NCBI RefSeq assembly: GCF_030817355.1
Contig: NZ_JAUSZH010000001.1
Location: forward strand, 8,207,517-8,271,516
Length of the DNA: 64,000 nucleotides
From: Streptomyces sp. V1I1
GTDB lineage: Bacteria > Actinomycetota > Actinomycetes > Streptomycetales > Streptomycetaceae
Reading direction: 5' to 3'
Shown here: in pieces, positions 1 through 64,000 of the stretch
Layout of the letters: each line of letters begins with the position of its first letter
Position numbering within the stretch: the stretch's first letter is position 1
Translations under genes and position numbers: made by a program
The notes under the pieces: model-generated
What the model was told of the DNA's origin: nothing
What the model saw: the letters and a program-made list of their open reading frames with translations, nothing else
Databases searched by the model: none

Positions 1-1740
1 CAGGATCGACCGCACCGCGCGCGAGGCGAGCCGCGCTGCCTGGCGCTGCCGCTCGTCGCCATGGACTTCGGCCTGCGCTCGCAGCGACTGCCACGCGTCC
101 TTCAGCTTGTTCGCCCAGCCCTTGAGGGGGTCACCCTTCTCCCAGACCAGACCGTCCAGGATCTCGATGCGCCACGGCTGGAGCGGGTTGCGCAGCGCCA
201 GGTTGACCTCGGCGCCACCCGCCCACGTCACGAAAGTCCGGCCGCCCTCGTACGGGTAGTGCCAGGCCCGCTCCCCAGGTGCCGGCGCGGGCAACAGGCC
301 CACATGGTCCCAGTCCTTCGGGATGGTCACCCGCACCTGCCAGTGCGAGGGGGCGAACAGCGCGTCGGTCTGCTCCTTCTCGCTCATAGCGGCGAACGCG
401 GCCGCCGTCACCCGCTGCGGCACACCGACACCGGAGGACCAGGTGTGCTTGGCGTAGGCGAACGTCCGGTCGACCTCGTACCAGCCGGGCACCCGCTCCG
501 GCACGCGCGGCGGGGTGATCAGCTCGGTGCGGCCCTGCCCGGCGGTGGCGTGCAGCAGGCCGCGGATCTCCTGGCTCATGACGGGGAATCCGTCCGCCCA
601 ACGGGCGCCGGCCTTCGCGGGAATGGTCCGAGACCACAGGTCCCGGCCCGTCTGCGACGGGGAGCCCATCAGCACCACATCGTCCCAGTGCCGCTTCAGG
701 GCCTTCCACAGCAGCACGAACGCCTCGCGGACAGTGGCCGGGTCGGCGCCGGCCGCATCGAACCACTCGCCCACGCTGCGGATTTCGGTGTGCTGGTCCT
801 TGCCGCGCTGCCAGCGGCCCACCGGGTTGCGCGGGTGGACCAAGTGCCCGGCCTGCCGGTCCTTACCGCGCGAGGACTCCACCGTCCAGCCCTGCGGAAG
901 CGGACCGTTCAGCCACTCGGAGACCGCATCCTTCAAGAACTGGTGCCGCTCGGCCTCCCGGTGCCACGGGTCACCGGCGGTGACGTAGATACGCTCCACA
1001 TCCGCCGGGACCGTCGCGTACACCGCAGTGAGGATCTCCGCGACGCTCGCGCCCTCCAGGTCCAGCGTCACCGCTCCGCCCTGCCACACCAGCACGCCGG
1101 TCGCGGTATCCAGGAACGCCATCTGCCGGGCGGCCTGCTTGAAGTTGGGCCGGGTCGACGCCAGGTTCGGCTCGGCCCTAAACCAGCGGTCGCCCGCCTC
1201 GCCCTCCGGGATCGACGGCAGCTCCCGCTCCTGCGCCCCGTCCGGAACGGGCGCCGGAACCGGGGCGACCGGCGCGGGGGAGGGGGCCGCCGCCTCGGCG
1301 GTGACCTCGTCGTCGGCCCGCAGCTCTTGGCGCTCGTCGTCGTCCCGGCCCGCCTGAGGCTCGACCACGCCAACGGTCGACTCGGGCTGGCCAGACGGAC
1401 GAAGGTCCGGCGCCAGGGCACCAGCCGGTACCTTGATCGCCTCTGCACGCGACTGCGCCTCTGTACGATCTTCGGCGGCGGAATCGGTCGTCGACGGCTC
1501 CACGGGCGCGCTGGCGGGCACCTGGGGGCCCAGAGAGGGCACCAGGGCGACCACGTCGATCACAGAAACGCCGGCCGACGTCGCGAGCCGGTCGGCCTTC
1601 GCCTTCTCGTACGCGCCCAGCGTCCGGACCTTCTTGTCGCGTTCGGCATGCAGTTTCGCCAACTGCCGCTCCAGCGGCTTGATCGCGTCCCGTACCTTTC
1701 GGAGCTCAGCGAGGCCTTCGGTGAAGTCTTTGGCGTCCAT
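1..1740 (-). CDS. Telomere-associated-protein-like (Tap-like) protein, C-terminus beyond window
   Basis: The minus frame opens with ATG at 1740 (MDAKDFTEGL) and stays open to base 1, so about 580 residues are visible and the C-terminus is missing. The N-terminus is a charged helix (about residues 1-40), followed by a Pro/Ala/Glu-rich linker to about residue 165 and then a globular region. Motifs such as WYEVDRTFAYA and LKGWANKLKDAW recall, from memory, the central region of Streptomyces telomere-associated proteins (VDVNMAF-like motif, then a DGWYTRLRDA-like motif). That assignment is inference; the alternative is a general plasmid replication protein. It starts 3 bases after the stop of the upstream gene, so the two are probably co-transcribed. 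Confidence 0.6.
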   Translation of the reverse strand, partial: MDAKDFTEGLAELRKVRDAIKPLERQLAKLHAERDKKVRTLGAYEKAKADRLATSAGVSVIDVVALVPSLGPQVPASAPVEPSTTDSAAEDRTEAQSRAEAIKVPAGALAPDLRPSGQPESTVGVVEPQAGRDDDERQELRADDEVTAEAAAPSPAPVAPVPAPVPDGAQERELPSIPEGEAGDRWFRAEPNLASTRPNFKQAARQMAFLDTATGVLVWQGGAVTLDLEGASVAEILTAVYATVPADVERIYVTAGDPWHREAERHQFLKDAVSEWLNGPLPQGWTVESSRGKDRQAGHLVHPRNPVGRWQRGKDQHTEIRSVGEWFDAAGADPATVREAFVLLWKALKRHWDDVVLMGSPSQTGRDLWSRTIPAKAGARWADGFPVMSQEIRGLLHATAGQGRTELITPPRVPERVPGWYEVDRTFAYAKHTWSSGVGVPQRVTAAAFAAMSEKEQTDALFAPSHWQVRVTIPKDWDHVGLLPAPAPGERAWHYPYEGGRTFVTWAGGAEVNLALRNPLQPWRIEILDGLVWEKGDPLKGWANKLKDAWQSLRAQAEVHGDERQRQAARLASRAVRSIL

Positions 1741-1743
1741 CAA

Positions 1744-2394
1744 CTACCCCTTCGGCGCGGGCTGTTCGGTCCGGTACACGGCACGGTCGGCGTCGGTCTT
1801 AACGAGGAGCCCGGTGTCGGCGATCCGACGCAGGAGCTCACGGGCCCGCTTCACACTGACCTCGATCCCGGCCGCCGCCAGCGCCGCCACGGCCCGGTCG
1901 GGGCCCCAGGTGCCGCATCCGCTTCTGACGGCCTTGGTCAGGATGCTCAACTGCGTCGTGCCGAACTCCATGTCGTCGACCCGAGCCGAGGCCTCCCGAA
2001 ACGCCAGCAGCAGCTCCTCCGTCATGCGGAAGCCGACCGCGCGCTGATAGCCGGCAACGTCGGCGTTGTACTCAGCTTCGATAGGCCGGGGCATCCCCTC
2101 GGGCCACCAGCCGTTCCGCACACCGCGTTTGAGGGCCTGAGTGATGGGGCCGGTGTGACCGCGCATCGCTTTGCCCTCCTCGCGCAGCTCCTCGGCCGCG
2201 ACGTAGCCGTCGCCGTCGACCGCGGCGCGGATGACGCGGGCGGCGCGCGCCGGCAGATTCCGCAGCAGGGTGGCGGCCCGTTCCTCGGTCCACTCCGTAT
2301 CGGTGACCAGGGTGAGGGTGTCGCTGTGGGCGGTGATCAGTGCGAGCAGCTTGTCCCGGAACGCCTCGTCGGGGTCTTCGATGATGATCCGCAT
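1744..2394 (-). CDS. Hypothetical plasmid-type protein, 216 aa
   Basis: The gene starts at ATG 2394 (MRIIIEDPDEAFRDKLLALI). It has no signal peptide or membrane segment. The first 60 residues resemble an acidic alpha/beta region. A region around residues 75-110 (GHTGPITQALKRGVRNGWWP) and a second around residues 145-205 (LSILTKAVRSGCGTWGPDRAVAALAAAG) look like winged-helix or replication-regulator segments, which is inference. It is immediately upstream of the Tap-like gene and separated by 3 bp, which suggests a two-gene replication or partition operon. An inverted repeat lies in its upstream region. Confidence 0.65.
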   Translation of the reverse strand: MRIIIEDPDEAFRDKLLALITAHSDTLTLVTDTEWTEERAATLLRNLPARAARVIRAAVDGDGYVAAEELREEGKAMRGHTGPITQALKRGVRNGWWPEGMPRPIEAEYNADVAGYQRAVGFRMTEELLLAFREASARVDDMEFGTTQLSILTKAVRSGCGTWGPDRAVAALAAAGIEVSVKRARELLRRIADTGLLVKTDADRAVYRTEQPAPKG

Positions 2395-2418
2395 TCACAG
2401 CCTCTGAGAACTGATGTC

Positions 2419-2484
2419 GAGTAGATGTAAGTAGAGCATGGGGGATGGCACTCCTCTCTGTCCAGTTCTATCTGACATCTACTC
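2419..2484. promoter_or_regulatory. Inverted repeat upstream of the Tap-like operon (candidate operator)
   Basis: A perfect 10-bp inverted repeat, GAGTAGATGT at 2419-2428 and ACATCTACTC at 2475-2484, lies 25-90 bp upstream of the start at 2394. A second short pair (CTCTGA at 2402, TCAGAG at 2483) overlaps it. The arms are 46 bp apart, which suits two operator half-sites better than a hairpin. Autoregulation by one of the two downstream proteins is inference. Confidence 0.4.
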
Positions 2485-2555
2485 AGAGAAAGTAGACCAG
2501 CGGACCCGTCGTGCGTCGGGAACCCCCTGAGCTGGCTTCGTAGGTGACGGTGGAC

Positions 2556-2640
2556 TCCACTTGTAGGTCAGTTCTGACTCCACCCGGTGCGTGGGGGACC
2601 CGATTTTGTTGGTGAGAAATGACTCCACATGGTGGCCCCG
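2556..2640. repeat. IS21-type terminal repeat remnant, left side
   Basis: The stretch holds closely spaced related motifs (GACTCCACTTGTAGGTCAG, TCTGACTCCACC, GAAATGACTCCAC) like the multiple terminal repeats of IS21-family ends. Related motifs recur in inverted orientation at 3361-3412. No istA or istB sequence lies between them. Bases 2641-2968 hold no recognisable gene. Confidence 0.4.
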
Positions 2641-2968
2641 CTGTGGCGGTTGAGCCCGTGTCCGGTCAGGGGCTTGAGGGCGCTAGTGTCGCGTGCTTGA
2701 AGTCTATTTACGCTTGATCTTGTCGAGGATCTAATTGGCATCCGGGTCGCCGCGCGCGGCTCGGGCGCGGCGCCTTCGAGGACCCCCGCATGCTGCGCTA
2801 CCTCCCTGCCCGCACGGCCTGGACACCTCAGTTGCGTAGCCAGGGTCCGTCCCGCCATGACAGGACCGCGTTGGCGTTCCGCTGAGCGGACCCCTGCATG
2901 ACACGGCGGGCCCTCCCCTGCAGGCTCTGCAGAGCAATGCACTGACGGCAGCGACCAGGAGGCATGAA

Positions 2969-3352
2969 ATGAGAAGCAAGTTACGGCGACGTGGCGTCAT
3001 AGTGGCAACAGTCGCGGCCCTGAGCGTCGGTGGGCTGGTGGTGGCCACCGGCAGCGCATCCGCCGCGGCCGCGTTGATCCACGTCACCTCGAACACCGGG
3101 TTGGGCGTCTACAACGCCCCCCACACGGCCAGCGGCAAGGTCGGAGTCCCGGACATGGGACTCGGAGACGCGATCGTCGCCAACTGCTGGGACCGCGGCG
3201 ACAACATCGGCCGCGGAAACGTCTGGTACCACACGTTGTCAGAGCGTTACACCGCCAGCACCGGGCAGGAACTATTCGTCACCGGATGGACGTACGGGGC
3301 GTACGTAGACGGCAACGCGGCGTTCCACGCCGGGGCCATTCCGGAGTGCTGA
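2969..3352 (+). CDS. Small secreted SH3-like protein, 127 aa
   Basis: ATG at 2969 follows a strong AGGAGG at 2957-2962 with 6-base spacing. The N-terminus is a clear Sec signal: MRSKLRRRG, a hydrophobic core (VIVATVAALSVGGLVVA), then an ASA-type cleavage region near residue 32. The mature part of about 95 residues (VTSNTGLGVYNAPHTASGKVG onward) has the look of a bacterial SH3 domain, as in small Streptomyces exported proteins. Two cysteines, in NCWD and the terminal PEC, may form a disulfide. The gene stands alone between inverted IS21-type end remnants, so it may be passenger DNA. Confidence 0.75.
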   Translation: MRSKLRRRGVIVATVAALSVGGLVVATGSASAAAALIHVTSNTGLGVYNAPHTASGKVGVPDMGLGDAIVANCWDRGDNIGRGNVWYHTLSERYTASTGQELFVTGWTYGAYVDGNAAFHAGAIPEC

Positions 3353-3360
3353 ACCGACAC

Positions 3361-3412
3361 CACTGGAGTCAAAACCCACCCACCGCTGGCCTCAAAACTC
3401 ACCTACAAAGCC
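3361..3412. repeat. IS21-type terminal repeat remnant, right side
   Basis: GGAGTCAAAAC and CCTCAAAACTCACCTACAAA, starting within 10 bases of the secreted-protein stop codon, are inverted relatives of the motifs at 2556-2640. Confidence 0.4.
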
Positions 3413-3798
3413 ATCCTGAGCTCACCGGACCTGGCCGCTGGCTGCGCTCGGACCACCGCCCCAGGAGCACGCGCAGGAAGGATGGGGAGAGGCCGGTGCG
3501 GCCGAACTCCTCGCCTTGCCGTCGGGGGAGCCCTCTCAGTGCACCGTGAGCAGTACATCCGTGGTCTACGGGCAGCACGTGAGGGCGCTCGAGTGCACAC
3601 CGGAATCCAAGCCGGGATGACGGCGCAACTGCTCCAACAAGCGAACAGCCAGGCCGAGTCGTGCACGTTGGGGCACCGGCGCGGCACCCGGGCAGGTGTC
3701 GGCCTCCCGTGGGGAGGCCGGGAGGGACCGGGGCCGCGCCGGGCGCCAACACGCGGGCATGACTGGAAAGCGTCAGGGCGGCCTGAAAGGGGCGCGAG
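3413..3798 (+). other. No intact gene; possible decayed transposase fragment
   Basis: No frame looks coding throughout. One plus-strand segment around 3540-3640 (SVHREQYIRGLRAAREGA) faintly resembles the N-terminal region of IS701-type transposases (EQYVRGLL). The similarity is weak and was judged by eye. Confidence 0.25.
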
Positions 3799-4730
3799 CT
3801 ACGGGGCGGATTCGGACGAAGGCGAGCGGGCGCCACCGAATGGGCTGGGCATCCGGTCGTGGATCACAGCCGAGATATAGGCGAGCGGCTCGGGCGCCAG
3901 GAAGGCCGACGTGGTCGGCTCACCTCCCGGGGCGAGGACGTCGTAGCGGGGAGCGAGTGCGTGGAGCAGAACCTGAGCGTCCCGGAGCGCCGCAGCGTGG
4001 AATGCTGCGGCCTCCTCGGAGTCCTTCACGTCGACGTACCCCTGGCTCATGAACATGTCGTCGGCCCAATCCCCCTCGGCTTCTGAGCCATTGAGCACGA
4101 CACACACCTTGCCTGCCTCGAAATCGGAAATGACCGCGTGCGCGCGGCCTTCGCCCAGCCCCGTCAGCCGGCTGCGCACCCGCTTGACCAAGGCATAGGC
4201 GTCAAGCATCCGCTGAACGGCATCGGCGTCGAGTCGCCCGCTGACTGCGTTCGCGATGGAATCCGGGCCGAGGCCGGCGTCCTGGGAGCGCAGGATCTGC
4301 CCATGCAGGTCTCGGTGCGCGGACTGGACCGCGGACTGGACCGCGGACTCGGCCCGGCAGATGGCCCAGCAGGCATTGGCCAGTTTGGCCTGCTCCATCT
4401 CATCTTCACTGGCCTGCACCAGGGCAACGGGGTCGCCGCTGGTGTCCTCGTCCGGCCAGACCCGTACTCGAACCAGAAGTTCAGGAAGGTCACCCTCGTC
4501 GGGATAAGCGTCCTGCGCGACTTTTCGATCCAGAGCACGATCGGCAGGTAGTTGCGCAGCTGATCGGAGGCGAAGGCAAGAGGAGTGTCGAACCAGTCGT
4601 AGATGGTGATCTCGCCGCTACATTCGGAGTCGGGGACGATCAGGTCGTAGCGTTGCCACGCGCCGCCGTGCTTCGGCTTCACCTCGGTCCAGCTCGTGTA
4701 CGTGTTTGTCGCGGAGGCCGTCACACCCAT
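3799..4730 (-). pseudogene. Hypothetical protein, about 310 aa, frameshifted
   Basis: Two minus-strand frames join into one protein. The first starts at ATG 4730 and reads GVTASATNTYTSWTEVKPKH through IYDWFDTPLAFASDQLRNYL to LPIVLWIEK. The second continues AQDAYPDEGDLPELLVRVRV, then DEMEQAKLANACWAICRAES and on to the stop at 3799. The switch is near 4510-4530, and the total length is not a multiple of three. The start overlaps the stop of the upstream gene (TGA at 4723-4721), so the pair is translationally coupled. The function is unknown. The frameshift may be real decay or a sequencing error. Confidence 0.6.
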
Positions 4731-5242
4731 GCGACACCGCCATCTCGGCTCTCGCCGGGTGCGATGGCGCGGCGCATACCGAATGGTGTCTTCATGCCGT
4801 CCAGATGGCCGGCGCGGCTCATCAGCGGCAGGGTGATGCGGCGCACCGTGGTGGTCACCGCGTCCCACGGCGGTGTCCAGATGGACTCCTCGCGGCGGAA
4901 CTCCCCCCACGTCGGACCGTGGCCGTGGTTGCGGTTGTAGGCGTCCACCCACGCGAGCGCCGGCTCCCGCCAGGCGGGATCGCTCACCAGCTGACTCGCG
5001 CGCCCCTGGGCTGAGGCGGTTCCGGTAAACCAGGAACGCCAGTCGGAGAAGGAGAACTCCGCAGTGAGCAGCTCAATGCCGCGCTCTGGGGCGATGTGGG
5101 GACACAGGCGGCATGCCACGGCGGCCGCGACGGCCTTACGTGTGCGTACGGCCCGGTCGACTGCCACCTCCGTGCTCCCTCGGGAGGGGACGGCGTGCGA
5201 CTCCTGAACCTGGACGTGCCCGCGCACGTAGTCGGCGCTCAT
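4721..5242 (-). CDS. Hypothetical protein, 173 aa
   Basis: It starts at ATG 5242 (MSADYVRGHVQVQ). Residues 30-55 contain a CRLCPHI motif that could bind metal with nearby His/Cys. The centre (SFSDWRSWFTGTASAQGRAS) and the NRNHGHGPTWGEFRREE segment resemble uncharacterised proteins on Streptomyces plasmids and integrative elements, which is inference from general appearance. The last codons overlap the start of the downstream gene, indicating one operon with it. Confidence 0.55.
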   Translation of the reverse strand: MSADYVRGHVQVQESHAVPSRGSTEVAVDRAVRTRKAVAAAVACRLCPHIAPERGIELLTAEFSFSDWRSWFTGTASAQGRASQLVSDPAWREPALAWVDAYNRNHGHGPTWGEFRREESIWTPPWDAVTTTVRRITLPLMSRAGHLDGMKTPFGMRRAIAPGESRDGGVAWV

Positions 5243-5246
5243 GACT

Positions 5247-5949
5247 TCATGGTCGGCACAGGCGGGGTGGAGCTTGCCGCATCCTCACCCGTTCGGCAGG
5301 CAGCAGCTCACCCCCGGACCACCAACTACTCAAGGATGCGCGAGAGCGGCATCGGCTTCGTGGAGACGGGCACCGCCAGGCATCCCGTGCAGTTTGCCAC
5401 CTGGCTGGTGAGGACTTGACCACAGCGGTACGTACCCCGCCGCGCGCGCCGGCACTGGACGTGGCCGAGAGCGAACGTGCTGGCCAAACAGGCCCGGACC
5501 GGCCATGCCGTAGCGATGCCACCTGGTCGGGCCGCTGGCTCGCGTGCTTGGCCTCCTCTTGCGCACCGTTGCTCCGTGCCCATGCACGGAAGCTCTGCAG
5601 AAGTTCGTTGTTCTCTGCTCGCTGGGTCACCGTGGCGGTTGGGAGGTCCTGGGGTTTTGCTGCGACGCCGTCGAGGCATCCCTGCACCCAGGCGCCGCGG
5701 TCCGCCTCGGCTCTGGCACCAGCCTCCAGCGCCCGGCGGGTGTAGCCGCCCCACACGCTCTCGCGCACCGCGGCACCCTTTCCGGACGTGTCGTACACGG
5801 CCTTGCCCGCCGCATAGCCGGCCCGGCAGGCGATCACATGCGTCGGCTCGGTGACTCGCGGTGAGGGAGACCTCTCCGACGACGGCGCAGTCGGCCCAAA
5901 GGGGCGCTCCCACAGCCAGGATGCACGTACTCCGGATGAGTGCATTCAT
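5247..5949 (-). pseudogene. Secreted hypothetical protein, frameshifted
   Basis: ATG 5949 follows GGGGAG and opens a signal-peptide-like N-terminus (MNALIRSTCILAVGAPLWAD). Near 5865 the coding frame shifts to one reading VTEPTHVIACRAGYAAGKAV and later GGYTRRALEAGARAEADRGA. This frame runs to a stop at 5247, though its last 60 codons look less protein-like. A second ATG at 5945 would start directly in the second frame with good spacing, but then the signal peptide is lost. The function is unknown. Confidence 0.5.
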
Positions 5950-5983
5950 GATTCTCCCCTGTTCGACAGACATGTCTGTACGA

Positions 5984-6229
5984 GGAGAGCGCCTCGGCGT
6001 GCCGTTGGTTCAGTCAGTTCGTAGGCACGGCGCGGGCCAGCAGCTCAAGGTTCCCCTACGGGGCGGCGTGCGGCGCGGCCGCGAGCTCGAGTCCCCCGGG
6101 AACGTGCCCGGTTTCGCGCCCGCGCCAACTGTCTGCCGCGCTGCGGGACCTCCGCCCCTGCAGAGCGGGAGCTGGCGGTGACTTCCGCGCCGTTGTGGTT
6201 CGCCTCCGCAGTCAGCGCCGCATGCGCCA
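5984..6229. repeat. About 245-bp dispersed repeat, copy 1
   Basis: It is closely related to 12297-12539 in the same orientation. A more diverged inverted copy lies at 61535-61650. It contains short internal palindromes around AGCTCC...GGGAGCT. Its right end overlaps the last codons of the small membrane protein gene. Confidence 0.7.
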
Positions 6230-6442
6230 GGTGCCGTAGAGCCCGGCGACTGCCCCGATGATCACGGAGAAGCCGGCGTCCCCGACCGCGCGGTACACGC
6301 CTGCGCACACGGCCAGCAGGGCAACCAGGACCACCACGTCAAGTACCTGGTGCCGCGTCGGTTCCGGCGGCAGCGCCGACTCCCGGGAGGCGGGGGGCAG
6401 TTCGGGCTCGGGCCTGGGGGAGGTTGTGTCGATGTCAGCCAT
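6212..6442 (-). CDS. Small membrane protein, 76 aa (copy 1)
   Basis: It starts at ATG 6442 after GGAGGC (protein MADIDTTSPRPEPELPPASR). An acidic, Pro-rich cytoplasmic segment of about 30 residues is followed by two hydrophobic stretches: VLDVVVLVALLAVCAGVY and, after RAVGDAG, FSVIIGAVAGLYGTW. The protein ends in RMRR. A near-identical copy lies at 60119-60349 in opposite orientation. The gene is divergent from the membrane-anchored HTH gene at 6645. The conserved duplication argues for a real gene, but its function is unknown. Confidence 0.7.
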   Translation of the reverse strand: MADIDTTSPRPEPELPPASRESALPPEPTRHQVLDVVVLVALLAVCAGVYRAVGDAGFSVIIGAVAGLYGTWRMRR

Positions 6443-6644
6443 GCCTCCAGCAGACCGCCGCACACCGCCGGGCACCTAGTGATCTGTACGGCCCCGCATG
6501 GACCCGGACGCCGCAGGTCACCGGCCTACACGAAGCGGCGCATCGCTGAACGGCGCAGGGAGTTCAGGAACGTTCGGCGCATTCCGGGGACGTTCAGAGA
6601 CCGGGTCCTCTAGCGTGGCATTTCGCAACAGGGAGTGTGATCCG
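6443..6644. promoter_or_regulatory. Divergent promoter region with GAACGTTC motifs
   Basis: The region between the two divergent genes contains GTTCAGGAACGTTC and GGGGACGTTCAG, related near-palindromic motifs spaced about two helical turns apart. The same region is conserved at 59945-60118 although the HTH gene is absent there. Operator function is inferred from that conservation. Confidence 0.45.
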
Positions 6645-7751
6645 GTGACATACAGCAATCCCCAGGTGGAGCCGGAGGACGCTGCCGCCATTGCCGCGTA
6701 CGAGGAAGCGCTGCGCGAGTTCACCATGGAGCTGAACCGGCTCCACATCGCGTACGGCGCGCCGTCCTACGCCACCCTCGCCAAGGCATCCGTGCGGCCG
6801 AGGCTGACCAAGGCCGGCCTCAACGAGGTACTGTCCGGCAAGCGATTCCCCTCCCTGGAGGCGCTGCTTGAATTCGTCCGGGTGGTCAGCAACCCGCAGC
6901 CTCCCCTGCCGGATACCCCGGCCACCTCCCGGGCCCGCCCGGAGCTCGCGGACCAATGGCGCAGCCGGTGGCAGCACGTCAAGTTCCTGCAGCGGCAGGC
7001 CCACGCCCCGTGGAAGCGCCTGCGCGCCACCGTGCAGGACACACTCGACCAGGCCCTTGGGGAAGCCGAGGACGTCCGCGCAACTGCCCACGAGCAAGCC
7101 GCCCGCCTGCGCGCCGGCGCGGAAGCAGAGGCCGAGCGCCTGCGCACCACGGCCCAGCACGATGCCGATCAGCTGCTGCAGCGTGCGCAGGCGGAGGCCG
7201 AGCAGCTGCAGTTACAGGCACTGCAGGACGCCGAGGAGCTGCGCGCCTCCGCCCGCACAGACACTGACAGGACGTCGTCGCGGTGGGGCGTCGGCCCTAT
7301 ATCTCCTCGACGAGCGTGGCGCCCTCTGGTCGCGGTGGTAGCGGTCACCGGGGTGGGGCTGGCCCTCACGCTGGCTGCGGATTCCATCACCGGGCAGCTT
7401 TCCAGCTCCTGCCGGCCCACCCGCGCTCACACTGCCGCGCCGGTCATCCCTGAGGCCTCCCTCCAGCCCGGCGGGAGCACGCAACAGGTGGCAGTAGCCC
7501 ACGAACCGCAGATGATCTTTCCCGGCCCGTCTTGGTCGGGCTGGCCCTCCCCCGACTGGTCCACGACGACCTGGTCCACACCGACCACGGCCACACCCTC
7601 GGAAGACCCTGCCCCCACTGGCAGTAGTTCTCCAACACCCAGCGCCTCGCAGACGCCCACTGATTCCGAAACCCACGCCCCGGCTGACGTATGCGCCCGT
7701 ACCGGCCCGTCCGCGAGCCCGACGCGATCGCCTAGCCCATCCGCCTCGTGA
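6645..7751 (+). CDS. Membrane-anchored HTH protein with coiled coil and Ser/Thr/Pro-rich tail, 368 aa
   Basis: The start is taken as GTG 6645 (VTYSNPQVEP) after GGGAG at 6631. An upstream ATG at 6498 lacks a good ribosome site and adds low-complexity sequence. Residues 15-85 (YEEALREFTMELNRLHIAYG, then LTKAGLNEVLSGKRFPSLEA) resemble the XRE-type HTH of Streptomyces regulators. Residues 100-215 are an Ala/Glu/Gln/Arg coiled coil (AEAERLRTTAQHDADQLLQR). A transmembrane helix (LVAVVAVTGVGLALTLAA) follows near residue 230, then a Ser/Thr/Pro-rich tail of about 110 residues. The topology suggests a cytoplasmic DNA-binding domain tethered to the membrane with an exported tail. It is divergent from the small membrane protein gene. 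Confidence 0.7.
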   Translation: MTYSNPQVEPEDAAAIAAYEEALREFTMELNRLHIAYGAPSYATLAKASVRPRLTKAGLNEVLSGKRFPSLEALLEFVRVVSNPQPPLPDTPATSRARPELADQWRSRWQHVKFLQRQAHAPWKRLRATVQDTLDQALGEAEDVRATAHEQAARLRAGAEAEAERLRTTAQHDADQLLQRAQAEAEQLQLQALQDAEELRASARTDTDRTSSRWGVGPISPRRAWRPLVAVVAVTGVGLALTLAADSITGQLSSSCRPTRAHTAAPVIPEASLQPGGSTQQVAVAHEPQMIFPGPSWSGWPSPDWSTTTWSTPTTATPSEDPAPTGSSSPTPSASQTPTDSETHAPADVCARTGPSASPTRSPSPSAS

Positions 7752-7844
7752 GCCTGACGAAGAGCGATGAAGTGGTTGGCGAACGCGCGGTCTCCCAGCT
7801 GCATCGCAAGGGCGGCCCGGCTGCGGTGAAGGCTGGAGACAGAA

Positions 7845-8570
7845 TCAGAAAGCTCGCGACCAACGCAACGGATCGCGGCGGATCTCCTTGATCAGCATAC
7901 GGAACAGCGACCTGTCGAACAGGACTCCGTAAAACTCCTCGGACACCTGCGTTCCATTGATCACCGCGGCAGGTGTGCCAGGCACGCGGGCCCCCTCGTA
8001 GGCCTCCTCGGACGCCGCCACAAAGCTGCGGTACTTCATGGTCTTCACAGCGGAGTCGAATGAAGCGCTCCGAAGACCATTCACCTTGCCAGCCAGCTCC
8101 AGCAGGAAGGCATCCGTGTAGCCATCGACCGCCTCTTCCGGCTGGTTCTTGTACAGCACCGCGTGAAACTCGGCGAACATGCCCGCATCCAGCGCGGCCC
8201 GCAGAGCGTTGACGGCCTTCTTCGAGCCACTGCCGCCCAGCCGGTCGTCGAGGAAGGAGGCCAAGACATACTCGGTCTTCGCCTCGCGGCGCACCGTCAT
8301 GGAGCGCACTTCCGGACCGGCACCGGTCAGCTCGAACTCCTCGCACGCCGGGCATCGCGGATCCTCGTAAAGCCGCACCGTCATCGGCGCGTCAGGATCT
8401 CCCACTGTGATGGTGGTGCCATCCACGCCGAGCTTTTCGGGCAGCTCCTCCAGGCCGGCGTAGGCGGCCACTGTCGGTGCGCTTCGTGCACCGCACCCCG
8501 CCGACGTCCATGCGACCGCACCGATCACCATCACGGACAGCAGCCGCTTTCCAAGCTGTTTCACCAGCAT
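7845..8570 (-). CDS. DsbA/thioredoxin-fold lipoprotein, 241 aa
   Basis: ATG 8570 follows GGGGAGGG. The signal peptide (MLVKQLGKRLLSVMVIGAVA) ends in lipobox TSAGC with Cys26, so the product should be an extracytoplasmic lipoprotein. A thioredoxin-like domain follows, with the redox motif CPAC at residues 73-76 (VRLYEDPRCPACEEFE) and the cis-Pro loop PGTPAAVING near residue 210. This matches thioredoxin_4/DSBA proteins that oxidise or reduce exported thiols. It is convergent with the HTH gene and about 90 bp from it. Confidence 0.85.
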   Translation of the reverse strand: MLVKQLGKRLLSVMVIGAVAWTSAGCGARSAPTVAAYAGLEELPEKLGVDGTTITVGDPDAPMTVRLYEDPRCPACEEFELTGAGPEVRSMTVRREAKTEYVLASFLDDRLGGSGSKKAVNALRAALDAGMFAEFHAVLYKNQPEEAVDGYTDAFLLELAGKVNGLRSASFDSAVKTMKYRSFVAASEEAYEGARVPGTPAAVINGTQVSEEFYGVLFDRSLFRMLIKEIRRDPLRWSRAF

Positions 8571-8799
8571 CCCTCCCCAGGTCAGGAGGACACTAGAGCA
8601 TGCGTACGACACCGCCCTCCATCGACCGAGCACGCGGCTGAGGTCGAGCTGGGCCCGGCACATTTCGGCGGTGACCGATTGGTCCAAGGGCTACGCCGAC
8701 TGCGACCGACAGCCGCACCCACCCGTACGCGCAGCTCCTCCGACACCTCGCCGACCCACTCGAACACGGCCGGACGGGTCGGCTGGCCCGTCCCGGGCG

Positions 8800-9667
8800 A
8801 GTCGATCAGCAGCAGCGCGCCGCTCGCGGACCTCCGGCCCGAGCACCGCCGACAGCAGCACCACCGGAGCACGCAGCGCACCCAACCACTCCATCGGTGC
8901 TGCGGGCCCGGATCGTGCTCGCGGCGGCGGACAGGCGGGCCAACGGTGCGATAGCCCTGGAGTTGGGGGTCAGTGTGAACACGGTGCGCAAGTGGCGGGG
9001 CCGGTTCGCCGCCGGCGGCCTGGACGGGCTGCGGGACGCCGAGCGGTCGGGAGGCCCAGGATCTACGGGCCTCACGTGCGGGTGGCGATCGTGGCCACGG
9101 GCACCAGCGCGCCGCCGCATCCGGAGGCGACCTGGTCGCACCGGACCATCGCCGCGCAGGTTGCGGGCACCTCGCTCGCGCCGGTATCCCGGGCGACCCG
9201 CCGCTCCTGGCAAGTCCGCCCGCCAGGAGTTCGAGTACCGGCGCCACGGCACCGCTTCCCTCGTTGCCGCCCTGGAGGTGACCGCCGGCGAAGTGCTCAC
9301 CGAGGTGATCACTCGCAACGACGCGGCGACCTTCACCGCGTTCCTGGACCAGTTGGACCGGACCATCGCCCCCGACAAGGAGATCCACGTGGTGTTCGAC
9401 AACGGCTCCTCCCACACCGCCAAGCACACCAAGGCATGGCTGGCCGCGCACCCGCGCTGGCACGTCCACTGGACCCCACCGCACGCCTCCTGGCTCAACC
9501 AGGCCGAGCTGTTCTTCTCCGCCCTGACCCGCCGGGTCCTGCGGCATGGCGACTTCGCCAGTCGCGACGACCTGATCAACAAGCTGGAGAGCTACGTGAT
9601 CAAGCACAACGACACAGCCAAGCCCTACCGCTGGACCTACGAGGGCACCCCGCTCAAGGCAGCCTGA
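8800..9667 (+). pseudogene. IS630-family transposase, frameshifted and internally deleted
   Basis: The N-terminal HTH region is seen around 8890-9050 (VLRARIVLAAADRRANGAIA, then VNTVRKWRGRFAAGGLDGL). The frame then shifts near 9045 (RPRIYGPHVRVAIVATGTSA, then WSHRTIAAQVAGTSL) and jumps near 9215 to QEFEYRRHGTASLVAALEV. The catalytic block VVFDNGSSHTAKHTKAW and the SWLNQAELFFS block with the final Glu remain, but the first catalytic Asp region is missing, so the protein cannot be active. It ends at 9667. Confidence 0.8.
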
Positions 9668-9706
9668 TCAACGCCCCTCCACGAACTTGCGCGGAGCAGC
9701 ACTAGC

Positions 9707-11586
9707 TCAGTCACCCGGTGTGCGCACAGCTGAGCCGGGCGGTAGCTTCTGGCCTTCCTCGGGCATTGCGAGCAGGCACATCACAAATCGGAACCCTTGG
9801 TTCCAGGTCTCCTCGGCATCGATCCACGCAAATAGGTCACGAGTAGAGCTCTTGTAGGACCCATACCGCCTCGCACACAGGTCGTGATAAACCGCATTCC
9901 CAGGATCGAACTTCACACTGTCGGGCGCCCTGACGTAGCCCAGGCCCTGCAGCTCATGCGGTTTGTTGCAGTCCACAAGCGTGAAGGCATAGTCGTGCTC
10001 TGCCCGTTTTTTAATGTCGACGCAGTCGCCGATTGAGCTGGTCTCGACGGAGATCGGGTCGCCGATCTTCCGGTAGTCAGTTACCGGGCCGCGGAAGCTG
10101 ACGGTCTTGCCGAAGATCAGGCAGGCGGTGTTCCGCGCACCGTTGTCCCAGCCGGCTGCGCTGGGGACCAGTGCGAAGGACTGGACGTCGACCATCTTGC
10201 GCACCGTGTCCCGCAGCAGCCCCCTGCAGATGCCCTGGCCGTTAGTCCTCGCGTCGTCCAGAGACGTGGTTGCGTTCACATCCAGGACCTGGCCATCCGG
10301 GTTCGTCTTGCAGTCCACGACTTTCAGTGTGGGCAGATCTTTGAACCTTCCCGCAGGCCAGGAAGCATGGACACAGTCGCCAGGTCGGAGCTCGCGCATC
10401 AGCCCGACCTCGTCCCCGTACGGCAAGGCCGGGCTGGCCCTCGGAGCCCTGGTGTCCGGACCGCTGAGCAGTGTGGCCCCCGCCCAGATGCCACCGCCGA
10501 TGAGCACCAGCACGGCGGCAATAACTGCCAGAACCCGGGCTGAAAGAATCTTGGATCGCCAGGGTTGCCGCGGTTGCGGCCCAGTCTTCGCGGCTGGGGC
10601 ACCTTGTCCGGGCGGCGATACGGCGAGAGGCGGCCGCGAGGCCGAGGGCTCTTCCGGCTGCAACGGCGTTGTCTCCCCTGCCGGGACAGCTGACCCTTCC
10701 CTCTGGCGCGCCGCACGTGGCCCGGCGGCGAGCTCGGCAAGCTGGTGCATCGCCTCGTCGCCGCCCATCCGCTGGGCGGGGTCCTTGGCCATCAGGCCGG
10801 CCAGGATCGATTCCAGGTCTCCGGCCGGGTCGGCCGCGGGGGCTCCTCGAAGAGCAATGCCGTCAGCGTTTCAAAGGGCGTGGGCCGGTCGAAGGGCCCG
10901 CTCCCCTCCACCGCGTAGTACAAAGTTGCTCCGAGCGAAAACAGGTCAGAAGCCGGACTCGGCGGCACCCCGCGGGCACGCTCCGGCGCCAGAAACCCCG
11001 GGGTTCCGACAATCCCGGACGACCCGGTCAGCCGTGTCTCGCCGGACTCCGGCTGCAGCGAGATGCCATAGTCGGCGAGCAACACCTGCCCGCCCTCTCC
11101 GCCGCCTGAGATCTGTGGGCCAGGCTCGGTGAGGAGGATGTTGGCCGGCTTGACGTCCCGGTGCAGGATCCCGGCTCGATGGCCCGCCATCAACGCGTCA
11201 AGCACGGCCAGACCGGTACGCGCCGTCTCCGCGGGTGACAGCGGCCCGTGCTCGCGCACCACCTCGGCGAGATCCCTAGCCCCGGGCACGAACCCCATCA
11301 CGATCCAGGGCAGGCCACTCTCCTCGACAACATCGTGAACAGTGGCGACGTGTGGATGGCTGCGCAGTCGGGCAGCATGCCGGGCCTCGACCCGAGCACG
11401 GGCGATCCGGGCACTCAACTCCTCCTCTGGAACCCCGACGGGAAGAGTGAGCTCCTTGAGCGCCACTTCGCACTCGAGTTTCTGGTCGTAGGCGAGCCAT
11501 ACCCGCCCCATCCCTCCGGCCCCGAGCCTGCGCAGCAGCCGGTACCGCCCCGCTACCAGGCGTTCGGCATCCTTGCCCTCCGCCAT
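9707..11586 (-). pseudogene. PknB-type Ser/Thr protein kinase with extracellular sensor domain, frameshifted
   Basis: ATG 11586 follows GGAGG. The kinase domain has the Gly loop GAGGMGRV (22-29), Lys44 in VALKEL, HRDVKPANILL with Asp144, and ADYG (DFG variant, Asp172). After LLFEEPPRP the frame breaks near 10840 and runs into a stop. The other frame continues AGDLESILAGLMAKDPAQRM. After the kinase come a Pro-rich linker, a transmembrane helix (ILSARVLAVIAAVLVLIGGG) and an extracellular Cys-containing domain (RPGDCVHASWPAGR) of the type common in Streptomyces sensor kinases. The 1880-nt span is not a multiple of three. It would be functional if the indel is a sequencing error. Confidence 0.8.
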
Positions 11587-11719
11587 GGCAGACCTCCACA
11601 ACGCCCGACACCCAAACCATATGAACTCTGGGCAGAAACTATAAATAGGGGGAGCCTGTGAAGATCGACTACACGCGGCCCACCAGCCGAACGGTGTGAC
11701 TAAGTGGTCGAGGTTGGAA

Positions 11720-12230
11720 GTTCTTCGAGGGTTGATCATCTGGCTGGCGCGGCGGAGGATTCTTCCTGGTGATCGGTGGTGTGCCGGTCGAGTCTGGCCA
11801 GCAGATCGTCCAGGTCGGAGATGGTGACCTTCCACTGAACGGCTGTGCCGTGGCGTTGTAGCGGTCTTCGAATGCTCGGCCGATCCCGGACCTCGCTGAG
11901 GTCCGTGAAGTCGTTGGGCGAGACGACCTTGTGTTGGACGATCGAGAACGTGCACGGGGGTGTGGACCATGGCAGCGTTCGGAAACGCCCTGGTGAGGCG
12001 ATCTATGGCCTTCTTCCCTCGGTGGGAGGAGCCGTTGTCGACATCCAGAAGACGCATTTGGCACTGGCGTAGGGCTCGGTGGTCATGTCCTGGGTGACCA
12101 AGTTCATGAAGGGGACGATGCCGGTCTTGGGTTCGCAGCGGCCGAAGACACGGGCGCGATGGACGTCGTAGGCGGCCAGGTAGGCCAACGCGCCGCCGCG
12201 GTTGTATTCGTGGTTGACGCGCATCGCCCG
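11720..12230 (-). pseudogene. IS630-family transposase remnant, C-terminal half
   Basis: Minus-strand frames together read YNRGGALAYLAAYDVHRARV, GRCEPKTGIVPFMNLVTQDM, VDNGSSHRGKKAIDRL, FPNAAMVHTPVHV, FEDRYNATAQPF and DLDDLLARLDRHTTDHQEE. This is the catalytic half of an IS630 (DDE_3) transposase with several frameshifts. No N-terminal HTH is present. It lies upstream of the kinase start. Confidence 0.75.
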
Positions 12231-12296
12231 GAGCCCGCCCGGGTGCCGGGTCGGGTGGCAGCGGCAGCGCGCCTGGACGGAGGTCTTCTCGTCCGC

Positions 12297-12539
12297 GGAG
12301 AGCGCCTCGGTATGTCGTTGGTTCAGCCAGGTCGCGGGCTCGGCGCGGGCAAGCAGCTCAAGGATCCCCTACGGGGCGGCGTGCGGCGCGGCCGCGAGCT
12401 CGTGGCCCCGGGAACGTGCCCGGTTTCGCCCCGCGCCAACTGTCTGCCGCACTGCGGGAGCTCCGCCCTGCAGAGCGGGAGCTGGCGGTGACTTCCGCGC
12501 CGTTGTGGGTCGCCTCCGCAGTCAGCGCCGGATGCGCCA
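12297..12539. repeat. About 245-bp dispersed repeat, copy 2
   Basis: It runs from GGAGAGCGCCTCGG to GTCAGCGCCGGATGCGCCA and matches copy 1 at 5984-6229 over its whole length with scattered differences. No small membrane protein gene adjoins this copy. Bases 12231-12632 hold no other recognisable gene. Confidence 0.7.
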
Positions 12540-12632
12540 ACGTCCGGCTGTACGAGACAGGTCAGGTCCTCCTGCTGGGCAGCGGAGGCGATGGACGGAT
12601 CTCGGTGTTCTTGAACATTGGCGGTGGAGGCT

Positions 12633-13460
12633 TCAGGGACTGGCGGTGCCGGTGACTTCCGTCGGTAGGGGGCGCGGGTAGGCGGCCGGAGTGGTCGCGG
12701 GTAGCGGGATCTCGTCCAGGCGGAGGTGCTGCTGGCCGTCCGAGGTCGGTAGGAGGAAGCGGAGATCGCGATCGTCGTCCACTTCCTGCGGTGCGTCACC
12801 GACAGCCCGCAGCAATGCCCGCGGCCGTGGATAGGGTGCCTGGCGGGCACGGCCAATGACTTCGGGTATGCGCAGCGCCTGGAGCATGAGCGAGGCGAGA
12901 TTGACGCCGGCGCGGTAGTGCCGGTGAGCGTTCTGGATGATCCAGGGCTGGCCGTCGATGACATCGGCCACGCTGAGATGCGAGAGCGTATACAGCATCA
13001 TGATCTCGCCGCGCTGCACCGCCAGCCGAGTCCCGGGCGGCAGGAGCTGTCCTGGCCGGAATTCTTCGGTGGAGGCGACGGAGCGCCCGACCAGCGGGCC
13101 CCCGCCCTGCTCACGGACCTTTTCGAACTGCTCCACCGTGGCGTCGACGTGGCGGCCGGAGTCGGGCAGCAGCAGGATGCAGTGGCCGTCGAAGACGGTG
13201 CCGTCGTCGTTCCAAGACGGTTCCGGAGTGCCGTGCAGCACGCTGTTGCCGTTGGCTTCGCGGACGACCAAGTCGGCCAGCGCGAGTTCAGAGCGGATCC
13301 CGAACTGCCCGTAGGCGTACTTCAAGGTAAGGCAACTATCTACGCAGATGTTGGCCGGAGCTCCAACCTCGTCCGCTATCCCTGCCCAGAGGTTCGGCAG
13401 CAGCAGTTCCACGAGAGCGTCGGGGGATGCGTGTTCCATGACGCGGGCGGTCATCGTCAT
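12633..13460 (-). CDS. Hypothetical protein with possible Cys/His/Asp catalytic site, 275 aa
   Basis: The start is taken as ATG 13460 (MTMTARVMEHASPDALVELL) after GAAGG. Residues 30-60 contain NICVDSCLTLKYAYGQFG and residues 92-110 contain FDGHCILLLPDSGRHVDAT. A conserved-looking Cys, a later His and an Asp in this order recall papain-like or transglutaminase-like folds, but this is pattern-based inference. There is no signal peptide or membrane helix. The C-terminus is Pro-rich. It stands alone between a repeat and an IS110 element. Confidence 0.6.
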   Translation of the reverse strand: MTMTARVMEHASPDALVELLLPNLWAGIADEVGAPANICVDSCLTLKYAYGQFGIRSELALADLVVREANGNSVLHGTPEPSWNDDGTVFDGHCILLLPDSGRHVDATVEQFEKVREQGGGPLVGRSVASTEEFRPGQLLPPGTRLAVQRGEIMMLYTLSHLSVADVIDGQPWIIQNAHRHYRAGVNLASLMLQALRIPEVIGRARQAPYPRPRALLRAVGDAPQEVDDDRDLRFLLPTSDGQQHLRLDEIPLPATTPAAYPRPLPTEVTGTASP

Positions 13461-13699
13461 GTCCCCATTACCTTCTTGGTGGCCCTGCAATGGGGCGCCC
13501 GGCCTCCGTAGTTGGCATGACTTTGTCCCCCTGTTGAACGTATGGCCTGGGGGGTGGTGTCACCGGCTCCGGAGGCATCGACAGACCGCTGATTAGGGGC
13601 ATGACCACCGGCTTCTTCGCAGGTCGGGAGGCTCTTCGTAATGTGGATGTGGCGATCGGTGCCATGGGATGGCCGGGCGGGAACGATCAGAGGACGCAC

Positions 13700-14902
13700 G
13701 TGATCGACGTCAGCGATATCGGCGCCTTCCTCGGCTTGGACGTCGGTAAGGGCGAACACCACGCCACCGCCATCACTCCGGCCGGGAAGAAGGCGTTCGA
13801 CAAGCGGTTACCCAACAGCGAACCCAAGCTCCGTGAGGTCTTCGGCAAGCTGCAGGCCAAGCACGGGACCGTGCTCGTCGTGGTCGACCAGCCGGCCTCC
13901 ATCGGGGCCCTGCCGCTGGCGGTAGCAAGGGACATGGGCTGCCCGGTCGCGTATCTGCCGGGCTTGTCGATGCGGCGGATCGCCGATCTCTATCCCGGTG
14001 AGGCCAAGACCGATGCCCGTGACGCCTTCGTCATCGCGGACGCGGCCCGCGTCATGCCTCACACGCTCCGTTCGGTCGAGCTCGAAGACGAAACCGTCGC
14101 CGAGCTGGAGATGATCGTCGGGTTCGACGACGACCTGGCCGGTGAAGCCACCCGCGTCTCCAACCGCCTGCGAGGCCTGCTCACGCAGATCCATCCGCAC
14201 CTGGAGCGTGTCCTCGGCCCGCGCATCCAGCACCCGGCCGTGCTCACGCTGCTGGAGCGGTTCGGCTCGCCGGCCCAGATCCGCAAGGCCGGGCGGCGAC
14301 AACTGATCAGCTTGATGCGGCCAAAGGCACCGCGGATGGCCGAGCGCCTGGTCGAAGACATCTTCACCGCGCTCGACGAACAGACCGTGGTCGTTCCCGG
14401 CACGGACGCAGCAGCGTTGATCGTCCCGAGCCTCGCTGGTTCGCTGACCGCCGTCCTTGACCAGCGCAAAGTGCTGGCCGGACGGATCGAGGAACTACTG
14501 GAGGCCCACCCTCTTTCGAAGGTTCTGACCTCGATGCCGGGGATCGGCGTCAGGACCGGAGCGAGGATCCTCATCGACGTCGGCGACGGCAGCAGTTTCC
14601 CTTCCGCCGCCCACCTCGCCGCCTACGCGGGCCTCGCCCCGGCGACCCGGAGTTCGGGTTCATCGATCCGCGGTGAACAACCATCCCGCCGCGGAAACAA
14701 GCAGCTCAAACGCGCCTTCTTCCTGTCCGCATTCGCGGCCCTGGCCGACCCGACCTCAAGGACCTACTACGACAAGAAGATCAGCCAGGGCAAGCACCAC
14801 ACCCAAGCCCTCCTCTGCCTCGCACGTCGCAGAGCCGACGTGCTCTTCGCGATGCTCCGCGACGGCACCTTCTACGAACCCCAGCCCGCCCCATCAGCTT
14901 GA
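13700..14902 (+). CDS. IS110-family transposase (DEDD), 400 aa
   Basis: GTG 13700 (VIDVSDIGAFLGLDVGKGEH) follows AGAGGA; an ATG at 13601 would add 33 unconserved residues. The RuvC-like DEDD domain is N-terminal: FLGLDVGKGEHHATAI, VVVDQPASIGALPLAVARD and DARDAFVIADAARVMP. The C-terminal transposase_20 region is present (LTSMPGIGVRTGARIL, HLAAYAGLAPATRSSG, RRGNKQLKRAFFLSAFAAL). Length and motifs fit intact IS110/IS117-like enzymes. As usual for the family no inverted repeats are evident; the element probably runs from about 13510 to 14945. Confidence 0.88.
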   Translation: MIDVSDIGAFLGLDVGKGEHHATAITPAGKKAFDKRLPNSEPKLREVFGKLQAKHGTVLVVVDQPASIGALPLAVARDMGCPVAYLPGLSMRRIADLYPGEAKTDARDAFVIADAARVMPHTLRSVELEDETVAELEMIVGFDDDLAGEATRVSNRLRGLLTQIHPHLERVLGPRIQHPAVLTLLERFGSPAQIRKAGRRQLISLMRPKAPRMAERLVEDIFTALDEQTVVVPGTDAAALIVPSLAGSLTAVLDQRKVLAGRIEELLEAHPLSKVLTSMPGIGVRTGARILIDVGDGSSFPSAAHLAAYAGLAPATRSSGSSIRGEQPSRRGNKQLKRAFFLSAFAALADPTSRTYYDKKISQGKHHTQALLCLARRRADVLFAMLRDGTFYEPQPAPSA

Positions 14903-15397
14903 CCAAACCCATAGGGGCACCCCCCGCATCGTGTACTGGCCAGCGTGAGGACCGGTGAACGATGAGGAGCGGGGCGCCGATTCCGGCGTGCGTCGAATGA
15001 CCCGCTGTTGCGACTTGCGTTGCTTCCTGCCCCGTGACTTGGCCATACAGAGGAGCCTAAAGATGGCTCTTTCCCCGCGACAGGGCGCCAATTGCGCCAG
15101 TGCTCACGCCAGCCCCTCCTCAACCGCTGCCGAAAATCATCGCAAAGCCACGACCCTGACCACCCGCTTGATCAGATCGAAAGGCTCGGAAACGGGCACC
15201 TACGCCGAGGACGGCAAGGTGCAACAGCGTGTCGTCCTGCGGGGACAACCCGGTCTGAACGCCGAGCAGCGTCCAGGAGCGTGAGGGGGAGTCATACACT
15301 TCAGCTCGGTAGAGGAGTACAGCGGGGAGGGCCGACTCTGCTTGCGGTGGCATGTAAAGGACTAGAAAACCCCCTCTGACGTCGCAGGTCAGCAAGA
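14903..15397. other. Intergenic stretch between IS110 and the CRISPR array; no confident gene
   Basis: A minus-strand ATG at 15046 opens a short basic peptide (MAKSRGRKQRKSQQRVIRR) that runs into the IS110 right end and could be a truncated small gene. A plus-strand ATG at 15063 follows GAGGAG and encodes 73 unremarkable residues. Neither is convincing. The last 100 bases before the first CRISPR repeat are not obviously AT-rich as a leader would be. Confidence 0.35.
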
Positions 15398-15866
15398 GTC
15401 CTCTCCGCGCGAGCGGAGGTGAGCCGTCGTTCCGGATCCTGCCCGGGGTCCGCCTGAAGTCCTCTCCGCGCGAGCGGAGGTGAACCGCTCGACGGCGGCA
15501 GCACCGCGGCCAATGACTGGTCCTCTCCGCCCGAGCGCACAGTAGGAACGCACCGCGGCGGCCAAGTCTGTCCTCTCCGCGCGAGCGGAGGCAGCGCGGC
15601 CTCCGCCAGGCCGACGGCTCGCTGCTGCTGGGAGCCCCCTCCCGCGCACGCAGCGCGAGAGGGGGCCTTGTGTCCGTCAGCGAAGAGAGCGAGTAGCCCA
15701 GTGCCCGCGTCGGCCAGTCTCCTCCGCGAGCGGAGGTGAGCCGGACGCGTACGCCCCGGTCTGGACCGCGACGCTGTCTTCTCCGCGCAAGCGGAGGTGA
15801 ACCGTCCTCGGCGTGACGCGCGACTACATCCTCAAGCGTCCTCTCCGCGCGAGCGGAGGTGAGCCT
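15398..15866 (+). CRISPR. Degenerate type I-E-like CRISPR array, seven repeats, no cas genes in window
   Basis: The repeat unit is 29 nt with core CTCCGCGCGAGCGGAGGTGA and begins GTCCTCTC. Units lie at 15398-15426, 15459-15487, 15520-15537 (truncated), 15570-15598 (altered 3' end), 15717-15743 (27 nt), 15776-15804 and 15838-15866. Spacers 1, 2, 3 and the one after 15743 are 32 nt, and the one after 15804 is 33 nt. The 29/32 periodicity and the palindromic repeat match type I-E arrays of actinobacteria. The 118 nt between 15598 and 15717 lacks a recognisable repeat. No cas gene is visible anywhere in the window, so this is an orphan, decaying array. Confidence 0.9.
15634..15666. terminator. 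Strong stem-loop inside the CRISPR array
   Basis: GCCCCCTC at 15634-15641 pairs with GAGGGGGC at 15659-15666. CGCGC at 15643-15647 pairs with GCGCG at 15653-15657 across a 5-nt loop, giving 13 pairs with one mismatch. It sits in the 118-nt gap where a repeat would be expected and could terminate array transcripts. Confidence 0.5.
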
Positions 15867-16067
15867 GCATTGGCACGGCCCGGCGGCTGCGGATCAGGGC
15901 ATCACGGTCAACAAGCACGGCCCGTCAAGAGCATGAAGCGCGAACCGGAGGACCCCGCTGCTTCCATCACCCGGCTCTAGCCCATACCTGAACCGCTCCT
16001 GTTGGCCACTGGCCACGGCGGGCACGCCCAGGAGCAGCGAGCAGGTGCCGCTTCGGCTTTAGGGCGG

Positions 16068-16400
16068 TCATTTCGCCCTCCAGGCGGAGGCCGGCCACTC
16101 GTACGGGTCGAAGGTGTCCGGCAGCTTCCCGCACGGGGCGTAGATGCTGACGGCGAGGGTGCCGGTGGGCTCGTACCAGTCCATGTCCAGCATGTCGCCG
16201 GTGTCCGGGTGCTCGAACCGGAAACCCATGTCGGCGATGTTCTCGCTGGTGAGCTTCCATCCCTCCTGTTCCAGCCGCCGACGCGGTCCTGTCCGGCGCG
16301 GGCAGTGCCCCTCGGGACGTCCGTCACCCGCCATTTGAGGCCGAAACGGCGCACGTCACGGCGGGCTTCGTCGATGTGGGCGATGGACCCTCAGCCCGCA
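16068..16400 (-). pseudogene. Hypothetical protein, frameshifted
   Basis: Two minus frames join: HIDEARRDVRRFGLKWRVTD (about 16395-16300), then after a shift near 16290 LEQEGWKLTSENIADMGFRF, DTGDMLDMDWYEPTGTLAVS and YAPCGKLPDTFDPYEWPAS to a stop at 16068. The second part is clearly protein-like, acidic and soluble. The function is unknown. Confidence 0.5.
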
Positions 16401-16640
16401 GTAGTGCAGGCGCCGTCTCCACGGAAGAGCTCACATCGGACCGACGGGCAGGCCCACTTCGTCGTAGACGCGGCAGGTAGTTGTCGGTCGTCCAAGAATT
16501 GTCGGCGGGGGCGAGCACGGCCTTGATCGCCGCCTTGAGCGCGGCGGCCCGACGCTCGGGCGAACTGCCCCTTCATCTACCTCGCGCAGGATCCCGCGCA
16601 CACCCTTCGAATCGTTTGGCAGAAACTCCCCGTCGCCTGC
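16401..16640 (-). other. Decayed coding remnant
   Basis: Pieces in different minus frames (AALKAAIKAVLAPADNSWTT, then YDEVGLPVGP) look like one small ancestral protein broken by indels. No intact frame exists. Confidence 0.3.
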
Positions 16641-16643
16641 CCA

Positions 16644-17188
16644 ATGTGCGCCACCGACATCGGCTTACCCTCGCCTGTGACCCGGCCGCCGACGACACCG
16701 TCCAGGCCCTCTGCCAAGTACACCGCCACGTACGCCAAACGCAGGGCCAAGGCCCGGATCAAGCGGGCGGTGCGCTCACCGGTCCGCAAGGCGAAGAGGA
16801 AGGCACTGAGCATTGCCTTTACGCCGGTCGCGGCCGTGATCCGGGTGGCGTGGGTTCTTCAGTCCGGCGGCGTGCCCGAGGCGGCTGCGAAAGGCATGGG
16901 GAGGCGCGCGAAGGCCGGGCCGGGGATGGAGATCCCCTCGTACGCCAAGTACCGCCAGGTGTACACGGGATCCCGGCGCCGAAGCGCGGCCCGCGCTGCC
17001 TGGTGTGCGAGGACTCGGGCCGCATTACCGCACCGGGCGTCAGCATCCGCTGGACCGAATGCGCTGGACCCGCCGCGGCCGCGTCGGCCGCAGCCGAACG
17101 GAAGGCCGAACGTGCCCGCAGCGGCACGGCCTGCGCGCCGCACCAGACCCGGGCCGCGGGGCCAGTGCCAACCCAGGACGGTAGGTGA
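16644..17188 (+). pseudogene. Basic hypothetical protein, frameshifted
   Basis: The first part in one frame reads YAKRRAKARIKRAVRSPVRK, AFTPVAAVIRVAWVLQSGGV and MEIPSYAKYRQVYTG. Near 16985 the better frame becomes GPRCLVCEDSGRITAPGVSI, then RWTECAGPAAAASAAAERKA, to a stop at 17188. The CLVC and WTEC motifs suggest a small zinc-binding tail. The function is unknown and both frame assignment and start are uncertain. Confidence 0.35.
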
Positions 17189-17220
17189 CTGACCCTCACC
17201 TGCGACAACAAAGAATCCGC

Positions 17221-17280
17221 ACTCCATTTATGTATACTCTTAAAATGCATAATTCAATTCCGCATTATGGAATGTTGCAG
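17221..17280 (+). promoter_or_regulatory. AT-rich promoter-like island before the plasmid/phage module
   Basis: This segment is sharply richer in A/T than its surroundings. It holds TATACT (17233-17238), TAAAAT (17241-17246) and an inverted repeat CATAAT...ATTATG near 17248-17269. It lies about 50-100 bp before the first gene of a long plus-strand gene series, so it is a likely promoter or operator region. Confidence 0.5.
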
Positions 17281-17324
17281 GAGCACGCCCCACCTGCACC
17301 CACTGAGACACCAGAGGAGCAGCA

Positions 17325-17597
17325 GTGACACAGGTCATGACAAACCAGCAGAACGACACCACGACCACCTGGCCCGAAGGCGTCACCGCCCGATACGCCA
17401 ACCTCGCTGGCGCCACCATCAACATTCACCGCGACGGGACCCGCGTGCAACGGATGCCCCGCCGCGGAACAGACGTACCGCCTCCAGATCCCCGGCGAGG
17501 ACACACCGGCTACGAGCCGCACCGCGCCCTCACCTCCGCGCAGACGTGGGCCCAGGGACACGCCGAAGGCTGCCGCGCCCTTCCCCGCCCGGCCTGA
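17325..17597 (+). CDS. Small conserved Streptomyces-type protein, 90 aa, with an internal out-of-frame segment
   Basis: It starts near GTG/ATG 17325-17337 (MTQVMTNQQNDTTTTWPEGV). The N-terminal TARYANLAGATINIH and C-terminal ALTSAQTWAQGHAEGCRALP match the usual pattern of small Streptomyces proteins on mobile elements. Between 17454 and 17510 the protein-like reading is in another frame, CNGCPAAEQTYRLQIPGEDT, supplying the expected CxxC motif. Two compensating indels therefore seem to flank this stretch. As written, the product lacks the CxxC. Zinc binding is inferred. Confidence 0.5.
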   Translation: MTQVMTNQQNDTTTTWPEGVTARYANLAGATINIHRDGTRVQRMPRRGTDVPPPDPRRGHTGYEPHRALTSAQTWAQGHAEGCRALPRPA

Positions 17598-17690
17598 GCC
17601 GCCCCGGGGTGGCCGCCAGGTCACCAACTCAGCCGGCCGCCCCGGGCCTTCCAACCCTGCACCGCCCACCACACGTTGAGGAGCACCACG

Positions 17691-18285
17691 TGGCCCAGAT
17701 CCTCGCCCCGGCCGAGCAGTACCTTCCCGGCATCGGCACCAGGCGCTCGGCCGCGCTCCGGCGCACCACCGTCCGCGTCCTGACCGCCTCGTGCAGTTCA
17801 GCGACTACCCCTTCAGCGCGGCCGCCCTGGCCATGCCCATCCTGTGGGCCTTCCGCACCGGCCCCGGATGGCTCACCAGCGCCAACGAGTGGACCCTCCT
17901 GGCGTACGGAGTCCTCCTGTACGGCGCCAACCACATCGTCAACAACATCACCGAAACATCCAACGACCTGATTGACCCGGACCGCTGGGACGGCGACGTG
18001 GCATACGAGATGGCCAAGGACCTCGCCCAACTGCGCGCCGACATCGACCTAGGCGCCGACATCGACGACGTCCTGGACAGTCTCCGATCCAGCGGTCTGA
18101 TCCCCGAACTCGCGGCCACCACCAGCGCCCTCACCGACCGATACGCCGCACGCGGCGACCAGGAAGAGAGCTGGAAGCTGCGCACGGCCGAGCAATACCT
18201 CCGCACCGCCGACCAGACCATCGGCTACCACAATGCGCTGGACGCACTGGAGGCCGGCGGCACCTGCCGTCCCCACCCGCAGTAG
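17691..18285 (+). pseudogene. Hypothetical protein, about 197 aa, frameshifted near its start
   Basis: GTG 17691 opens AQILAPAEQYLPGIGTRRSA, then LRRTTVRVLTA. Near 17790 the frame shifts and continues QFSDYPFSAAALAMPILWAF, EWTLLAYGVLLYGANHIVNN and DPDRWDGDVAYEMAKDLAQL to the stop at 18285. An alternative GTG start at 17791 gives an intact 164-residue product. Residues after the shift contain one or two hydrophobic stretches that may be membrane-associated, then a helical soluble tail. The function is unknown. Confidence 0.55.
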
Positions 18286-18406
18286 CTACGCCCCGGGGGC
18301 GGCGCCAGGTCGCCAAACTCAGCCACCGCCCCCGGGCCTCCCAACCCGCTCCAACCGGAGCAGGGGGCCCGGAACCATCGTCCCTCATCCCCGCGAGGAG
18401 CCCGAC

Positions 18407-18625
18407 ATGACCCCCCGACCCGACGCCGAGACCGTCGACAAGCTCAAGGCCGCCGTACTCGCCGCGAAGAAGGAGCGCGACGAGACCGTAGCCGCGGCCG
18501 AGAAGAAGCTCTGGCAGACCATCGGCAAGCTCGGCAACGCCTACCACGGCGCCAAGACCGACATCGCCGAGGCACTCGGCCTCACCCGCGACGCCGTCTT
18601 GAAGCAGGTCAAGAAGCACAGCTAG
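18407..18625 (+). CDS. Small helical protein, 72 aa
   Basis: ATG 18407 follows GAGGAG at 18395-18400 with 6-base spacing. The product (MTPRPDAETVDKLKAAVLAA) is mostly charged helix (AKKERDETVAAAEKKLWQTI) followed by KTDIAEALGLTRDAVLKQVK, which resembles a helix-turn-helix (sigma-70 region 4 or XRE-like). It is a candidate small DNA-binding protein of the mobile module. The intergenic spacers here all carry similar CCGGCCGCC-rich sequence. Confidence 0.65.
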   Translation: MTPRPDAETVDKLKAAVLAAKKERDETVAAAEKKLWQTIGKLGNAYHGAKTDIAEALGLTRDAVLKQVKKHS

Positions 18626-18724
18626 ACCTCCACCACCCCCGGGCCGGCCGCCAGGTCGCCAACCACTCAGCCGGCCGCCCCGGGGCTTCCAACTCGCCCA
18701 CATCGCAGACAGGTAGGCCCTGCC

Positions 18725-18994
18725 ATGCCCGCATCCGCGACCATGACCGCCCCGCGGACCTTCCGGTCCGAAGCGGCCCTCGCCGCCGCGGTCGACGCAG
18801 CCTTCGCCGAAGAACTGGCCGCCGCCCTCGCCGATCCTGCCCCTGACCGGCCGTCGATCGTCCTGCCGGACGCCGAGACCCTCATCCGCCAGGCCGCCAT
18901 CGCCACCGGTCCCTGCCCGCCCGACCCCCGAGAGCCCTCGGGCGGCGACCAACTCCTCACGAAGGCCTCGGTCTTCACCCTCCGGGCCGCCTGA
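18725..18994 (+). CDS. Hypothetical protein, 89 aa, possibly the N-terminal part of the next gene
   Basis: ATG 18725 opens MPASATMTAPRTFRSEAALA. Residues 15-65 are acidic and helical, ending in ASVFTLRAA and a TGA. In another frame just past the stop the sequence continues sensibly as ELIRLWHFAATPSTPTSPEP, then a Pro-rich stretch. This suggests the reading frame was originally continuous with the DUF6197-like sequence downstream. Confidence 0.45.
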   Translation: MPASATMTAPRTFRSEAALAAAVDAAFAEELAAALADPAPDRPSIVLPDAETLIRQAAIATGPCPPDPREPSGGDQLLTKASVFTLRAA

Positions 18995-19374
18995 GCTCAT
19001 CCGCCTCTGGCACTTCGCCGCCACCCCCAGCACACCCACCAGTCCCGAGCCCGCCCCTCAGCCGGCGCCCGCACCGGCCTGGCCGTCACCCCGCTGACTT
19101 CCTTGAGGCCACGTCCGACCACATCAAGACCCGCGGCTGGACGCAGCACGTCATGGAGTCCCAGCGCTGCGGCGTGTGCATGCTCGGCGCCCAGCTGTCC
19201 CTCATCCGCTGCTGCATCGGCACCCGCACCACCGTCGCCGAAGCCAACAGCCACCTGCTCGCCGTCACCGGCGCCCGCTCGGTGCCCCGCTGGAACGACC
19301 GGCTCGCCCGCACCGAAGCCCAGGTCCACGACGTGCTCCTGGCCGCCGCGGCCCGCGCCCTCACCGCCCGCTGA
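18995..19374 (+). CDS. DUF6197-like protein, start unclear
   Basis: The frame ending at 19374 reads HPADFLEATSDHIKTRGWTQ, QRCGVCMLGAQLSLIRCC and PRWNDRLARTEAQVHDVLLA. The FLEA.(8)GW...C..GA...RWND..GRT..EV pattern matches the DUF6197 family, small proteins common in Streptomyces mobile DNA. No good start codon is seen upstream. The ATG at 19153 would remove the N-terminal third of the domain, so a frameshift from the previous gene is likely. Confidence 0.5.
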
Positions 19375-19405
19375 CCGCCGACACCGTTCAGGAAGGACGT
19401 CCGCC

Positions 19406-19945
19406 GTGGTCACCATCACCGAAGAGCGCGGCGCATTGCGCCAGCGCGCCCTGGCCAAGCACGCCCGCACCGTCGCGGCCGACGCCGAGCGGCTGGTCTG
19501 CTCCCGCTTCGGCCACCTGCCCCCGGTCGAGGTCGTGTTGACCGGCGACTCCAACCACTTGGCGAAGGTCGCCTCGCAGGCTGAGCTCGACCTGGTCCCC
19601 GGAGTGCCGGCCCTCACCAAGGTGCTCGGTATGCGCAAGGCCCGCCGCAACGCCCGCGGCGTGTACGGCGTGACCGTGTTGACCGAGCCCGGCGTCCTGG
19701 TCGTCGTCAATCTCACCAAGGCGGCCACCATGAAGGAAGTGAACGAGGTCCTTGTCCACGAGCTCACCCATGGCCACCAGCTCGGCGACCCGGACTCCCG
19801 CGAGCAGCAGCTCGCGTACATGCGGCACGAGTTCGGAGTCGCCAAGCTGCGCCGCCGCGAGGTCAGGCAGATCGAAGCCCTCATCGAGCGCCGCGAGGAC
19901 CAAGCGCGCCACGCCGAATCCCTCGCCTCCCGCCTCCCCGCCTGA
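19406..19945 (+). CDS. Zincin-like HExxH protein, 179 aa
   Basis: GTG 19406 (VVTITEERGALRQRALAKHA) follows GGAAGGAC. The N-terminal half is helical and basic. Residues 65-110 (ALTKVLGMRKARRNARGVYG, then VLTEPGVLVVVNLTKAATMK) form a beta-rich lead into VNEVLVHELTHGHQLGDPDS with HELTH at residues 118-122. This is the zinc-binding helix of metallopeptidases, preceded by a beta strand as in that fold. It lacks a signal peptide, so it should act in the cytoplasm. The substrate is unknown. Its position in a mobile module suggests an ImmA-like or anti-defence role, which is inference. Confidence 0.65.
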   Translation: MVTITEERGALRQRALAKHARTVAADAERLVCSRFGHLPPVEVVLTGDSNHLAKVASQAELDLVPGVPALTKVLGMRKARRNARGVYGVTVLTEPGVLVVVNLTKAATMKEVNEVLVHELTHGHQLGDPDSREQQLAYMRHEFGVAKLRRREVRQIEALIERREDQARHAESLASRLPA

Positions 19946-20071
19946 CAGGCGGAAAGGGCCACCGCTGATCTGCCCACCCGGCCGTGACGTCCGGTCCGCA
20001 GCCCACCGGCCCGGACGACGCGGGGGACCGGACAGCCCGGCACCCCACCCCGACGAGAGACGGAGTCATCC

Positions 20072-20785
20072 GTGACCTCTTCCACCACCACGACGACCAA
20101 CGCGGCCGCCGCGCCGGCGGAGCCCGACTGGCTCGCCGACATCCGCGGCCGCGCCCAGACCGCCACCGACGACCCGCTCCACGTCACCGACTGCGAGGGC
20201 GACCTGTCCATCTGGCGCCAGTCCGCCCTCACCCACGTCATCCGCAACGACCAAGGCGAGATCACCGGCTGGTCCACCCCGCCCAGCTACAAGGTCACCG
20301 ACCACGTCATCGAGATCAGCCTGGACACCTGGGACCCGGGCGAGGACCCGCTGGACGACCAGCGCTGCTCCGACATCCGCGGCCTGGTGAACGCCCGCGA
20401 CCGGGACGTGCCGCGCCTGCTCGCGCATATCGACCAGTTCCAGCAGCGCCTGGAGTACGCCGAGGCTGCGCTGCCCGGCATCACGCACCTGGTCCCCGGC
20501 CAGCCGGTGAAGGTCACCGTCTACCGCGCCGAGCACAGCGAGGACATGGAGCCCCTCGGCCTCTACACCAACCGCGGCGCCGCCCGCGCCCACGGCGAGG
20601 CCATGGCCGCGCACGACAACAAGCAGGCCGGCCTCACCCCCTGCTGGATCCCCGACGACGGCGACCCCTTCTCGGTTGAAGAGCTGTCGGTGTTCGGACC
20701 CGGCGAGGACGACGAGGACGCCACCGGCTACGTCGTCGTACCCGTCACCGTCACCTCCGCGTACGAACCGGAGGCCGAAGAGTGA
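20072..20785 (+). CDS. Hypothetical acidic protein, 237 aa
   Basis: GTG 20072 (TSSTTTTTNAAAAPAEPDWL) follows GGAG. The product is very acidic and soluble. The centre (SDIRGLVNARDRDVPRLLAH, then QFQQRLEYAEAALPGITHLV) is helical, and the C-terminal third (VKVTVYRAEHSEDMEPLGLY, TNRGAARAHGEAMAAHDNKQ) recalls small phage-encoded domains. No family is recognised. Its TGA overlaps the next start as TGATG. Confidence 0.6.
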   Translation: MTSSTTTTTNAAAAPAEPDWLADIRGRAQTATDDPLHVTDCEGDLSIWRQSALTHVIRNDQGEITGWSTPPSYKVTDHVIEISLDTWDPGEDPLDDQRCSDIRGLVNARDRDVPRLLAHIDQFQQRLEYAEAALPGITHLVPGQPVKVTVYRAEHSEDMEPLGLYTNRGAARAHGEAMAAHDNKQAGLTPCWIPDDGDPFSVEELSVFGPGEDDEDATGYVVVPVTVTSAYEPEAEE

Positions 20786-21057
20786 TGCGGTACCTCACCG
20801 TGTGGGAGATCGACGTCCCCATGAAGCACCGCGAAGACGCCGCCCGCCAGGGCGTGCATGTCTTCACCGGCCTCGCCGAGAACGGCAGCGACGCCATCGC
20901 CGCCGCCGTGCGCGCCTGCGAGATCGCCCAGCTGCACGCCATCTCCGGCCAGCCGATCCCCGCCGGCACCAGCCGCGTCGACTGGTCCGCCCGCGGACTG
21001 CGGCCCGACTGGGAGCTGCTGTGGGACCGCGCCGAGAAGAAGCAGATCGTCCTTTGA
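20785..21057 (+). CDS. Hypothetical protein, 90 aa
   Basis: The start is ATG 20785 in a TGATG overlap with the previous gene, so translation is probably coupled. The product (MRYLTVWEIDVPMKHREDAA) has a beta-alpha-beta look and an Ala-rich helix (DAIAAAVRACEIAQLHAISG). It ends in DWELLWDRAEKKQIVL. The function is unknown. Confidence 0.55.
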   Translation: MRYLTVWEIDVPMKHREDAARQGVHVFTGLAENGSDAIAAAVRACEIAQLHAISGQPIPAGTSRVDWSARGLRPDWELLWDRAEKKQIVL

Positions 21058-21105
21058 CTACGCCCCGGGGCGGCCGCACAAGGCCTGAGAAACCGCCGGC
21101 CGCCC

Positions 21106-21390
21106 ATGCACGCCCTGACCGCCCGGCCGAAGCCGCAGCAGCGCACCGCCGCCGCCATCATGCGCGCCATCGCCCGCCGCAGCCCCCACCTGCACACCAC
21201 CCCTGAGCCCGTCTGCGAGCGCGAGGAGTGCTTCGTCGCATGGGCCGGCGAAGAAGCCGACTGCTGGAACTGCGGCATGCCCGCCACCCTTCGCAGCAAC
21301 CGGCGCGGCTCCGCCCTCCAGCGGCTCCTGGCCGTTGTCGACTCCGGCGCCGTCCGTTCCGCGGGCCACCGGAAGGCGGCCGCAGCATGA
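21106..21390 (+). CDS. Small zinc-ribbon-like protein, 94 aa
   Basis: The product starts MHALTARPKPQQRTAAAIMR. CEREEC (near residue 38) and CWNC (near residue 53) give four cysteines spaced like a small zinc site. The stop overlaps the next start as ATGA. A structural or nucleic-acid-binding role is inference. Confidence 0.5.
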   Translation: MHALTARPKPQQRTAAAIMRAIARRSPHLHTTPEPVCEREECFVAWAGEEADCWNCGMPATLRSNRRGSALQRLLAVVDSGAVRSAGHRKAAAA

Positions 21391-21866
21391 GCATGCTCGC
21401 CTTCCTCGAAGAGCAGATCGGTGGCCAGGCGCTGGGTGACCACCTCACCGCCGCCGTCAACGACCTCACCGAGCGCGAGCAGATCACCCGCGCCGAGGCC
21501 TACCAGCGGATCACCGAGCTGGCCGACGCCGGCGACCCGGCCGTCATTGCTGCCACCCGCCAGACCTGGGTACGCCGCGCGGACGTCGACCCCGAAGAAG
21601 CCCCCGTCCGGCGGCTGTACGTCCTGGAGCGCACCGACACCGGCGTCTTCGTCGCGTACGTCGACATCGACGCAGCCGCCGACTCCGAGGACGACGGTTA
21701 CGCCTGCGCTCTCCCCGACAAGGACCTGGAGCTCAACGACCACTCAGAAGGCGCCGAGTTCGGCGTGGACCTGCTGGAGCTGTACGAGCTCGAGGACTGG
21801 GAGCCCTTCGAGTTCCTGCTGCCCACTGTCGGCGCCCTCGACAACGAGGGGGAGCGGAAGTCGTGA
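21387..21866 (+). CDS. Hypothetical acidic protein, 159 aa
   Basis: ATG 21387 overlaps the previous stop (ATGA). The N-terminus (MSMLAFLEEQIGGQALGDHL) is helical. The central part (VRRLYVLERTDTGVFVAYVD) looks like beta strands, and the C-terminus (EFGVDLLELYELEDWEPFEF) is strongly acidic. No family is recognised. It is part of a run of genes with coupled start and stop codons. Confidence 0.55.
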   Translation: MSMLAFLEEQIGGQALGDHLTAAVNDLTEREQITRAEAYQRITELADAGDPAVIAATRQTWVRRADVDPEEAPVRRLYVLERTDTGVFVAYVDIDAAADSEDDGYACALPDKDLELNDHSEGAEFGVDLLELYELEDWEPFEFLLPTVGALDNEGERKS

Positions 21867-22072
21867 ACACCGCACCGCCCCGTACTGCCGTCACCTCCTG
21901 CCGCCGGTGCGCCGGCCGCCCGGCCACCGTGCTGGAGACCTTCTCCGCCAGCAGGCACGACAACACCCTCATCGCCGACCAGAGCGCCGGCGAGCTCGGC
22001 GGCGACGCCCACACCTACGCCGACCGCAACGGCGACATGCACGTGGTCCGCCCGAGCGGAGCGACGTCGTGA
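21863..22072 (+). CDS. Small CxxC protein, 69 aa
   Basis: GTG 21863 overlaps the upstream TGA (GTGA). The sequence begins NTAPPRTAVTSCRRCAGRPA with a single CRRC motif. The rest is polar. It could bind zinc as a multimer. The function is unknown. Confidence 0.45.
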   Translation: MNTAPPRTAVTSCRRCAGRPATVLETFSASRHDNTLIADQSAGELGGDAHTYADRNGDMHVVRPSGATS

Positions 22073-22344
22073 GCGCCCGCCTCGCCCCGTTCCTGCAGTT
22101 CACCGGCGCCGAGCCCTGCCAGGCCCCGGACACCGACCCCGACTGGTGGACCAGCGACGACACGAATGACCGAGCCGCTGCCCAACTGGCCTGCCTGCGC
22201 TGCCCGAACCGCGAGGCCTGCCTGGCCTGGGCCATCGACCACCCGACCGACGCCGGCGACGCCATCTGGGCCGCCACCACCCGCAACCGGTGCTTCAAAC
22301 TGCGCCGCGAATTCACCACCACCGCCCCGGAGGAGCCGAAGTGA
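22069..22344 (+). CDS. WhiB-like (Wbl) protein, 91 aa
   Basis: GTG 22069 overlaps the upstream TGA (GTGA). Four cysteines lie at residues 17, 42, 45 and 51: EPCQAPDTDPDWW, then ACLRCPNREACLAWAIDHP. This is the Wbl C...CxxCx5C arrangement that binds a 4Fe-4S cluster. A G-[x]-IW turn (GDAIWAATT) and a basic tail (KLRREF) follow, as in the family. Wbl proteins are actinobacterial transcription factors that act with the primary sigma factor and are also carried by actinophages. Here it is embedded in a phage/plasmid-like module, so it may control module or host genes (inference). Confidence 0.8.
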   Translation: MSARLAPFLQFTGAEPCQAPDTDPDWWTSDDTNDRAAAQLACLRCPNREACLAWAIDHPTDAGDAIWAATTRNRCFKLRREFTTTAPEEPK

Positions 22345-22937
22345 ACGACGCCGACCGCGCCACCATCGTTGACCGCCTCAAGCGTGGCTGCAGCGCCGCC
22401 AGCATCCACGCCGAACTGCCCGACGTGTCCGTGGGCGAGATCGCCGCCATCGCCGAGACCGAGGGACTGACCAAGGCCCACACCAAGGCCGGAGCCTCCC
22501 CGATCTCGGACATCGACCCACAGCTGGCGCGCGCACTGGCCGCCCTGGCCTGGGGCGAGAACAGCCACACCGCCCGCATCCGCAATCTGGCGGCCCGCAC
22601 CCGCGCCGGCCTGACCGAGCTGCAGCAGCTGCAGCGCGACGCCTCCGCGATCGAGGCGGCCGAACAGGAAGTCGCCGCGGCGACCCAGACCCTGACCAAG
22701 GCACAGGCCAAACTGCGGCACCTGAAGAACGGCGGCAAGGCAACGAAGCCGGCCACAACCCCTGCAGGCGGCCAGTCGATGGACGACAAGCGCCAGCGTG
22801 ATGAGATCCGGGCTTGGGCACGCGCCCAGGGGATGGCCGTCTCCCAGGTCGGCTCCATCTCCAAGGACGTCATGGACGCCTGGAACAACCGGAACAGCAA
22901 AACGGTGACCGTCCCCGCCCAACGCCAGGCCGGGTAA
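22341..22937 (+). CDS. Protein with coiled coil and Lsr2-type C-terminal DNA-binding domain, 198 aa
   Basis: GTG 22341 overlaps the upstream TGA. Residues 1-45 (RATIVDRLKRGCSAASIHAE, then GEIAAIAETEGL) look like an HTH. Residues 75-135 form a coiled coil (GLTELQQLQRDASAIEAAEQ). Residues 147-185 (EIRAWARAQGMAVSQVGSIS, then KDVMDAWNNRN) match the Lsr2 C-terminal domain pattern IRAWAR..G..V...G.I...V..A. Lsr2 binds AT-rich xenogeneic DNA as a nucleoid silencer. Here its DNA-binding domain replaces the normal context, giving a candidate mobile-element counter-silencer or replication regulator. Confidence 0.7.
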   Translation: MNDADRATIVDRLKRGCSAASIHAELPDVSVGEIAAIAETEGLTKAHTKAGASPISDIDPQLARALAALAWGENSHTARIRNLAARTRAGLTELQQLQRDASAIEAAEQEVAAATQTLTKAQAKLRHLKNGGKATKPATTPAGGQSMDDKRQRDEIRAWARAQGMAVSQVGSISKDVMDAWNNRNSKTVTVPAQRQAG

Positions 22938-22940
22938 CCG

Positions 22941-23033
22941 ATGGCCGTCTTACCCGTCGGCGCGGAAGGCGGCCAGCCGCTCACCGGTACGGGACGGGTC
23001 AAGGGCCGCAGGCCAGCGAGAAGCGGCCGCTGA
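22941..23033 (+). CDS. Possible 30-aa peptide
   Basis: ATG 22941 lies a few bases after the previous stop and reads MAVLPVGAEGGQPLTGTGRV, then a basic tail. Its TGA overlaps the next ATG (TGATG at 23031-23035). It could simply be a translational-coupling ORF. Confidence 0.3.
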   Translation: MAVLPVGAEGGQPLTGTGRVKGRRPARSGR

Positions 23034-23299
23034 TGCGGTGGGCCGCCGCCCTGGACGAGCAGCTCAAGGCCGACAGTGCGGCCGACTACCGCGTGCGGCT
23101 GGCCGTCGACCTGGTCCGCATCGGCCACAACACGCGGATCAACCCGCCGCCCGGTTCGGTCGATCTCCCGGTCGCCACCTGGGAGATGACACCCGAGTAC
23201 CACATCGAGCTCGTCAGCAGGAAGTGGCCGACCGGATACGCCGGCCACACCGCCGCCCGGATCGGCCGCCTGGTCGCCGTCGCCGCGAAGGAGGAATGA
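23033..23299 (+). CDS. Hypothetical protein, 88 aa
   Basis: It starts at ATG 23033 (MRWAAALDEQLKADSAADYR). The region LAVDLVRIGHNTRINPPPGS, then TWEMTPEYHIELVSRKWPT, looks like a mixed alpha/beta fold. Its TGA overlaps the next ATG (ATGA at 23296-23299). The function is unknown. Confidence 0.55.
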   Translation: MRWAAALDEQLKADSAADYRVRLAVDLVRIGHNTRINPPPGSVDLPVATWEMTPEYHIELVSRKWPTGYAGHTAARIGRLVAVAAKEE

Positions 23300-23550
23300 C
23301 CATGCCGATCCGGCCGGAGAACAAGGACCGATACCCCGCCGACTGGCCGGCGATCTCCCTGGCTGCGAAACAAGCCGCGCAATGGCGCTGCGCCTGCACG
23401 GGGCAGTGCGGCCGCGGCACCCATCAGGGCCGCTGCCCCAACCGGCACGGCCAGGCCGCGTACGGCACCGGCACGAAAGTCGTCCTGACCACCGCCCACC
23501 TCAACCACCAGCCCGAGGACGTGAGCGAGGCCAACCTGACCGTGATGGGC
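23296..23550 (+). pseudogene. HNH-type endonuclease, truncated at its 3' end
   Basis: ATG 23296 overlaps the upstream stop. The product reads MPIRPENKDRYPADWPAISL, then QWRCACTGQCGRGTHQGRC and VVLTTAHLNHQPEDVSEANL. The CECTGQCG-like zinc knuckle plus the TTAHLNH motif match HNH endonucleases of actinophages and plasmids. The final catalytic segment (normally CHxxxD after N-L) is missing because the sequence switches near 23550 to an unrelated coding frame. This is a deletion fusion, not a working nuclease. Confidence 0.65.
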
Positions 23551-24362
23551 AGCTCGAGACCAAGACCCTTCCGGAGCAGGGATTCGAGGTCACCGACGAC
23601 GACTTCGACGCCCTCTCCATGGCCGTGGAGGCGGCTCTCGCCGCACTTCTGGCACGTCAGGAAGGCGTTATCGTCGCCCGGCTCCGCGCCCCGAAGATCC
23701 GCAAGCACACGCGGTTCTGGGAGCCAGAGAACGAGAACGACACCCGCAGCGGCGACGCGAACATCAATCAGGATCGCGTCGTCAGTGCCGCCCGCTGGGC
23801 GGAGGAGACCACCAGCACCCTCGCCCCCATCCTGCAGCAAGCCGCCACCGTCACCGCCCGCAAGCTGGGCCAGGCCCTCACCGGGACCGACACCGTGCCC
23901 CCGGCCGCGGCCGCCGCCGCGCTCGTCACCGCGGCGTACGCCGGCGAGGCCGTCACCGCGTTCCTCAGTGAACTGGCCGACGCGCTGCGGGACGCCCAGG
24001 ACAACACGCCGAATCTCGACCTCGAGGCCCTCGTGCACGCCGTGGGCGGCTTCTACCGCTCGGCCGTGCCCGCCCTCGTCGCCCAGGTCGCCGAGACGTG
24101 CGCCGTCTCGACGATCAACGGGGCCGCGGACGCCGCGGCCGAGAACACCGGGCCCGGAGTCGTACGGACCTGGATCACACGCCAGGACGCCCGCGTACGG
24201 CCCGCGCACAAGTCCCTGCAGGGCACGACCCTGCCGGTCGGCACCCCGTTCACGGTCGACAGCTTCCAACTCCGGTACCCCGGCGACCCCTTCGCGCCGA
24301 TCGCCCTCACGATCAACTGCCGATGCCGCCTCCACTACGCCACCGACGAGGAGGTGAGCTGA
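23550..24362 (+). pseudogene. Phage head-morphogenesis (Mu F / SPP1 gp7-like) protein, N-terminus lost
   Basis: The frame becomes coding just after the HNH break (TKTLPEQGFEVTDDDFDALS) and runs to the TGA at 24362. The C-terminus carries TWITRQDARVRPAHKSLQGT and FQLRYPGDPFAPIALTINCR. The pattern D.RVRP.H...G...P.G..F....LRYPGDP....INCRC is diagnostic of the phage minor-head/morphogenesis domain. A long helical region precedes it. No start codon is well placed at the junction, so expression would need the HNH start or an internal start. Its stop is one base before the next GTG. Confidence 0.65.
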
Positions 24363-24363
24363 C

Positions 24364-24717
24364 GTGAACACCTACCCCGCCACGCTCAAGCACCTGGTCG
24401 ACGCCGACACTCTCGACCTCGACATCGACGTGGGCTTTGGCATCCGCGTTCGGGAGCGCGTCCGCCTCCTGGGCTTGAACACCCCGGAGAAGAACACCCC
24501 CGCGGGCAAGGCCGCCAACGCCTGGGCCACCGACTGGCTCAACCAGCACGCCCCCGAGCTGGTGGTGGAGACCCACCGCAAGGAGAAGTACGGCCGCTGG
24601 CTCGCCACCATCACGGCCGCCGACGGCGCATGCCTGAACAGCGACCTCCTCGAAGCCGGCCACGCCGCCCCTTACGACGGCAGAGGTCTCCGACCCGTCC
24701 CCGAACCGAAGGAGTAA
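24364..24717 (+). CDS. Staphylococcal-nuclease-like (SNase) protein, 117 aa
   Basis: GTG 24364 begins one base after the previous stop. Motifs match SNase: LVDADTLDLDIDVGFGI, RVRLLGLNTPEKNTPAGKAA (catalytic Arg34 and Glu42) and EKYGRWLATI (Arg78), then LNSDLLEAGHAAPYDG. All three catalytic positions are present, so a calcium-dependent nuclease is plausible. There is no signal peptide, unlike secreted SNases, which fits phage/plasmid cytoplasmic forms. Confidence 0.82.
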   Translation: MNTYPATLKHLVDADTLDLDIDVGFGIRVRERVRLLGLNTPEKNTPAGKAANAWATDWLNQHAPELVVETHRKEKYGRWLATITAADGACLNSDLLEAGHAAPYDGRGLRPVPEPKE

Positions 24718-24722
24718 CCATC

Positions 24723-24935
24723 ATGTGGGCCACGATCTGGGTTGCTTGGAGCCTGGCTTTCGCCGTCGCGGAGGGCATCGCCCTGGCGAACAAGAAGGAC
24801 GACGACACCCTCTCCGAGAACGTCCGCCGCCTGTTCCGCACCCGCACCAGCAGAGTCGGCAGAGCCATCTTCGCCGTGGGCTGGTTCGGATTCTCCGGAT
24901 GGTTCGCCCTCCACATTCTCACCGAGACGATGTAG
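24723..24935 (+). CDS. Small two-helix membrane protein, 70 aa
   Basis: ATG 24723 (MWATIWVAWSLAFAVAEGIA) opens a first membrane helix. A charged loop (NKKDDDTLSENVRRLFRTRT) follows, then a second helix (FAVGWFGFSGWFALHIL). The form and position resemble small membrane proteins near the nuclease genes of Streptomyces phages. A holin-like role is possible but unsupported. Confidence 0.6.
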   Translation: MWATIWVAWSLAFAVAEGIALANKKDDDTLSENVRRLFRTRTSRVGRAIFAVGWFGFSGWFALHILTETM

Positions 24936-24996
24936 CGGCGACCGATGCCGACCCCGAAGTCTCCTCGGGCGCGCCACCGTCCTACCTTGCTCCCGC

Positions 24997-25545
24997 GTGG
25001 CTAGCGTGCAGATCCCCACCGCGCTTCCTGGACACGGAAGGTCCCAGCAGTTGGCGAACTCACCCGGACACGGAAGTCCCCAGCAGCCGAACAACCGCAA
25101 GGCAAAACTTGGCGTAGTGGTCGCTGGGGTACTGCTGGTGGCCGCGATCATCGGCATGGTGGCTGATCTTGGCGCTCTCGGTGTCCAGTTCAGGTTTTGG
25201 GAGGGAGATGGACCAACGTCGTCACCGACACAGCCACCGAGCGACGAACCGACACCGCCAGGGCCAACGACACAGCCATCGACAGCAGAGGCTGGCCTCC
25301 CTCTCAACGTCTACGCGTACTGCAGGTACAAGGGATTCGCCACTTCACGCCCAGAGCAAGACCCAGGGCTTCGAACCGTAGGAGATTGGACGTGCGTACG
25401 CGAGGACGGAAACTCGGAACCAATCACAATCAACGGGGCCCTGTCGTGGGACGAAGCTTGCCAGTATCAGTACGGCCCTGCGGTCGTGGCAACGAACACC
25501 GACCCCGGGATGAATTACCGCAGAGTGAGGTGCGTAAGAGGCTGA
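24997..25545 (+). CDS. Membrane-anchored protein with Cys-containing outer domain, 182 aa
   Basis: The start is taken as GTG 24997. A polar N-terminus with a repeat (GHGRSQQLANSPGHGSPQQP) precedes a membrane helix (LGVVVAGVLLVAAIIGMVAD). A Pro/Thr-rich linker and an outer domain with four cysteines (YCRYKGF, WTCVRED, EACQYQYG, VRCVRG) follow, suggesting two disulfides. No family is recognised. It is the last gene of the module and has no clear ribosome site, so the start is uncertain. Confidence 0.55.
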   Translation: MASVQIPTALPGHGRSQQLANSPGHGSPQQPNNRKAKLGVVVAGVLLVAAIIGMVADLGALGVQFRFWEGDGPTSSPTQPPSDEPTPPGPTTQPSTAEAGLPLNVYAYCRYKGFATSRPEQDPGLRTVGDWTCVREDGNSEPITINGALSWDEACQYQYGPAVVATNTDPGMNYRRVRCVRG

Positions 25546-25593
25546 TGAGCGCTGAGGGCGCCGTGCGGCAGTTGTAACCAGGCATCCCCGCCT

Positions 25594-26064
25594 GTGAGCG
25601 GAGGAGCGGCAGCAGGAGGAGCAGGAGCGAAGAGCACGAGACCGGGAGGAGCGGGAAAGGGAGGAGCGGGCAGGGCGAGCGGCTGTACGGCCTGTTGCAC
25701 CAGAGCTGCGGACGCATTGGAAGTACTCCTTCTCTGCCAAGGAGCATCCTCAAGTCGTCGACGGACGGCACTTCGGAAGGTCGACGAAGAGCTCGTAGCT
25801 GTGTGCGACCAGTTCGATGTGGCGTCGCGAGGATCGGCTATTAAGATCGGCGTAGAGCTGGCCAAGAAGCGGGGAGGCGAGCGCTGGATTATTGTCGGCG
25901 ACAGCGTGGAAAGGCTTCGCGCCGAAGCCAACGCTATCGGCACGTATATCTCATCAGTCTTCGAATTACACACGAAAACCCCGACAGATGCATCATTGGC
26001 GCATTTCAAGGAGAGTGCGACTGAAATTCAAGGCCAGATCCGGAAACTGCGTCGCGACGCATGA
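25594..26064 (+). pseudogene. Hypothetical protein with coiled-coil N-terminus, frameshifted
   Basis: Bases 25594-25770 are protein-like in one frame: ERRQQEEQERRARDREEREREE is typical charged coiled coil, then THWKYSFSAKEHPQVV. From about 25780 another frame is coding: KVDEELVAVCDQFDVASRGS, VELAKKRGGERWIIVGDSVE and FKESATEIQGQIRKLRRDA. The second frame ends at 26064. The function is unknown. Confidence 0.45.
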
Positions 26065-26189
26065 GTACCGTCCAGGGCCATAGGCGTACGCGACCTTGAA
26101 CAAGGTGGCGTCCCGGAAGGGCGGCAATCAGCCCTTGTGGCCCCTGGCCACTAACGCGCAGGACCTCCTTGTCATGATGCAGCTGCGGC

Positions 26190-26547
26190 CAAGGTGAACA
26201 TCCAGACCCTGGCGCTACTACGAGCGGCGCGGCCTACTCGCGGAACCCGAGCGCAGCCCCGGCGACCCCGCCTCTACGGCGAGGAAGCGGTCACGACGAT
26301 GATCAAGGCCGCCCAACGGCTGGGTCCACGCTGGCGGAGGTCGCCGAACTTCTGGAGGCCGGCCGCCACCGGCGCGGCGCCCCGTCCCAGAGCTCCAGGA
26401 GAGGGCCGCGTCAAACTGGCCGAGGTCGACGCGAAAATCCCGAAACTGGCCACCATCCGCACTGGCGTCGCCGCCACCGTCGAGGCAGGCTGCGACGACC
26501 TGACTGTCTGCGCCTCCAGCGCCTACTGCCCCATCCCCTGTCACTGA
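26190..26547 (+). pseudogene. MerR-family regulator remnant
   Basis: Pieces in several frames read KVNIQTLRYYERRGLLAEPE (with indels), YGEEAVTTMIKAAQRLG and TLAEVAELLEAG, then KLAEVDAKIPKLATIRTGVA and GCDDLTVCAS. This is the MerR HTH, dimer helix and Cys-containing effector-binding end, as in mercury/arsenic-type MerR proteins. Multiple frameshifts make it non-functional. No resistance genes adjoin it. Confidence 0.65.
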
Positions 26548-26552
26548 CCTTA

Positions 26553-26670
26553 AGGGTTGTCCCTTATGTTCTCGGGGCATGCTGAGCGTCGGGGTGACTG
26601 GTTGAACTGGGTGGCGATCGAGTGATCGCGGGTGGGCGTCAGAGTGCCGTCCATGATCACGACGCTGTTT
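26553..26670 (-). mobile_element. IS5-like element 3'-end remnant
   Basis: The minus strand reads VVIMDGTLTPTRDHSIATQF, a transposase-like segment, running directly into an end motif GGGTTGTCCC at 26559. A similar end (GGTTGTCCC) lies at 27626 in the same orientation. Confidence 0.45.
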
Positions 26671-26761
26671 CTTTACGAACCGCTTGTGGGGTTGGCGCGC
26701 GAGGGATGACCCGAGGCGATCGATTTACCCCCTAACGGTCGTAATTACGAGGGGGGTATGC

Positions 26762-27559
26762 ATGGTAAATAGCAACGCATTCTCCAATCCTGAAAGCCAT
26801 CTGATCGGCCTCTATCGAGATCAGAGCTCTGGAGCATTTCTGTTCGCTATGCCCAAGCCGGGCAAAAGGGGAGTCAATACTGCCACCAGTGCGGCCTTCG
26901 CCAGATTCTACAGCATCCTCGACGCCAAGGACAAGCAGCCAAAGGCATCAGCCTCGCTTAAGTACATCAGCTTCGTGGCGAGCAAGCACGCAGCAGGAGC
27001 GGCCGTCGATATCCTCGTAGGGCAGCTGCTCGATACCGCGCTCGCTGACGCCCTCCGCACGCTTGGCGATGTGAGCCTCAGGGCTGCGTCTGTGGAGCTT
27101 GATGACGCCAACAACGAACCCACCGAGAAGGGCAAGAAACGTCATCGCATGCTCGCGCAGGGGCACCTTGGCGTGGTGTTCCAGGCCGCCGAGAGTGAGA
27201 TAACAGCACTTGAGAAGAAGCTACTCCCCCACACAGATCGAAGAGCTGAAGCGCACCGCAAAGCGACTCTTGTTGCAGCCATCATTGCGCTCATCAACCA
27301 CGACGCCGGCATGCAGGCAGCGGCTAAATGGGCCGAGAAGGCGAAAACTCATTTTGAGCGATACGACGAGCTGAAAGGCGACACTGGTAGGGCGGTCCTG
27401 GCCCGGATGAACCGGCAGGAGAGCAAGCTTCAGTCCGGCCGGTCACCCATCGTGATACACCCACCCGGAGTGGTAATGCCGCAGGGTCTTGCGGCCCCCG
27501 CTGGGTCTTGCGCAAGACCGCCATCCGGGAACTCCAAGAAGACAGGCGCCCGATCCTAG
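26762..27559 (+). CDS. Hypothetical protein, 265 aa
   Basis: ATG 26762 follows GAGGGGGG. The product (MVNSNAFSNPESHLIGLYRD) is soluble. Residues 45-100 read DAKDKQPKASASLKYISFVA and GAAVDILVGQLLDTALADAL. Residues 140-210 are Ala/Glu/Lys-rich helix (AESEITALEKKLLPHTDRRA, AALKWAEKAKTHFERYDEL-like). Codon use is less GC-biased at third positions than its neighbours, suggesting recent transfer. It lies between two IS5-like 3'-end remnants in direct orientation. No family is recognised. Confidence 0.6.
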   Translation: MVNSNAFSNPESHLIGLYRDQSSGAFLFAMPKPGKRGVNTATSAAFARFYSILDAKDKQPKASASLKYISFVASKHAAGAAVDILVGQLLDTALADALRTLGDVSLRAASVELDDANNEPTEKGKKRHRMLAQGHLGVVFQAAESEITALEKKLLPHTDRRAEAHRKATLVAAIIALINHDAGMQAAAKWAEKAKTHFERYDELKGDTGRAVLARMNRQESKLQSGRSPIVIHPPGVVMPQGLAAPAGSCARPPSGNSKKTGARS

Positions 27560-27623
27560 CCCGCATTACCACACTTAACGAAGAGCGATCGCATTTCGAG
27601 GTGCTCTATAGGGCCCTCCGATC

Positions 27624-27795
27624 CTAGAGGTTGTCCCGTAGGGGGCGTGGGTTATCCGTTGAGAGCCAGGTTGTATAGCCGGGCGATGCCGAGCATGGCC
27701 TGGTGAACGCCGTGCCCCTTGAGACGGCAGTCCGGCAGGATCTTCAAGTTCTTCAGCCGGGACAGGGCGTGTTCCACACGGGCCCGAGCCGACGG
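27624..27795 (-). mobile_element. IS5-like transposase C-terminal remnant
   Basis: The minus strand reads SARARVEHALSRLKNLKILP, then GVHQAMLGIARLYNLALNG with a stop at 27652, the C-terminal end of an IS5-type (DDE_Tnp_4-like) transposase. The terminal motif GGTTGTCCC is at 27626. The rest of the transposase is absent. Confidence 0.6.
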
Positions 27796-28492
27796 TGTTC
27801 TCCGCCTCCTGCTGAGGGCTGAGATGCGTCTGGCTGCGTCGTTTGCGGTGTGGGATGAGAAGGCCGGTTCCGGACCCTGCTGTTGGCCCCTGCCCCCAGA
27901 GCGCACCGAAGGCGCTCGGGGACCTTGTCGCCCTGGCCTGCGCTGCCATCGCTCGATCCAGCGATGGCGCCACACCTGTTGCACCCGATATCGTCAACGG
28001 CACTGGCGCTGAGCTGCACCGAGTCGTCGACTCCGCCTCGCGCCACACCTGGTTGCCCCAGAGAACTCCTGGCCGTCCGGCAGCTTGACCCACACCGGGG
28101 GCGGAGGCGGTCATGCCGCCACGGTACGAGAGAAGTACCAGGACACCGCCTGGAGCGCCAATCATTAGGGTGGCTGCCGCAAAGACCATTGCCACTACGA
28201 ACTGGGTTGCCTCGACGGTGCTCAGAGGCCCCCCAGTCACAACTGCGTAGGTTCCATAGCCCACCGAGCCGACTGACAACTCCAAAATTACGAACCACAT
28301 AAGTCGGGTCAAGAGCCCTGTTTTTACGTCCTCGGGCTCGGTTACTACTAGGAACACGGTCACGGCACTGAAGAACACGCATGTCGCCAGCAAGCAGCCG
28401 GCCACGAAGAGACACCATTGAAGTGCAGTCACTGCTTCCCCCACCCTCATCGCGGCGATCCAACCGCATGAGGTGATTGTCGTCGTACCCAC
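27796..28492 (-). pseudogene. Membrane protein, C-terminus replaced by IS remnant
   Basis: It starts at GTG 28492 or ATG 28450 (MRVGEAVTALQWCLFVAGCL). Three or four hydrophobic helices follow (LATCVFFSAVTVFLVVTE, MWFVILELSVGSVGYGTYA, ATQFVVAMVFAAATLMIG, GGVLVLLSYRGG), then a Ser/Ala-rich region. The open frame continues into the IS5-like remnant to 27575, so the native C-terminus is probably lost. The function is unknown. Confidence 0.45.
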
Positions 28493-28519
28493 TGCGACGA
28501 CGGGTGTAATCAGCGAGGT

Positions 28520-28650
28520 TCAGCTGTACAGCGTCACGAAGCCGAGCTGGTCGTAGACCTGCATCCCGCGCCGCAGCAGGGCGCTTCCCCAGCCCTGGCC
28601 GCGTACGTCCTCATCGACGGTCAGACCGCGGACCTTGCCCGCGGTCACGG
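28520..28650 (-). pseudogene. GNAT acetyltransferase C-terminal fragment
   Basis: The minus strand reads AVTAGKVRGLTVDEDVRGQG, then WGSALLRRGMQVYDQLGFVT and LYS with a stop. RGQGWGSALL is the acetyl-CoA-binding motif A of GNAT enzymes. No N-terminal half is found upstream. Confidence 0.65.
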
Positions 28651-28696
28651 CGAGACTGCGTCCAGCCCAGCCCACTCACCCTGCATGAACACAAGA

Positions 28697-28726
28697 CTGG
28701 CCCCACTCCACCCGGAGCGGGGCCAG
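28697..28726. terminator. Stem-loop, possible terminator
   Basis: CTGGCCCC at 28697-28704 pairs with GGGGCCAG at 28719-28726 across a 14-nt loop. It lies between the GNAT fragment and the lectin gene. No T-run follows on either strand. Confidence 0.4.
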
Positions 28727-28858
28727 AACGGGCCTTGGAACAACGCCCACCGGTGGATCCACTGGCCCCGTTCATTGGCCGCAAATCGCCGCGACAGACC
28801 GCTCCCGGCGGGCCACGCTGCCTACTGACAGTCTTCCGTCGGAGGGGGAATCGGGACG

Positions 28859-29410
28859 ATGAAGCCGATGCGTACGCGAAAGACGTTCTCAGGGCTGACG
28901 GCTGCCGCCACTCTGTGCGGCCTGAGCCTGGCCGGAGGGTCACCGGCTGCCGCCGCTGTCCCTCCGCCCCTGCCGATCATTTACGAGCAGGTGATCAACT
29001 ACCACAGCGGCAAGTGCCTGGAGGTGGCGGGGGGCAGTCAGGCCAACGGCGCCAGGGTGCAGCAGTACTCCTGCAACGGCACGGTCGCCCAGCAGTGGAA
29101 CAAGCGCCCCACCAGCGGCGGGTACTTTCAGCTCGTCGTCGCCAGCAGCGGTAAGTGCGTGGAGATCGCGAGCGCGAGCCAGGCCAACGGCTACAAGGCC
29201 CAGCAGAACCCCTGCGGCAGCGGCTATCACCAGCAGTTCACCCATCTGCCGAGCGGAGTGTCCGGCTACCCGTTCATCGTGGCCCGGCACAGCGGCAAGG
29301 GCCTGACCATCGCTTCGGAGAGCCTGCTGAATGGCGCCCAGATCGTCCAGTACGACGTCGGCGACGACGGCCCCGACACGCTCCATGCGGGCGACTGGCA
29401 GTTCCGCTAG
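28859..29410 (+). CDS. Secreted ricin B-type lectin, 183 aa
   Basis: ATG 28859 lies after GGAGGGGGA, and a second ATG follows at codon 4. The signal peptide is MRTRKTFSGLTAAATLCGLS with cleavage near SPAAAA (about residue 33). The mature part is a beta-trefoil: NYHSGKCLEVAGGSQANGAR, VQQYSCNGTVAQQWNKRP, SGKCVEIASASQANGYKA and HSGKGLTIASESLLNGAQ, then GDWQFR. These are the repeating (Q/N)xW-type units of ricin_B_lectin domains that bind extracellular carbohydrate. No catalytic domain is attached, so it is a stand-alone lectin. Its stop overlaps the edge of an IS630 remnant. Confidence 0.85.
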   Translation: MKPMRTRKTFSGLTAAATLCGLSLAGGSPAAAAVPPPLPIIYEQVINYHSGKCLEVAGGSQANGARVQQYSCNGTVAQQWNKRPTSGGYFQLVVASSGKCVEIASASQANGYKAQQNPCGSGYHQQFTHLPSGVSGYPFIVARHSGKGLTIASESLLNGAQIVQYDVGDDGPDTLHAGDWQFR

Positions 29411-29590
29411 TCGCTGCGGCGGAGCTTCTTGTTTGTCAGCTCGGCGAACCACCGCTCGACCATGTTGAGCCAGGACGAGGTGGTGGGCGTGAAGTGCAGT
29501 TGGAACCGTGGGTGCGCCAGCAGCCATTTCTTGATCGCCTCGGTCTTGTGAGTGGCGTAGATCGTCGCAAAGAAGGAGACGCAGGCGGCC
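29407..29590 (-). pseudogene. IS630-family transposase C-terminal fragment
   Basis: The minus strand reads YATHKTEAIKKWLLAHPRFQ, LHFTPTTSSWLNMVERWFAE and LTNKKLRRSD with a stop at 29407. It holds the final DDE Glu block (SSWLNMVERWF). Upstream sequence (29590-29730) is not recognisable. It abuts the lectin stop. Confidence 0.75.
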
Positions 29591-29750
29591 TCCTCCGGGG
29601 GCTTCGGTCTGACCCTGCCGAAGCCCGCGAAGCCGGGCGAGTGCCGTCGCCCTTCTCGATGCCGCCGGTGCCGAAGCGCACCCACAGCGGAGTCGGCATG
29701 TGTCCGCACTTGAGCTTGTTCCGCTTTGACGGACACCATCGGTGTGGTGG

Positions 29751-30621
29751 TCAGGCTGCGAGTGCGTTCTCGTATTCGGCGGGACTGCGGTAGCCGAGGC
29801 TGCTGTGCAGTCGGTGCAAGTTGTACCAGCCCTCGATGAAGTCGAAGATCGCGGTGCGGGCGGCGGCACGGCTGGGCCAGGGGCTTGTGTCGAGCAACTC
29901 CCGTTTGATGGTGGCGAAGAACGACTCGGCGAGCGCGTTGTCCCAGCACTGCCCGGTGCGACCGACGGACAGGCGGACGCCGGACTCCGTTGCCAGGGTG
30001 GCGAATTGCTGACGGGTGTACTGACAGCCGCGATCCGAGTGAAAGATCACCGGTCGGGTGGGGCGACGCCGGCGGCAGGCGGACCTGAGAGCGTCGGCGA
30101 CCAGTTCGGTCCGCAGGTGGTCGGCGGTGGACCAGCCGACCACGCGGCGGGAGGCGATGTCGATGACAGTGGCCAGATAGAGCCAGCCCTCTTCGGTGGG
30201 GACGTAGGTGATGTCGCCGCACCAGCGGGTGAGGCCGTCCTGGTCGGGGGGCGAAGTCCCGGACGACGAGGTCGGGTCGGGCGGCGGCCCGTGGGTCGGG
30301 GATTGTCGTCAGGTGCCGTCGTCTGCGGTGCCGGCCCTGCAGTCCGGCGTTGCGCATCAGTCTGGCGATGCGGCGGCGGCCGCAGTCCTCGCCCTGTCGT
30401 TGCAGGACGGCGTGGACCCGCGGCGCCCCGTAGGTTCCGCGGGACCGCTCGTGGACTTCGGCGATCTTCTCAGTCAACTCGGCATCGCGGACCGCCCGCG
30501 GACCGGGCTTGCCACTGCGGCGGGCGTAGAAGGCGGTCCGGGAGACCTGCAGCAGTTCACACGCACGCTTGACGTTGTGACTGCCATGCATTTCCGCCTC
30601 GATGAACGGGTAGACGTTCAC
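29751..30621 (-). pseudogene. IS3-family transposase OrfB, frameshifted
   Basis: GTG 30621 (NVYPFIEAEMHGSHNVKRAC) overlaps the OrfA stop. The N-terminal HTH_21 region reads YGAPRVHAVLQRQGEDCGRR. At a run of six C (minus strand, near 30250) the frame breaks after DLVVRDFAP. The other frame carries the rve integrase core: ITYVPTEEGWLYLATVIDIA, VIFHSDRGCQYTRQQFATLA and QCWDNALAESFFATIKRELL (DDE with the final Glu), ending at 29751. One base fewer in the C-run restores the full protein, so it may be a sequencing error. Confidence 0.85.
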
Positions 30622-30926
30622 CGGATCTCCTTCGCGAAGAAAGCCGTGGCCCGCTTGAGGATGTCGACGTCCTCGCGCAGTCGGCGGTTCTCCCGCCGCA
30701 ACGCGGCCAGCTCCTCGCGTTCACTGCTGGTCAGGCCGTCGCGCTCGCCCGCGTCGACCTCGGCTTGGCTGACCCACAGCCGTACCGCGGTCTCGGTCAG
30801 GTCGAAGTCCTTGGCGATCTGGCCGACCGAGCGGTCACCGCGACGGCACAGCTCGACGATCTCGGCCTTGAACTCCGGCGTGAACGAACGGCGAGGCCGA
30901 GGCTTCTTCTTCCCCATGCTCTCCAT
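30618..30926 (-). CDS. IS3-family transposase OrfA, 102 aa
   Basis: It starts near ATG 30926/30917 (MGKKKPRPRRSFTPEFKAEI). The transposase_8 HTH (VELCRRGDRSVGQIAKDFDL, TETAVRLWV) is followed by a leucine-zipper coiled coil (EREELAALRRENRRLREDVD, ILKRATAFFAKE). This is typical IS3 OrfA, which helps OrfB bind the ends. OrfB starts at the OrfA stop, so the fusion product would arise by frameshifting. Confidence 0.88.
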   Translation of the reverse strand: MESMGKKKPRPRRSFTPEFKAEIVELCRRGDRSVGQIAKDFDLTETAVRLWVSQAEVDAGERDGLTSSEREELAALRRENRRLREDVDILKRATAFFAKEIR

Positions 30927-30950
30927 GATGTGGCTTTATTCACGAGTAGC

Positions 30951-31261
30951 GGTTCTGGCACAGCTTCCGTGTAGCGGCCACTCTGAGTGACGGTTGAGCC
31001 TCGCAGGGCGGCACCGAAGGCGCCCGAAAATGAGCCGTCGTAGAGGCAGTTGGGCTCAAAGTCCGGTCCGTGGAAGAGGTTGTGCTCCGGCTGAAGGAGC
31101 TGTTGTTCCCGTCGGTCGCGGACGTCACGGTGTTGTCGGTGGACGTGACTGTGATGCTCAACTGCCTTCGCGCAGTACTTGCCCCGCCGCCACCTTCCAT
31201 CGCTCTCTTCGACATCGAGCCATGACGGAGCGTTACGCGGCACGGAAGCTGTGCCAGAACC
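30951..31261. mobile_element. 311-bp ISL3-like non-autonomous element with perfect 21-bp inverted repeats
   Basis: A 21-bp terminal repeat (begins GGTTCTGGCACAGCTTCC at 30951) recurs exactly inverted at 31241-31261. Inside, the plus strand reads VVLRLKELLFPSVADVTVLS, VDVTVML, the usual N-terminal segment of ISL3-family transposases, without the catalytic part. It looks like an internally deleted ISL3 element. Flanking octamers share only CGAGT, so a clean 8-bp target duplication is not evident. Confidence 0.7.
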
Positions 31262-31329
31262 CGAGTTTTGACAGCGCTGGGGTACTTGCCAGGACAGCAT
31301 CGGGGTGCTCCTGGTGAAAGGTCCTGGTC

Positions 31330-31844
31330 ATGCCGCAGATGTCCAAGGTCGAGCTGTACGCGGCGATCCGGCGTGATCACCGTGCGGGCACGAAGATGCG
31401 CGAGCTTGAGCGCAAGTACAACGTCTCGTGGCGGACCGTGAAGAAGGCCGTGGACTCGGTCTGGCCGGAGCCGCGGAAGAAGCTGCCGCTGCGGCCGACT
31501 GCCCTGGATCTGTACAAGCCGGTGATCGATGAGATGCTGCGGACGGCCCTCGACGCTCCGCGCAAGCAGCGGCACACGATCACGCGGATCTTCCACCGGC
31601 TCATCCAGGAGCACGGCGCCGATATCTCGTACCAGATGGTCCGGCGCTACGTCTCCGAGCGGAAGCCGGAGATCCTCGCGGCCTCGGGCAAGGCCCCGGT
31701 GGAAGCGTTCGTGCCGCAGACCCACCTGCCCGGTCACGAGGCCGAGGTCGACTTCGGCGATGTGACCGTGCGCTTGGCCGGTGAGCTGGTGACCTGCTAT
31801 TTGTTCTCGCTCCGCCTGTCCTACTCAGGCAAAGCCGTCCACCG
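31330..31844 (+). pseudogene. istA: IS21-family IstA transposase, 5' part (interrupted)
   Basis: ATG 31330 or 31339 opens MSKVELYAAIRRDHRAGTKM, then RKYNVSWRTVKKAVDSVWPE (HTH). HEAEVDFGDVTVRLAGELVT begins the rve catalytic domain with its first Asp. Coding similarity stops after LSYSGKAVH at 31844, where a 5.9-kb element begins. The 3' part resumes at 37758. The two parts together give a continuous 557-residue protein. Confidence 0.85.
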
Positions 31845-31937
31845 ACCCGTTGACCGCACTATCGGCGTGTCCTGCGTGTTGGCGTGGTGAGGGCGAGGAG
31901 TCTCCGTTCGGGATGTGCCCGATGAGACGGAGATGCG

Positions 31938-33170
31938 ATGGATCACGATGCTCCAATATCCGAGGTCGACGTGTCCGGCCTGGTGGTGGCGCGGGTCGGC
32001 AGTGTGGAGGCGAGCACTGCCGCGACGTTGCCATGGGTGGTGCTCGATGGTGCGGGGCGGCCGATCGCCCCTGTCAGCGACTTCCTTCGGGAACTGCTGG
32101 CCTGCGGCAACACCGCGGCATCCTGCCGCTCCTATGCTTATGACCTGCTGCGCTGGTTCCGTTTCCTGGCCGCGGTGGACATCGACTGGAGCCGGGCCAA
32201 GCGCGTGGACGTGCGCGACTTCGTCCTGTGGCTTCGAACGTGCCACAACCCGGCGCGGGACCGGCGGCGCCCGGACGCGCCAGCGCCGGGATCGCTGAAC
32301 GCGCGCACCGGCAAGCCGTACCTGAAAACCGGCTATTCCCCGGCGACGATCAACCACGCGGTATCGGTGCTGGCGGCGTTCTACGACCATCATCTCCAGA
32401 CCGGGCAGGGGCCGCTGGTCTCGCCAGTGCCGCCGCAGTCGCGTGACGGGCGCCGGCTGCAGGCGCATCACAACCCGCTGGAGCCATTCCGGCTGCACCG
32501 CCGGGGCGCCTACCGGCAAAAGCAGGCCGACCGTGAGCCCCGCGCGGTCCCCGACGATGTCGTCGAGGACCTGTTCCACTCGCTGGGCTGCCACCGGAAC
32601 CGGGCACTGTTCTCCATGTTCTTGTCCAGCGGCGCGCGGGCCGCCGAGATGCTGGGTATGACGATCAGCGACGTCCACCCGGGCGAGGGCCGTATCTACG
32701 TGCAGACCAAGGGCCTGGGCGGAGCCAAGGAGGCGTGCCCCGCCTCTCCGGAAGCCTTCGCGTGGCTGGCGCTCTACCTCGGCGAACTGGCTCAGGATGG
32801 CCATCGGCCAGCCGCCGACGAGCCGGTGTGGTGGACGCTGCGCGGCCCGACGCGTCCGTTGACTTACACCGCGCTGCGGGCCGTGCTGAACCGGATCAAC
32901 GCCCGGATCGGGGCGAACATCACGCTGCACGACCTGCGACACACCCTGTGTCTGCGCCTGATCCAGGACCCGGGCATCACGCTGGTCGACGCCCAGCAGG
33001 TGATGCGTCACCGGCGGATCACCACGACCAGTACCTACCTGCGGCCGAGGATCGACGAGGTCATTTCCAAAGTCCACGAGCACTACACGCGCCCCAACTC
33101 GCCACCGCAGCCGCTGACCGGCTGGACCTACGACCCGGACGACCTCGCCGACGTGTTCGGCAGCAACTGA
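31938..33170 (+). CDS. Tyrosine recombinase (TnpA-like), 410 aa
   Basis: ATG 31938 (MDHDAPISEVDVSGLVVARV) follows GGAG. Residues 40-160 form a SAM-like core-binding domain (SCRSYAYDLLRWFRFLAAVD). The catalytic domain shows Arg234 (SSGARAAEML), HDLRHT (His331, Arg334), His358 and nucleophile Tyr367 (ITTTSTYLRP). All active-site residues are present. The stop overlaps the ATG of the next recombinase (TGATG), so the two are translationally coupled, as for Tn554 tnpA/tnpB. Role: site-specific integration and excision of the element. Confidence 0.88.
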   Translation: MDHDAPISEVDVSGLVVARVGSVEASTAATLPWVVLDGAGRPIAPVSDFLRELLACGNTAASCRSYAYDLLRWFRFLAAVDIDWSRAKRVDVRDFVLWLRTCHNPARDRRRPDAPAPGSLNARTGKPYLKTGYSPATINHAVSVLAAFYDHHLQTGQGPLVSPVPPQSRDGRRLQAHHNPLEPFRLHRRGAYRQKQADREPRAVPDDVVEDLFHSLGCHRNRALFSMFLSSGARAAEMLGMTISDVHPGEGRIYVQTKGLGGAKEACPASPEAFAWLALYLGELAQDGHRPAADEPVWWTLRGPTRPLTYTALRAVLNRINARIGANITLHDLRHTLCLRLIQDPGITLVDAQQVMRHRRITTTSTYLRPRIDEVISKVHEHYTRPNSPPQPLTGWTYDPDDLADVFGSN

Positions 33171-35527
33171 TGGCCCGGCACGGCCGCACCACGCGCACAC
33201 CGGTCAGCCCCCGTGACCCCGCCCTGCTCGCCGACGCCCGGATACCCGGGCCGAGACCGTCCACCGGCATCAACAACGAGCGGGCGGCTACGCCGCGGGA
33301 CGAGCTCGCACTGCTGGCCAAATGCCTGCTCAGCGAGCCGACCGACCGCAATCTGTGGCGTCAGCAGCTGTCGCTGACCCGGGTGCTCGACTGGCTGGAG
33401 GAGTTCCCCGCCGACACCTGGCAGGACCGCTGGCTGCTGAGCGGTTCCGACGACCAGGGCTCGGCCTGGGGGCCGCAGGGCCTGAGCGCCGGAACGCGCT
33501 CGCGATTCACCACGGGCCTGGGCATCCTGATCGTCCTTCAGGTGGTCCGGCCCTCCTACGGGTGGCTGTTCGGCAGCCGGCTGCTGGGTGTCTACGACGC
33601 CTACCGGCGCCACAACCAGGCAGCCCTGTTTTCCGAGCTTCGGGAGCGTGCCGACGGACGCGAGGGTTGCGACGAGCACGCGACCGACGCCCTGAACCTG
33701 CTGACCCGCATGAGCATCGTCACCGGCAAGGACCTGCTGGACTTCGAGCTGGAGGACCTCACCGACTACGCCCAGGCCCGTCGGGCGACGGGCCGCACGG
33801 TGGCGTCGCTGCCGTTCGCCTACGAGATCCTGCACGCCGTCGGCGGCTTGAAGGACTCGCCACCGACACTGCGGCAGGCCCAGGCCCGCGGTCAGCTCAC
33901 CCCGGCCGAACTGGTCGACCGCCACCCCATCACCGACCGCGCGGTCCGGGACGTTCTCGTGCACTACATCGCCGAAAGGTCCGGCGCCCTGGATTACGGC
34001 TCCCTGGTCAACCAGGCCCAGATGCTGGCCGACCTGTTCTGGGGCGACCTGGAACGCCACCACCCCGGCATCGCCTCGCTGAACCTGCCCGACACGGTGG
34101 CCCAGGAATGGAAGCAACGCGTCCGCGTGCTCCCCGACGGACGACCGCGCCGCACCTACCACGGCGTGTTCCTGGCCGTGCGCTCCTTCTACCTGGACCT
34201 GCTGCAGTGGTCGATGGAAGACCCGGCCCGCTGGGCCCAATGGGCCGCACCCTGCCCGATCAGCGAAGCCGACATCCGCGGCTACCTCAAGGAGACCCGG
34301 CACCGACAAGCGCGGATGCAGCAACGCACCCGCACCCTGGTCCCCGTCCTCCCGCAGCTCGTCCGCGCCGCCGAGGACCGGCTGCACCGCGCAACCCTCC
34401 TCCTGGACGCGGCCCGATCCGCGAAGCTGGGCGAGGAATTCACCATCGAGGACCGGCGGTATCGACGCACCGGCCGAAAATGCAGCAATTGGCGGCCCAC
34501 CGCGCTGTTCATTACCCAGGCCGACGAGCCCGGCCCGCGGTTCGACGCCGAATGCGAGGAGAACAATGCCTTCTGGACCTGGGCCGGCATCGAGGTCCTG
34601 CGACGCACCGGCACCAGGATCGAGGAACTACTTGAGCTCACCCACCTGAGCCTGCGCCAGTACCAGGCGCCCACCGGCGAGACGGTGCCGCTGCTGCAGA
34701 TCAGCCCGTCCAAGACCGACCGCGAACGCGTCATCCCCGCCGACCCGGACCTGGTCGCGGTGCTCGCCAGAATCATCCGCCGCATCAAAGGCCCCGCCGA
34801 GCGGGTCCCCCTGCTGAACCGGTACGACGGCTACGAGCGGGTCTTCGGCCCGCCGCTGCCGCACCTGTTCCAGTGCCCCTCCCAGCACCGGCTGCAGGTC
34901 ATCTCCGCCAACCGCATTCGCGAACTCCTCACCGATCTCGCCCTGCGGGCTGGCATCGTCGATGTCGATGGGACACCGCTGAGATTCACGCCCCACGACT
35001 TCCGCAGAATCTTCTCCACGGAGACCGTCAACGGCGGCCTGCCGATCCACATCGCCGCGAAGCTACTCGGCCACCTCGATCTCAACACGACCCAGGCATA
35101 CGTCGCGGTCTATCCCGAGGAGGTCATTCGCCACTATCGGCAGTTCGTCGACCAGCGCCGGACCCACCGCCCCAGCGAGGAGTACCGCGAACCGAGTGAC
35201 ACCGAATGGCAGGAGTTCCGCGACCACTTCAGCCTGCGCAAGGTCGCCCTCGGCACCTGCGACCGCCCCTACGGAACCCCTTGCCAGCATGAAAACGCCT
35301 GCGTCAGATGTCCCATGCTCCGTCTTGACCTGGCTCAGGAACCCCGACTTCTGGAGATCGAGACCAACACCCGCAAACGTCTCGGGGAAGCCCAGCGGAT
35401 GCAGTGGCTCGGCGAAGTCGCCGGACTGCAGGAGAGCCTGCGGCACATCGCCACCAAGAAACAGCAGGTCGAACGACTACGAGAGCAAAGTGACCACGGG
35501 GAAGCTGGAGAGAATGCGCTCGGGTGA
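33170..35527 (+). CDS. Large tyrosine recombinase (TnpB-like), 785 aa
   Basis: ATG 33170 overlaps the previous stop. The N-terminal 450 residues are a long helical region of unknown function. The C-terminal catalytic domain has Arg483 (GTRIEELLELTHL), His609/Arg612 (TPHDFRRIFSTE), His635 (LLGHLDLNTTQAYVAVY) and Tyr644. A Cys cluster follows (CDRPYGTPCQHENACVRC), probably a zinc site, then a coiled coil (AGLQESLRHIATKKQQVERL). Size and C-terminal Cys motif match the larger partner in Tn554-like recombinase pairs. It is convergent with the S1-like gene, with the two stop codons adjacent. Confidence 0.88.
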   Translation: MARHGRTTRTPVSPRDPALLADARIPGPRPSTGINNERAATPRDELALLAKCLLSEPTDRNLWRQQLSLTRVLDWLEEFPADTWQDRWLLSGSDDQGSAWGPQGLSAGTRSRFTTGLGILIVLQVVRPSYGWLFGSRLLGVYDAYRRHNQAALFSELRERADGREGCDEHATDALNLLTRMSIVTGKDLLDFELEDLTDYAQARRATGRTVASLPFAYEILHAVGGLKDSPPTLRQAQARGQLTPAELVDRHPITDRAVRDVLVHYIAERSGALDYGSLVNQAQMLADLFWGDLERHHPGIASLNLPDTVAQEWKQRVRVLPDGRPRRTYHGVFLAVRSFYLDLLQWSMEDPARWAQWAAPCPISEADIRGYLKETRHRQARMQQRTRTLVPVLPQLVRAAEDRLHRATLLLDAARSAKLGEEFTIEDRRYRRTGRKCSNWRPTALFITQADEPGPRFDAECEENNAFWTWAGIEVLRRTGTRIEELLELTHLSLRQYQAPTGETVPLLQISPSKTDRERVIPADPDLVAVLARIIRRIKGPAERVPLLNRYDGYERVFGPPLPHLFQCPSQHRLQVISANRIRELLTDLALRAGIVDVDGTPLRFTPHDFRRIFSTETVNGGLPIHIAAKLLGHLDLNTTQAYVAVYPEEVIRHYRQFVDQRRTHRPSEEYREPSDTEWQEFRDHFSLRKVALGTCDRPYGTPCQHENACVRCPMLRLDLAQEPRLLEIETNTRKRLGEAQRMQWLGEVAGLQESLRHIATKKQQVERLREQSDHGEAGENALG

Positions 35528-35887
35528 TTACACGTCCCGGTGCCTCTCGCCAGCCCTTTGCAGCCATTTCCGGGTTGCGACGCTGTTCTGCTGGGCGACC
35601 CAGCAGTCGAAGTCCTCCAGCAGGTATGCCGACTCGACCGGCTTGAGCCGAATCTGTGGGCGCTCGTCCATCCACCAAATCTCGAAGTCGGTCACGGTCC
35701 CCTCGGCCGGCCATCGGGCTGGGTCACGCGGGAGGAGGAGTACATCGACGAAGCCGCCTGCAGAGAACCCCAGATCAATGAAAATGCCGATGGCACCGGG
35801 CTTGAGAACGCGTACGACAATCCCGGTCAAGCATTCGCCGATCCGTAGTCGATTTCGCAGTTGCTCCCATGATTCATCAACAGGCAT
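35528..35887 (-). CDS. S1/OB-fold-like small protein, 119 aa
   Basis: The start is taken as ATG 35887 (MPVDESWEQLRNRLRIGECL); longer starts add Arg/Pro-rich sequence. Residues 15-85 (GECLTGIVVRVLKPGAIGIF, IDLGFSAGGFVDVLLLPR) have the G..V.G.V..V...G.FVD pattern of an S1 RNA-binding domain. The tail (LLEDFDCWVAQQNSVATRKW) is helical. It is cargo of the recombinase transposon, on the strand opposite the recombinases. RNA binding is inferred. Confidence 0.6.
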   Translation of the reverse strand: MPVDESWEQLRNRLRIGECLTGIVVRVLKPGAIGIFIDLGFSAGGFVDVLLLPRDPARWPAEGTVTDFEIWWMDERPQIRLKPVESAYLLEDFDCWVAQQNSVATRKWLQRAGERHRDV

Positions 35888-36102
35888 CCCGCCATCTTGC
35901 CCGATCGGATCTATGGCTGGAGATCTTCGTGGAGTCCTTCGATCCTGCGACTCGGTCCGGGGTGGGTTCCCCTTACCTCCACCAGGCTCCAGCCCGGGTG
36001 TTCCTCTGAGACTTTGGTGTCCCGGCCCTCGGTTCTGGCATCGATACACTCCTCTCATTAGCGCATACGTTCGGGTGCTGCGGTCATAAACGAGGAGATT
36101 CG

Positions 36103-37038
36103 GTGTCGGCGGTCGTTGAGATACAGAGGGTCTGGAGGCCGCCTACTACGAATCTCTGGGCAGGGCAACGCCCTCTGTGGTGGACTGTTGGCCCGACAGG
36201 AGAACTTGCTGTTCTGCTCGTCCATCGGAAGTACCTACGCCGAAGCCGCTACATCAAGGGCTGGGTGGGATGGGGCCCGACGGTCCCGTTCGACGGGGTG
36301 CTGGTGATTCGCCAGGCTGACGGATCAGTTCAACGCCGGCTGATCAAGGACGTACAGTTCCGGCCCAGCCACATCGCCCTCCTCCCGGACTCCCGACTCC
36401 TCGTAGCAAGCGGTCGTACACGCAAGGAGGACACGGGCTCGTGGAAGCCGAACGCCGTGGTGCTCTCCCTGAAGAGCGGCGAGCAGGAGGACACCTTCTG
36501 CATCGGCGACGACATCCCTGCGTTGGTGACCGATCACGGCGGATCGATCTGGACGGCCTACGGGGATGAAGGCATCTACGGAGGGCATCCGCAGTCGGCA
36601 GCCGGGCTTGCCGGCTGGAGTGCCGAAGGGGAAGCAACCTGGACCCCAGAAGGTCGCCTTCCTGACGCGCCGTTGGAGGGCTGCACCGCCGCCACCGAGG
36701 GCGACCGGGTATGGCTGATCTGGTACTCCGGCAGCCAGCGCGGCGGCACGTTCCTGACGCGGATCACCCCCTCCACGGGTGAGGTGACCAGCTGGCCCAG
36801 CCCGGTACGGGATCCGGACGGATTCGCCGTACGCGGCCATCGAGCAGTCCTGACCAAGCGCGTCCACAACCAGCGGGCAACCGAAGTGGTCCGAGCTGAG
36901 CTGGTCGGCGAAAGCTGGAACGTGACCGAGCGGCGCAAGATACGAGTGCCCGGGCGGGTTGTCATGCGCTGCGGTCAAGGACGTGATGGCTTTCTTTGGC
37001 TTCGCGCCGGCGACTCCTGGCTTCGTATCGAAGTCTGA
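36103..37038 (+). CDS. Beta-propeller-like hypothetical protein, 311 aa
   Basis: GTG 36103 (SAVVEIQRVWRPPTTNLWAG) follows GAGGAG. Strand-rich units recur (PSHIALLPDSRLLVASGRTR, KPNAVVLSLKSGEQEDTFCI, PALVTDHGGSIWTAYGDEGI, LTRITPSTGEVTSWPSPVRD, CGQGRDGFLWLRAGDSWLRI), the spacing expected of propeller blades. There is no signal peptide, so it should be cytoplasmic. It is transposon cargo, 64 bp upstream of the next gene start region. No family is recognised. Confidence 0.6.
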   Translation: MSAVVEIQRVWRPPTTNLWAGQRPLWWTVGPTGELAVLLVHRKYLRRSRYIKGWVGWGPTVPFDGVLVIRQADGSVQRRLIKDVQFRPSHIALLPDSRLLVASGRTRKEDTGSWKPNAVVLSLKSGEQEDTFCIGDDIPALVTDHGGSIWTAYGDEGIYGGHPQSAAGLAGWSAEGEATWTPEGRLPDAPLEGCTAATEGDRVWLIWYSGSQRGGTFLTRITPSTGEVTSWPSPVRDPDGFAVRGHRAVLTKRVHNQRATEVVRAELVGESWNVTERRKIRVPGRVVMRCGQGRDGFLWLRAGDSWLRIEV

Positions 37039-37124
37039 TACACCGCGCCGAACGTCGCGACTGCTCGATGGGGTCATCGGGCAGCTCCTGCCGTCGGCAG
37101 GAGACCGTGGTCCAGAATCAGGGC

Positions 37125-37718
37125 ATGGACGTCCCTAAGCTGCTGGAAGCCGCTTCCCTACTGGTTCCTGAGGAGACCGCCACCGAGAACGACATCACGG
37201 TGAACGATGTCTGGGAGTACCTCACTCGGGACGAGTGGGAAGTGGCCCTCGGGCTGCTGGAAGAACTCGGTGACGTCCAACCGCTGCCACTCAGCTTCTG
37301 GCAAACCCTGGCCACCGCAGCCAAACAGATGCGACTGGACAAGAGTGCGGCCTGGTGCCATTGGCGCTGCTACGAGACTCGCAACGGCATCATCCGAGCC
37401 GGTCTCACCCTCCGCCCGGCCACCGAAGCAAAACGGCAAACGCCCATCTCCGGTGCTGGCGTCCTGCGACCGATGTGGAACATCGGAAACCGAACCCCGA
37501 CCGGCGAACCGGCCCTCAACATCGCCCAACTCTGGGTGGAGTTCACGCCCTTGCTGGAGCCCGGTGGGCAAGCCTCGGTACGACTTGCTCCTCTTGACCC
37601 CTCGCAGTGGCAGCACCTTCAGCCCGGCCAAGTGATCACTATGCACGAGGACCGATCCGTGGCAGGTGCGGCGGTTGTCCTTGAGGTTCATCGACCTACG
37701 ACCACATCCACCGCATAG
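37125..37718 (+). CDS. Hypothetical protein with helical N-terminus and beta-barrel-like C-terminus, 197 aa
   Basis: The start is taken as ATG 37125 (MDVPKLLEAASLLVPEETAT). Residues 25-95 are helical (VWEYLTRDEWEVALGLLEEL, FWQTLATAAKQMRLDKSAAW). Residues 135-195 (LWVEFTPLLEPGGQASVRLA, PLDPSQWQHLQPGQVITMHE, DRSVAGAAVVLEV) resemble the EF-Tu C-terminal barrel, by eye. It is probably co-transcribed with the propeller-like gene. An immunity or stress role is conceivable but unsupported. It is the last gene inside the transposon. Confidence 0.6.
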   Translation: MDVPKLLEAASLLVPEETATENDITVNDVWEYLTRDEWEVALGLLEELGDVQPLPLSFWQTLATAAKQMRLDKSAAWCHWRCYETRNGIIRAGLTLRPATEAKRQTPISGAGVLRPMWNIGNRTPTGEPALNIAQLWVEFTPLLEPGGQASVRLAPLDPSQWQHLQPGQVITMHEDRSVAGAAVVLEVHRPTTTSTA

Positions 37719-37757
37719 AAACGAGCGCCGTCGGCTCGTGCCGTTAGTGCAGAGAAG

Positions 37758-38916
37758 CGTCTTCGCCTCCTGCGGCCAGGAAGCCTTCTTCGAAGGGCAC
37801 GTGCACGCGCTCCGCACGCTGGGCGGTGTCCCGCGAAGCAAGATCCGCTACGACAACCTGAAGTCGGCCGTCGCCCAGGTGCTGGGCCTGAACAGGGCCC
37901 GGGTGGAGACCGACCGGTGGATCGCCTTCCGCTCGCACTTCAACATCGAGAGCTTCTACTGCCGCCCCGGAATCGAAGGCGCCCACGAGAAGGGCGGCGT
38001 CGAAGGGATGATCGGCTACTTCCGCCGCAACCACTTCACCCCGCTCCCGGAAGTCGACTCCCTCGCCGAGCTGAACGAGAGGGTCGACCAGTGGGACCTG
38101 CACGACGGGCACCGGAGGATCGGTTCACGGCCGCGAACCGTCAACGAGTACTTCGCCGTCGAACAGCCACTGCTGATGCCGCTGCCGGAAGAGCCGTTCG
38201 AGACGGGCCGGCTGTTCACTCCGCGGGTTGACCGATACAGCCAGATCGCCGTCCGCACCAACCGCTACTCCGTCCCGACCCGCCTGATCGGCAAGCGGGT
38301 GCGGGTTGTCCTGCACGCCTCTCACCTGGTGGTTTACGACAGGAACGTCGAGGTGGCCCGGCACGAGAGGCTGATTGCGAAGGGCAGCTGCCGCCTGGAC
38401 CTGGACCACTATCTCGAAGCCCTCATCCGCAAGCCCGGCGCCTTCCCCGGTGCCACGGCCCTGGAACAGGCCCGGTCCGCAGGCAAGTTCACCCCGGTCC
38501 ACGACGCCTGGTGGGCCCAGGCCCGCAAGGTCCACGGCGAGCGGGACGGCACCCGGGCGTTGATCGAGGTCCTGCTGCTGAACCGGCACCTCGCCCACGA
38601 GCACGTGGTCGCGGGCCTGGCCACCGCACTGCGGGTCGGCGCCCTGACTGCCGACGCCGTCGCGCTGGAAGCCCGCAAAGCCGCCCAGACGGAGGACGAG
38701 CCAACCATCGCCGCCTCAGCCCCGGGGCTCACCGGCGAGACGCCGGCCACCGTCACCTCGCTGCACGAGTGGCGCCTCGCGCACCTCCCGCCGGACACCA
38801 GACCGCTGCCGTCGGTGACCCCCTATGACCAACTGCTCCGACGCCGCCGCACCAGCGGCAGCGACCACCATGAGAAGCTGTGTCACATCTCCTTTCCGCA
38901 GGTCACGGCGGTATGA
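37758..38916 (+). pseudogene. istA: IS21-family IstA transposase, 3' part
   Basis: Coding resumes with VFASCGQEAFFEGHVHALRT, then IRYDNLKSAVAQVLGLNRAR and PGIEGAHEKGGVEGMIGYFR, holding the second and third catalytic carboxylates. The C-terminal Mu-like beta domain follows (YSVPTRLIGKRVRVVLHASH). The last 20 codons after LLRRRRTSGS differ from typical IstA ends, so the 3' end is probably truncated. No istB follows; IS5-type sequence begins within 50 bp. Confidence 0.82.
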
Positions 38917-38959
38917 AGGACGGTGGTGATCCCGTTTGCCGTTCGGTTGGGCGTCGATG

Positions 38960-39770
38960 GTCGTTGTTCCGAACGGCAGCGGCAACGCGCTGGTGTTCAG
39001 GCGGCTGCGAGGGTGTCCGACGACGCCTCGGTCTGGCGGCGGGGGCGGGACATGAGGGTGATGAACGCCCACTGGATGTGGGCTTCGGCGTGGGACATGA
39101 GCCGTTCGTAGTCCCTTGCGTTGCGTCGGGCCCGCATCGTCCACGAGTTGCTCCGTTCCACCACCCACCTCTTGGGCAGCAGGACGAAGCCCTTGGTGTC
39201 CTTGGGGCGGGGGACGACCTTGATCGTGATGCCCAGGGTGTCCTGGGCCCAGGTGCTGAACTCCTCGCCTCCGTAGCCGTTGTCCGTCCAGACCAGGACG
39301 ATTTCGGGGTGTTCGGCGTGGAGGCGGGTGAGCAGGATGCGGGCCGCGTCGCGGTCCTGGACGTCGGCGGGGGTGACGAGCAGGTCGACGAGCAGGCCGT
39401 CCTGGTCAACGAGGAGATGCCGCTTCCGCCCATTTATATGCTTGTTTGCGTCTTATCCTCGCGTCGCGTTCGACACGGTCTCCGCACCTTTGACGGACTG
39501 GGAGTCCACGATCACCCGGACCGGCCAGGGACAGCGCCGACGGCGCAGCCGCAACCGTCGGCGGAGCTGGTCAAGGATCCTCTTGAGCACGTCGGCCTTT
39601 GCCCAGCGGGCGAAGTATCCGAACACGGTGCGCCACGGGATGCCGAAGTCGGCGGGCAGCGCCCTCCACTTCGCACCGTTGTCGGTGATGTAGCGGATGG
39701 CGTCGACCACGCGGCGCCTAGGCCACTTCTCCGGGGCCCCGCGCCTAAAACGTAGGACCAGCTTCTGACA
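38960..39770 (-). pseudogene. IS5-family transposase, copy 1, 5'-truncated with internal TAA
   Basis: From GAPEKWPRRRVVDAIRYITD the minus strand matches copy 2 almost exactly: NGAKWRALPADFGIPWRTVF and PVRVIVDSQSVKGAETVSNA. A TAA at 39455-39453 follows (SNATRG then stop). The same frame then continues with NGRKRHLLVDQDGLLVDLLV-type sequence and DNGYGGEEFSTWAQDTLGIT to a TGA at 38999. The N-terminus is replaced by unrelated sequence. The IS right end (GTCGTTGTTCCGAACGGC) is near 38960. The orientation is inverted relative to copy 2. Confidence 0.8.
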
Positions 39771-39829
39771 CAGGGCGACCTGCAGGAACGTGATCACGCT
39801 CTGACCGTCGACCTGCGGTGTCACATCCA

Positions 39830-40321
39830 TGCTTGTGAGACTGCTCGTCCTGTCTCCCGGCATGGGCCGGCCAGCCAGCGCCGGAGGTCAGCCAGTGGCA
39901 GCGGCTGCACCTGATCGCCCAGCGCGTGAGCCAGCACCTGCGGCTCAGAGACATGGCCGCGGCCTGCCTCTACGAGGCGGCCGCCTCCTGCATTACCGAA
40001 GGCCCGGGATGGATTCCAATGTGCGGCGCTTTCAGTGGCCACAATGGAGCGATTGCCCCAAAAGGCTTTGGTCCGCCACGCTGAGTTGCGGAAATTGTTC
40101 CCTATGGGGGGTCTATGTGTCACATAAAACGGCCGCAATGAACTCAACGAACACAACGAACACAAGGAGATTACTTTTCGCCGTCCCACGACCCCGAGTG
40201 GCTCAAAGGTGACTGCTGCAACTCCCGTGGATCGGCCATCCACAGCTTCGCAGCCTGGGATTACTCCGCACAGTCACATGATCGGAGGGTGGCGTTCCGA
40301 TCACTCCATTTGGAGAGACTG
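39830..40321. other. Intergenic region upstream of the peptide/biosynthetic operon
   Basis: No convincing gene is seen. Bases 39830-40000 are GC-rich debris. From about 40080 the sequence becomes richer in A/T (GTGTCACATAAAACGGCC, ACAACGAACACAAGGAGAT), consistent with regulatory DNA or DNA of different origin. Confidence 0.5.
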
Positions 40322-40350
40322 TTGACACACGGATATCCCATTAATAAGTT
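40322..40350 (+). promoter_or_regulatory. Strong sigma-70-type promoter
   Basis: TTGACA at 40322-40327 is a perfect -35. TAAGTT at 40345-40350 is a -10 (TAnnnT) at 17-bp spacing. Transcription would start near 40357, about 35 nt before the 12-codon ORF. Confidence 0.7.
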
Positions 40351-40391
40351 TTCCTCGTCCTCGCAGGTAACGAGAACGAAGGGAGGCACTC

Positions 40392-40430
40392 ATGCAGATC
40401 AAGAAGATTCTCCGCGACTTCCCCGCGTGA
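40392..40430 (+). CDS. 12-residue peptide ORF, candidate RiPP precursor or leader peptide
   Basis: The ORF reads MQIKKILRDFPA and ends with TGA. An excellent ribosome site AAGGGAGG (40379-40386) lies 5 bases before the ATG, and the strong promoter is 40 bp upstream. An 11-bp stem-loop follows 20 bp after the stop and precedes the enzyme operon. The peptide is amphipathic and basic. The codons show no run of a single amino acid as expected for amino-acid attenuation. The order promoter, tiny gene, stem-loop, enzymes and exporter matches microcin C (mccA), where a 7-codon gene is followed by a terminator. Precursor status is inference. Confidence 0.6.
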   Translation: MQIKKILRDFPA

Positions 40431-40450
40431 ACGCGACGTAGGTGAGATGC

Positions 40451-40482
40451 CGGGGTGGAGTACTCAAAAAGACTCCACCCCG
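40451..40482 (+). terminator. Stem-loop between peptide ORF and enzyme operon (attenuator)
   Basis: CGGGGTGGAGT at 40451-40461 pairs perfectly with ACTCCACCCCG at 40472-40482 around a 10-nt A-rich loop. No T-run follows, so it may partially terminate or protect the short upstream transcript and set a high peptide-to-enzyme ratio. Confidence 0.65.
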
Positions 40483-40540
40483 CCCCACCTATCGCGCCGT
40501 CCAGTTGCAGCGCCGCTCACCTTTTCTGGTGGAGAGAATT

Positions 40541-41608
40541 GTGAGAAATGTAGTCGTCGGGGTCGGGTCGATTGGCTCGCAGCACGCTCGTCACCTTCGA
40601 GATGCTGGGCACGATGTATTCACTGTGGATGTCAGTGGGGCGGCTGACGGGGGGCGCGTTTCCGATGTAGGCGAAGCGGCGAGTGTTGATGCCTGGGTTG
40701 TAGCTACACCAACCGCCAGTCATCTCGGCGTCGTCCGCGAGATACTCTCCGTCGCGCCGGAGGCTCGCATTCTCCTTGAGAAGCCGGCCTGTCATCACGA
40801 AGATCTTTCCGAGCTTGCTGATTGCTTGCGTCAGCATCCGGGGTCTCGTGTGATTGTCAACGATGTATACGGGCTAAGCCCAGCGGTCAGATCGTTCATT
40901 GACGAGCTGGAACCCGTCCAGTCGAACGACCCTATTTCCAAGATAATTATTGAGTTCACGAAGAACCGTCAGCAGGACGTGGCCAACGGGCGCTTCGTGG
41001 ACACCGAGTACGGGGACGCAGGATACGAGTGGTTTCACATGCTCAGCCTCCTGGGGCGGCTTCTTCCCCGCCCACAGTTCGAGGCTTACCTGAAGGTCTC
41101 CCCGGGCGTCGTCACGCCTGAGATACGAACCCGCGTAGTGCTCGACGGCAAGAATCTGGTGGAAATTGACCTCTATGCGTCCGTTCGCGGACAGATCGCC
41201 TTCGGGCAGATCGCGGGATCAACTTTCTCCTCGCCGGAAGCCCGCCGGATCGTCCAATCCGGCCACATACCGTATGGATCCGAGCTGCGATATCGAATAG
41301 TACATGTTCTGATGCGGTCAGGAGCCTCAAAGACGCTCGTATTCGAGCCTGAGTACAAGTACTCCGAAGACTACAAGAATGTCCATGTGATACGCGGCCG
41401 CGGCTTCCCCGAACATCGCTACATCCGAGTGTCCACCAACCACTTCAAGCATGCGGTGATCGCTCAGATAGACAGGTTGATGGGGGCAGGTGCGCAAACT
41501 GATCTACGCGAAGCAGAGCATTTCTACATGGCTATGCTGGCGCGCTGGGTGCGTACTTCGGCCGCCCTTTCCAACTCGAGCGACAGGAGGGAGTTTGTAC
41601 ATGTATGA
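40541..41608 (+). CDS. Gfo/Idh/MocA-type NAD(P)-dependent oxidoreductase, 355 aa
   Basis: GTG 40541 (RNVVVGVGSIGSQHARHLRD) follows GGAGAG. A GTG at 40529 would add four residues. The Rossmann motif VVVGVGSIGSQH is at the extreme N-terminus, ATPTASH follows near residue 65, and ILLEKPAC (the conserved EKP of the family) near residue 90. This fits an NAD(P)-dependent dehydrogenase acting on a sugar-like or amino/hydroxy acid substrate. The C-terminal domain (EYGDAGYEWFHMLSLLGRLL) carries the His/Asp region. The gene overlaps the start of the next one. Role in the pathway: oxidation or reduction of the modified unit (inference). Confidence 0.82.
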   Translation: MRNVVVGVGSIGSQHARHLRDAGHDVFTVDVSGAADGGRVSDVGEAASVDAWVVATPTASHLGVVREILSVAPEARILLEKPACHHEDLSELADCLRQHPGSRVIVNDVYGLSPAVRSFIDELEPVQSNDPISKIIIEFTKNRQQDVANGRFVDTEYGDAGYEWFHMLSLLGRLLPRPQFEAYLKVSPGVVTPEIRTRVVLDGKNLVEIDLYASVRGQIAFGQIAGSTFSSPEARRIVQSGHIPYGSELRYRIVHVLMRSGASKTLVFEPEYKYSEDYKNVHVIRGRGFPEHRYIRVSTNHFKHAVIAQIDRLMGAGAQTDLREAEHFYMAMLARWVRTSAALSNSSDRREFVHV

Positions 41609-42998
41609 TTCATTCTTCGTGCGCCCTGGCCCGGGTGGGAGGATGTCGCTCGACGAATTTATGGAGAGACATCCGGAGCTCTCGTTCGATACCGCACGGG
41701 CGGCAGACGACAAGAAAGATACGCCGCATCTCGAGGCGTGCCTTCTTCATTTCACTGAGTACGTATCCGGGAAGGAAGGAGGGAATTTCACGTGGACGGC
41801 TGACGTGCGCAGACAGGTATCTCGGCACCCGGTCTATCGGCGCCCTGCATACTCCGTCGACGAGTTTGGAACGCTCCCGACCCTCAGCAGGTCGGAACTG
41901 CGCAAACTGCGCGAACCGTTCGATTACGAGGCATCCGGCACCACCACCGCGTACGGGGACCAGACATCCGGGACATCCGGAGCACCTCTGACGGTCGTCT
42001 ACAGCCCCCGGTTCATGTCTCAGTACCTGCATCTCAACATGTTCAAGGTTGCGATCCGCGCTGGCATCCGAGACCTCGGCGGGCGACAGGTCTTCGCGGT
42101 CACCATCACCGACAACCCGTCACTCGGGGCAGGGGTCATCATCCCTGACCCCCTCGACCTGGTGGGCCTGCGGCTCATCTGGTACGTGGACCCCAGTGAT
42201 CCCCAGTCGATCGCACGCCTGACGACGTTCCTCCGAGAGTTCGACCCGGAGGTGCTCTCGTCCAAGCCGAACCTGCTCCAGATGCTCCTCGACCACTGGG
42301 AAACCGAGAGCCCGGAACCACCGTGCGGCCCGCGGTTCGCCGTCTCCGGCGGCGCCATGCTCCCTGATGCGTTGAGGCAGCAGATGGCTGACTACTTCGG
42401 CTGCCCCGTGATCAGCGCCTACGCCATCAGCGAGGCCGGCTACCTGGGGTCGGAGTGTGAACGTCAGAAGATCCACCTCGACGAATCGCTGCACGAGAGG
42501 TTCGAGATCCTGCCGGCCGAAGGGGCGGCGGACACCGAACCCAGCGCAGGCGACTCGGGCGAGCTCGCCGTCACCTCCCTGAGCAACCTGTGCATGCCAC
42601 TGGTGAGGTACAGGGTCGGTGACCTCGCCACGATGTCGCGTAACACCTGCGCGTGCGGGGCCCCCGGCCCTGTGCTCGACGAGCTCCAGGGCCGCACCAC
42701 GCTCGTCTTCGACCTAGGCGGGGGTCATGTCCTGTCGCCGACGCGCTACATGGACTTGTTCAAGGAACATCCTGAACTCCGGGAGTACCAGCTCACACAG
42801 CGCGACACCCGGTCATTCCTGCTCAGGATCGAACTAGCGGACGACGTCGCCCCGTCCAGTCGGCCGGTGATCTACACGCGGATCCAAAACGCCATCTCGG
42901 CAGGTATGCCCGTGGCGGTTGAGATCGCCTGGGAAGAACACACCTTCGCACCAGAAGGTGCAAAGTTCGCACGATTCCGAAGTGAGGTCAGCGCGTGA
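41601..42998 (+). CDS. PaaK/CapK-like adenylate-forming enzyme, 465 aa
   Basis: ATG 41601 follows AGGAGGGAG and overlaps the upstream stop. ANL motifs are present: phosphate loop TSGTSGAPLTVVYS (122-135), SGGAML (249-253), AYAISEAGYLGSEC (A5, 273-285) and VRYRVGDLA (A7, Tyr337-Asp341). Cys350 and Cys352 (CACG) fit the zinc-binding site of phenylacetate-CoA-ligase-like proteins. The C-terminal domain (FLLRIELADDVAPSSRPVIY) is short. The enzyme should activate a carboxylate as an acyl-adenylate, then transfer it to CoA, an amine or another acceptor. No carrier protein is encoded nearby. It is coupled to the next gene by GTGA. Confidence 0.82.
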   Translation: MYDSFFVRPGPGGRMSLDEFMERHPELSFDTARAADDKKDTPHLEACLLHFTEYVSGKEGGNFTWTADVRRQVSRHPVYRRPAYSVDEFGTLPTLSRSELRKLREPFDYEASGTTTAYGDQTSGTSGAPLTVVYSPRFMSQYLHLNMFKVAIRAGIRDLGGRQVFAVTITDNPSLGAGVIIPDPLDLVGLRLIWYVDPSDPQSIARLTTFLREFDPEVLSSKPNLLQMLLDHWETESPEPPCGPRFAVSGGAMLPDALRQQMADYFGCPVISAYAISEAGYLGSECERQKIHLDESLHERFEILPAEGAADTEPSAGDSGELAVTSLSNLCMPLVRYRVGDLATMSRNTCACGAPGPVLDELQGRTTLVFDLGGGHVLSPTRYMDLFKEHPELREYQLTQRDTRSFLLRIELADDVAPSSRPVIYTRIQNAISAGMPVAVEIAWEEHTFAPEGAKFARFRSEVSA

Positions 42999-44239
42999 TC
43001 GAGAACATCATCAAGGACTTCGAGAAGCTCATCAGGCTCGTTCCCGACCTACTGACAGCCGTCACTGCCAACAGCACGTCCACTGAAGAACTCCACGACA
43101 CGGTGGTCCAAGCCCTGCGGACCGACCCCGACGCCCGGCACAGTTTTCACCGCGCGTGCTGCTTCGAAACCCCGTTCGGTGAAAGCTGGGTACACGAGGC
43201 CGGAAAGGACAGCCCCTACCTGTCCCTCGACCTGGCCGCCGAGGCCCTCGACGCGACCCAGTACCGCGCACTTCTCGCGGACGTACTCATGTCCACATCA
43301 ACCACCATCCCCTACGACTACCGGGCCCTCGCCGCGGAACGCCTCGTGGAGATCGGCCTTGGTGAGACCGAGGACGCGCTGCGCCGTGTCCTGGCGCCCA
43401 CCGACGGCATCCCCGAACGCACTCTGGAGATGAAGCTCGACGTCCGCACCGATGGAATAGACCACCTGTTCGATATACCGCTTGACATCGAGGGGCGCCT
43501 GGATCTGCTCAAGGAAGCCAGCGCCATCAAGTGCCGTGAGAGCCGTAAACTCCTCGCTCTTCGCGTCCTGGAACGCAGCGGCAAAAGCGGCCAGGCCGAG
43601 GAATCGGGGCGTGTGAGCAACTACGCGTCGGACACGGCAGAGCAGTTGATCCGCCAGGACGTCGGAACGTCCATGGTCTCGGCCACGGACTATCTCGTCC
43701 CCTGGGATCAGATCCTGGCTTCCGCCGGCGGCGCCGACGACGGACTGACGCTGGCGGAGCTGCTCCGCATCGTGCTCCTCGCCCCCGAGTTCAAGCTTCC
43801 CGACACGACGGTGCGGCCGGTACTCGTCGCCTTCTACCGTTCCGTTTTGCGGATCAGCGGACGGTCGATCGTCGGGCTGGGCTCGGGAGTCTTCTATGTC
43901 GAGCACGGCGCCGACGCGAACCCGTCGTACTTCTACATGGGACGCGACGTCGTGCTGGGCAAGGGCTGCACGATCGACTGCGTCGGCGGCGCGGTCCTGC
44001 AGCAGGGCGCCTTCCTGGGCGGAGGGTTCATGCCCGTCCTCATCCACACGCACAAGCACATCCGCAAGCCCGGCGAACCCGGGGCGGCAGAACGCAAGCA
44101 GGTGCTGCCCGCCCTGTTCGTCGCCGAGGCCGGGGCGCGCCTGCCGATGGACGCGATCGGGATCTTCGAGACCGCCAACTACCTCGGACTCGGCGAAAGT
44201 CCCTACGACGGCATCTACGCCGTCGCCCTGACCAAGTAG
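42995..44239 (+). CDS. Unknown biosynthetic protein with beta-helix-like C-terminal domain, 414 aa
   Basis: GTG 42995 overlaps the PaaK-like stop (GTGA). Residues 1-250 are mostly helical (MIENIIKDFEKLIRLVPDLL, LAAERLVEIGLGETEDALRR), possibly HEAT-like. Residues 309-360 (YMGRDVVLGKGCTIDCVGGA, VLQQGAFLGGGFMPVLIHTH) have the hexapeptide periodicity and His-containing loop of left-handed beta-helix acyltransferases. The C-terminus is LPMDAIGIFETANYLGLGES. An acyl- or aminoacyl-transfer role using the adenylated product of the upstream enzyme is plausible but not shown. No known full-length family is recognised. Confidence 0.65.
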   Translation: MIENIIKDFEKLIRLVPDLLTAVTANSTSTEELHDTVVQALRTDPDARHSFHRACCFETPFGESWVHEAGKDSPYLSLDLAAEALDATQYRALLADVLMSTSTTIPYDYRALAAERLVEIGLGETEDALRRVLAPTDGIPERTLEMKLDVRTDGIDHLFDIPLDIEGRLDLLKEASAIKCRESRKLLALRVLERSGKSGQAEESGRVSNYASDTAEQLIRQDVGTSMVSATDYLVPWDQILASAGGADDGLTLAELLRIVLLAPEFKLPDTTVRPVLVAFYRSVLRISGRSIVGLGSGVFYVEHGADANPSYFYMGRDVVLGKGCTIDCVGGAVLQQGAFLGGGFMPVLIHTHKHIRKPGEPGAAERKQVLPALFVAEAGARLPMDAIGIFETANYLGLGESPYDGIYAVALTK

Positions 44240-44249
44240 GAGCCCTGAC

Positions 44250-45113
44250 ATGCCTGACGATGACCTCATTCCCGCGCCCCAGGGATTCGACCAGGAATCG
44301 TGGGCCAGGTTCGCTCGGGACGGCATCCTCGTCGTCGAGGACGCCCTCAAACCCGACCAGGTCCAGAGCCTGACCGAAGCCCTTGAGGAACAGCCGCGGC
44401 CGACCGGCTGGAACATCGTCGAATCCGACCCGCGCCTTGCCGAGATGATCGACGCTCCGGCCCACATCGGTTACGTGTACGACGTCTACGGCGACATGCT
44501 GAAGCTGCTGCGCAGCGAGTTCTTCAAGCGAGAGCCCGGTCAGGAGATCCGTAACCTCTGGCACTTCGACGGACCGCGAGTGCTGCCGTTCGACGTCTTC
44601 GGATCCGCAGCCCCCCTGCGGATCAAGGTGGGCTACTGGCTGACCGCCCTGACACACGAGGACATGGGCAACCTCGTGTACATACCCGGCAGCCATCGCC
44701 GAGCGGTCGTGGACCAGTACCACACGCATGAACCGCACCCGGATGAACAGCAACTCCACGTGCGGCCAGGGGCCATGACGCTCATGTGGGGCGGCTTGCA
44801 GCACAGGGTCGCCGAGAACCGAAGCGAGATCACGCGCCTCAACGCCTTCTTCGAGTACGGCCCCTCGTGGATCGTCACCAGTGACAGGGTCCGGTCCGAT
44901 CCCGAATGGGTCTCGTCTCTCACCCGTACCCGCCGGATCCTCATGCGGGACTACGAACACCCCAACAACATGATCAAACTGCCTTCGGCAGACGTCCCCC
45001 TGTTCCTGCCCCGCCCGGGCGAGACGGATCCCCACCAGGGCCGGTACCAGGACCACGTACCCCTGGCACTGCGCCGGCGCAGCACCTGGCTCGAACAGCA
45101 GGGGATCCTGTGA
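44250..45113 (+). CDS. PhyH-type Fe(II)/2-oxoglutarate dioxygenase, 287 aa
   Basis: It starts at ATG 44250 (MPDDDLIPAPQGFDQESWAR), 10 bp after the previous stop with GGAG upstream. The iron triad is WHFD (His105, Asp107) and the distal His185 (WGGLQHRVAEN). Arg191 or Arg196 would bind 2-oxoglutarate. The jelly-roll segment LTHEDMGNLVYIPGSHR is typical of phytanoyl-CoA dioxygenase-like enzymes, which hydroxylate or desaturate small molecules and peptides. All catalytic residues are present. The stop overlaps the ABC ATPase start (GTGA). Confidence 0.85.
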   Translation: MPDDDLIPAPQGFDQESWARFARDGILVVEDALKPDQVQSLTEALEEQPRPTGWNIVESDPRLAEMIDAPAHIGYVYDVYGDMLKLLRSEFFKREPGQEIRNLWHFDGPRVLPFDVFGSAAPLRIKVGYWLTALTHEDMGNLVYIPGSHRRAVVDQYHTHEPHPDEQQLHVRPGAMTLMWGGLQHRVAENRSEITRLNAFFEYGPSWIVTSDRVRSDPEWVSSLTRTRRILMRDYEHPNNMIKLPSADVPLFLPRPGETDPHQGRYQDHVPLALRRRSTWLEQQGIL

Positions 45114-45781
45114 CGACACCAGGGCTGCAGCTCAAAGACGTCTCGTACCGCTACCCGCGCGCCAGCAAGTCCGACTACGTGATCCGCGAGGCCACCGTCG
45201 ACATCCCCGACGGGGAAGCCGTGGGCCTTGTCGGACCCAACGGCTCGGGCAAGAGCACCCTGCTCAAAGTGCTCGCCAACCTCCTGCGGCCGACCTCCGG
45301 TGAGATTCTCTACCAGGGGCGCCGGCTGAAGGTGAACGACCAGGCTTTCCGTGCATCCCTGAACTACTGCGCCGGCGCGCCCCAGGGATTCTATCCACGG
45401 CTCACCGGCGGCGAGAACCTTCGCTTCTTCTCCGGCATGAAAGGCCGTATGTTCACACGTGAAGAAGCCGAAGTCTTGCTGGAAACCGTAGGGCTGAAGA
45501 ACAACGCGGACACCGTTTACTCGAAGTTCTCGCTCGGGATGCGCCAGCGCCTGCACATAGCCTGTCTCCTCATCGAGCCCGCCAGCCTGTGGATTCTGGA
45601 TGAGCCCACCACCGGCCTCGACGCCGAAGGCGTCGAGATGCTGGAGTCCATCCTGTCAAGATCGACCAACAAGACACGCATCATCGTCAGTCACGATGCC
45701 GATTTCATCGACAGAATGACCACCCGCCGGATCGTGATCGAAGGAGGGGGGCTGAAGTGTCACGATTCTTCATTTTCCTGA
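45110..45781 (+). CDS. ABC transporter ATP-binding protein, 223 aa
   Basis: GTG 45110 overlaps the dioxygenase stop. Walker A is GPNGSGKST (42-50), the signature is FSLGMRQRL (140-148), Walker B is LWILDEP (160-166) and the H-loop is His195 (IIVSHD). It is of the single-domain type that pairs with ABC-2 permeases for export. The 3' end overlaps the first permease by 25 bp. Role: energising export of the pathway product and possibly self-resistance. Confidence 0.9.
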   Translation: MTTPGLQLKDVSYRYPRASKSDYVIREATVDIPDGEAVGLVGPNGSGKSTLLKVLANLLRPTSGEILYQGRRLKVNDQAFRASLNYCAGAPQGFYPRLTGGENLRFFSGMKGRMFTREEAEVLLETVGLKNNADTVYSKFSLGMRQRLHIACLLIEPASLWILDEPTTGLDAEGVEMLESILSRSTNKTRIIVSHDADFIDRMTTRRIVIEGGGLKCHDSSFS

Positions 45782-46494
45782 TCAGGGTCCAGTGGATCGA
45801 CCGCCTCGCCACCTCCTCATTCCTGATCGGCATCACCGTCCAGACAGCCCTCCTCACGCTGGCCCTCTATCACGCCGCGGAAAACCAGCAGACCGTCATG
45901 GTGTTCGCCACCCGGGCATCACTGCTGACATGCACATCGATCGTCCTGCTCTCCGCCATGTCCAACATCCAGAACGAATTCCGCTACGGAACCATAGAAC
46001 GCGTACTCCTGGGCAAGGTGCCGTTCTCCCGGCTCCTCGCCGTACGCTCCGCCTCGGCCGCGATCGTCGCTTCACCCGCCATCGTTGTGCCGTTCATCGG
46101 AGCGGTAGCCCGATTCCCCGACATGCTCACCCCGCGAACCGTCCTGCTGGTCGCCATGGTGTACATATTCCTGGGATCACTCTGCTACCAAGCGACCCTC
46201 GTTCTGTGCCAGTTCAGAAACGCGGCCTCCATGGTCCCCTGGATAAGAATGGTGCTGCTCTTCCTCGGTTTGTCGGTCATCCCGTTCGAAGGATCGGAAG
46301 CCGTCTCCCTGCTCCTGCCCACCGGCTGGATGCTGCGATTCGCCGAGGCAGGAAGCACTGAACAAGCACTGCTCTTCCTGGCAGCATTCCTGCTGGTCAC
46401 CCTTACCTGGACCGGGGGCATCTGGAAGGCCTTCGGTGCACGGTCCATGAAGGTCGTGGAGAAGAATATGACCGATGGGGCGGAAGCGACATGA
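45757..46494 (+). CDS. ABC-2-type permease, 245 aa
   Basis: GTG 45757 lies inside the ATPase gene. Six hydrophobic stretches are visible (LATSSFLIGITVQTALLTLA, LLTCTSIVLLSAMSNIQNEF, AIVASPAIVVPFIGAVARFP, TVLLVAMVYIFLGSLCYQA, WIRMVLLFLGLSVIPF, ALLFLAAFLLVTLTWTGGIW). It is too divergent to assign beyond ABC-2-like. It is coupled to the second permease by ATGA. Confidence 0.8.
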   Translation: MSRFFIFLIRVQWIDRLATSSFLIGITVQTALLTLALYHAAENQQTVMVFATRASLLTCTSIVLLSAMSNIQNEFRYGTIERVLLGKVPFSRLLAVRSASAAIVASPAIVVPFIGAVARFPDMLTPRTVLLVAMVYIFLGSLCYQATLVLCQFRNAASMVPWIRMVLLFLGLSVIPFEGSEAVSLLLPTGWMLRFAEAGSTEQALLFLAAFLLVTLTWTGGIWKAFGARSMKVVEKNMTDGAEAT

Positions 46495-47240
46495 TGGAAG
46501 GTACCGCAAGCCCTGAAAGTCGCCTCCCAGCCCCAGCCGAGAAGATGTCAAACGCATGGCTGATGTCACGACTTGTTCTGCGCAACAAAATTCGCCGTGA
46601 AGGCCCCGGCCAATTCTGTTCCAGAATCACCATACTCGCCCTGCTCAATGTCGTGCTGCTGTCCGCGCTCTTCACCACAGCCTCGGGCAGCTCCTTCGAC
46701 CTGGCGATGCTGTCACAGCAGTACACCTACTTCATCCCCCTGCTGGCCATGACCGCAGCCGTGGGTTCCTGGGAGATGGAGCTACTGTCCGGCGTCGGCG
46801 AAAGGTATCTCCAGAAGCCCTCGATGATGTGGCCCACTCGCCTGCTGATCGCCGCAGTCGAGTGCGCGGTTCCCTATCTCGTATTTATCATTCTTATCGG
46901 CATATGGGGTGGGCCCGACACGTTCTCACACATAGTCACAGCAACACTCATGCTCGTCACATTCTCTCTCTTCGGTGCCGCCTTCGGTTTCTGTATCGGA
47001 TTCCGCCACGAGAAGGCTGTAAACAACTTCCTCAACTACATTCCTTGGGTTCTGGGATTCGGCCCCGGACCGTTCTTCGGGAATGACGCCTCCGGACCCG
47101 CTCGCTTGCTTCCAGGAGGCTTCTCCTCCACAGGAGACTTCGGTCTCGAGTGGCTGAAAATGGGAGTGATTGCCGCGCTCGCCTTCTGGATCAGCGCCTG
47201 GGGAAGCCGCGCCCGCCGCCACCGCTTCTACACCCGATGA
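46491..47240 (+). CDS. ABC-2-type permease, 249 aa
   Basis: ATG 46491 overlaps the upstream TGA. About six membrane helices follow a cytoplasmic N-terminus (RITILALLNVVLLSALFTTA, YFIPLLAMTAAVGSWEMELL, LLIAAVECAVPYLVFIILIG, IVTATLMLVTFSLFGAAFGF, WLKMGVIAALAFWISAWGSR). With the preceding permease it forms a heterodimeric membrane unit. It is the last gene of the operon; a perfect palindrome follows 83 bp downstream. Confidence 0.8.
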   Translation: MMEGTASPESRLPAPAEKMSNAWLMSRLVLRNKIRREGPGQFCSRITILALLNVVLLSALFTTASGSSFDLAMLSQQYTYFIPLLAMTAAVGSWEMELLSGVGERYLQKPSMMWPTRLLIAAVECAVPYLVFIILIGIWGGPDTFSHIVTATLMLVTFSLFGAAFGFCIGFRHEKAVNNFLNYIPWVLGFGPGPFFGNDASGPARLLPGGFSSTGDFGLEWLKMGVIAALAFWISAWGSRARRHRFYTR

Positions 47241-47322
47241 CCGGTCGTTGTGCTCTGGCTAAGAACTGTGTCTGAGGGCTGCATGACAAGGTGAGCCGTA
47301 ATTCAGTGCAGCTCAGGGGCTT

Positions 47323-47352
47323 GTCGCTTCGGGCGGATCCGCCCGAAGCGAC
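47323..47352. terminator. Perfect 30-bp palindrome, probable bidirectional terminator
   Basis: GTCGCTTCGGGCGGATCC at 47323-47340 continues GCCCGAAGCGAC to 47352, a perfect palindrome centred on GGATCC. Its position between the ABC operon end and the next gene suits termination. An operator is also possible. Confidence 0.6.
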
Positions 47353-47390
47353 GACTGGGCGGAAGCTGATGCCGGTCGTACGGTGAGTGC

Positions 47391-47726
47391 ATGGGCAGGG
47401 ACTGCGTCCCCCGGCTGAGGCTGGTCGTGGTCACTGACGACGACCCCGGTCCACGGTTATGCCGTGGGTGCGGTGGGCCGTTGATGCCGTCGGTGAAGGC
47501 GACGGCGGCGTTCTGTTCGTCGGCCTGCCGTTCGCGGCACTGGCGTCGGCTGCGGCGCACGAGGGCGAGGACCGAGGCGGTCCAGGCCGCCCGGACGGCG
47601 AACTGTCCGGAGTGCGGCGCGAGTTGGACGGTCGGGGTGGAGCATCCCGCCTCGGCACGGTACTGCTCTCCCCGTTGTCGCAAACGGTCTTGGCACCGGC
47701 GGCGCACGCAGCCGGGAGGGGTGTGA
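47391..47726 (+). CDS. Small double zinc-ribbon-like protein, 111 aa
   Basis: ATG 47391 (MGRDCVPRLRLVVVTDDDPG). Eight cysteines form two clusters: CRGCGGPL...FCSSACRSRHW and CPECGASWTVG...YCSPRCRKRSW. Each is a CxxC-x(n)-CxxxC site with a basic end, as in small Streptomyces plasmid proteins. Nucleic-acid binding is likely. It heads a three-gene series whose next two members are frameshifted. Confidence 0.65.
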   Translation: MGRDCVPRLRLVVVTDDDPGPRLCRGCGGPLMPSVKATAAFCSSACRSRHWRRLRRTRARTEAVQAARTANCPECGASWTVGVEHPASARYCSPRCRKRSWHRRRTQPGGV

Positions 47727-47742
47727 GACCGCGCGCTCCGTT

Positions 47743-48160
47743 ATGGCAGGGCCGCTTCACGCGCCGGGCCCGTGCACCGACTTCCTGCGCCGTCCGGCAG
47801 TCGCCAACAAGGCCATGGCCGATGACACCGCCCGGCACGCCGTTAATGAGGCGCAGTTCGACCGGTTCCGCCAGCAGGCCCAGTTCGGGCACGAGGAAGC
47901 CGCCCCACAGTTGCAGCGCATGGAGCACAGCGCCCAGTTCATGGACCTGGTCGCGGCATGCGCGCAGTTCGTCGCGACGGCCGGGAAGGATCGTGCCGAA
48001 TCTTCGCGGCGAGCACTACGACGACGGCGAGCGCGAGACGATCGGGCGGGGGCTTTCGCGGGTACGCGCCGCGGCCGACTGGATCGAGAATGCCGTTACC
48101 CGCGGCGAGGTCGACCTGGACGAGCAGCTGGAGAAGCTGCTGAAGGGTTCGGGTGAGTAG
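47743..48160 (+). pseudogene. Hypothetical Streptomyces mobile-element protein, frameshifted
   Basis: It begins at ATG 47743 or 47815 (MADDTARHAVNEAQFDRFRQ) and reads MDLVAACAQFVATAG. Near 47985 the frame shifts to GRIVPNLRGEHYDDGERETI, then RGLSRVRAAADWIENAVTRG and LDEQLEKLLKG, ending at 48160. The protein is helical and small, of a kind often next to winged-helix genes. The function is unknown. Confidence 0.55.
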
Positions 48161-48163
48161 GCG

Positions 48164-48570
48164 ATGGGGCGGGGAGTCCCCGCTCACGTCCACGCCGAAG
48201 CGGTCCTCAGCGCCCTGCTGGAAGCCCGTCCCGCCTGACCATCGTCCAGCTGATGGCCGCCACCGAACGCACGCGCGCCCAGGTCCACACCGGGCTCGCG
48301 CATCTGCGCAAGGTCGCGGCGGCGAAGGGTCTTCCGCCCGTGACCTGGGACAAACGATGGGGATACCGCATGCTGGACGATGCCCCGGAGGTGTGGATCG
48401 GCTACGAACGGGCGTTCTTCGAGACCGTCCACCACCGGGTGGAGAACTTCATCGCCGGGACCCTCCTCCCGCACCAGAAGAAGACCCCGAACGACCCCTA
48501 CATCCGCACGGTCATGGCGCAGATGGGTGCGATCGAGTCCACCCTTCAGCTGCTGGCCAGCCTGGAGTGA
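48164..48570 (+). pseudogene. Winged-helix-like protein, frameshifted
   Basis: ATG 48164 reads GRGVPAHVHAEAVLSALLEA. Near 48235 the frame shifts to LTIVQLMAATERTRAQVHTG, then LAHLRKVAAAKGLPPVTWDK, a winged-helix pattern (helix, turn, recognition helix, wing). The C-terminal part is helical (FFETVHHRVENFIAGTLLPH) and ends at 48570. The IS5-type element starts immediately after the stop, so the gene end is intact. Confidence 0.55.
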
Positions 48571-48572
48571 AC

Positions 48573-49548
48573 CGGAACACGAGAGGCAACGGGCCGCGAC
48601 CGCCCCGCAGTTGGCCCCATCCACCGGTCGCGGCCAGGCACCGTCATGCTGCTGCCCCGCTACCGCTACCCCTCCGACACCAGCGACGTCGAATGGGCTC
48701 TGCTCAAGGCACTCCTCCCGACTCCCGCCTGCCAGAAACCCAAGGGCGGCGCCCCGGAGAAATGGCCCCGGCGCCGCGTGGTCGACGCCATCAGGTACAT
48801 CACCGACAACGGTGCGAAGTGGAGGGCGCTGCCCGCCGACTTCGGCATCCCGTGGCGCACCGTGTTCGGATACTTCGCCCGCTGGGCAAAGGCCGACGTG
48901 CTCAAGAGGATCCTTGACCAGCTCCGCCGACGGTTGCGGCTGCGCCGTCGGCGCTGTGCCTGGCCGGTCCGGGTGATCGTGGACTCCCAGTCCGTCAAAG
49001 GTGCGGAGACGGTGTCGAACGCGACGCGAGGATAAGACGCAAACAAGCATATAAATGGGCGGAAGCGGCATCTCCTGGTTGATCAGGACGGCCTGCTCGT
49101 CGACCTGCTCGTCACCCCCGCCGACGTCCAGGACCGCGACGCGGCCCGCATCCTGCTCACCCGCCTCCACGCCGAACACCCCGAAATCGTCCTGGTCTGG
49201 ACGGACAACGGCTACGGAGGCGAGGAGTTCAGCACCTGGGCCCAGGACACCCTGGGCATCACGATCAAGGTCGTCCCCCGCCCCAAGGACACCAAGGGCT
49301 TCGTCCTGCTGCCCAAGAGGTGGGTGGTGGAACGGAGCAACTCGTGGACGATGCGGGCCCGACGCAACGCAAGGGACTACGAACGGCTCATGTCCCACGC
49401 CGAAGCCCACATCCAGTGGGCGTTCATCACCCTCATGTCCCGCCGCATGGCCCGCCCCCGCCGCCAGACCGAGGCGTCGTCGGACACCCTCGCAGCCGCC
49501 TGAACACCAGCGCGTTGCCGCTGCCGTTCGGAGCAACGACACCGCTTT
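48573..49548 (+). mobile_element. IS5-family insertion sequence, copy 2
   Basis: The left end near 48577 (GGAACACGAGAGGCAACGGG) and the right end near 49520-49548 (inverse of CCGAACGGCAGCGGCAACGC) form imperfect inverted repeats. The right end is shared with copy 1 up to the GTTCGGA.CAACGAC block. Confidence 0.65.
48646..49503 (+). pseudogene. IS5-family transposase, copy 2, interrupted by TAA
   Basis: ATG 48646 (MLLPRYRYPSDTSDVEWALL) opens the DUF4096 N-terminal domain (GGAPEKWPRRRVVDAIRYIT) and the first Asp block (VIVDSQSVKGAETVSNATRG). A TAA at 49033-49035 follows in frame where family members usually have a Tyr/Phe codon. The same frame continues DANKHINGRKRHLLVDQDGL, VLVWTDNGYGGEEFSTWAQD and SWTMRARRNARDYERLMSHA to TGA 49503. 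Only read-through or suppression would give full-length enzyme. Copy 1 has the identical TAA. Confidence 0.82.
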
Positions 49549-49602
49549 ACCCGCTGGCCGAGCCGGTCATCACGCAGTACACCCGAACTTGGCTCGGACC
49601 GT

Positions 49603-50895
49603 TCAGTCGCCGTCCCGGTTGATCTCGATCCGCCGAAGCGACGGCACGAGCAACGGCACGAGCATCGCCACCGCCGCCACCCCGCCGCCGGTGACGGCGA
49701 CCGCCGCCGTTCCGAACGCCGCGGCGAGGACCGGCGCGGACAGCTGGCCAATGGGGATGGGCACGAAGGACCAGAATTCGTCGTGGGCGCCGACCCGGGA
49801 GAGCAGCCGCTCCGGGACGTGGGTGTAATTAACGGTCTCCCACACGACGGTGAAGAACTCGGAGGCCACTCCCGACACGAACGCCGCCGCGGCCAGCCAG
49901 ACCGTGTTCGCGCCGGTGCCGAGCAGGATCAGCGGGACGGCGGCCAGCGTCATCGAGGACAGCGCCGGCACCATCGGCCGCCGCACCGTCAGCTTCACCA
50001 TCACCACGCTGGCCAGCAGTGCCCCGACGCCGCGGGCGCTCAGCACCAGTCCCCAGCCCTCGGCGCCGATCGTGTCGTTCGCGATCACCGGGCCCAGGAT
50101 CTGCCAGACACCCATGTTGACGGCGTTGAAGACGGCGAAGGCCAACGTCACCGTCCAGATCCACGGTTTGGAGCTGAAGTAGCTCCAGCCTTCCCGCAGT
50201 TCGCCGAGCATCGTCGGGCCGCCCTCGGTGCGCGGTGGCAGGTCGGGCAGCGACATCCGAGCGAAGAACGCGGCCGCCAGGAGGAAGGACGCGGCGTCGG
50301 CGGCGATCGCCCAGCCGCCTCCGACGGAAGCGGTCAGCAGGCCGGCTGCGGTCGGGCCAAGGATCCGAGTGGCGTTCCTGACGGACGCCAGCAGGGAACT
50401 GGCCTGCTGGAGGCCGCGTCCCGCCGCCAGATTCGAGACGATGCCGCGCAACGCGGGCTTGGTCAGTCCCTGGAAGATGCCGTTGAGGGCAGCCAGCGGC
50501 AGCAGGAACGCCGGGTGCTGGTGGGCCAGGAGGAGGAACGCGACGCCGACCTGGGTGAGGCCGGCGCCCAGGCTGGTGAGGCGCAGCACGGTGTCGCGCC
50601 GGTAGCGGTCGGCGATACCGCCGCCGAGGAGGAGCGTCGCGACCATCGGGACCAGGGCCGCAGTGGTGACCGCGGACAGCCAGGCCGCGCTGTCAGTGAC
50701 CTCCAAGACGCCGAAGGCCAGGGCGACAGGCGACATGGCACTGCCAGCCATGGAAATCGACTGGCCGGCTAGGAACCACCGGAAGGCAGCGGAGCGGAGA
50801 GGCTGCCCGGACGCGAGACCGGTACTGGATACCGGTAATGCGTCACTTTCAGGTGGTTCAGGATCTCGATTTTCGGGCGCATCTGTTGCAGGCAC
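49603..50895 (-). CDS. MFS exporter (MFS_3/EntS-like), 430 aa
   Basis: GTG 50895 (PATDAPENRDPEPPESDALP) follows AAGGTGG. A polar N-terminus is followed by about 12 hydrophobic helices (FRWFLAGQSISMAGSAMSPV, LLGGGIADRYRRDTVLRLTS with the MFS loop motif G..ADR..R). The form is typical of MFS_3 drug or siderophore exporters. It is intact. It lies just outside the right IS5-type copy and reads toward it. It may serve the neighbouring cluster, but the IS separates them. Confidence 0.82.
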   Translation of the reverse strand: MPATDAPENRDPEPPESDALPVSSTGLASGQPLRSAAFRWFLAGQSISMAGSAMSPVALAFGVLEVTDSAAWLSAVTTAALVPMVATLLLGGGIADRYRRDTVLRLTSLGAGLTQVGVAFLLLAHQHPAFLLPLAALNGIFQGLTKPALRGIVSNLAAGRGLQQASSLLASVRNATRILGPTAAGLLTASVGGGWAIAADAASFLLAAAFFARMSLPDLPPRTEGGPTMLGELREGWSYFSSKPWIWTVTLAFAVFNAVNMGVWQILGPVIANDTIGAEGWGLVLSARGVGALLASVVMVKLTVRRPMVPALSSMTLAAVPLILLGTGANTVWLAAAAFVSGVASEFFTVVWETVNYTHVPERLLSRVGAHDEFWSFVPIPIGQLSAPVLAAAFGTAAVAVTGGGVAAVAMLVPLLVPSLRRIEINRDGD

Positions 50896-51198
50896 AAGGG
50901 GCCACCTTGCCAGCGCATGCAGGGCACCTCAAGTGACTTTCATAGAGCGGTCGCACCGCTTCCGGGGTGGCGCTGCAGCGGCACCGGGCCGATGCCCAGG
51001 ACGGCGTTGCCCCGGACGGTCCGGGACAGCAGCGCCTCCGCCGCACGGTGTCACGGCCCGCACCACCCGCGCCGCCACTCCGGTCCTGCCCTGCCGATCG
51101 CTTCACCGCCGCCTGGACGCCCATCCGAACGGAAACCCGGCAATCCCTCACAGCGGCAAGCCCATGACCAGCAGAAAGAGGTTCAGACACAGCTTCTA
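50896..51198. other. Intergenic stretch, no gene seen
   Basis: Both strands carry only short, arginine/proline-rich frames typical of noncoding high-GC DNA. It ends at the left inverted repeat of the first DDE element. Confidence 0.4.
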
Positions 51199-52797
51199 AG
51201 CTTGTTCTTTATGGTCTGACCTCGAACGACGTCCCGAACGTGATCGCTCGTACGAGGATTCCGGGGACGTGAACACGGCCTTCGTCTGATCCTGTGCTCC
51301 GACCAAAGAGGCACTTGACCAGCAACGAAGGCCGTGGGGGGATGAGTTTGCTGCATCACGATGTCGGGCGGGATCCGTTCACGGTGGCGTCACGCTTCCG
51401 GGACGATTTCTTCGACTGCCTGACCGGGCGCGGGGACGAGTTGTTCGAACTGGCGGGCGCGCTGCTGTGTGCGGACGGGCCGGTGACCGCGCCGGTAGAC
51501 CTGACGCTGGTGGCCGGGCACCGGCGTGGACACGGCGCGATGTACGACGCGCTGAACTGCGGGAGCGTGGACGTGCCGCGGTTGCGGCAGGTGCTGGCCG
51601 GCTTGCCGCAACCCGAGGCCGCCGACGGGCGCCTGGTGCTGGCCGTGGACGTCACGAACTGGCTCCGCCCGGACGCACCCACCAGTCCGGATCGCTTGTT
51701 CTGCCACGTCTACGGCCGCAGCGGCCGGTCCTCCGACCAGTTCGTGCCCGGCTGGCCCTACTCCTTCGTCGCCGCCCTGGAATCGGGCCGGACGTCATGG
51801 TGCCAGCTCCTGGACGCCGTCCGTCCCGGCCCTGCCGACGACGTCGCCGAGGCTACTGCCACGCAGGTCCGCAGGGTGGTCGAGGACCTCATCGACATGG
51901 GCCGGTGGCGCATCGGCGACCGCGACATCCTGATCGTCTTCGACGCTGGATACGACGCCCCGCGCATGGCCCACCTCCTGCACGGGCTGCCGGTGGAGGT
52001 CCTCGGGCGGATGCGCACGGACCGGGTGATGCGCAGGCCGGTCCCGGTCCCGTGGATCTCGCCACCGCAGGGCGGCCGTCCGCCCAAGCACGGCAAGGAG
52101 TTCCGCTTCGCCAAACCGGAGACCTGGGGCGAGCCGGACGCGGCCACCACGCAGGTCACCGACCGGTACGGCACCGCCCGCGCGATGGCCTGGGACCGCA
52201 TCCACCCCCGGCTGACCACCCGATCGGCGTGGATCGACCACACCGGTGAACTCCCCGTCATCGAGGGCACGTTGATCCGCCTCCAGGTCGACCGCCTGCC
52301 CGGCGGCAACGACCCGCTGCCGCTCTGGCTGTGGTCTTCGGCCACCGGCCTGACCGCCGCCGAAGTCGAGATCCGCTGGCAGGCGTTCCTGCGACGCTTC
52401 GACCTGGAACATACCTTCCGCATGATCAAACAGACCCTCGGCTGGACCCGCCCGAAGCTCCGCACCCCCGAGGCCGCGGACCGCTGGACCTGGCTGATCA
52501 TCGCGGCGCACACCCAACTCCGTCTCGTCCGCGAGGCCGCCGCCGACCTCCGCCGCCCCTGGGAGCGACCCGCCGAGCCCGGCCGCCTCACCCCCGCCAG
52601 AGTCCGCCGCGGGTTCAGGAACCTCCGCCCACACTTGACCTGTCCCGCCCGAGCGCCGAAACCATCCCGGCCGGGACCTGGCCGTCCTCCCGGCTCGAAG
52701 AACCGGCACCCGGCACCCCGTCACGACGTCGGCAAAACCGTCAAACGGCCCGAGGGCATCAAGGAACGCTCCCGGGCCGGAGGATAAAGAACAAGCT
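51199..52797 (+). mobile_element. DDE insertion sequence A (1.6 kb)
   Basis: Perfect 14-bp ends AGCTTGTTCTTTAT (51199-51212) and its inverse (52784-52797) enclose one transposase gene. The next element begins one base later. Confidence 0.8.
51342..52787 (+). CDS. DDE transposase A, 481 aa
   Basis: ATG 51342 (MSLLHHDVGRDPFTVASRFR) lies after GGGGGG. Motifs include LVLAVDVTNWLRPDAPTSPD (first Asp), HVYGRSGRSSDQFVPGWPYS, ILIVFDAGYDAPRMAHLL (second Asp) and FLRRFDLEHTFRMIKQTLGW (final Glu with the YREK-like helix). The layout matches the large Streptomyces transposases related to the IS4/IS701 group. The C-terminus is Pro/Arg-rich (GRPPGSKNRHPAPRHDVGKT). It is intact and closely similar to the neighbouring transposase B. 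Confidence 0.85.
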   Translation: MSLLHHDVGRDPFTVASRFRDDFFDCLTGRGDELFELAGALLCADGPVTAPVDLTLVAGHRRGHGAMYDALNCGSVDVPRLRQVLAGLPQPEAADGRLVLAVDVTNWLRPDAPTSPDRLFCHVYGRSGRSSDQFVPGWPYSFVAALESGRTSWCQLLDAVRPGPADDVAEATATQVRRVVEDLIDMGRWRIGDRDILIVFDAGYDAPRMAHLLHGLPVEVLGRMRTDRVMRRPVPVPWISPPQGGRPPKHGKEFRFAKPETWGEPDAATTQVTDRYGTARAMAWDRIHPRLTTRSAWIDHTGELPVIEGTLIRLQVDRLPGGNDPLPLWLWSSATGLTAAEVEIRWQAFLRRFDLEHTFRMIKQTLGWTRPKLRTPEAADRWTWLIIAAHTQLRLVREAAADLRRPWERPAEPGRLTPARVRRGFRNLRPHLTCPARAPKPSRPGPGRPPGSKNRHPAPRHDVGKTVKRPEGIKERSRAGG

Positions 52798-52798
52798 G

Positions 52799-54387
52799 AG
52801 CTTGTTCTTTATCTTCGAGCCTCGAACGGGCTTCGAACTTGAGGCAGGTTTTCGCAGTTCACCGGCTATGTGAGCGGCCTTCGCGCGATCGTGTGCCGTG
52901 TTGAGTAAGGCATCTGATCAGCACGAAGGCCGTGGACATGAGTCTGCTCTTATCCGGGCCCCGGCGGGAGGCGTTCGCGCAAGCGTCACGCTTCAGGGGC
53001 AAGTTCTATGCGTGTCTGACCGCTCGGCGCGATGAACTGTTTGAGCTCACCGACGCGGTGCTGTGTGCCGACGGCCCGGTGAAGTCGCCCGTCGACCTGA
53101 CGCTCCTGCCCGAACACCGGCGTGGGCACGGGGCGTTGTACGGCGGGCTCAACCGCGGCCGGATCGATGTCGGACGGCTGCGGGCGGTGCTCGCGGGACT
53201 GCCGCTGCCGCGTTTCCCGGACGGTCGGCTCGTCCTGGCCGTCGATGTGTCGCCATGGTTGCGCTCGGATGCGCCATGCTCGAAGGATCGGCTGTTCTGC
53301 CACGTCTACGGCCGCGCGAAGAGCGCGTCGCAGTTCATCCCGGGTTGGCCGTACTCCTTCGTGGCCGTGCTGGAGCCCGGCCGCACCTCCTGGACCACCG
53401 TCCTGGACGTCGTCCGGCTCGGACCCGTCGACGACGCCACCGCCGTGACCGCCGCCCAGCTGCGGGCCGTGGTCGAGCGGCTCGTCGCTGCCGGCCAGTG
53501 GACGCCGGGCCAGCCGGACATTGTGATCGTCGGTGATGCCGGATACGACATCACGCGCCTGGCCTGGGTCCTTCGCGACCTGCCCGTCGAGGTGGTCGGC
53601 CCGATCCGTTCCGACCGGGTCATGCGGCTGCCGAAGCCGCCGCGGGTCTACGACCCCAAGGGCGGGCGTCCGCCCAAGCACGGCAAGGAGTTCCGCTTCG
53701 CCAAGCCGGACACCTGGCCGGAGCCTACGATCACGACGATCACGGACACCACGAACTACGGCAAGGCCCAGACACAGGCCTGGGACCGGGTCCACCCGCG
53801 CCTGACTCATCGCTCGGCCTGGCTCGACCACCAGGGCGAACTACCCCTGGTCGAGGGCACATTGATCCGACTGAAGGTCGAGCACCTCTCGAAGGAGCGC
53901 GAGGCGCCGCCGGTGTGGCTGTGGTCCTCGAAGACCGGTGCCAGCCTCGCTGACGTCGACCGTTGCTGGCAGGTGTTCCTGCGCCGCTTCGATCTGGAGC
54001 ACACATTTCGCTTCGTAAAGCAGACCCTCGGCTGGACCACCCCGAAGGTCCGCATTCCCGAGGCAGCGGACCGCTGGATCTGGATCCTTGTCGCAGCTCT
54101 TGCCCAGCTGAGGCTAGCCCGCCCTCTCGCCCAGGACCTCCGCCGCCCCTGGGAGAAACCAGCCTTGCCCAACCAGCTGACCCCGGCCCGGGTCCGCCGG
54201 GGGTTCAGGAACATCCGCGCTCACATCCTCTGCCCGGCCCGTGTTCCCAAACCCAACGGCACCGGCCCCGGTCGGCCACCCGGAGCCAAGAACAAACACC
54301 GGGCACCCCGCTACGACGTCGGCAAGACCGTCAAACGCGCCGAGACCCTCGCCGAACTCCACGCGTCTCGAAGATAAAGAACAAGCT
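52799..54387 (+). mobile_element. DDE insertion sequence B (1.6 kb)
   Basis: The same 14-bp ends are at 52799-52812 and 54374-54387. It directly abuts element A with a single G between them. Confidence 0.8.
52938..54377 (+). CDS. DDE transposase B, 479 aa
   Basis: ATG 52938 (MSLLLSGPRREAFAQASRFR). It has the same domain order as transposase A: LVLAVDVSPWLRSDAPCSKD, IVIVGDAGYDITRLAWVL and FLRRFDLEHTFRFVKQTLGW. The two proteins differ at many positions, so this is not a recent duplication of A but a second related element. The catalytic residues are intact. Confidence 0.85.
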   Translation: MSLLLSGPRREAFAQASRFRGKFYACLTARRDELFELTDAVLCADGPVKSPVDLTLLPEHRRGHGALYGGLNRGRIDVGRLRAVLAGLPLPRFPDGRLVLAVDVSPWLRSDAPCSKDRLFCHVYGRAKSASQFIPGWPYSFVAVLEPGRTSWTTVLDVVRLGPVDDATAVTAAQLRAVVERLVAAGQWTPGQPDIVIVGDAGYDITRLAWVLRDLPVEVVGPIRSDRVMRLPKPPRVYDPKGGRPPKHGKEFRFAKPDTWPEPTITTITDTTNYGKAQTQAWDRVHPRLTHRSAWLDHQGELPLVEGTLIRLKVEHLSKEREAPPVWLWSSKTGASLADVDRCWQVFLRRFDLEHTFRFVKQTLGWTTPKVRIPEAADRWIWILVAALAQLRLARPLAQDLRRPWEKPALPNQLTPARVRRGFRNIRAHILCPARVPKPNGTGPGRPPGAKNKHRAPRYDVGKTVKRAETLAELHASRR

Positions 54388-54448
54388 CACGGACTGGCGC
54401 CGCTGAGGCCGTTGCTGCCCGCTTGTCGTCCGGCCCGGACGGGACGGG

Positions 54449-56557
54449 CTAACCGTCAGCTCCAGGCCGGTTGCCGGCCGTGAACGCCTCCTCCACACGA
54501 TCCTGCAGCCGGGCGTGACGGAACTGGAAGACGGGCCCCACCGTGCGCAGGACGTGACGCTCGCGAGCATCCGAGAGAAACTTGACCAGGCGGACCGGAG
54601 CCTCGTTCCTCCGGCGCAGCTGGAGGCTCGCGAGGAACGCGCGCCAGGTCACCGATCCGACCAGGCTCAGCGCCAGGCTGAGCAGGAGGCCGCCCACCGT
54701 CACCAGTGCGATCCCGGACAGGAATCCGTCGATGAGTCCGAAGATGCGATGGTCCGTCAGTTCGGCGAGCAGACCCAGGCATGATCCTCCGATGAGACTG
54801 CCGGCGAGGCCGCCGGCGATTCCGGCCGTCAGCGTGTACTGGCGGTCCTGTCTCCAGCACGAGACGGGATCGATGGGAGTCCGGCTGTCGGCGCTGCGGT
54901 TGCTGAGACCCGTGACGAATCCGCCCACCACACCGGCGAGGAGGCCGAACACCAGGCCGCCGAAAAGCATGACGACGCGGCCATGGGCGAGGAGCAGGGC
55001 GACGCCTAACGCCAGTCCAAGCGCTCCACCGCCGGCGATCCCGAACAGGAAGTTCTCGCGGACGACGAAGTCCCTCCACTGCAGACGGCCCAGCAGCTGG
55101 GGGGAGTCCCCGGCACGCCCGTACGTGAGTGACATCGTCACGGAAAGTCCCACCACCGCACCGGCTATCAGGCCGGCGGCCGGCCCCGCCCAGAAGAAGC
55201 CCGCCGCCCCGGCGAGAACTCCCAGGCAGAGGCAACTGGCCGCCGTTCTCGGCCAGGCCGACCGCCACCGGGGGACCTGCCACCAGGCGAGGTCGCGGCT
55301 TCCCTCGCTGTTCATCCGGTGCGCGATGACGCCGAGCCAGCGCTCGGCCTGGCCGAGACTGTAGCGACTGCGCGGCTGACCCAGCCGGTCGTCGTCATAG
55401 GCGGCGGGCAGGACTCGATCGAGAAGGTGGTCCTCCACCGCCGCCCGGTCCGCGAAGCGCTCGAGGTCGAAGCGCTGATCCGCGCGGTAGGTGTCACGCA
55501 TCAGCGTGAGCATCAGGGGTGTGTCCAGTGCCTGAGCCACTGCGCCCAAAGGGTTCATACGGATGTGCTGCACCAGACCGCGCCAGGCGTCCGGGGGCGG
55601 CTGCGCCTGGCAGCGCGTCAGGTACTCCGCCGCGTCCTCGGCGCTGACCGGAAGCAGTTCGAGGCCGGCGGAGCCTGACAGGGGTCCCGCCGCGGCAACG
55701 GCCGTCAGAAGCTCCCCGACCCGGCTCAACAGGACCAGGCGGAAGTTCGCCTGCTCGTCCAGCGCCCGCAGAGCCACGGGGCGTACGGCTTCGGGTATCT
55801 CGTCCAGCCCGTCCAGAAAGACGGCGACCCGACCCGCGCCGATGAGTCTGGAGACAACACCGCCCGCGTGTTCTTCGGACTTCCTGAACATGTAGTCCGT
55901 GGCCAGTCGAGTGGCGAGCCAGTCATGCAGCCGCTGCTTCCGCGGGTCCCATCCGCTCAGCGTCAGCAGCACTGGTACGGGAACTCTCGCGCGCGCGCCG
56001 GCTTCGAGCGCCTCGCGATGCGCGAGGGCGTCGAGCAGCAACCTAATGACGGCGCCGCTCTTGCCCGCACCGCCTGCTCCGACGATCACCATCCGCCCGG
56101 AGTCCAACGCACCATAGAGGCGGAACAAGTCCCGAACGCCGCCCGACTCCAGATCCGCCGGGGTGATCGGGTCCAGCCCCAGCAGGGGCCCAAACCGCGA
56201 TGAGCCGGTCCCGATGCCCACCGCATCGGTCGCCGGACCCGATACGGGGAGACTCGACCACCTCCAGCGCACCGGCACGGGGCTCGGATGTATCAGCCGC
56301 CGTTCGCTCGCCGCGGCGCTCCACTGCGCCTTCACTCGCTCAGCCAGCTCGTCCGCGAAGTCACGCAGTGCCAGTTCGGTGTGTGCCGTCCGGGGCCTGC
56401 GGTTCGTCAGAAATAACGCCCCGCTGGCGGCGGGAACGACGACCGCGGCGATCCCCTGGACGAGCGTGGCCGCGGAGTCCCGGTCATGGGACCGGAAGAC
56501 GAAGGCCAGGGCGACGAAGACGACGACTGCGATGATCAGCAAACCCACGATGACCAT
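54449..56557 (-). CDS. NACHT-domain membrane NTPase, 702 aa
   Basis: ATG 56557 (MVIVGLLIIAVVVFVALAFV) follows GAGGGGGA. One N-terminal membrane helix and a second hydrophobic segment (near 35-50) precede the NACHT domain: Walker A GAGGAGKS (160-167), Walker B VAVFLDGLDEIPE (245-256) and sensor region VLLSRVGELL. The C-terminal 300 residues hold about seven hydrophobic helices (AASCLCLGVLAGAAGFFWAG, LFGIAGGGALGLALGVALLL and others). This is a common Streptomyces family, and related NACHT proteins act in phage defence. Here no effector domain is recognised, so a defence role is inference. It is flanked by IS elements on both sides. Confidence 0.82.
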   Translation of the reverse strand: MVIVGLLIIAVVVFVALAFVFRSHDRDSAATLVQGIAAVVVPAASGALFLTNRRPRTAHTELALRDFADELAERVKAQWSAAASERRLIHPSPVPVRWRWSSLPVSGPATDAVGIGTGSSRFGPLLGLDPITPADLESGGVRDLFRLYGALDSGRMVIVGAGGAGKSGAVIRLLLDALAHREALEAGARARVPVPVLLTLSGWDPRKQRLHDWLATRLATDYMFRKSEEHAGGVVSRLIGAGRVAVFLDGLDEIPEAVRPVALRALDEQANFRLVLLSRVGELLTAVAAAGPLSGSAGLELLPVSAEDAAEYLTRCQAQPPPDAWRGLVQHIRMNPLGAVAQALDTPLMLTLMRDTYRADQRFDLERFADRAAVEDHLLDRVLPAAYDDDRLGQPRSRYSLGQAERWLGVIAHRMNSEGSRDLAWWQVPRWRSAWPRTAASCLCLGVLAGAAGFFWAGPAAGLIAGAVVGLSVTMSLTYGRAGDSPQLLGRLQWRDFVVRENFLFGIAGGGALGLALGVALLLAHGRVVMLFGGLVFGLLAGVVGGFVTGLSNRSADSRTPIDPVSCWRQDRQYTLTAGIAGGLAGSLIGGSCLGLLAELTDHRIFGLIDGFLSGIALVTVGGLLLSLALSLVGSVTWRAFLASLQLRRRNEAPVRLVKFLSDARERHVLRTVGPVFQFRHARLQDRVEEAFTAGNRPGADG

Positions 56558-56790
56558 GCAAGTCCCCCTCCTGGCACCGTACCGGGAGTGTGTCAGAGGG
56601 TTACAGGCCGTGTCCTTCGATCGGCCGTGCAGCACGTCACGCGAGGCAGACAGGGTTACGTCCAGCTGTCACGAATCCAGCTGCTACCAGCGGTATGACG
56701 ACTCTACGTCACGCTCGTTGTCCCTCTGGCTGTCCGACTTCGGTGGCAAACGGTCCAGGTTCAGTGTCAGAGGGCAAGAAGGACTGTCCT

Positions 56791-58339
56791 GTCTCAACGA
56801 AGTTAGTCGTTGGCAGACCGCTGACCTAGCGGTGGTTTTAGGCCGGACAGTGGGAGCTTTGCTCACTCTTCGGGGGCTGTGATGACCAAGCGTGTGCCGT
56901 GTCCGCCCGCTCCGGGCCCACTGGAAGCCTATGCCGCGCGTTTCGATGACCTCTTCTCCACGCTGGCACAGCGCCGGGGGTTCCGCGAGTATCTCGCCGG
57001 GTTACTGCTGCCGAGGGACCGCAACAAGACGCTGACCTGCCTGGCCGGGACGGAGCCTGTGGCCGGTGCCCAGCATGCGGCGGTGCAGCGGCTGCAGTTC
57101 TTCCTGTCCGAGTCGACGTGGGACCTGGAGAAGGTCAACGCCCGGCGTGTGGAACTGCTGCTTGCGGACCCGGCCACGGCCCCGCACGCGGGCGGGGTGC
57201 TGGTGATCGACGATTCCGGAGACCGCAAGGACGGCACTGCCACCGCCCACGTGGGCAAGCAGTACCTGGGCTCGGTCGGGAAGATCGACCGCGGCGTCGT
57301 CGCGGTGACCACCTGCTGGGCCGACGAGCGCGTCTACTACCCGCTGCACGCCGTCCCCTACACCCCCGCCCACCACTTCCCGAAAGGGAAGAACGACGCC
57401 GGCTTCCGCACGAAACTGCAGATCGGGGCCGCCCTGGCCCGTGATGCCCCCCGGGCGGGGGTGTCCTTGCGGGCGGTCGCCGCCGACTGCGCTTACGGCG
57501 ACCAGGACGCCTTCCGCAGGCAACTGGACGCCGCAGGACTGCCGTTCGTGATGGCACTCAAGCCCCGCCGGGGAGCCTGGTCATACGGTGACGAGGCGTA
57601 CACGCCCGTGGATGCCGCCCGCAACCTTATCTGGGGCGGCCCTGAGGCCCCCGGGAACTGGACCACGGTCACACGAACCTTCCGTGACGGGCACACCGCT
57701 ACCTGGTGGGCCGCCGACGCACAGCTGGGCTGGTGGGGACCGGATGGCACCACGCGCCTGGTGGTGGCCACCACCGACCCGGCCACCCTGCCCGCGCAGT
57801 CCACCTGGTACCTGGCCACCGACCTGCCCCGGCCCGGCGGACCACGGGAGGCGGACAGCCCGGCCCCAGCTGCCGACCTGGCCGAAATTGTGCGAATCTA
57901 CGGCATCCGGCACTGGATCGAGCAGAGCTACAAGCAGGTCAAGGACGAACTCGGCTGGGCAGACTTCCAGGTCCGCTCCGACACCGCCATCCGCCGCCAC
58001 CAGACCCTCGTCACCTGCGCGTTCAGCTTCTGCTGGGACACCTGGTTTGCCCCGCCCCCGCCTGCCACGGATGAGGAGGAGCCGGTGCCCAGCCGGCCAG
58101 AGAGGGGGTATTGCGCCGTCCCACCAGACCCAGCAGGCCTGCTGGCCCCAAGCCCTCCGGGCCGTCCGTGGCTGGCTGACGCCCTGGGCCACGCTGCAAC
58201 GCTACTGGCGAGCGTGGACAGCCAAGCCCCCGCCCACCGAGCTCCAGGCCCTGATCAACGCTGTCGGCACCGGCAGACCTCTTAACCTCTACCTCCCGGC
58301 CTAACAAACCACCGCTAGTCGGACTAACTTCGTCGAGAC
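56791..58339 (+). mobile_element. IS701-family insertion sequence
   Basis: Left end GTCTCAACGAAGTTAGTC (56791) and right end GACTAACTTCGTCGAGAC (to 58339) are near-perfect inverted repeats. Further inward inverted similarity includes AGCGGTGGTTT at 56829 and AAACCACCGCT near 58308. Bases 56558-56790 upstream hold no gene. Confidence 0.78.
56879..58304 (+). pseudogene. IS701-family transposase, frameshifted near its C-terminus
   Basis: GTG/ATG 56879-56884 (MTKRVPCPPAPGPLEAYAAR). The N-terminal DDE_5 domain shows VLVIDDSGDRKDGTATAHVG (first Asp) and RAVAADCAYGDQDAFRRQLD (second Asp). RIYGIRHWIEQSYKQVKDEL carries the final Glu. Near 58108 (run of five G) the frame breaks. The other frame gives the family-typical end WPQALRAVRGWLTPWATLQR, then INAVGTGRPLNLYLPA with a stop at 58304. 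The catalytic part is unaffected, so either a sequencing error or mild decay. Confidence 0.82.
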
Positions 58340-58648
58340 TTTCTCCCTGTTCTTGGTGTGGGGGTCCCGTGTTGAGTGCGGAGATTCCCGGCTGTCTGGT
58401 GGCCTTTCAAAGCGGTGCTGGGACCGAGCGTTTCAGCCGGCGCTCCATCTGGCCAGCCTGTGGGTTGTGACCGCGCTTGCGTGATGGATACGCCTGACTC
58501 CGGCTACTTACTACGGCGTGCGGCTGACACGTCACGCTGGCACCGCCCACACCCCGCTGAGGTCTGGCCGCTGATTCTGGTAGGGGGGAAGGGCGACCTG
58601 GAAATCCCGTCAGGTCTCGCGGCTGGCGGCAGAAGAACTGACACGAGG
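58340..58648. other. No gene seen
   Basis: Short frames on both strands lack coding character. The stretch lies between the IS701 right end and the stop of the next minus-strand gene. Confidence 0.4.
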
Positions 58649-59431
58649 TCACTCGTCGGGCGGCCGAGGCGGCTCAGAAGGCGGGTTTTCGTCTGGCGGG
58701 GGCTGAGGCGGTTCTCCACTGATCGAACCGACCGCTTGCCACCTGCGGTTCTCGGGGTCCCAACGAATGTGGCGTTGAGACAGGCCCTCTCGAGCAAGTT
58801 GCGCCAGCTGGGCCGCAGCTTCGGCGGGAATCTCCTTCGGACATTCGATGACACAGTTGTTCTCAACGTCGTGGATCACCGCCCAGGTTGTGTCTTGAGC
58901 GGAGCCATCACGAACTACCGGTGTAGCCCGGGATAGTGCGCGCTTCAAGATTTGATAGGCGTCTTCGGCTGCCTTCCCCGCCATGGACGACAGGAACGCA
59001 CCGGCGAGGGTGAACACCGAGATCGTGGCCACGGGGTTTCCCAGGACCAGCGACATCACGTCCATCCGCACGTCGTGCGACGTCTCGATGTGGACATCCA
59101 CCTCGGCTGCCAGCCCGGGGCCATCGTTCATGACTAAGAGAGCCTGCTTCACGGCTGTGGCGCCCCCGGGTGTGATCGGCGCAGACGCCCTGCCCACTGC
59201 CCAGTACTCGTGGGCGACAGGTCCGTCGGCAGCCCATCCAACGAGGCGCAACCGTCGATGGACCCCACCTTGTGGGTCTTCTCGATACGCCACTATCTCC
59301 GCAGCCCAACGAAGATCGCCGGGGCGCCCGAAGAAGTGGGGTGCCATGCCGTACGAGGTGCTTTCGATGACCCAACCGGCCGCCACGAGTGCCGCCTTCT
59401 GTGGTCCACCGAAGGTGTCAGGTTGACTCAT
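58649..59431 (-). CDS. Hypothetical protein with one hydrophobic segment, 260 aa
   Basis: The start is taken as ATG 59431 (MSQPDTFGGPQKAALVAAGW). The N-terminal half (GDLRWAAEIVAYREDPQGGV, RRLRLVGWAADGPVAHEYWA) looks like an alpha/beta domain. Residues 125-160 (DVMSLVLGNPVATISVFTLA, GAFLSSMAGKA) contain one likely membrane helix. The C-terminal part (AQDTTWAVIHDVENNCVIEC) is followed by a Pro-rich tail. No family is recognised. It is intact. Confidence 0.65.
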   Translation of the reverse strand: MSQPDTFGGPQKAALVAAGWVIESTSYGMAPHFFGRPGDLRWAAEIVAYREDPQGGVHRRLRLVGWAADGPVAHEYWAVGRASAPITPGGATAVKQALLVMNDGPGLAAEVDVHIETSHDVRMDVMSLVLGNPVATISVFTLAGAFLSSMAGKAAEDAYQILKRALSRATPVVRDGSAQDTTWAVIHDVENNCVIECPKEIPAEAAAQLAQLAREGLSQRHIRWDPENRRWQAVGSISGEPPQPPPDENPPSEPPRPPDE

Positions 59432-59470
59432 GGGCCCCATCGTGGCTGATGTTGCGTGACAAGAACCAGG

Positions 59471-59869
59471 TCAGACCTGAACGCGAGCCCGTGAGCAATC
59501 ACCAGCCATGCCGAGGTGGGAACGCTTCAGGGTGCCCAGGCGATTCTGCGCAATCCGGTTGTCGTCATGCGGGCCGGGCTCCACGACGTCGTCGCCCAGC
59601 TCGCCGTCGGGCCCGTGCAGAACATGCCAGTTGCTCAGGACGTAGGGCGTGCCGTCCATCTTGTCGAAGACGACGCAGCCGAGGGTCCGGCCGAGACCTT
59701 CACGTGTCCGACGCTCGCACCGGGCAGGTTCGGGTCGAGGCGCCGCTTGCGCGTCGGGCTCTCCGCCTCGGCCACCGCCACCACGCCAAGCAGTGGTCAG
59801 CCCTGCTTCGATATCCGGCTCCATGGCAGGCTCAACGCACCCCCGATCGGGTGGGTCACGAACCACCAC
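59471..59869 (-). pseudogene. Trypsin-like serine protease fragment
   Basis: The coding-like part reads RTLGCVVFDKMDGTPYVLSN, WHVLHGPDGELGDDVVEPGP and NRLGTLKRSHLGMAGDC. LSNWHVLHG carries the catalytic His of a trypsin-like fold, and the D.VV.PG block and AGDC.IARV segment are typical of the family in Streptomyces. The Asp/Ser part (GDSGG) is absent downstream, so it is truncated. Confidence 0.6.
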
Positions 59870-59944
59870 CGCTCTGATGCAGCGTCAGCCCACTAGACTC
59901 GAAACAGGCACGCTGACCAGGACAAATGGAGAAGCACAACTGGA

Positions 59945-60118
59945 GTACTAGAGGGCCCAGTGTCTGAACGTCCACGGATTCCGCCGAACGTTCCTGAACG
60001 CCTTGGGCCGTTCAGCGTTGCGCCGGTTCGCATAGCCCGGTGACCTGCGACGTCCAGGTCTATGCGGGGCCGTACGGATCACTAGGTGCCCGGGGGTGTG
60101 CGGCGGTCTGCTGGAGGC
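59945..60118. promoter_or_regulatory. Conserved promoter region of the small membrane protein, copy 2
   Basis: This is the inverted counterpart of 6443-6615, including TTCCTGAACG-type GAACGTTC motifs. The homology stops at about 59945, where the HTH gene would begin in locus 1. Confidence 0.5.
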
Positions 60119-60349
60119 ATGGCTGACATCGACACAACCTCCCAGACGCCCGAGCCCGAACTGCCCCCCGCCTCCCGGGAGCCGGCGCTGCCGCCTGAGC
60201 CGACGCGGCACCAGGTACTTGACATGGTGGTCCTCGTTGCCCTGCTGGGCGTGTGCGCGGGGGTGTACCGCGCGGTCGGGAACGCCGGCTTCTCCGTGAT
60301 CACCGGGGCAGTCGCCGGGCTGTACGGCACCTGGCGCATCCGGCGCTGA
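60119..60349 (+). CDS. Small membrane protein, 76 aa (copy 2)
   Basis: ATG 60119 follows GGAGGC. It differs from copy 1 (6212-6442) at only a few residues: TSQTPEPELPPASREPALPP, VLDMVVLVALLGVCAGVYRA and VGNAGFSVITGAVAGLYGTW, ending in RIRR. Two membrane helices with an acidic Pro-rich N-terminus. The conservative differences between copies suggest selection to keep the protein. In this locus no divergent HTH gene is present, and an IS5-type element lies 35 bp downstream. Confidence 0.72.
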   Translation: MADIDTTSQTPEPELPPASREPALPPEPTRHQVLDMVVLVALLGVCAGVYRAVGNAGFSVITGAVAGLYGTWRIRR

Positions 60350-60384
60350 CTGGGCAGGTCGCTTCCGGTTGGACCCGTTGGCCC

Positions 60385-61484
60385 TAGGGCGCGTATCGGG
60401 TCGTGATCAATCTGTCGATTCGCCCTCGTGGTGAGGCCTGGACCGGTAGATCTTCTTCCGTGACGCGAGTGCAACTGACGGACGCGGAGTGGGAGTTCAT
60501 CGGGCCGTACCTGCCGATCGGCGAGTACGGCCCGTATCCCGAGCGGTTACGGCAGCAGTTCGAGGGTGTGATCTGGCGGTTCAGGACCGGCGGACAGTGG
60601 CGGGAGATGCCGGAGGAGTTTGGTGCCTGGTCGACCGTCCACAACCGCTTCCGGCAATGGCGTGACGCCGGCGTCTTCGAGGCCCTGCTGGAGAGTCTGA
60701 TCGCGGAAGCGGCGAAGCGGGGTGAGGTGGACCTGTCCCTGGTCAGCATCGACTCCACCACCGCGCGTGCTCACCACGACGCGGCCGGGATGCACCTGGG
60801 CGAGGACGTCCTCGGCGCACTGGAGAAGGCTGCCGCCGAGGCGGAGAAGGCCAGGTCAAAAGGGGCAGTCTCGAAGAACAAGACGGACAGGAGGTCGAGA
60901 TCGATCCCGAGCGGGAGGAGCGACGACGCATCCGGCGCCGGCGAAAACTCCGGCTGAAGACCGCCCTCCTGGGACGCTCCCGGGCGGGCAGACCAGCAAG
61001 GTTCACCTGGCCGCCGACCGCAAGTGCCGCCCGCTGGCGTTCGTGCTGACCGCAGGCCAGGCTGCCGACAGCCCACAGTTCATCCCCGTGCTGGGGAAGA
61101 TACGGGTCCGCGGCCCCGTCGGCCGCCCCCGCACCCGGCCGGACGCGGTCGCCGGGGACAAGGCCTACTCCTCCCGCGGCAACCGGGCCCACCTGCGCAG
61201 ACGCGGTATCAAGGCAGTGATCCCGGAGAAGAGGGACCAGACCGCCAACCGGAAGAAGAAGGGCTCCGCGGGCGGTCGGCCTGTCAGCCACGACGCCGAT
61301 CTCTACAAGGAGAGGAACACCGTCGAGCGCCTGATCAACAAGCTCAAGGCCTGGCGAGGGATCGCCACCCGATACGACAAGACACCGGACAGCTACCTCG
61401 CCGGCCTCCACCTGCGCGCCTCAATGATCTGGGTGAAGGACCTCGCCCGGACCACCAATTGATCACGACTCGATACGCGCCCTA
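60385..61484 (+). mobile_element. IS5-family insertion sequence (1.1 kb)
   Basis: TAGGGCGCGTATCGGGTCGT at 60385 and its near-perfect inverse ending at 61484 form about 27-bp terminal repeats with TA at both outer edges, suggesting a TA target. It separates the small membrane protein gene from repeat copy 3. Confidence 0.8.
60403..61462 (+). pseudogene. IS5-family transposase, two frameshifts
   Basis: The start is probably GTG 60460 (TRVQLTDAEWEFIGPYLPIG). DUF4096 region: FEGVIWRFRTGGQWREMPEE. First Asp block: LSLVSIDSTTARAHHDAAGM. Near 60885 the frame shifts to VEIDPEREERRRIRRRRKLR, and near 60985 again to GQTSKVHLAADRKCRPLAFV, then VAGDKAYSSRGNRAHLRRRG and RNTVERLINKLKAWRGIATR (second Asp and final Glu) to TGA 61462. 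Both breaks lie in the linker, so programmed frameshifting is conceivable, but two shifts favour decay or sequencing error. Confidence 0.8.
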
Positions 61485-61534
61485 ACGGACTCCACGTCAG
61501 GGAAGGGGTTCTTTCGCCCAGCCGGAGGCGGCCC

Positions 61535-61650
61535 ACAACGACACGGAAGTCACTGCCATGCCAGCTCTCGCTCTGCAGAGGCGGAAGCTGCCGCAGTGCG
61601 GCAGGCTGTTGGCGCGGATGCCTCCCCTCGGACGGGGCCGTTGCAGGTGT
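61535..61650. repeat. Dispersed repeat, diverged inverted copy 3
   Basis: Reading the minus strand, it matches CGCGCCAAC...CTGCCGCACTGCGG...CTGCAGAGCG...AGCTGGC...GTGACTTCCG of copies 1 and 2 with about one difference in five. Its position relative to the small membrane protein gene mirrors copy 1 apart from the IS insertion. Confidence 0.55.
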
Positions 61651-62191
61651 GCAGCTCACGCACGTGCGCAGCGATGCGTGCCGCTCCGGGCCGCCCAGCG
61701 TCGCGACGGCAACCTTCGCCCAGTTGAGCGATGCTTCCACTCCACGGAGTTTTCCCTTCGATCTCCAGCTCACCGTAGGCCGGGCCAGGCCGTGAACGAC
61801 ACGGCCCCCGATGACCCACATGGGGCGTCGGCTCAGGCACGATGGGCGAATGGATCATGGAGCAGCACCGCTGGCTGGCAGCACCCGTCGCAGTATCGCC
61901 ATTGAGACGACTTCCACGACGCGGCGACGGGGATGAAGGTCAATGTTGGGAGCCGTCGTTGGAGGCTTCGTGCCGCCAAGGCGTGTCGTGATCGCTGGTG
62001 GATGGCGCGGGCGGATCGGCACGGGGGTGGCGGAGTTTCCGCGGTCTCGCCTCTGTCAGCGACCGATGGCCCCGCCCGAGCGGGCGGAGCCTTCAAGCCT
62101 CCTGGGACTCCGCACGTCTTGTCTCCCAAGGGGGTCGGCAGCCGCGGTTCGCTGCGGTCAGCACTGGCCCGGAAGGGCGAGCAACCGGTGA
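61651..62191. other. No intact gene seen
   Basis: Short frames without clear coding character on either strand. The segment 61860-61960 could hold transposase or orphan immunity debris, but nothing is recognisable. Confidence 0.35.
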
Positions 62192-62877
62192 TCAAGCGCC
62201 GCTGCTGGTCGCCTGCTCCCAGGCGGTGAGGACGTCGGCGGGGATGCGTCCGCGGTCGGGTACCTGGTAGCCATTGGCGCGGGCCCAGGCCCGGACGGCT
62301 TTGCCGTCGATGGCCCGGCCTGCCGAGGGAGGTGCGGGCTCGGGGTCGCGGCGGGCTGCCGTTGAGGGGGTGAAGAAGGCTCCCTGGTCGAGGAGGTCAC
62401 TGGGGAACAAGGGCACTTTCGTCTCGCCGCTGAGGACTGAGGCGAGGAAGTGTGTGAGAGTGCCGTCGAAGGTGTACCAGCCGGGACCGCGGGCTTCGTT
62501 GACGGCGATACCCCAAGCGTCAGGCTCCGTTGCCGGGTCGGTGATCCAGAACAGGTATTCACCGTTGTCGGTCACGCCAATGGCGAAGAGGTCTGCCGGG
62601 TCGTAGGGGACTGGGTAGGTGCCGCGGTCGTGTCCCTGCTCGAGCTGGGCGCGGATGGTGGCGGGCATCGGGCCGGTGAGGTTGACCCACTCAGTCGCCC
62701 CGTGCGGGTGGTAGATGTTGATGAATCCGCAGAAGGCGCCCGGACCGTAGGTGGTCGCCATCTGCTTGTAGTCGTCGGGCAGTCGCATGCCGAGGGTGTT
62801 CTCGACTGTGTCCCAGTCCACGGGGGCGGGCCGGCGGGGGGCGGGCTGAGCCGGGTGAGGTCGTTGAAGCTGGTCAC
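62192..62877 (-). pseudogene. SMI1/KNR4 (SUKH) immunity protein fused to Lsr2-type domain, N-terminus frameshifted
   Basis: GTG 62877 overlaps the toxin TGA (GTGA) and reads TSFNDLTRLSPPPAGPPP. Near 62825, at G/C runs, the frame shifts to DWDTVENTLGMRLPDDYKQM, then ATTYGPGAFCGFINIYHPHG and YLFWITDPATEPDAWGIAVN, the SUKH/SMI1_KNR4 pattern. The last 40 residues (DGKAVRAWARANGYQVPDRG, RIPADVLTAWEQA) match the Lsr2 C-terminal DNA-binding domain. Without the N-terminal part, a GTG at 62821 still gives 209 residues. It should neutralise the adjacent nuclease toxin. The Lsr2 tail may tether or regulate it (inference). Confidence 0.75.
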
Positions 62878-64000
62878 AGGAGTCCTCGGCGGTGTCGCTG
62901 TTGCTGTTCGTGGGCGGGGTTGGTCATCGGGACGTCCAGGCTGAAGCCGCGGTTTCCGGTGGCTTCGAGCTGAATGTACTTCGGTACGGAGTCCTTTTCA
63001 TCGTCGGTGTACTCGAGGTAGACGTTGTAGGTGATGATCTCGCCGTCCGCAACGGCGTTGTAGATATCCTGCTCCCAGTCCCGCATGTCAGGGCTGTTCG
63101 TCGGGTTCTGGGTGATGGTGAACAGGTTGTCCAACGTGTCGCCGGATCCGCCCAGCATTCTGGCCAGCATGTGCCCGCGCGCTTGGTTGTAGTCGCCGCC
63201 AAGGAAGCCTGGCGGCTCCAGCGAGTTCCTGGCATGAGTGCCTTCGTCGAGCATGTCCCGGGTGATGATCGCATTCATCTCGTAGGGGCGGCCGTGCTCG
63301 TCGCGGGTGAAGGTGACCCGCCGTCCCCAGGTGGGGTCGGCGTCGCAGCCCGCCAGGCCCAGCGGGTCGGCCAGGGTGAAGGGGTTGGGGACGTAGGCGT
63401 AGTGGTTGATGGCCGGGGCAAGGCCGAGGGGATCGGGGGTGATGTAGCGGCCGAGGTCGGGGTCGTAGTAGCGGTTGACGTTGTAGTGGAGTCCGGTTTC
63501 GGGGTCGAAGTACTGGCCCGGATAGCGCAGCGGGGTGTAGGCGGTACTGTCGCGGTTCCACTGGGTGATGCCCCAGGCGGTTAGAGCGGGCGCGCCAGGC
63601 GAGGGCTCCGTCCGGGTCGACGAGTTCACTGGGACTGCCGGACAGGTCGGTGACGATGGCGAAGAACCGCCGATCGATCTCTTCCTGGGCGGTGTCGGTC
63701 TTGATCTCACGCTGTGCGAGCGGGCGCAACCCTGCGTAGTCCCACACCAGGGTGGTGCTGTCGGTGTACTGCTCGGCCAACTGCGCGCCGTCCCAGCAGT
63801 AGGAGGTGGCCTCGGTGAATTGGCCATCGGTGTCCAGTCGCTGTTTGGCGAGTCGGCGGCCGAGGGCGTCGTAGAGGTAGCGCCACCGGCCGGTGGGGGT
63901 CTCGGCGTGGGTGAGCCGGTCTTCGGCGTCCCAGGTGAAGCGCCAGGTAAGGGTCTTTCCCGAGAGGGTGTTCGTCTGGCGGAGGGTGAGGCGGCCCTGG
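62874..64000 (-). CDS. RHS polymorphic toxin with DNA/RNA non-specific nuclease tip, N-terminus beyond window, one frameshift
   Basis: From the right edge the minus strand reads RHS repeats (FTWDAEDRLTHAETPTGRWR, YLYDALGRRLAKQRLDTDGQ), then TDLSGSPSELVDPDGALAWR. Near 63585 the frame shifts to WGITQWNRDSTAYTPLRYPG, then QYFDPETGLHYNVNRYYDPD and LGRYITPDPLGLAPAINHYA, the RHS core that ends with autoproteolytic motif DPLGLAG. The toxin tip (MNAIITRDMLDEGTHARNSL, ARGHMLARMLGGSGDTLDNL, FTITQNPTNSPDMRDWEQDI) matches the DNA/RNA non-specific endonuclease family, with RGH as its catalytic His. Delivery is presumably by contact or secretion. The immunity gene overlaps its stop. Confidence 0.82.
   Translation of the reverse strand, partial: RAASPSARRTPSRERPLPGASPGTPKTGSPTPRPPPAGGATSTTPSAADSPNSDWTPMANSPRPPPTAGTARSWPSSTPTAPPWCGTTQGCARSHSVRSRPTPPRKRSIGGSSPSSPTCPAVPVNSSTRTEPSPGAPALTAWGITQWNRDSTAYTPLRYPGQYFDPETGLHYNVNRYYDPDLGRYITPDPLGLAPAINHYAYVPNPFTLADPLGLAGCDADPTWGRRVTFTRDEHGRPYEMNAIITRDMLDEGTHARNSLEPPGFLGGDYNQARGHMLARMLGGSGDTLDNLFTITQNPTNSPDMRDWEQDIYNAVADGEIITYNVYLEYTDDEKDSVPKYIQLEATGNRGFSLDVPMTNPAHEQQQRHRRGLL

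Follow-up and report, generated by a model that had tools for sequence, protein, structure and literature searches.

The leader region and the operon

The window analyzed here is a 64,000-nucleotide stretch of the genome of Streptomyces sp. V1I1; features lie on the forward strand unless noted otherwise. At positions 40322–40350 a promoter-like site is read directly, with the -35 hexamer TTGACA (40322–40327), a spacer of 17 nt and the hexamer TAAGTT (40345–40350). The initial annotation called it a textbook promoter, which applies to the perfect -35 box; the -10 element fits the consensus at three of six positions (only TAnnnT), and the site is not among the predictions of a sigma-70 scan of the window. 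The Shine-Dalgarno sequence AGGGAGG (40380–40386) precedes by 5 nt the ATG of a 12-codon open reading frame (ORF), MQIKKILRDFPA (40392–40430, ATG at 40392, stop codon TGA at 40428–40430), which is the candidate precursor peptide gene. The encoded peptide is basic, as are those of its relatives described below, and contains no run of more than two codons for one amino acid. A stem-loop of 11 perfect pairs, with the arms CGGGGTGGAGT (40451–40461) and ACTCCACCCCG (40472–40482), begins 20 nt past the stop codon. Ribosome site, reading frame and stem-loop are thus as initially annotated. Folding of the segment 40432–40540 gave a z-value of -3.53, and none of 200 shuffled sequences folded as well. 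Scans of the window with Rfam (gathering threshold) and for tRNAs returned nothing.

Downstream of the hairpin follow seven closely packed genes (40541–47240), all of which proved to be intact ORFs, as had been proposed. G1 (40541–41608) encodes a dehydrogenase of the Gfo/Idh/MocA type (PF01408, E-value 1.4e-6, above the cut-off) with a GxGxxG-like N-terminus and an EKP motif, and can be aligned with its counterparts in the three related operons introduced below; we placed its start at the GTG in position 40541, instead of the mechanical ORF start at 40442. For G2 (41601–42998), the match to PF00501 is above the cut-off (E-value 9.5e-9) and the PDB matches are 9s3l, 4r1l, 6siw, and 6wuq, whereas all PaaK-type matches in NCBIfam are below theirs. 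Identification as the PaaK equivalog, phenylacetate-CoA ligase, was rejected, as 45.2 bits are far below the NCBIfam cut-off of 646.3. According to the alignment, the loop TSGTSGAP and the C-terminal GAKFARF are common to G2 and its counterparts in Streptomyces muensis and Streptomyces sp. AJS327; this loop and the C-terminal lysine are core motifs of the AMP-binding domain. Judged by this domain and its motifs, G2 belongs to the PaaK-like adenylate-forming enzymes.

G3 (42995–44239) represents an unnamed family. The initial annotation described it as an unknown beta-helix-like protein, which can be refined: G3 probably combines a helical N-terminal part with a C-terminal part that resembles left-handed beta-helix acyltransferases and contains the invariant motifs VEHG and HTHKH. 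Modelled alone, the C-terminal part reached a pLDDT of 40.9, and this model was not used; a Foldseek search with the model of full-length G3 gave no match at an E-value of 0.001 or below. G4 (44250–45113) matches PF05721 above the cut-off (E-value 9e-11), and 4nao and the leucine hydroxylase 5nch in the PDB. The iron site HxD...H is recognizable as WHFDGP and QHRV or WHRV in an alignment of the window, S. muensis and Kitasatospora proteins; by domain and iron site, G4 belongs to the PhyH-type Fe(II)/2-oxoglutarate dioxygenases. G5 (45110–45781) encodes an ABC transporter ATPase (PF00005, E-value 9.5e-32, and NCBIfam ABC ATPase matches), and it is the only protein to which PADLOC reported matches. 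G6 (45757–46494) encodes a membrane permease, which we take to be part of an ABC exporter, and G7 (46491–47240) a second one. The identities to the S. muensis, AJS327 and Kitasatospora proteins are 67, 66, and 55% for G6, and 55, 63, and 52% for G7. Pfam thus bore out the Gfo/Idh, AMP-binding, PhyH and ABC ATPase names given initially; G3 and the two presumed permeases have no match in Pfam or NCBIfam.

The operon is located between inverted copies of one insertion sequence (IS), the left one, with a transposase-like gene, at 38960–39742 on the reverse strand, the right one at 48746–49540 on the forward strand. The inverted repeats comprise 699 nt (99%) and 98 nt (97%). This is a composite-transposon arrangement, with putative mobility.

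Recurrence of the short ORF in related operons

A search of genome contigs with a G3 alignment led to 23 loci; a search with the PaaK protein found none there. The G3 family has at least 64 members besides that of the window, and eight of 14 close PaaK relatives (P0067–P0080), including that of AJS327, are seemingly co-located with a relative of G3. Apparent pairs of PaaK and G3 relatives are also present in Streptomyces sp. CA2R101, S. wuyuanensis, Nocardiopsis sp. NPDC007018, Streptomyces sp. NPDC046805, and Micromonospora sp. NPDC000089. In the genome sets, G3 was detected in two of 392 genomes of the genus (the genome itself and S. muensis), in one of 322 and one of 293 in overlapping draws (S. 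muensis both times), in one of 199 genomes of relatives (the genome itself), and in three of 394 genomes of the class, namely the genome itself and two further matches (18.8 and 19.5 bits) that we consider chance. Plasmids and viral contigs contained no G3 relative. G6 had matches in 115 of the 392 genomes of the genus; those of the genome itself and S. muensis are strong, one match of 55% with an internal stop codon is a remnant, and all others are weak, at about 30 bits or less.

Four full operons were compared, those of the window, S. muensis, AJS327, and Kitasatospora. All three relatives, which share G1, G3, PhyH and the ABC exporter, carry a short ORF in the corresponding position, preceded by a strong ribosome site. 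In S. muensis it encodes MKKIIKSIIRMGDA and in Kitasatospora MTITLKEAA; in AJS327, four 12-codon ORFs encoding peptides of the type MTFKNIIRMGVG follow each other in tandem, each with its own Shine-Dalgarno sequence. The stem-loop begins 17–26 nt past the stop codon in all four operons, and the distances from the last stop codon to the first gene are 110, 111, 99, and 123 nt for the window, S. muensis, AJS327, and Kitasatospora. In the latter three, the hairpins have z-values of -5.43, -2.15, and -2.42; those of AJS327 and Kitasatospora are only 2.2 and 2.4 standard deviations past the shuffled sequences. In the Kitasatospora operon the PaaK-like gene stands first, and the encoded enzyme is 23% identical to G2 over 325 residues, with an AMP-binding match (E-value 6.6e-6) under the Pfam cut-off. 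Although both peptide and PaaK-like enzyme are different, the layout is the same. The initial annotation suggested looking for the short ORF upstream of homologous operons in other Actinobacteria, and regarded operons lacking it as a counter-argument; all four readable full operons have one.

Conservation of the peptide sequences is modest. Lys 4, Ile 6, Arg 8 and hydrophobic positions are common to the window, S. muensis, and AJS327, and the Kitasatospora peptide is unlike these. The C-terminal residue is alanine or glycine in all seven peptides of the four loci, compared to 174 of 1048 short ORFs in the background. In AJS327, two synonymous changes are all that distinguishes copy 3 from copy 4, whereas six non-synonymous and one or two synonymous changes separate copy 2 from the other three. 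As the changes in copy 2 are mostly non-synonymous, a clear signature of purifying selection is not apparent among the copies.

A further 20 loci (from Amycolatopsis, Nocardia, Actinomadura and others) combine related and adjacent G1 and G3 genes, in the same order as in the window, with an enzyme of the FAD_binding_2 type. Their G3 proteins form one clade in the tree (100/100). None of these loci has a match above 50 bits to G2, G4, G6 or G7; in nine, a generic ABC ATPase match of 69–76 bits is found several kb away on the opposite strand. A uniform scan of all loci for ATG-started ORFs of 7–16 codons with a Shine-Dalgarno sequence ahead of the operon identified a short ORF in four of four loci with PhyH and exporter, and in one of the 20 with the FAD enzyme; the hypergeometric probability is 4.7e-4, with the 20 related loci treated as independent. 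The single exception, L010, encodes MRRPGLNSLPG followed by a hairpin and was counted against the rule; in its sister L014 the short ORF is absent. Since most of the 20 loci lack a short ORF, at least G1 and G3 need no peptide.

Could the reading frame of the window have arisen by chance in a leader region? Short ORFs with a ribosome site are not rare: scanning both strands of the 24 sources (537 kb) for ATG, GTG or TTG starts, 7–16 codons and a Shine-Dalgarno match of at least five bases yielded 252. Eight of these are followed within 100 nt by a perfect stem of at least nine pairs, and the ORFs of the window and S. muensis are two of the eight. Inside the ORF, 24 nucleotides are identical between S. 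muensis and AJS327; for 256 pairs of random 440-nt pieces from these loci, the median longest match was 9 and the largest 19. Both strands of the sources together contain 124 ATG-started ORFs of exactly 12 codons; of their peptides, that of the window is nearest to its relatives after AJS327's four copies, three of the four comparison peptides being themselves from AJS327. If all 7848 ATG-started 12-mers are ranked, 27, including the window peptide itself and the four copies, score at least as high against the relatives. The ORF and stem-loop of the window exceed what is expected by chance, and given the recurrence in four of four operons, the tandem copies, the motif common to three loci and the similar spacing, we regard a fortuitous ORF as highly improbable.

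Leader peptide, exported peptide or precursor

Our preferred reading, to which we assign a probability of roughly 60%, is that the 12-codon ORF encodes the precursor, or the scaffold, of a very small peptide product of ribosomal origin, which the proteins of the seven genes modify and export. The main rival is a leader peptide whose translation responds to a drug or to the availability of aminoacyl-tRNA, with the hairpin acting as an attenuator of the operon and a small molecule being made without the peptide. Position, length, the strong Shine-Dalgarno sequence and a hairpin 17–26 nt later fit this explanation equally well, and relatives of G1 and G3 do occur in loci without a short ORF. Moreover, the peptides of the four loci are basic, and some drug-sensing leader peptides are basic as well. 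Yet four tandem, nearly identical copies as in AJS327 would be unexpected for a leader, no run of codons for one amino acid exceeds two, and the alanine or glycine at the C-terminus of all seven peptides is given no role. Additionally, the hairpin of the window is not among the predictions of a scan for U-tract terminators, nor does the ORF there clearly pair with the hairpin arms as an antiterminator would (-15.5 versus -14.0 in the mean of the shuffled sequences, and -7.6 versus -10.3 kcal/mol; window only, 300 shuffles). We consider attenuation unlikely, while taking it more seriously than the other alternatives.

A second possibility is that G5–G7 export the peptides unmodified or nearly so, as a signal or a small bioactive peptide, and that the enzymes serve to produce some other small molecule. 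Peptide genes and ABC exporter do occur together in all four loci, and most of the 20 loci with G1 and G3 lack both. However, the short ORF is accompanied by PhyH and the PaaK-like enzyme as well as by the exporter, whose genes overlap or touch those of the enzymes, and inspection by eye revealed no gene for a receptor or regulator that all four loci have in common. This explanation seems to us distinctly improbable.

Comparison with known systems and proposed route

In its layout the operon resembles that of microcin C, which likewise combines a very short ORF with a strong Shine-Dalgarno sequence, a hairpin terminator, an adenylating enzyme, and an exporter. This likeness, first pointed out in the initial annotation, extends to all four operons, where a short ORF, about 20 nt, a hairpin, an adenylating enzyme and an exporter recur. 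In the mccA template printed in PMC6495379, the hairpin starts, by our count, 24 nt past the stop codon, compared to 17–26 nt here; the same paper describes microcin C precursors as better conserved in length than in sequence, and MccA as ending in asparagine and having mostly seven, rarely eight, and in one clade 17–56 residues. MccB of microcin C is ThiF-like, whereas G2 is PaaK-like; PhyH, Gfo/Idh and G3 are additional, the exporter is an ABC transporter, and the peptide gene is present in as many as four copies. No ThiF-like MccB was detected among the seven proteins with Pfam and NCBIfam (for G5, among the best 25 of 193 NCBIfam matches). Membership in the microcin C family was rejected on this ground and because all seven peptides end in alanine or glycine instead of asparagine.

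As in RiPPs in general, a gene-encoded peptide of precursor type is kept beside enzymes in the four loci. Also in agreement with the initial annotation, no enzyme of a known RiPP class was matched in the operon by Pfam or NCBIfam, and therefore the operon was assigned to no existing class. To our knowledge, its enzymes lack all the signature features by which genome-mining tools recognize ribosomal peptide pathways. Precursor genes too small for automatic annotation have a parallel in the biarylitides, ribosomal products whose precursor of five amino acids is encoded by a gene of 18 bp that such annotation misses, according to PMC13417212. There, a cytochrome P450 cross-links an aromatic motif; the operon contains neither a P450 match in Pfam or NCBIfam nor such a motif. 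A distant precedent for PaaK and acyltransferase around a ribosomal peptide is the side ring of nosiheptide (NosI, NosJ, and NosK), a ribosomal peptide antibiotic in whose biosynthesis, according to PMC5585349, an acid activated by an adenylating enzyme is passed along by additional proteins. The nosiheptide system requires a carrier protein and a thiopeptide precursor, neither of which is seen in the operon. G2's own sequence family comprises PaaK-like enzymes of secondary metabolism (6siw, a 'PaaK-like ligase', AjiA1, and BagE/FevW), although it scores far under the NCBIfam cut-offs of PaaK-like enzymes; we know of none of these that acts beside a ribosomal peptide. None of the best-ranked matches in the open PMC literature dealt with the peptide, the operon, or the action of a PaaK-like enzyme on a ribosomal peptide.

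The operon thus probably represents an undescribed route by which a small product of ribosomal peptide origin is made and exported, and the most likely reading is a new family of RiPP-like systems whose adenylating enzyme is of the PaaK type. The chemistry, adenylation plus acyl transfer, hydroxylation and dehydrogenation, is read from the family names and might proceed as follows. The hairpin would restrain transcription, such that the peptide message is in excess over those of the enzymes, as described for mccA. The PaaK-like enzyme would use ATP to activate a carboxylate, either the C-terminus of the peptide or a small acid; the former is favoured because all seven peptides end in alanine or glycine. 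The acyltransferase-like G3 would then form a new bond, PhyH could hydroxylate an aliphatic position (isoleucine or leucine) that G1 subsequently oxidizes or reduces, and G5–G7 would export the product. The steps from activation to export may take place in another order.

A more specific version, which we put forward as tentative and hold to be rather doubtful in its entirety, is a new class of leaderless mini-RiPPs: a PaaK-type (ANL) enzyme would adenylate the C-terminal alanine or glycine carboxylate of a peptide of 9–14 residues, encoded in multiple copies in some strains, and an undescribed beta-helix acyltransferase family would link it to another group that is finished by PhyH and Gfo/Idh. 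If such a class exists, the microcin C principle would be extended by a second type of adenylation chemistry. Genes of 9–14 codons escape annotation. If the precursor reading is true, PhyH, a PaaK-like enzyme and an unnamed acyltransferase-like family have a tiny ribosomal peptide as their common substrate, which would open a new path to peptide natural products and provide a handle for further finds.

Short ORF and leader region

The window (8207517-8271516 of the contig) lies close to the right end of the contig in a genome of 8.3 Mb. The 12-codon ORF proposed in the initial annotation, MQIKKILRDFPA, was located at 40392-40430, with the sequence AGGGAGG 5 nt ahead of its ATG and G or C as last base in 10 of the 11 post-start codons. 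A stem-loop of 11 perfect pairs and a run of seven overlapping or almost touching genes follow, which confirms the observation of ORF, ribosome site, stem-loop and operon. The promoter, described there as a textbook one, is weaker than claimed: the -35 box is perfect and the -10 box is weak.

Scanning with an alignment of G3, a probably acyltransferase-like protein of an unnamed family, gave relatives at 23 loci, and in all of them a relative of the Gfo/Idh/MocA-type dehydrogenase G1 adjoins. PhyH and the exporter are additionally present in three: L004 (Streptomyces muensis), L013 (Streptomyces sp. AJS327), and L009 (Kitasatospora sp. MAP5-34), where the first gene is PaaK-like and only distantly related. 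At the remaining 20 loci (L005-L008, L010-L012, L014-L026), a FAD enzyme, G1 and G3 constitute a conserved three-gene unit. Pfam places the FAD enzyme of L024 in FAD_binding_2, and the others share at least 66% identity with it. At none of the 20 loci did the PaaK-like adenylating enzyme G2, PhyH (G4) or the permeases G6 and G7 give a match above 50 bits; a generic ABC ATPase match lies some kb off in nine. The unit is followed by a UDP-glucose dehydrogenase-like gene in L024 (Pfam) and in L012 and L015 (by eye).

A comparative search for the short ORF bore out its recurrence. With a uniform rule (ATG, 7-16 codons, an SD of at least 5 bases, at most 600 nt upstream), it was present in every one of the four full operons, that of the window among them, in one of the 20 FAD-type loci upstream of the FAD gene, and in none of the 20 upstream of G1. 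The exception, L010, has the SD-bearing ORF MRRPGLNSLPG (7148-7183) and a 16-bp hairpin; the uniform scan found no short ORF in its sister L014.

Peptides and the leader alternative

The related peptides are MKKIIKSIIRMGDA in S. muensis, MTITLKEAA in L009, and four copies in AJS327 (MTFKSIIRMGVG, MTVKTIIRLGNG, MTFKNIIRMGVG and again MTFKNIIRMGVG), which are spaced by 42, 52, and 39 nt and have their own SD each. Copies 3 and 4 differ at two synonymous sites only, whereas copy 2 is set apart from each other copy by 6 non-synonymous changes and 1-2 synonymous ones. Inside the ORF, S. muensis and AJS327 have 24 identical bases in common; the maximum for 256 random piece pairs of both loci was 19. 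Among 124 exact 12-codon ORFs, the window peptide is the best match to its relatives' peptides, if the four AJS327 copies are set aside; with the ORF end ignored, its score is reached by 27 of 7848 ATG-started 12-residue stretches, itself and the four copies counted. The last residue is Ala or Gly in 7 of 7 peptides, compared to 174 of 1048 control ORFs.

For the window, L004, L013, and L009, the stem-loop begins 20, 26, 23 (past the last copy), and 17 nt past the stop, the values of L013 and L009 being counted by hand on predicted folds. In the same order, the fold z-scores are -3.53, -5.43, -2.15, and -2.42, and the first gene starts 110, 111, 99, and 123 nt past the last stop. Position of the ORF and hairpin are also compatible with the main rival, a leader peptide with an attenuator. 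We consider this less likely, as four tandem ORF copies in AJS327 and the Ala/Gly ends argue against it, and no clear alternative pairing was found in the window.

Several neighbours of the operons were noted. In L013 (15825-19034) and L009 (7391-10357), two of the four loci, the operon is closely followed by a gene for a large SARP-type regulator (BTAD, NB-ARC, TPR). Directly behind the AJS327 exporter, L013:14300-15637 gives a weak ATP-grasp match below the Pfam cut-off and could encode a further tailoring enzyme. A coding-like stretch at L013:20433-20685 contains about 37 tandem copies of the seven-base unit GCCGGGA.

History and probable mobility

A G3 tree of 44 proteins unites the 20 FAD-type loci in one clade (100/100); ten rows assigned a PaaK-like gene (four read at the locus, six assigned indirectly; 14 rows of no known context left out) sit across one branch from it. 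Among the matches listed, there are at least eight cases in which a G2 relative and a G3 relative probably share a genome, AJS327 among them, and in three of the eight the two carry neighbouring locus tags; the association of G2 and G3 thus probably extends beyond the loci whose DNA was read.

The window operon is flanked by mutually inverted IS copies (38960-39742 and 48746-49540; 97-99% identical, about 9 kb apart) and is composite-transposon-like. On the same contig, about 170 kb off, there is a partial third copy that covers 584 of 895 bases at 97% identity. Since IS copies frame this operon and a transposase-like gene was seen by eye behind that of S. muensis, mobile elements are likely to have spread it. 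In L049, another genome of the genus, pieces of PhyH and G6 (about 7670-8112), the latter with an internal stop, were all that was found of the operon within the 17 kb examined; they are the remnant of a lost operon.

Proposed working

In microcin C, as outlined in PMC6495379, a terminator hairpin separates the short ORF mccA, which has a strong SD, from mccB; ribosome binding on mccA leads to termination, and the resulting short message goes through repeated rounds of translation. By analogy of layout, the operon most likely works in this way: an excess of peptide would be produced, and the four AJS327 copies would serve the same purpose. PhyH and G1 would contribute a hydroxylation and an oxidation, and G5-G7, the ABC ATPase and permeases, would export the product. 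In contrast to the adenylating enzyme MccB, G2 belongs to a different family, and the modified end of MccA is Asn, whereas the peptides here end in Ala or Gly. This small C-terminal residue, comparable to the Asn of MccA, suggests that the adenylating enzyme activates the peptide's own carboxylate. A small acid is an equally plausible substrate of G2, in which case G3 would attach it; a distant precedent for activating an acid that is then attached is NosI of nosiheptide (PMC5585349).

As the G1-G3 pair is found elsewhere without the peptide, we take the latter to be tied chiefly to PaaK, PhyH, and the exporter. Of the peptide-derived system initially proposed, the recurrence of the short ORF with the operon and the microcin-C-like layout hold, and chemistry and product remain putative. 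The operons are a candidate for a new RiPP-like family, which would stand outside every existing one.
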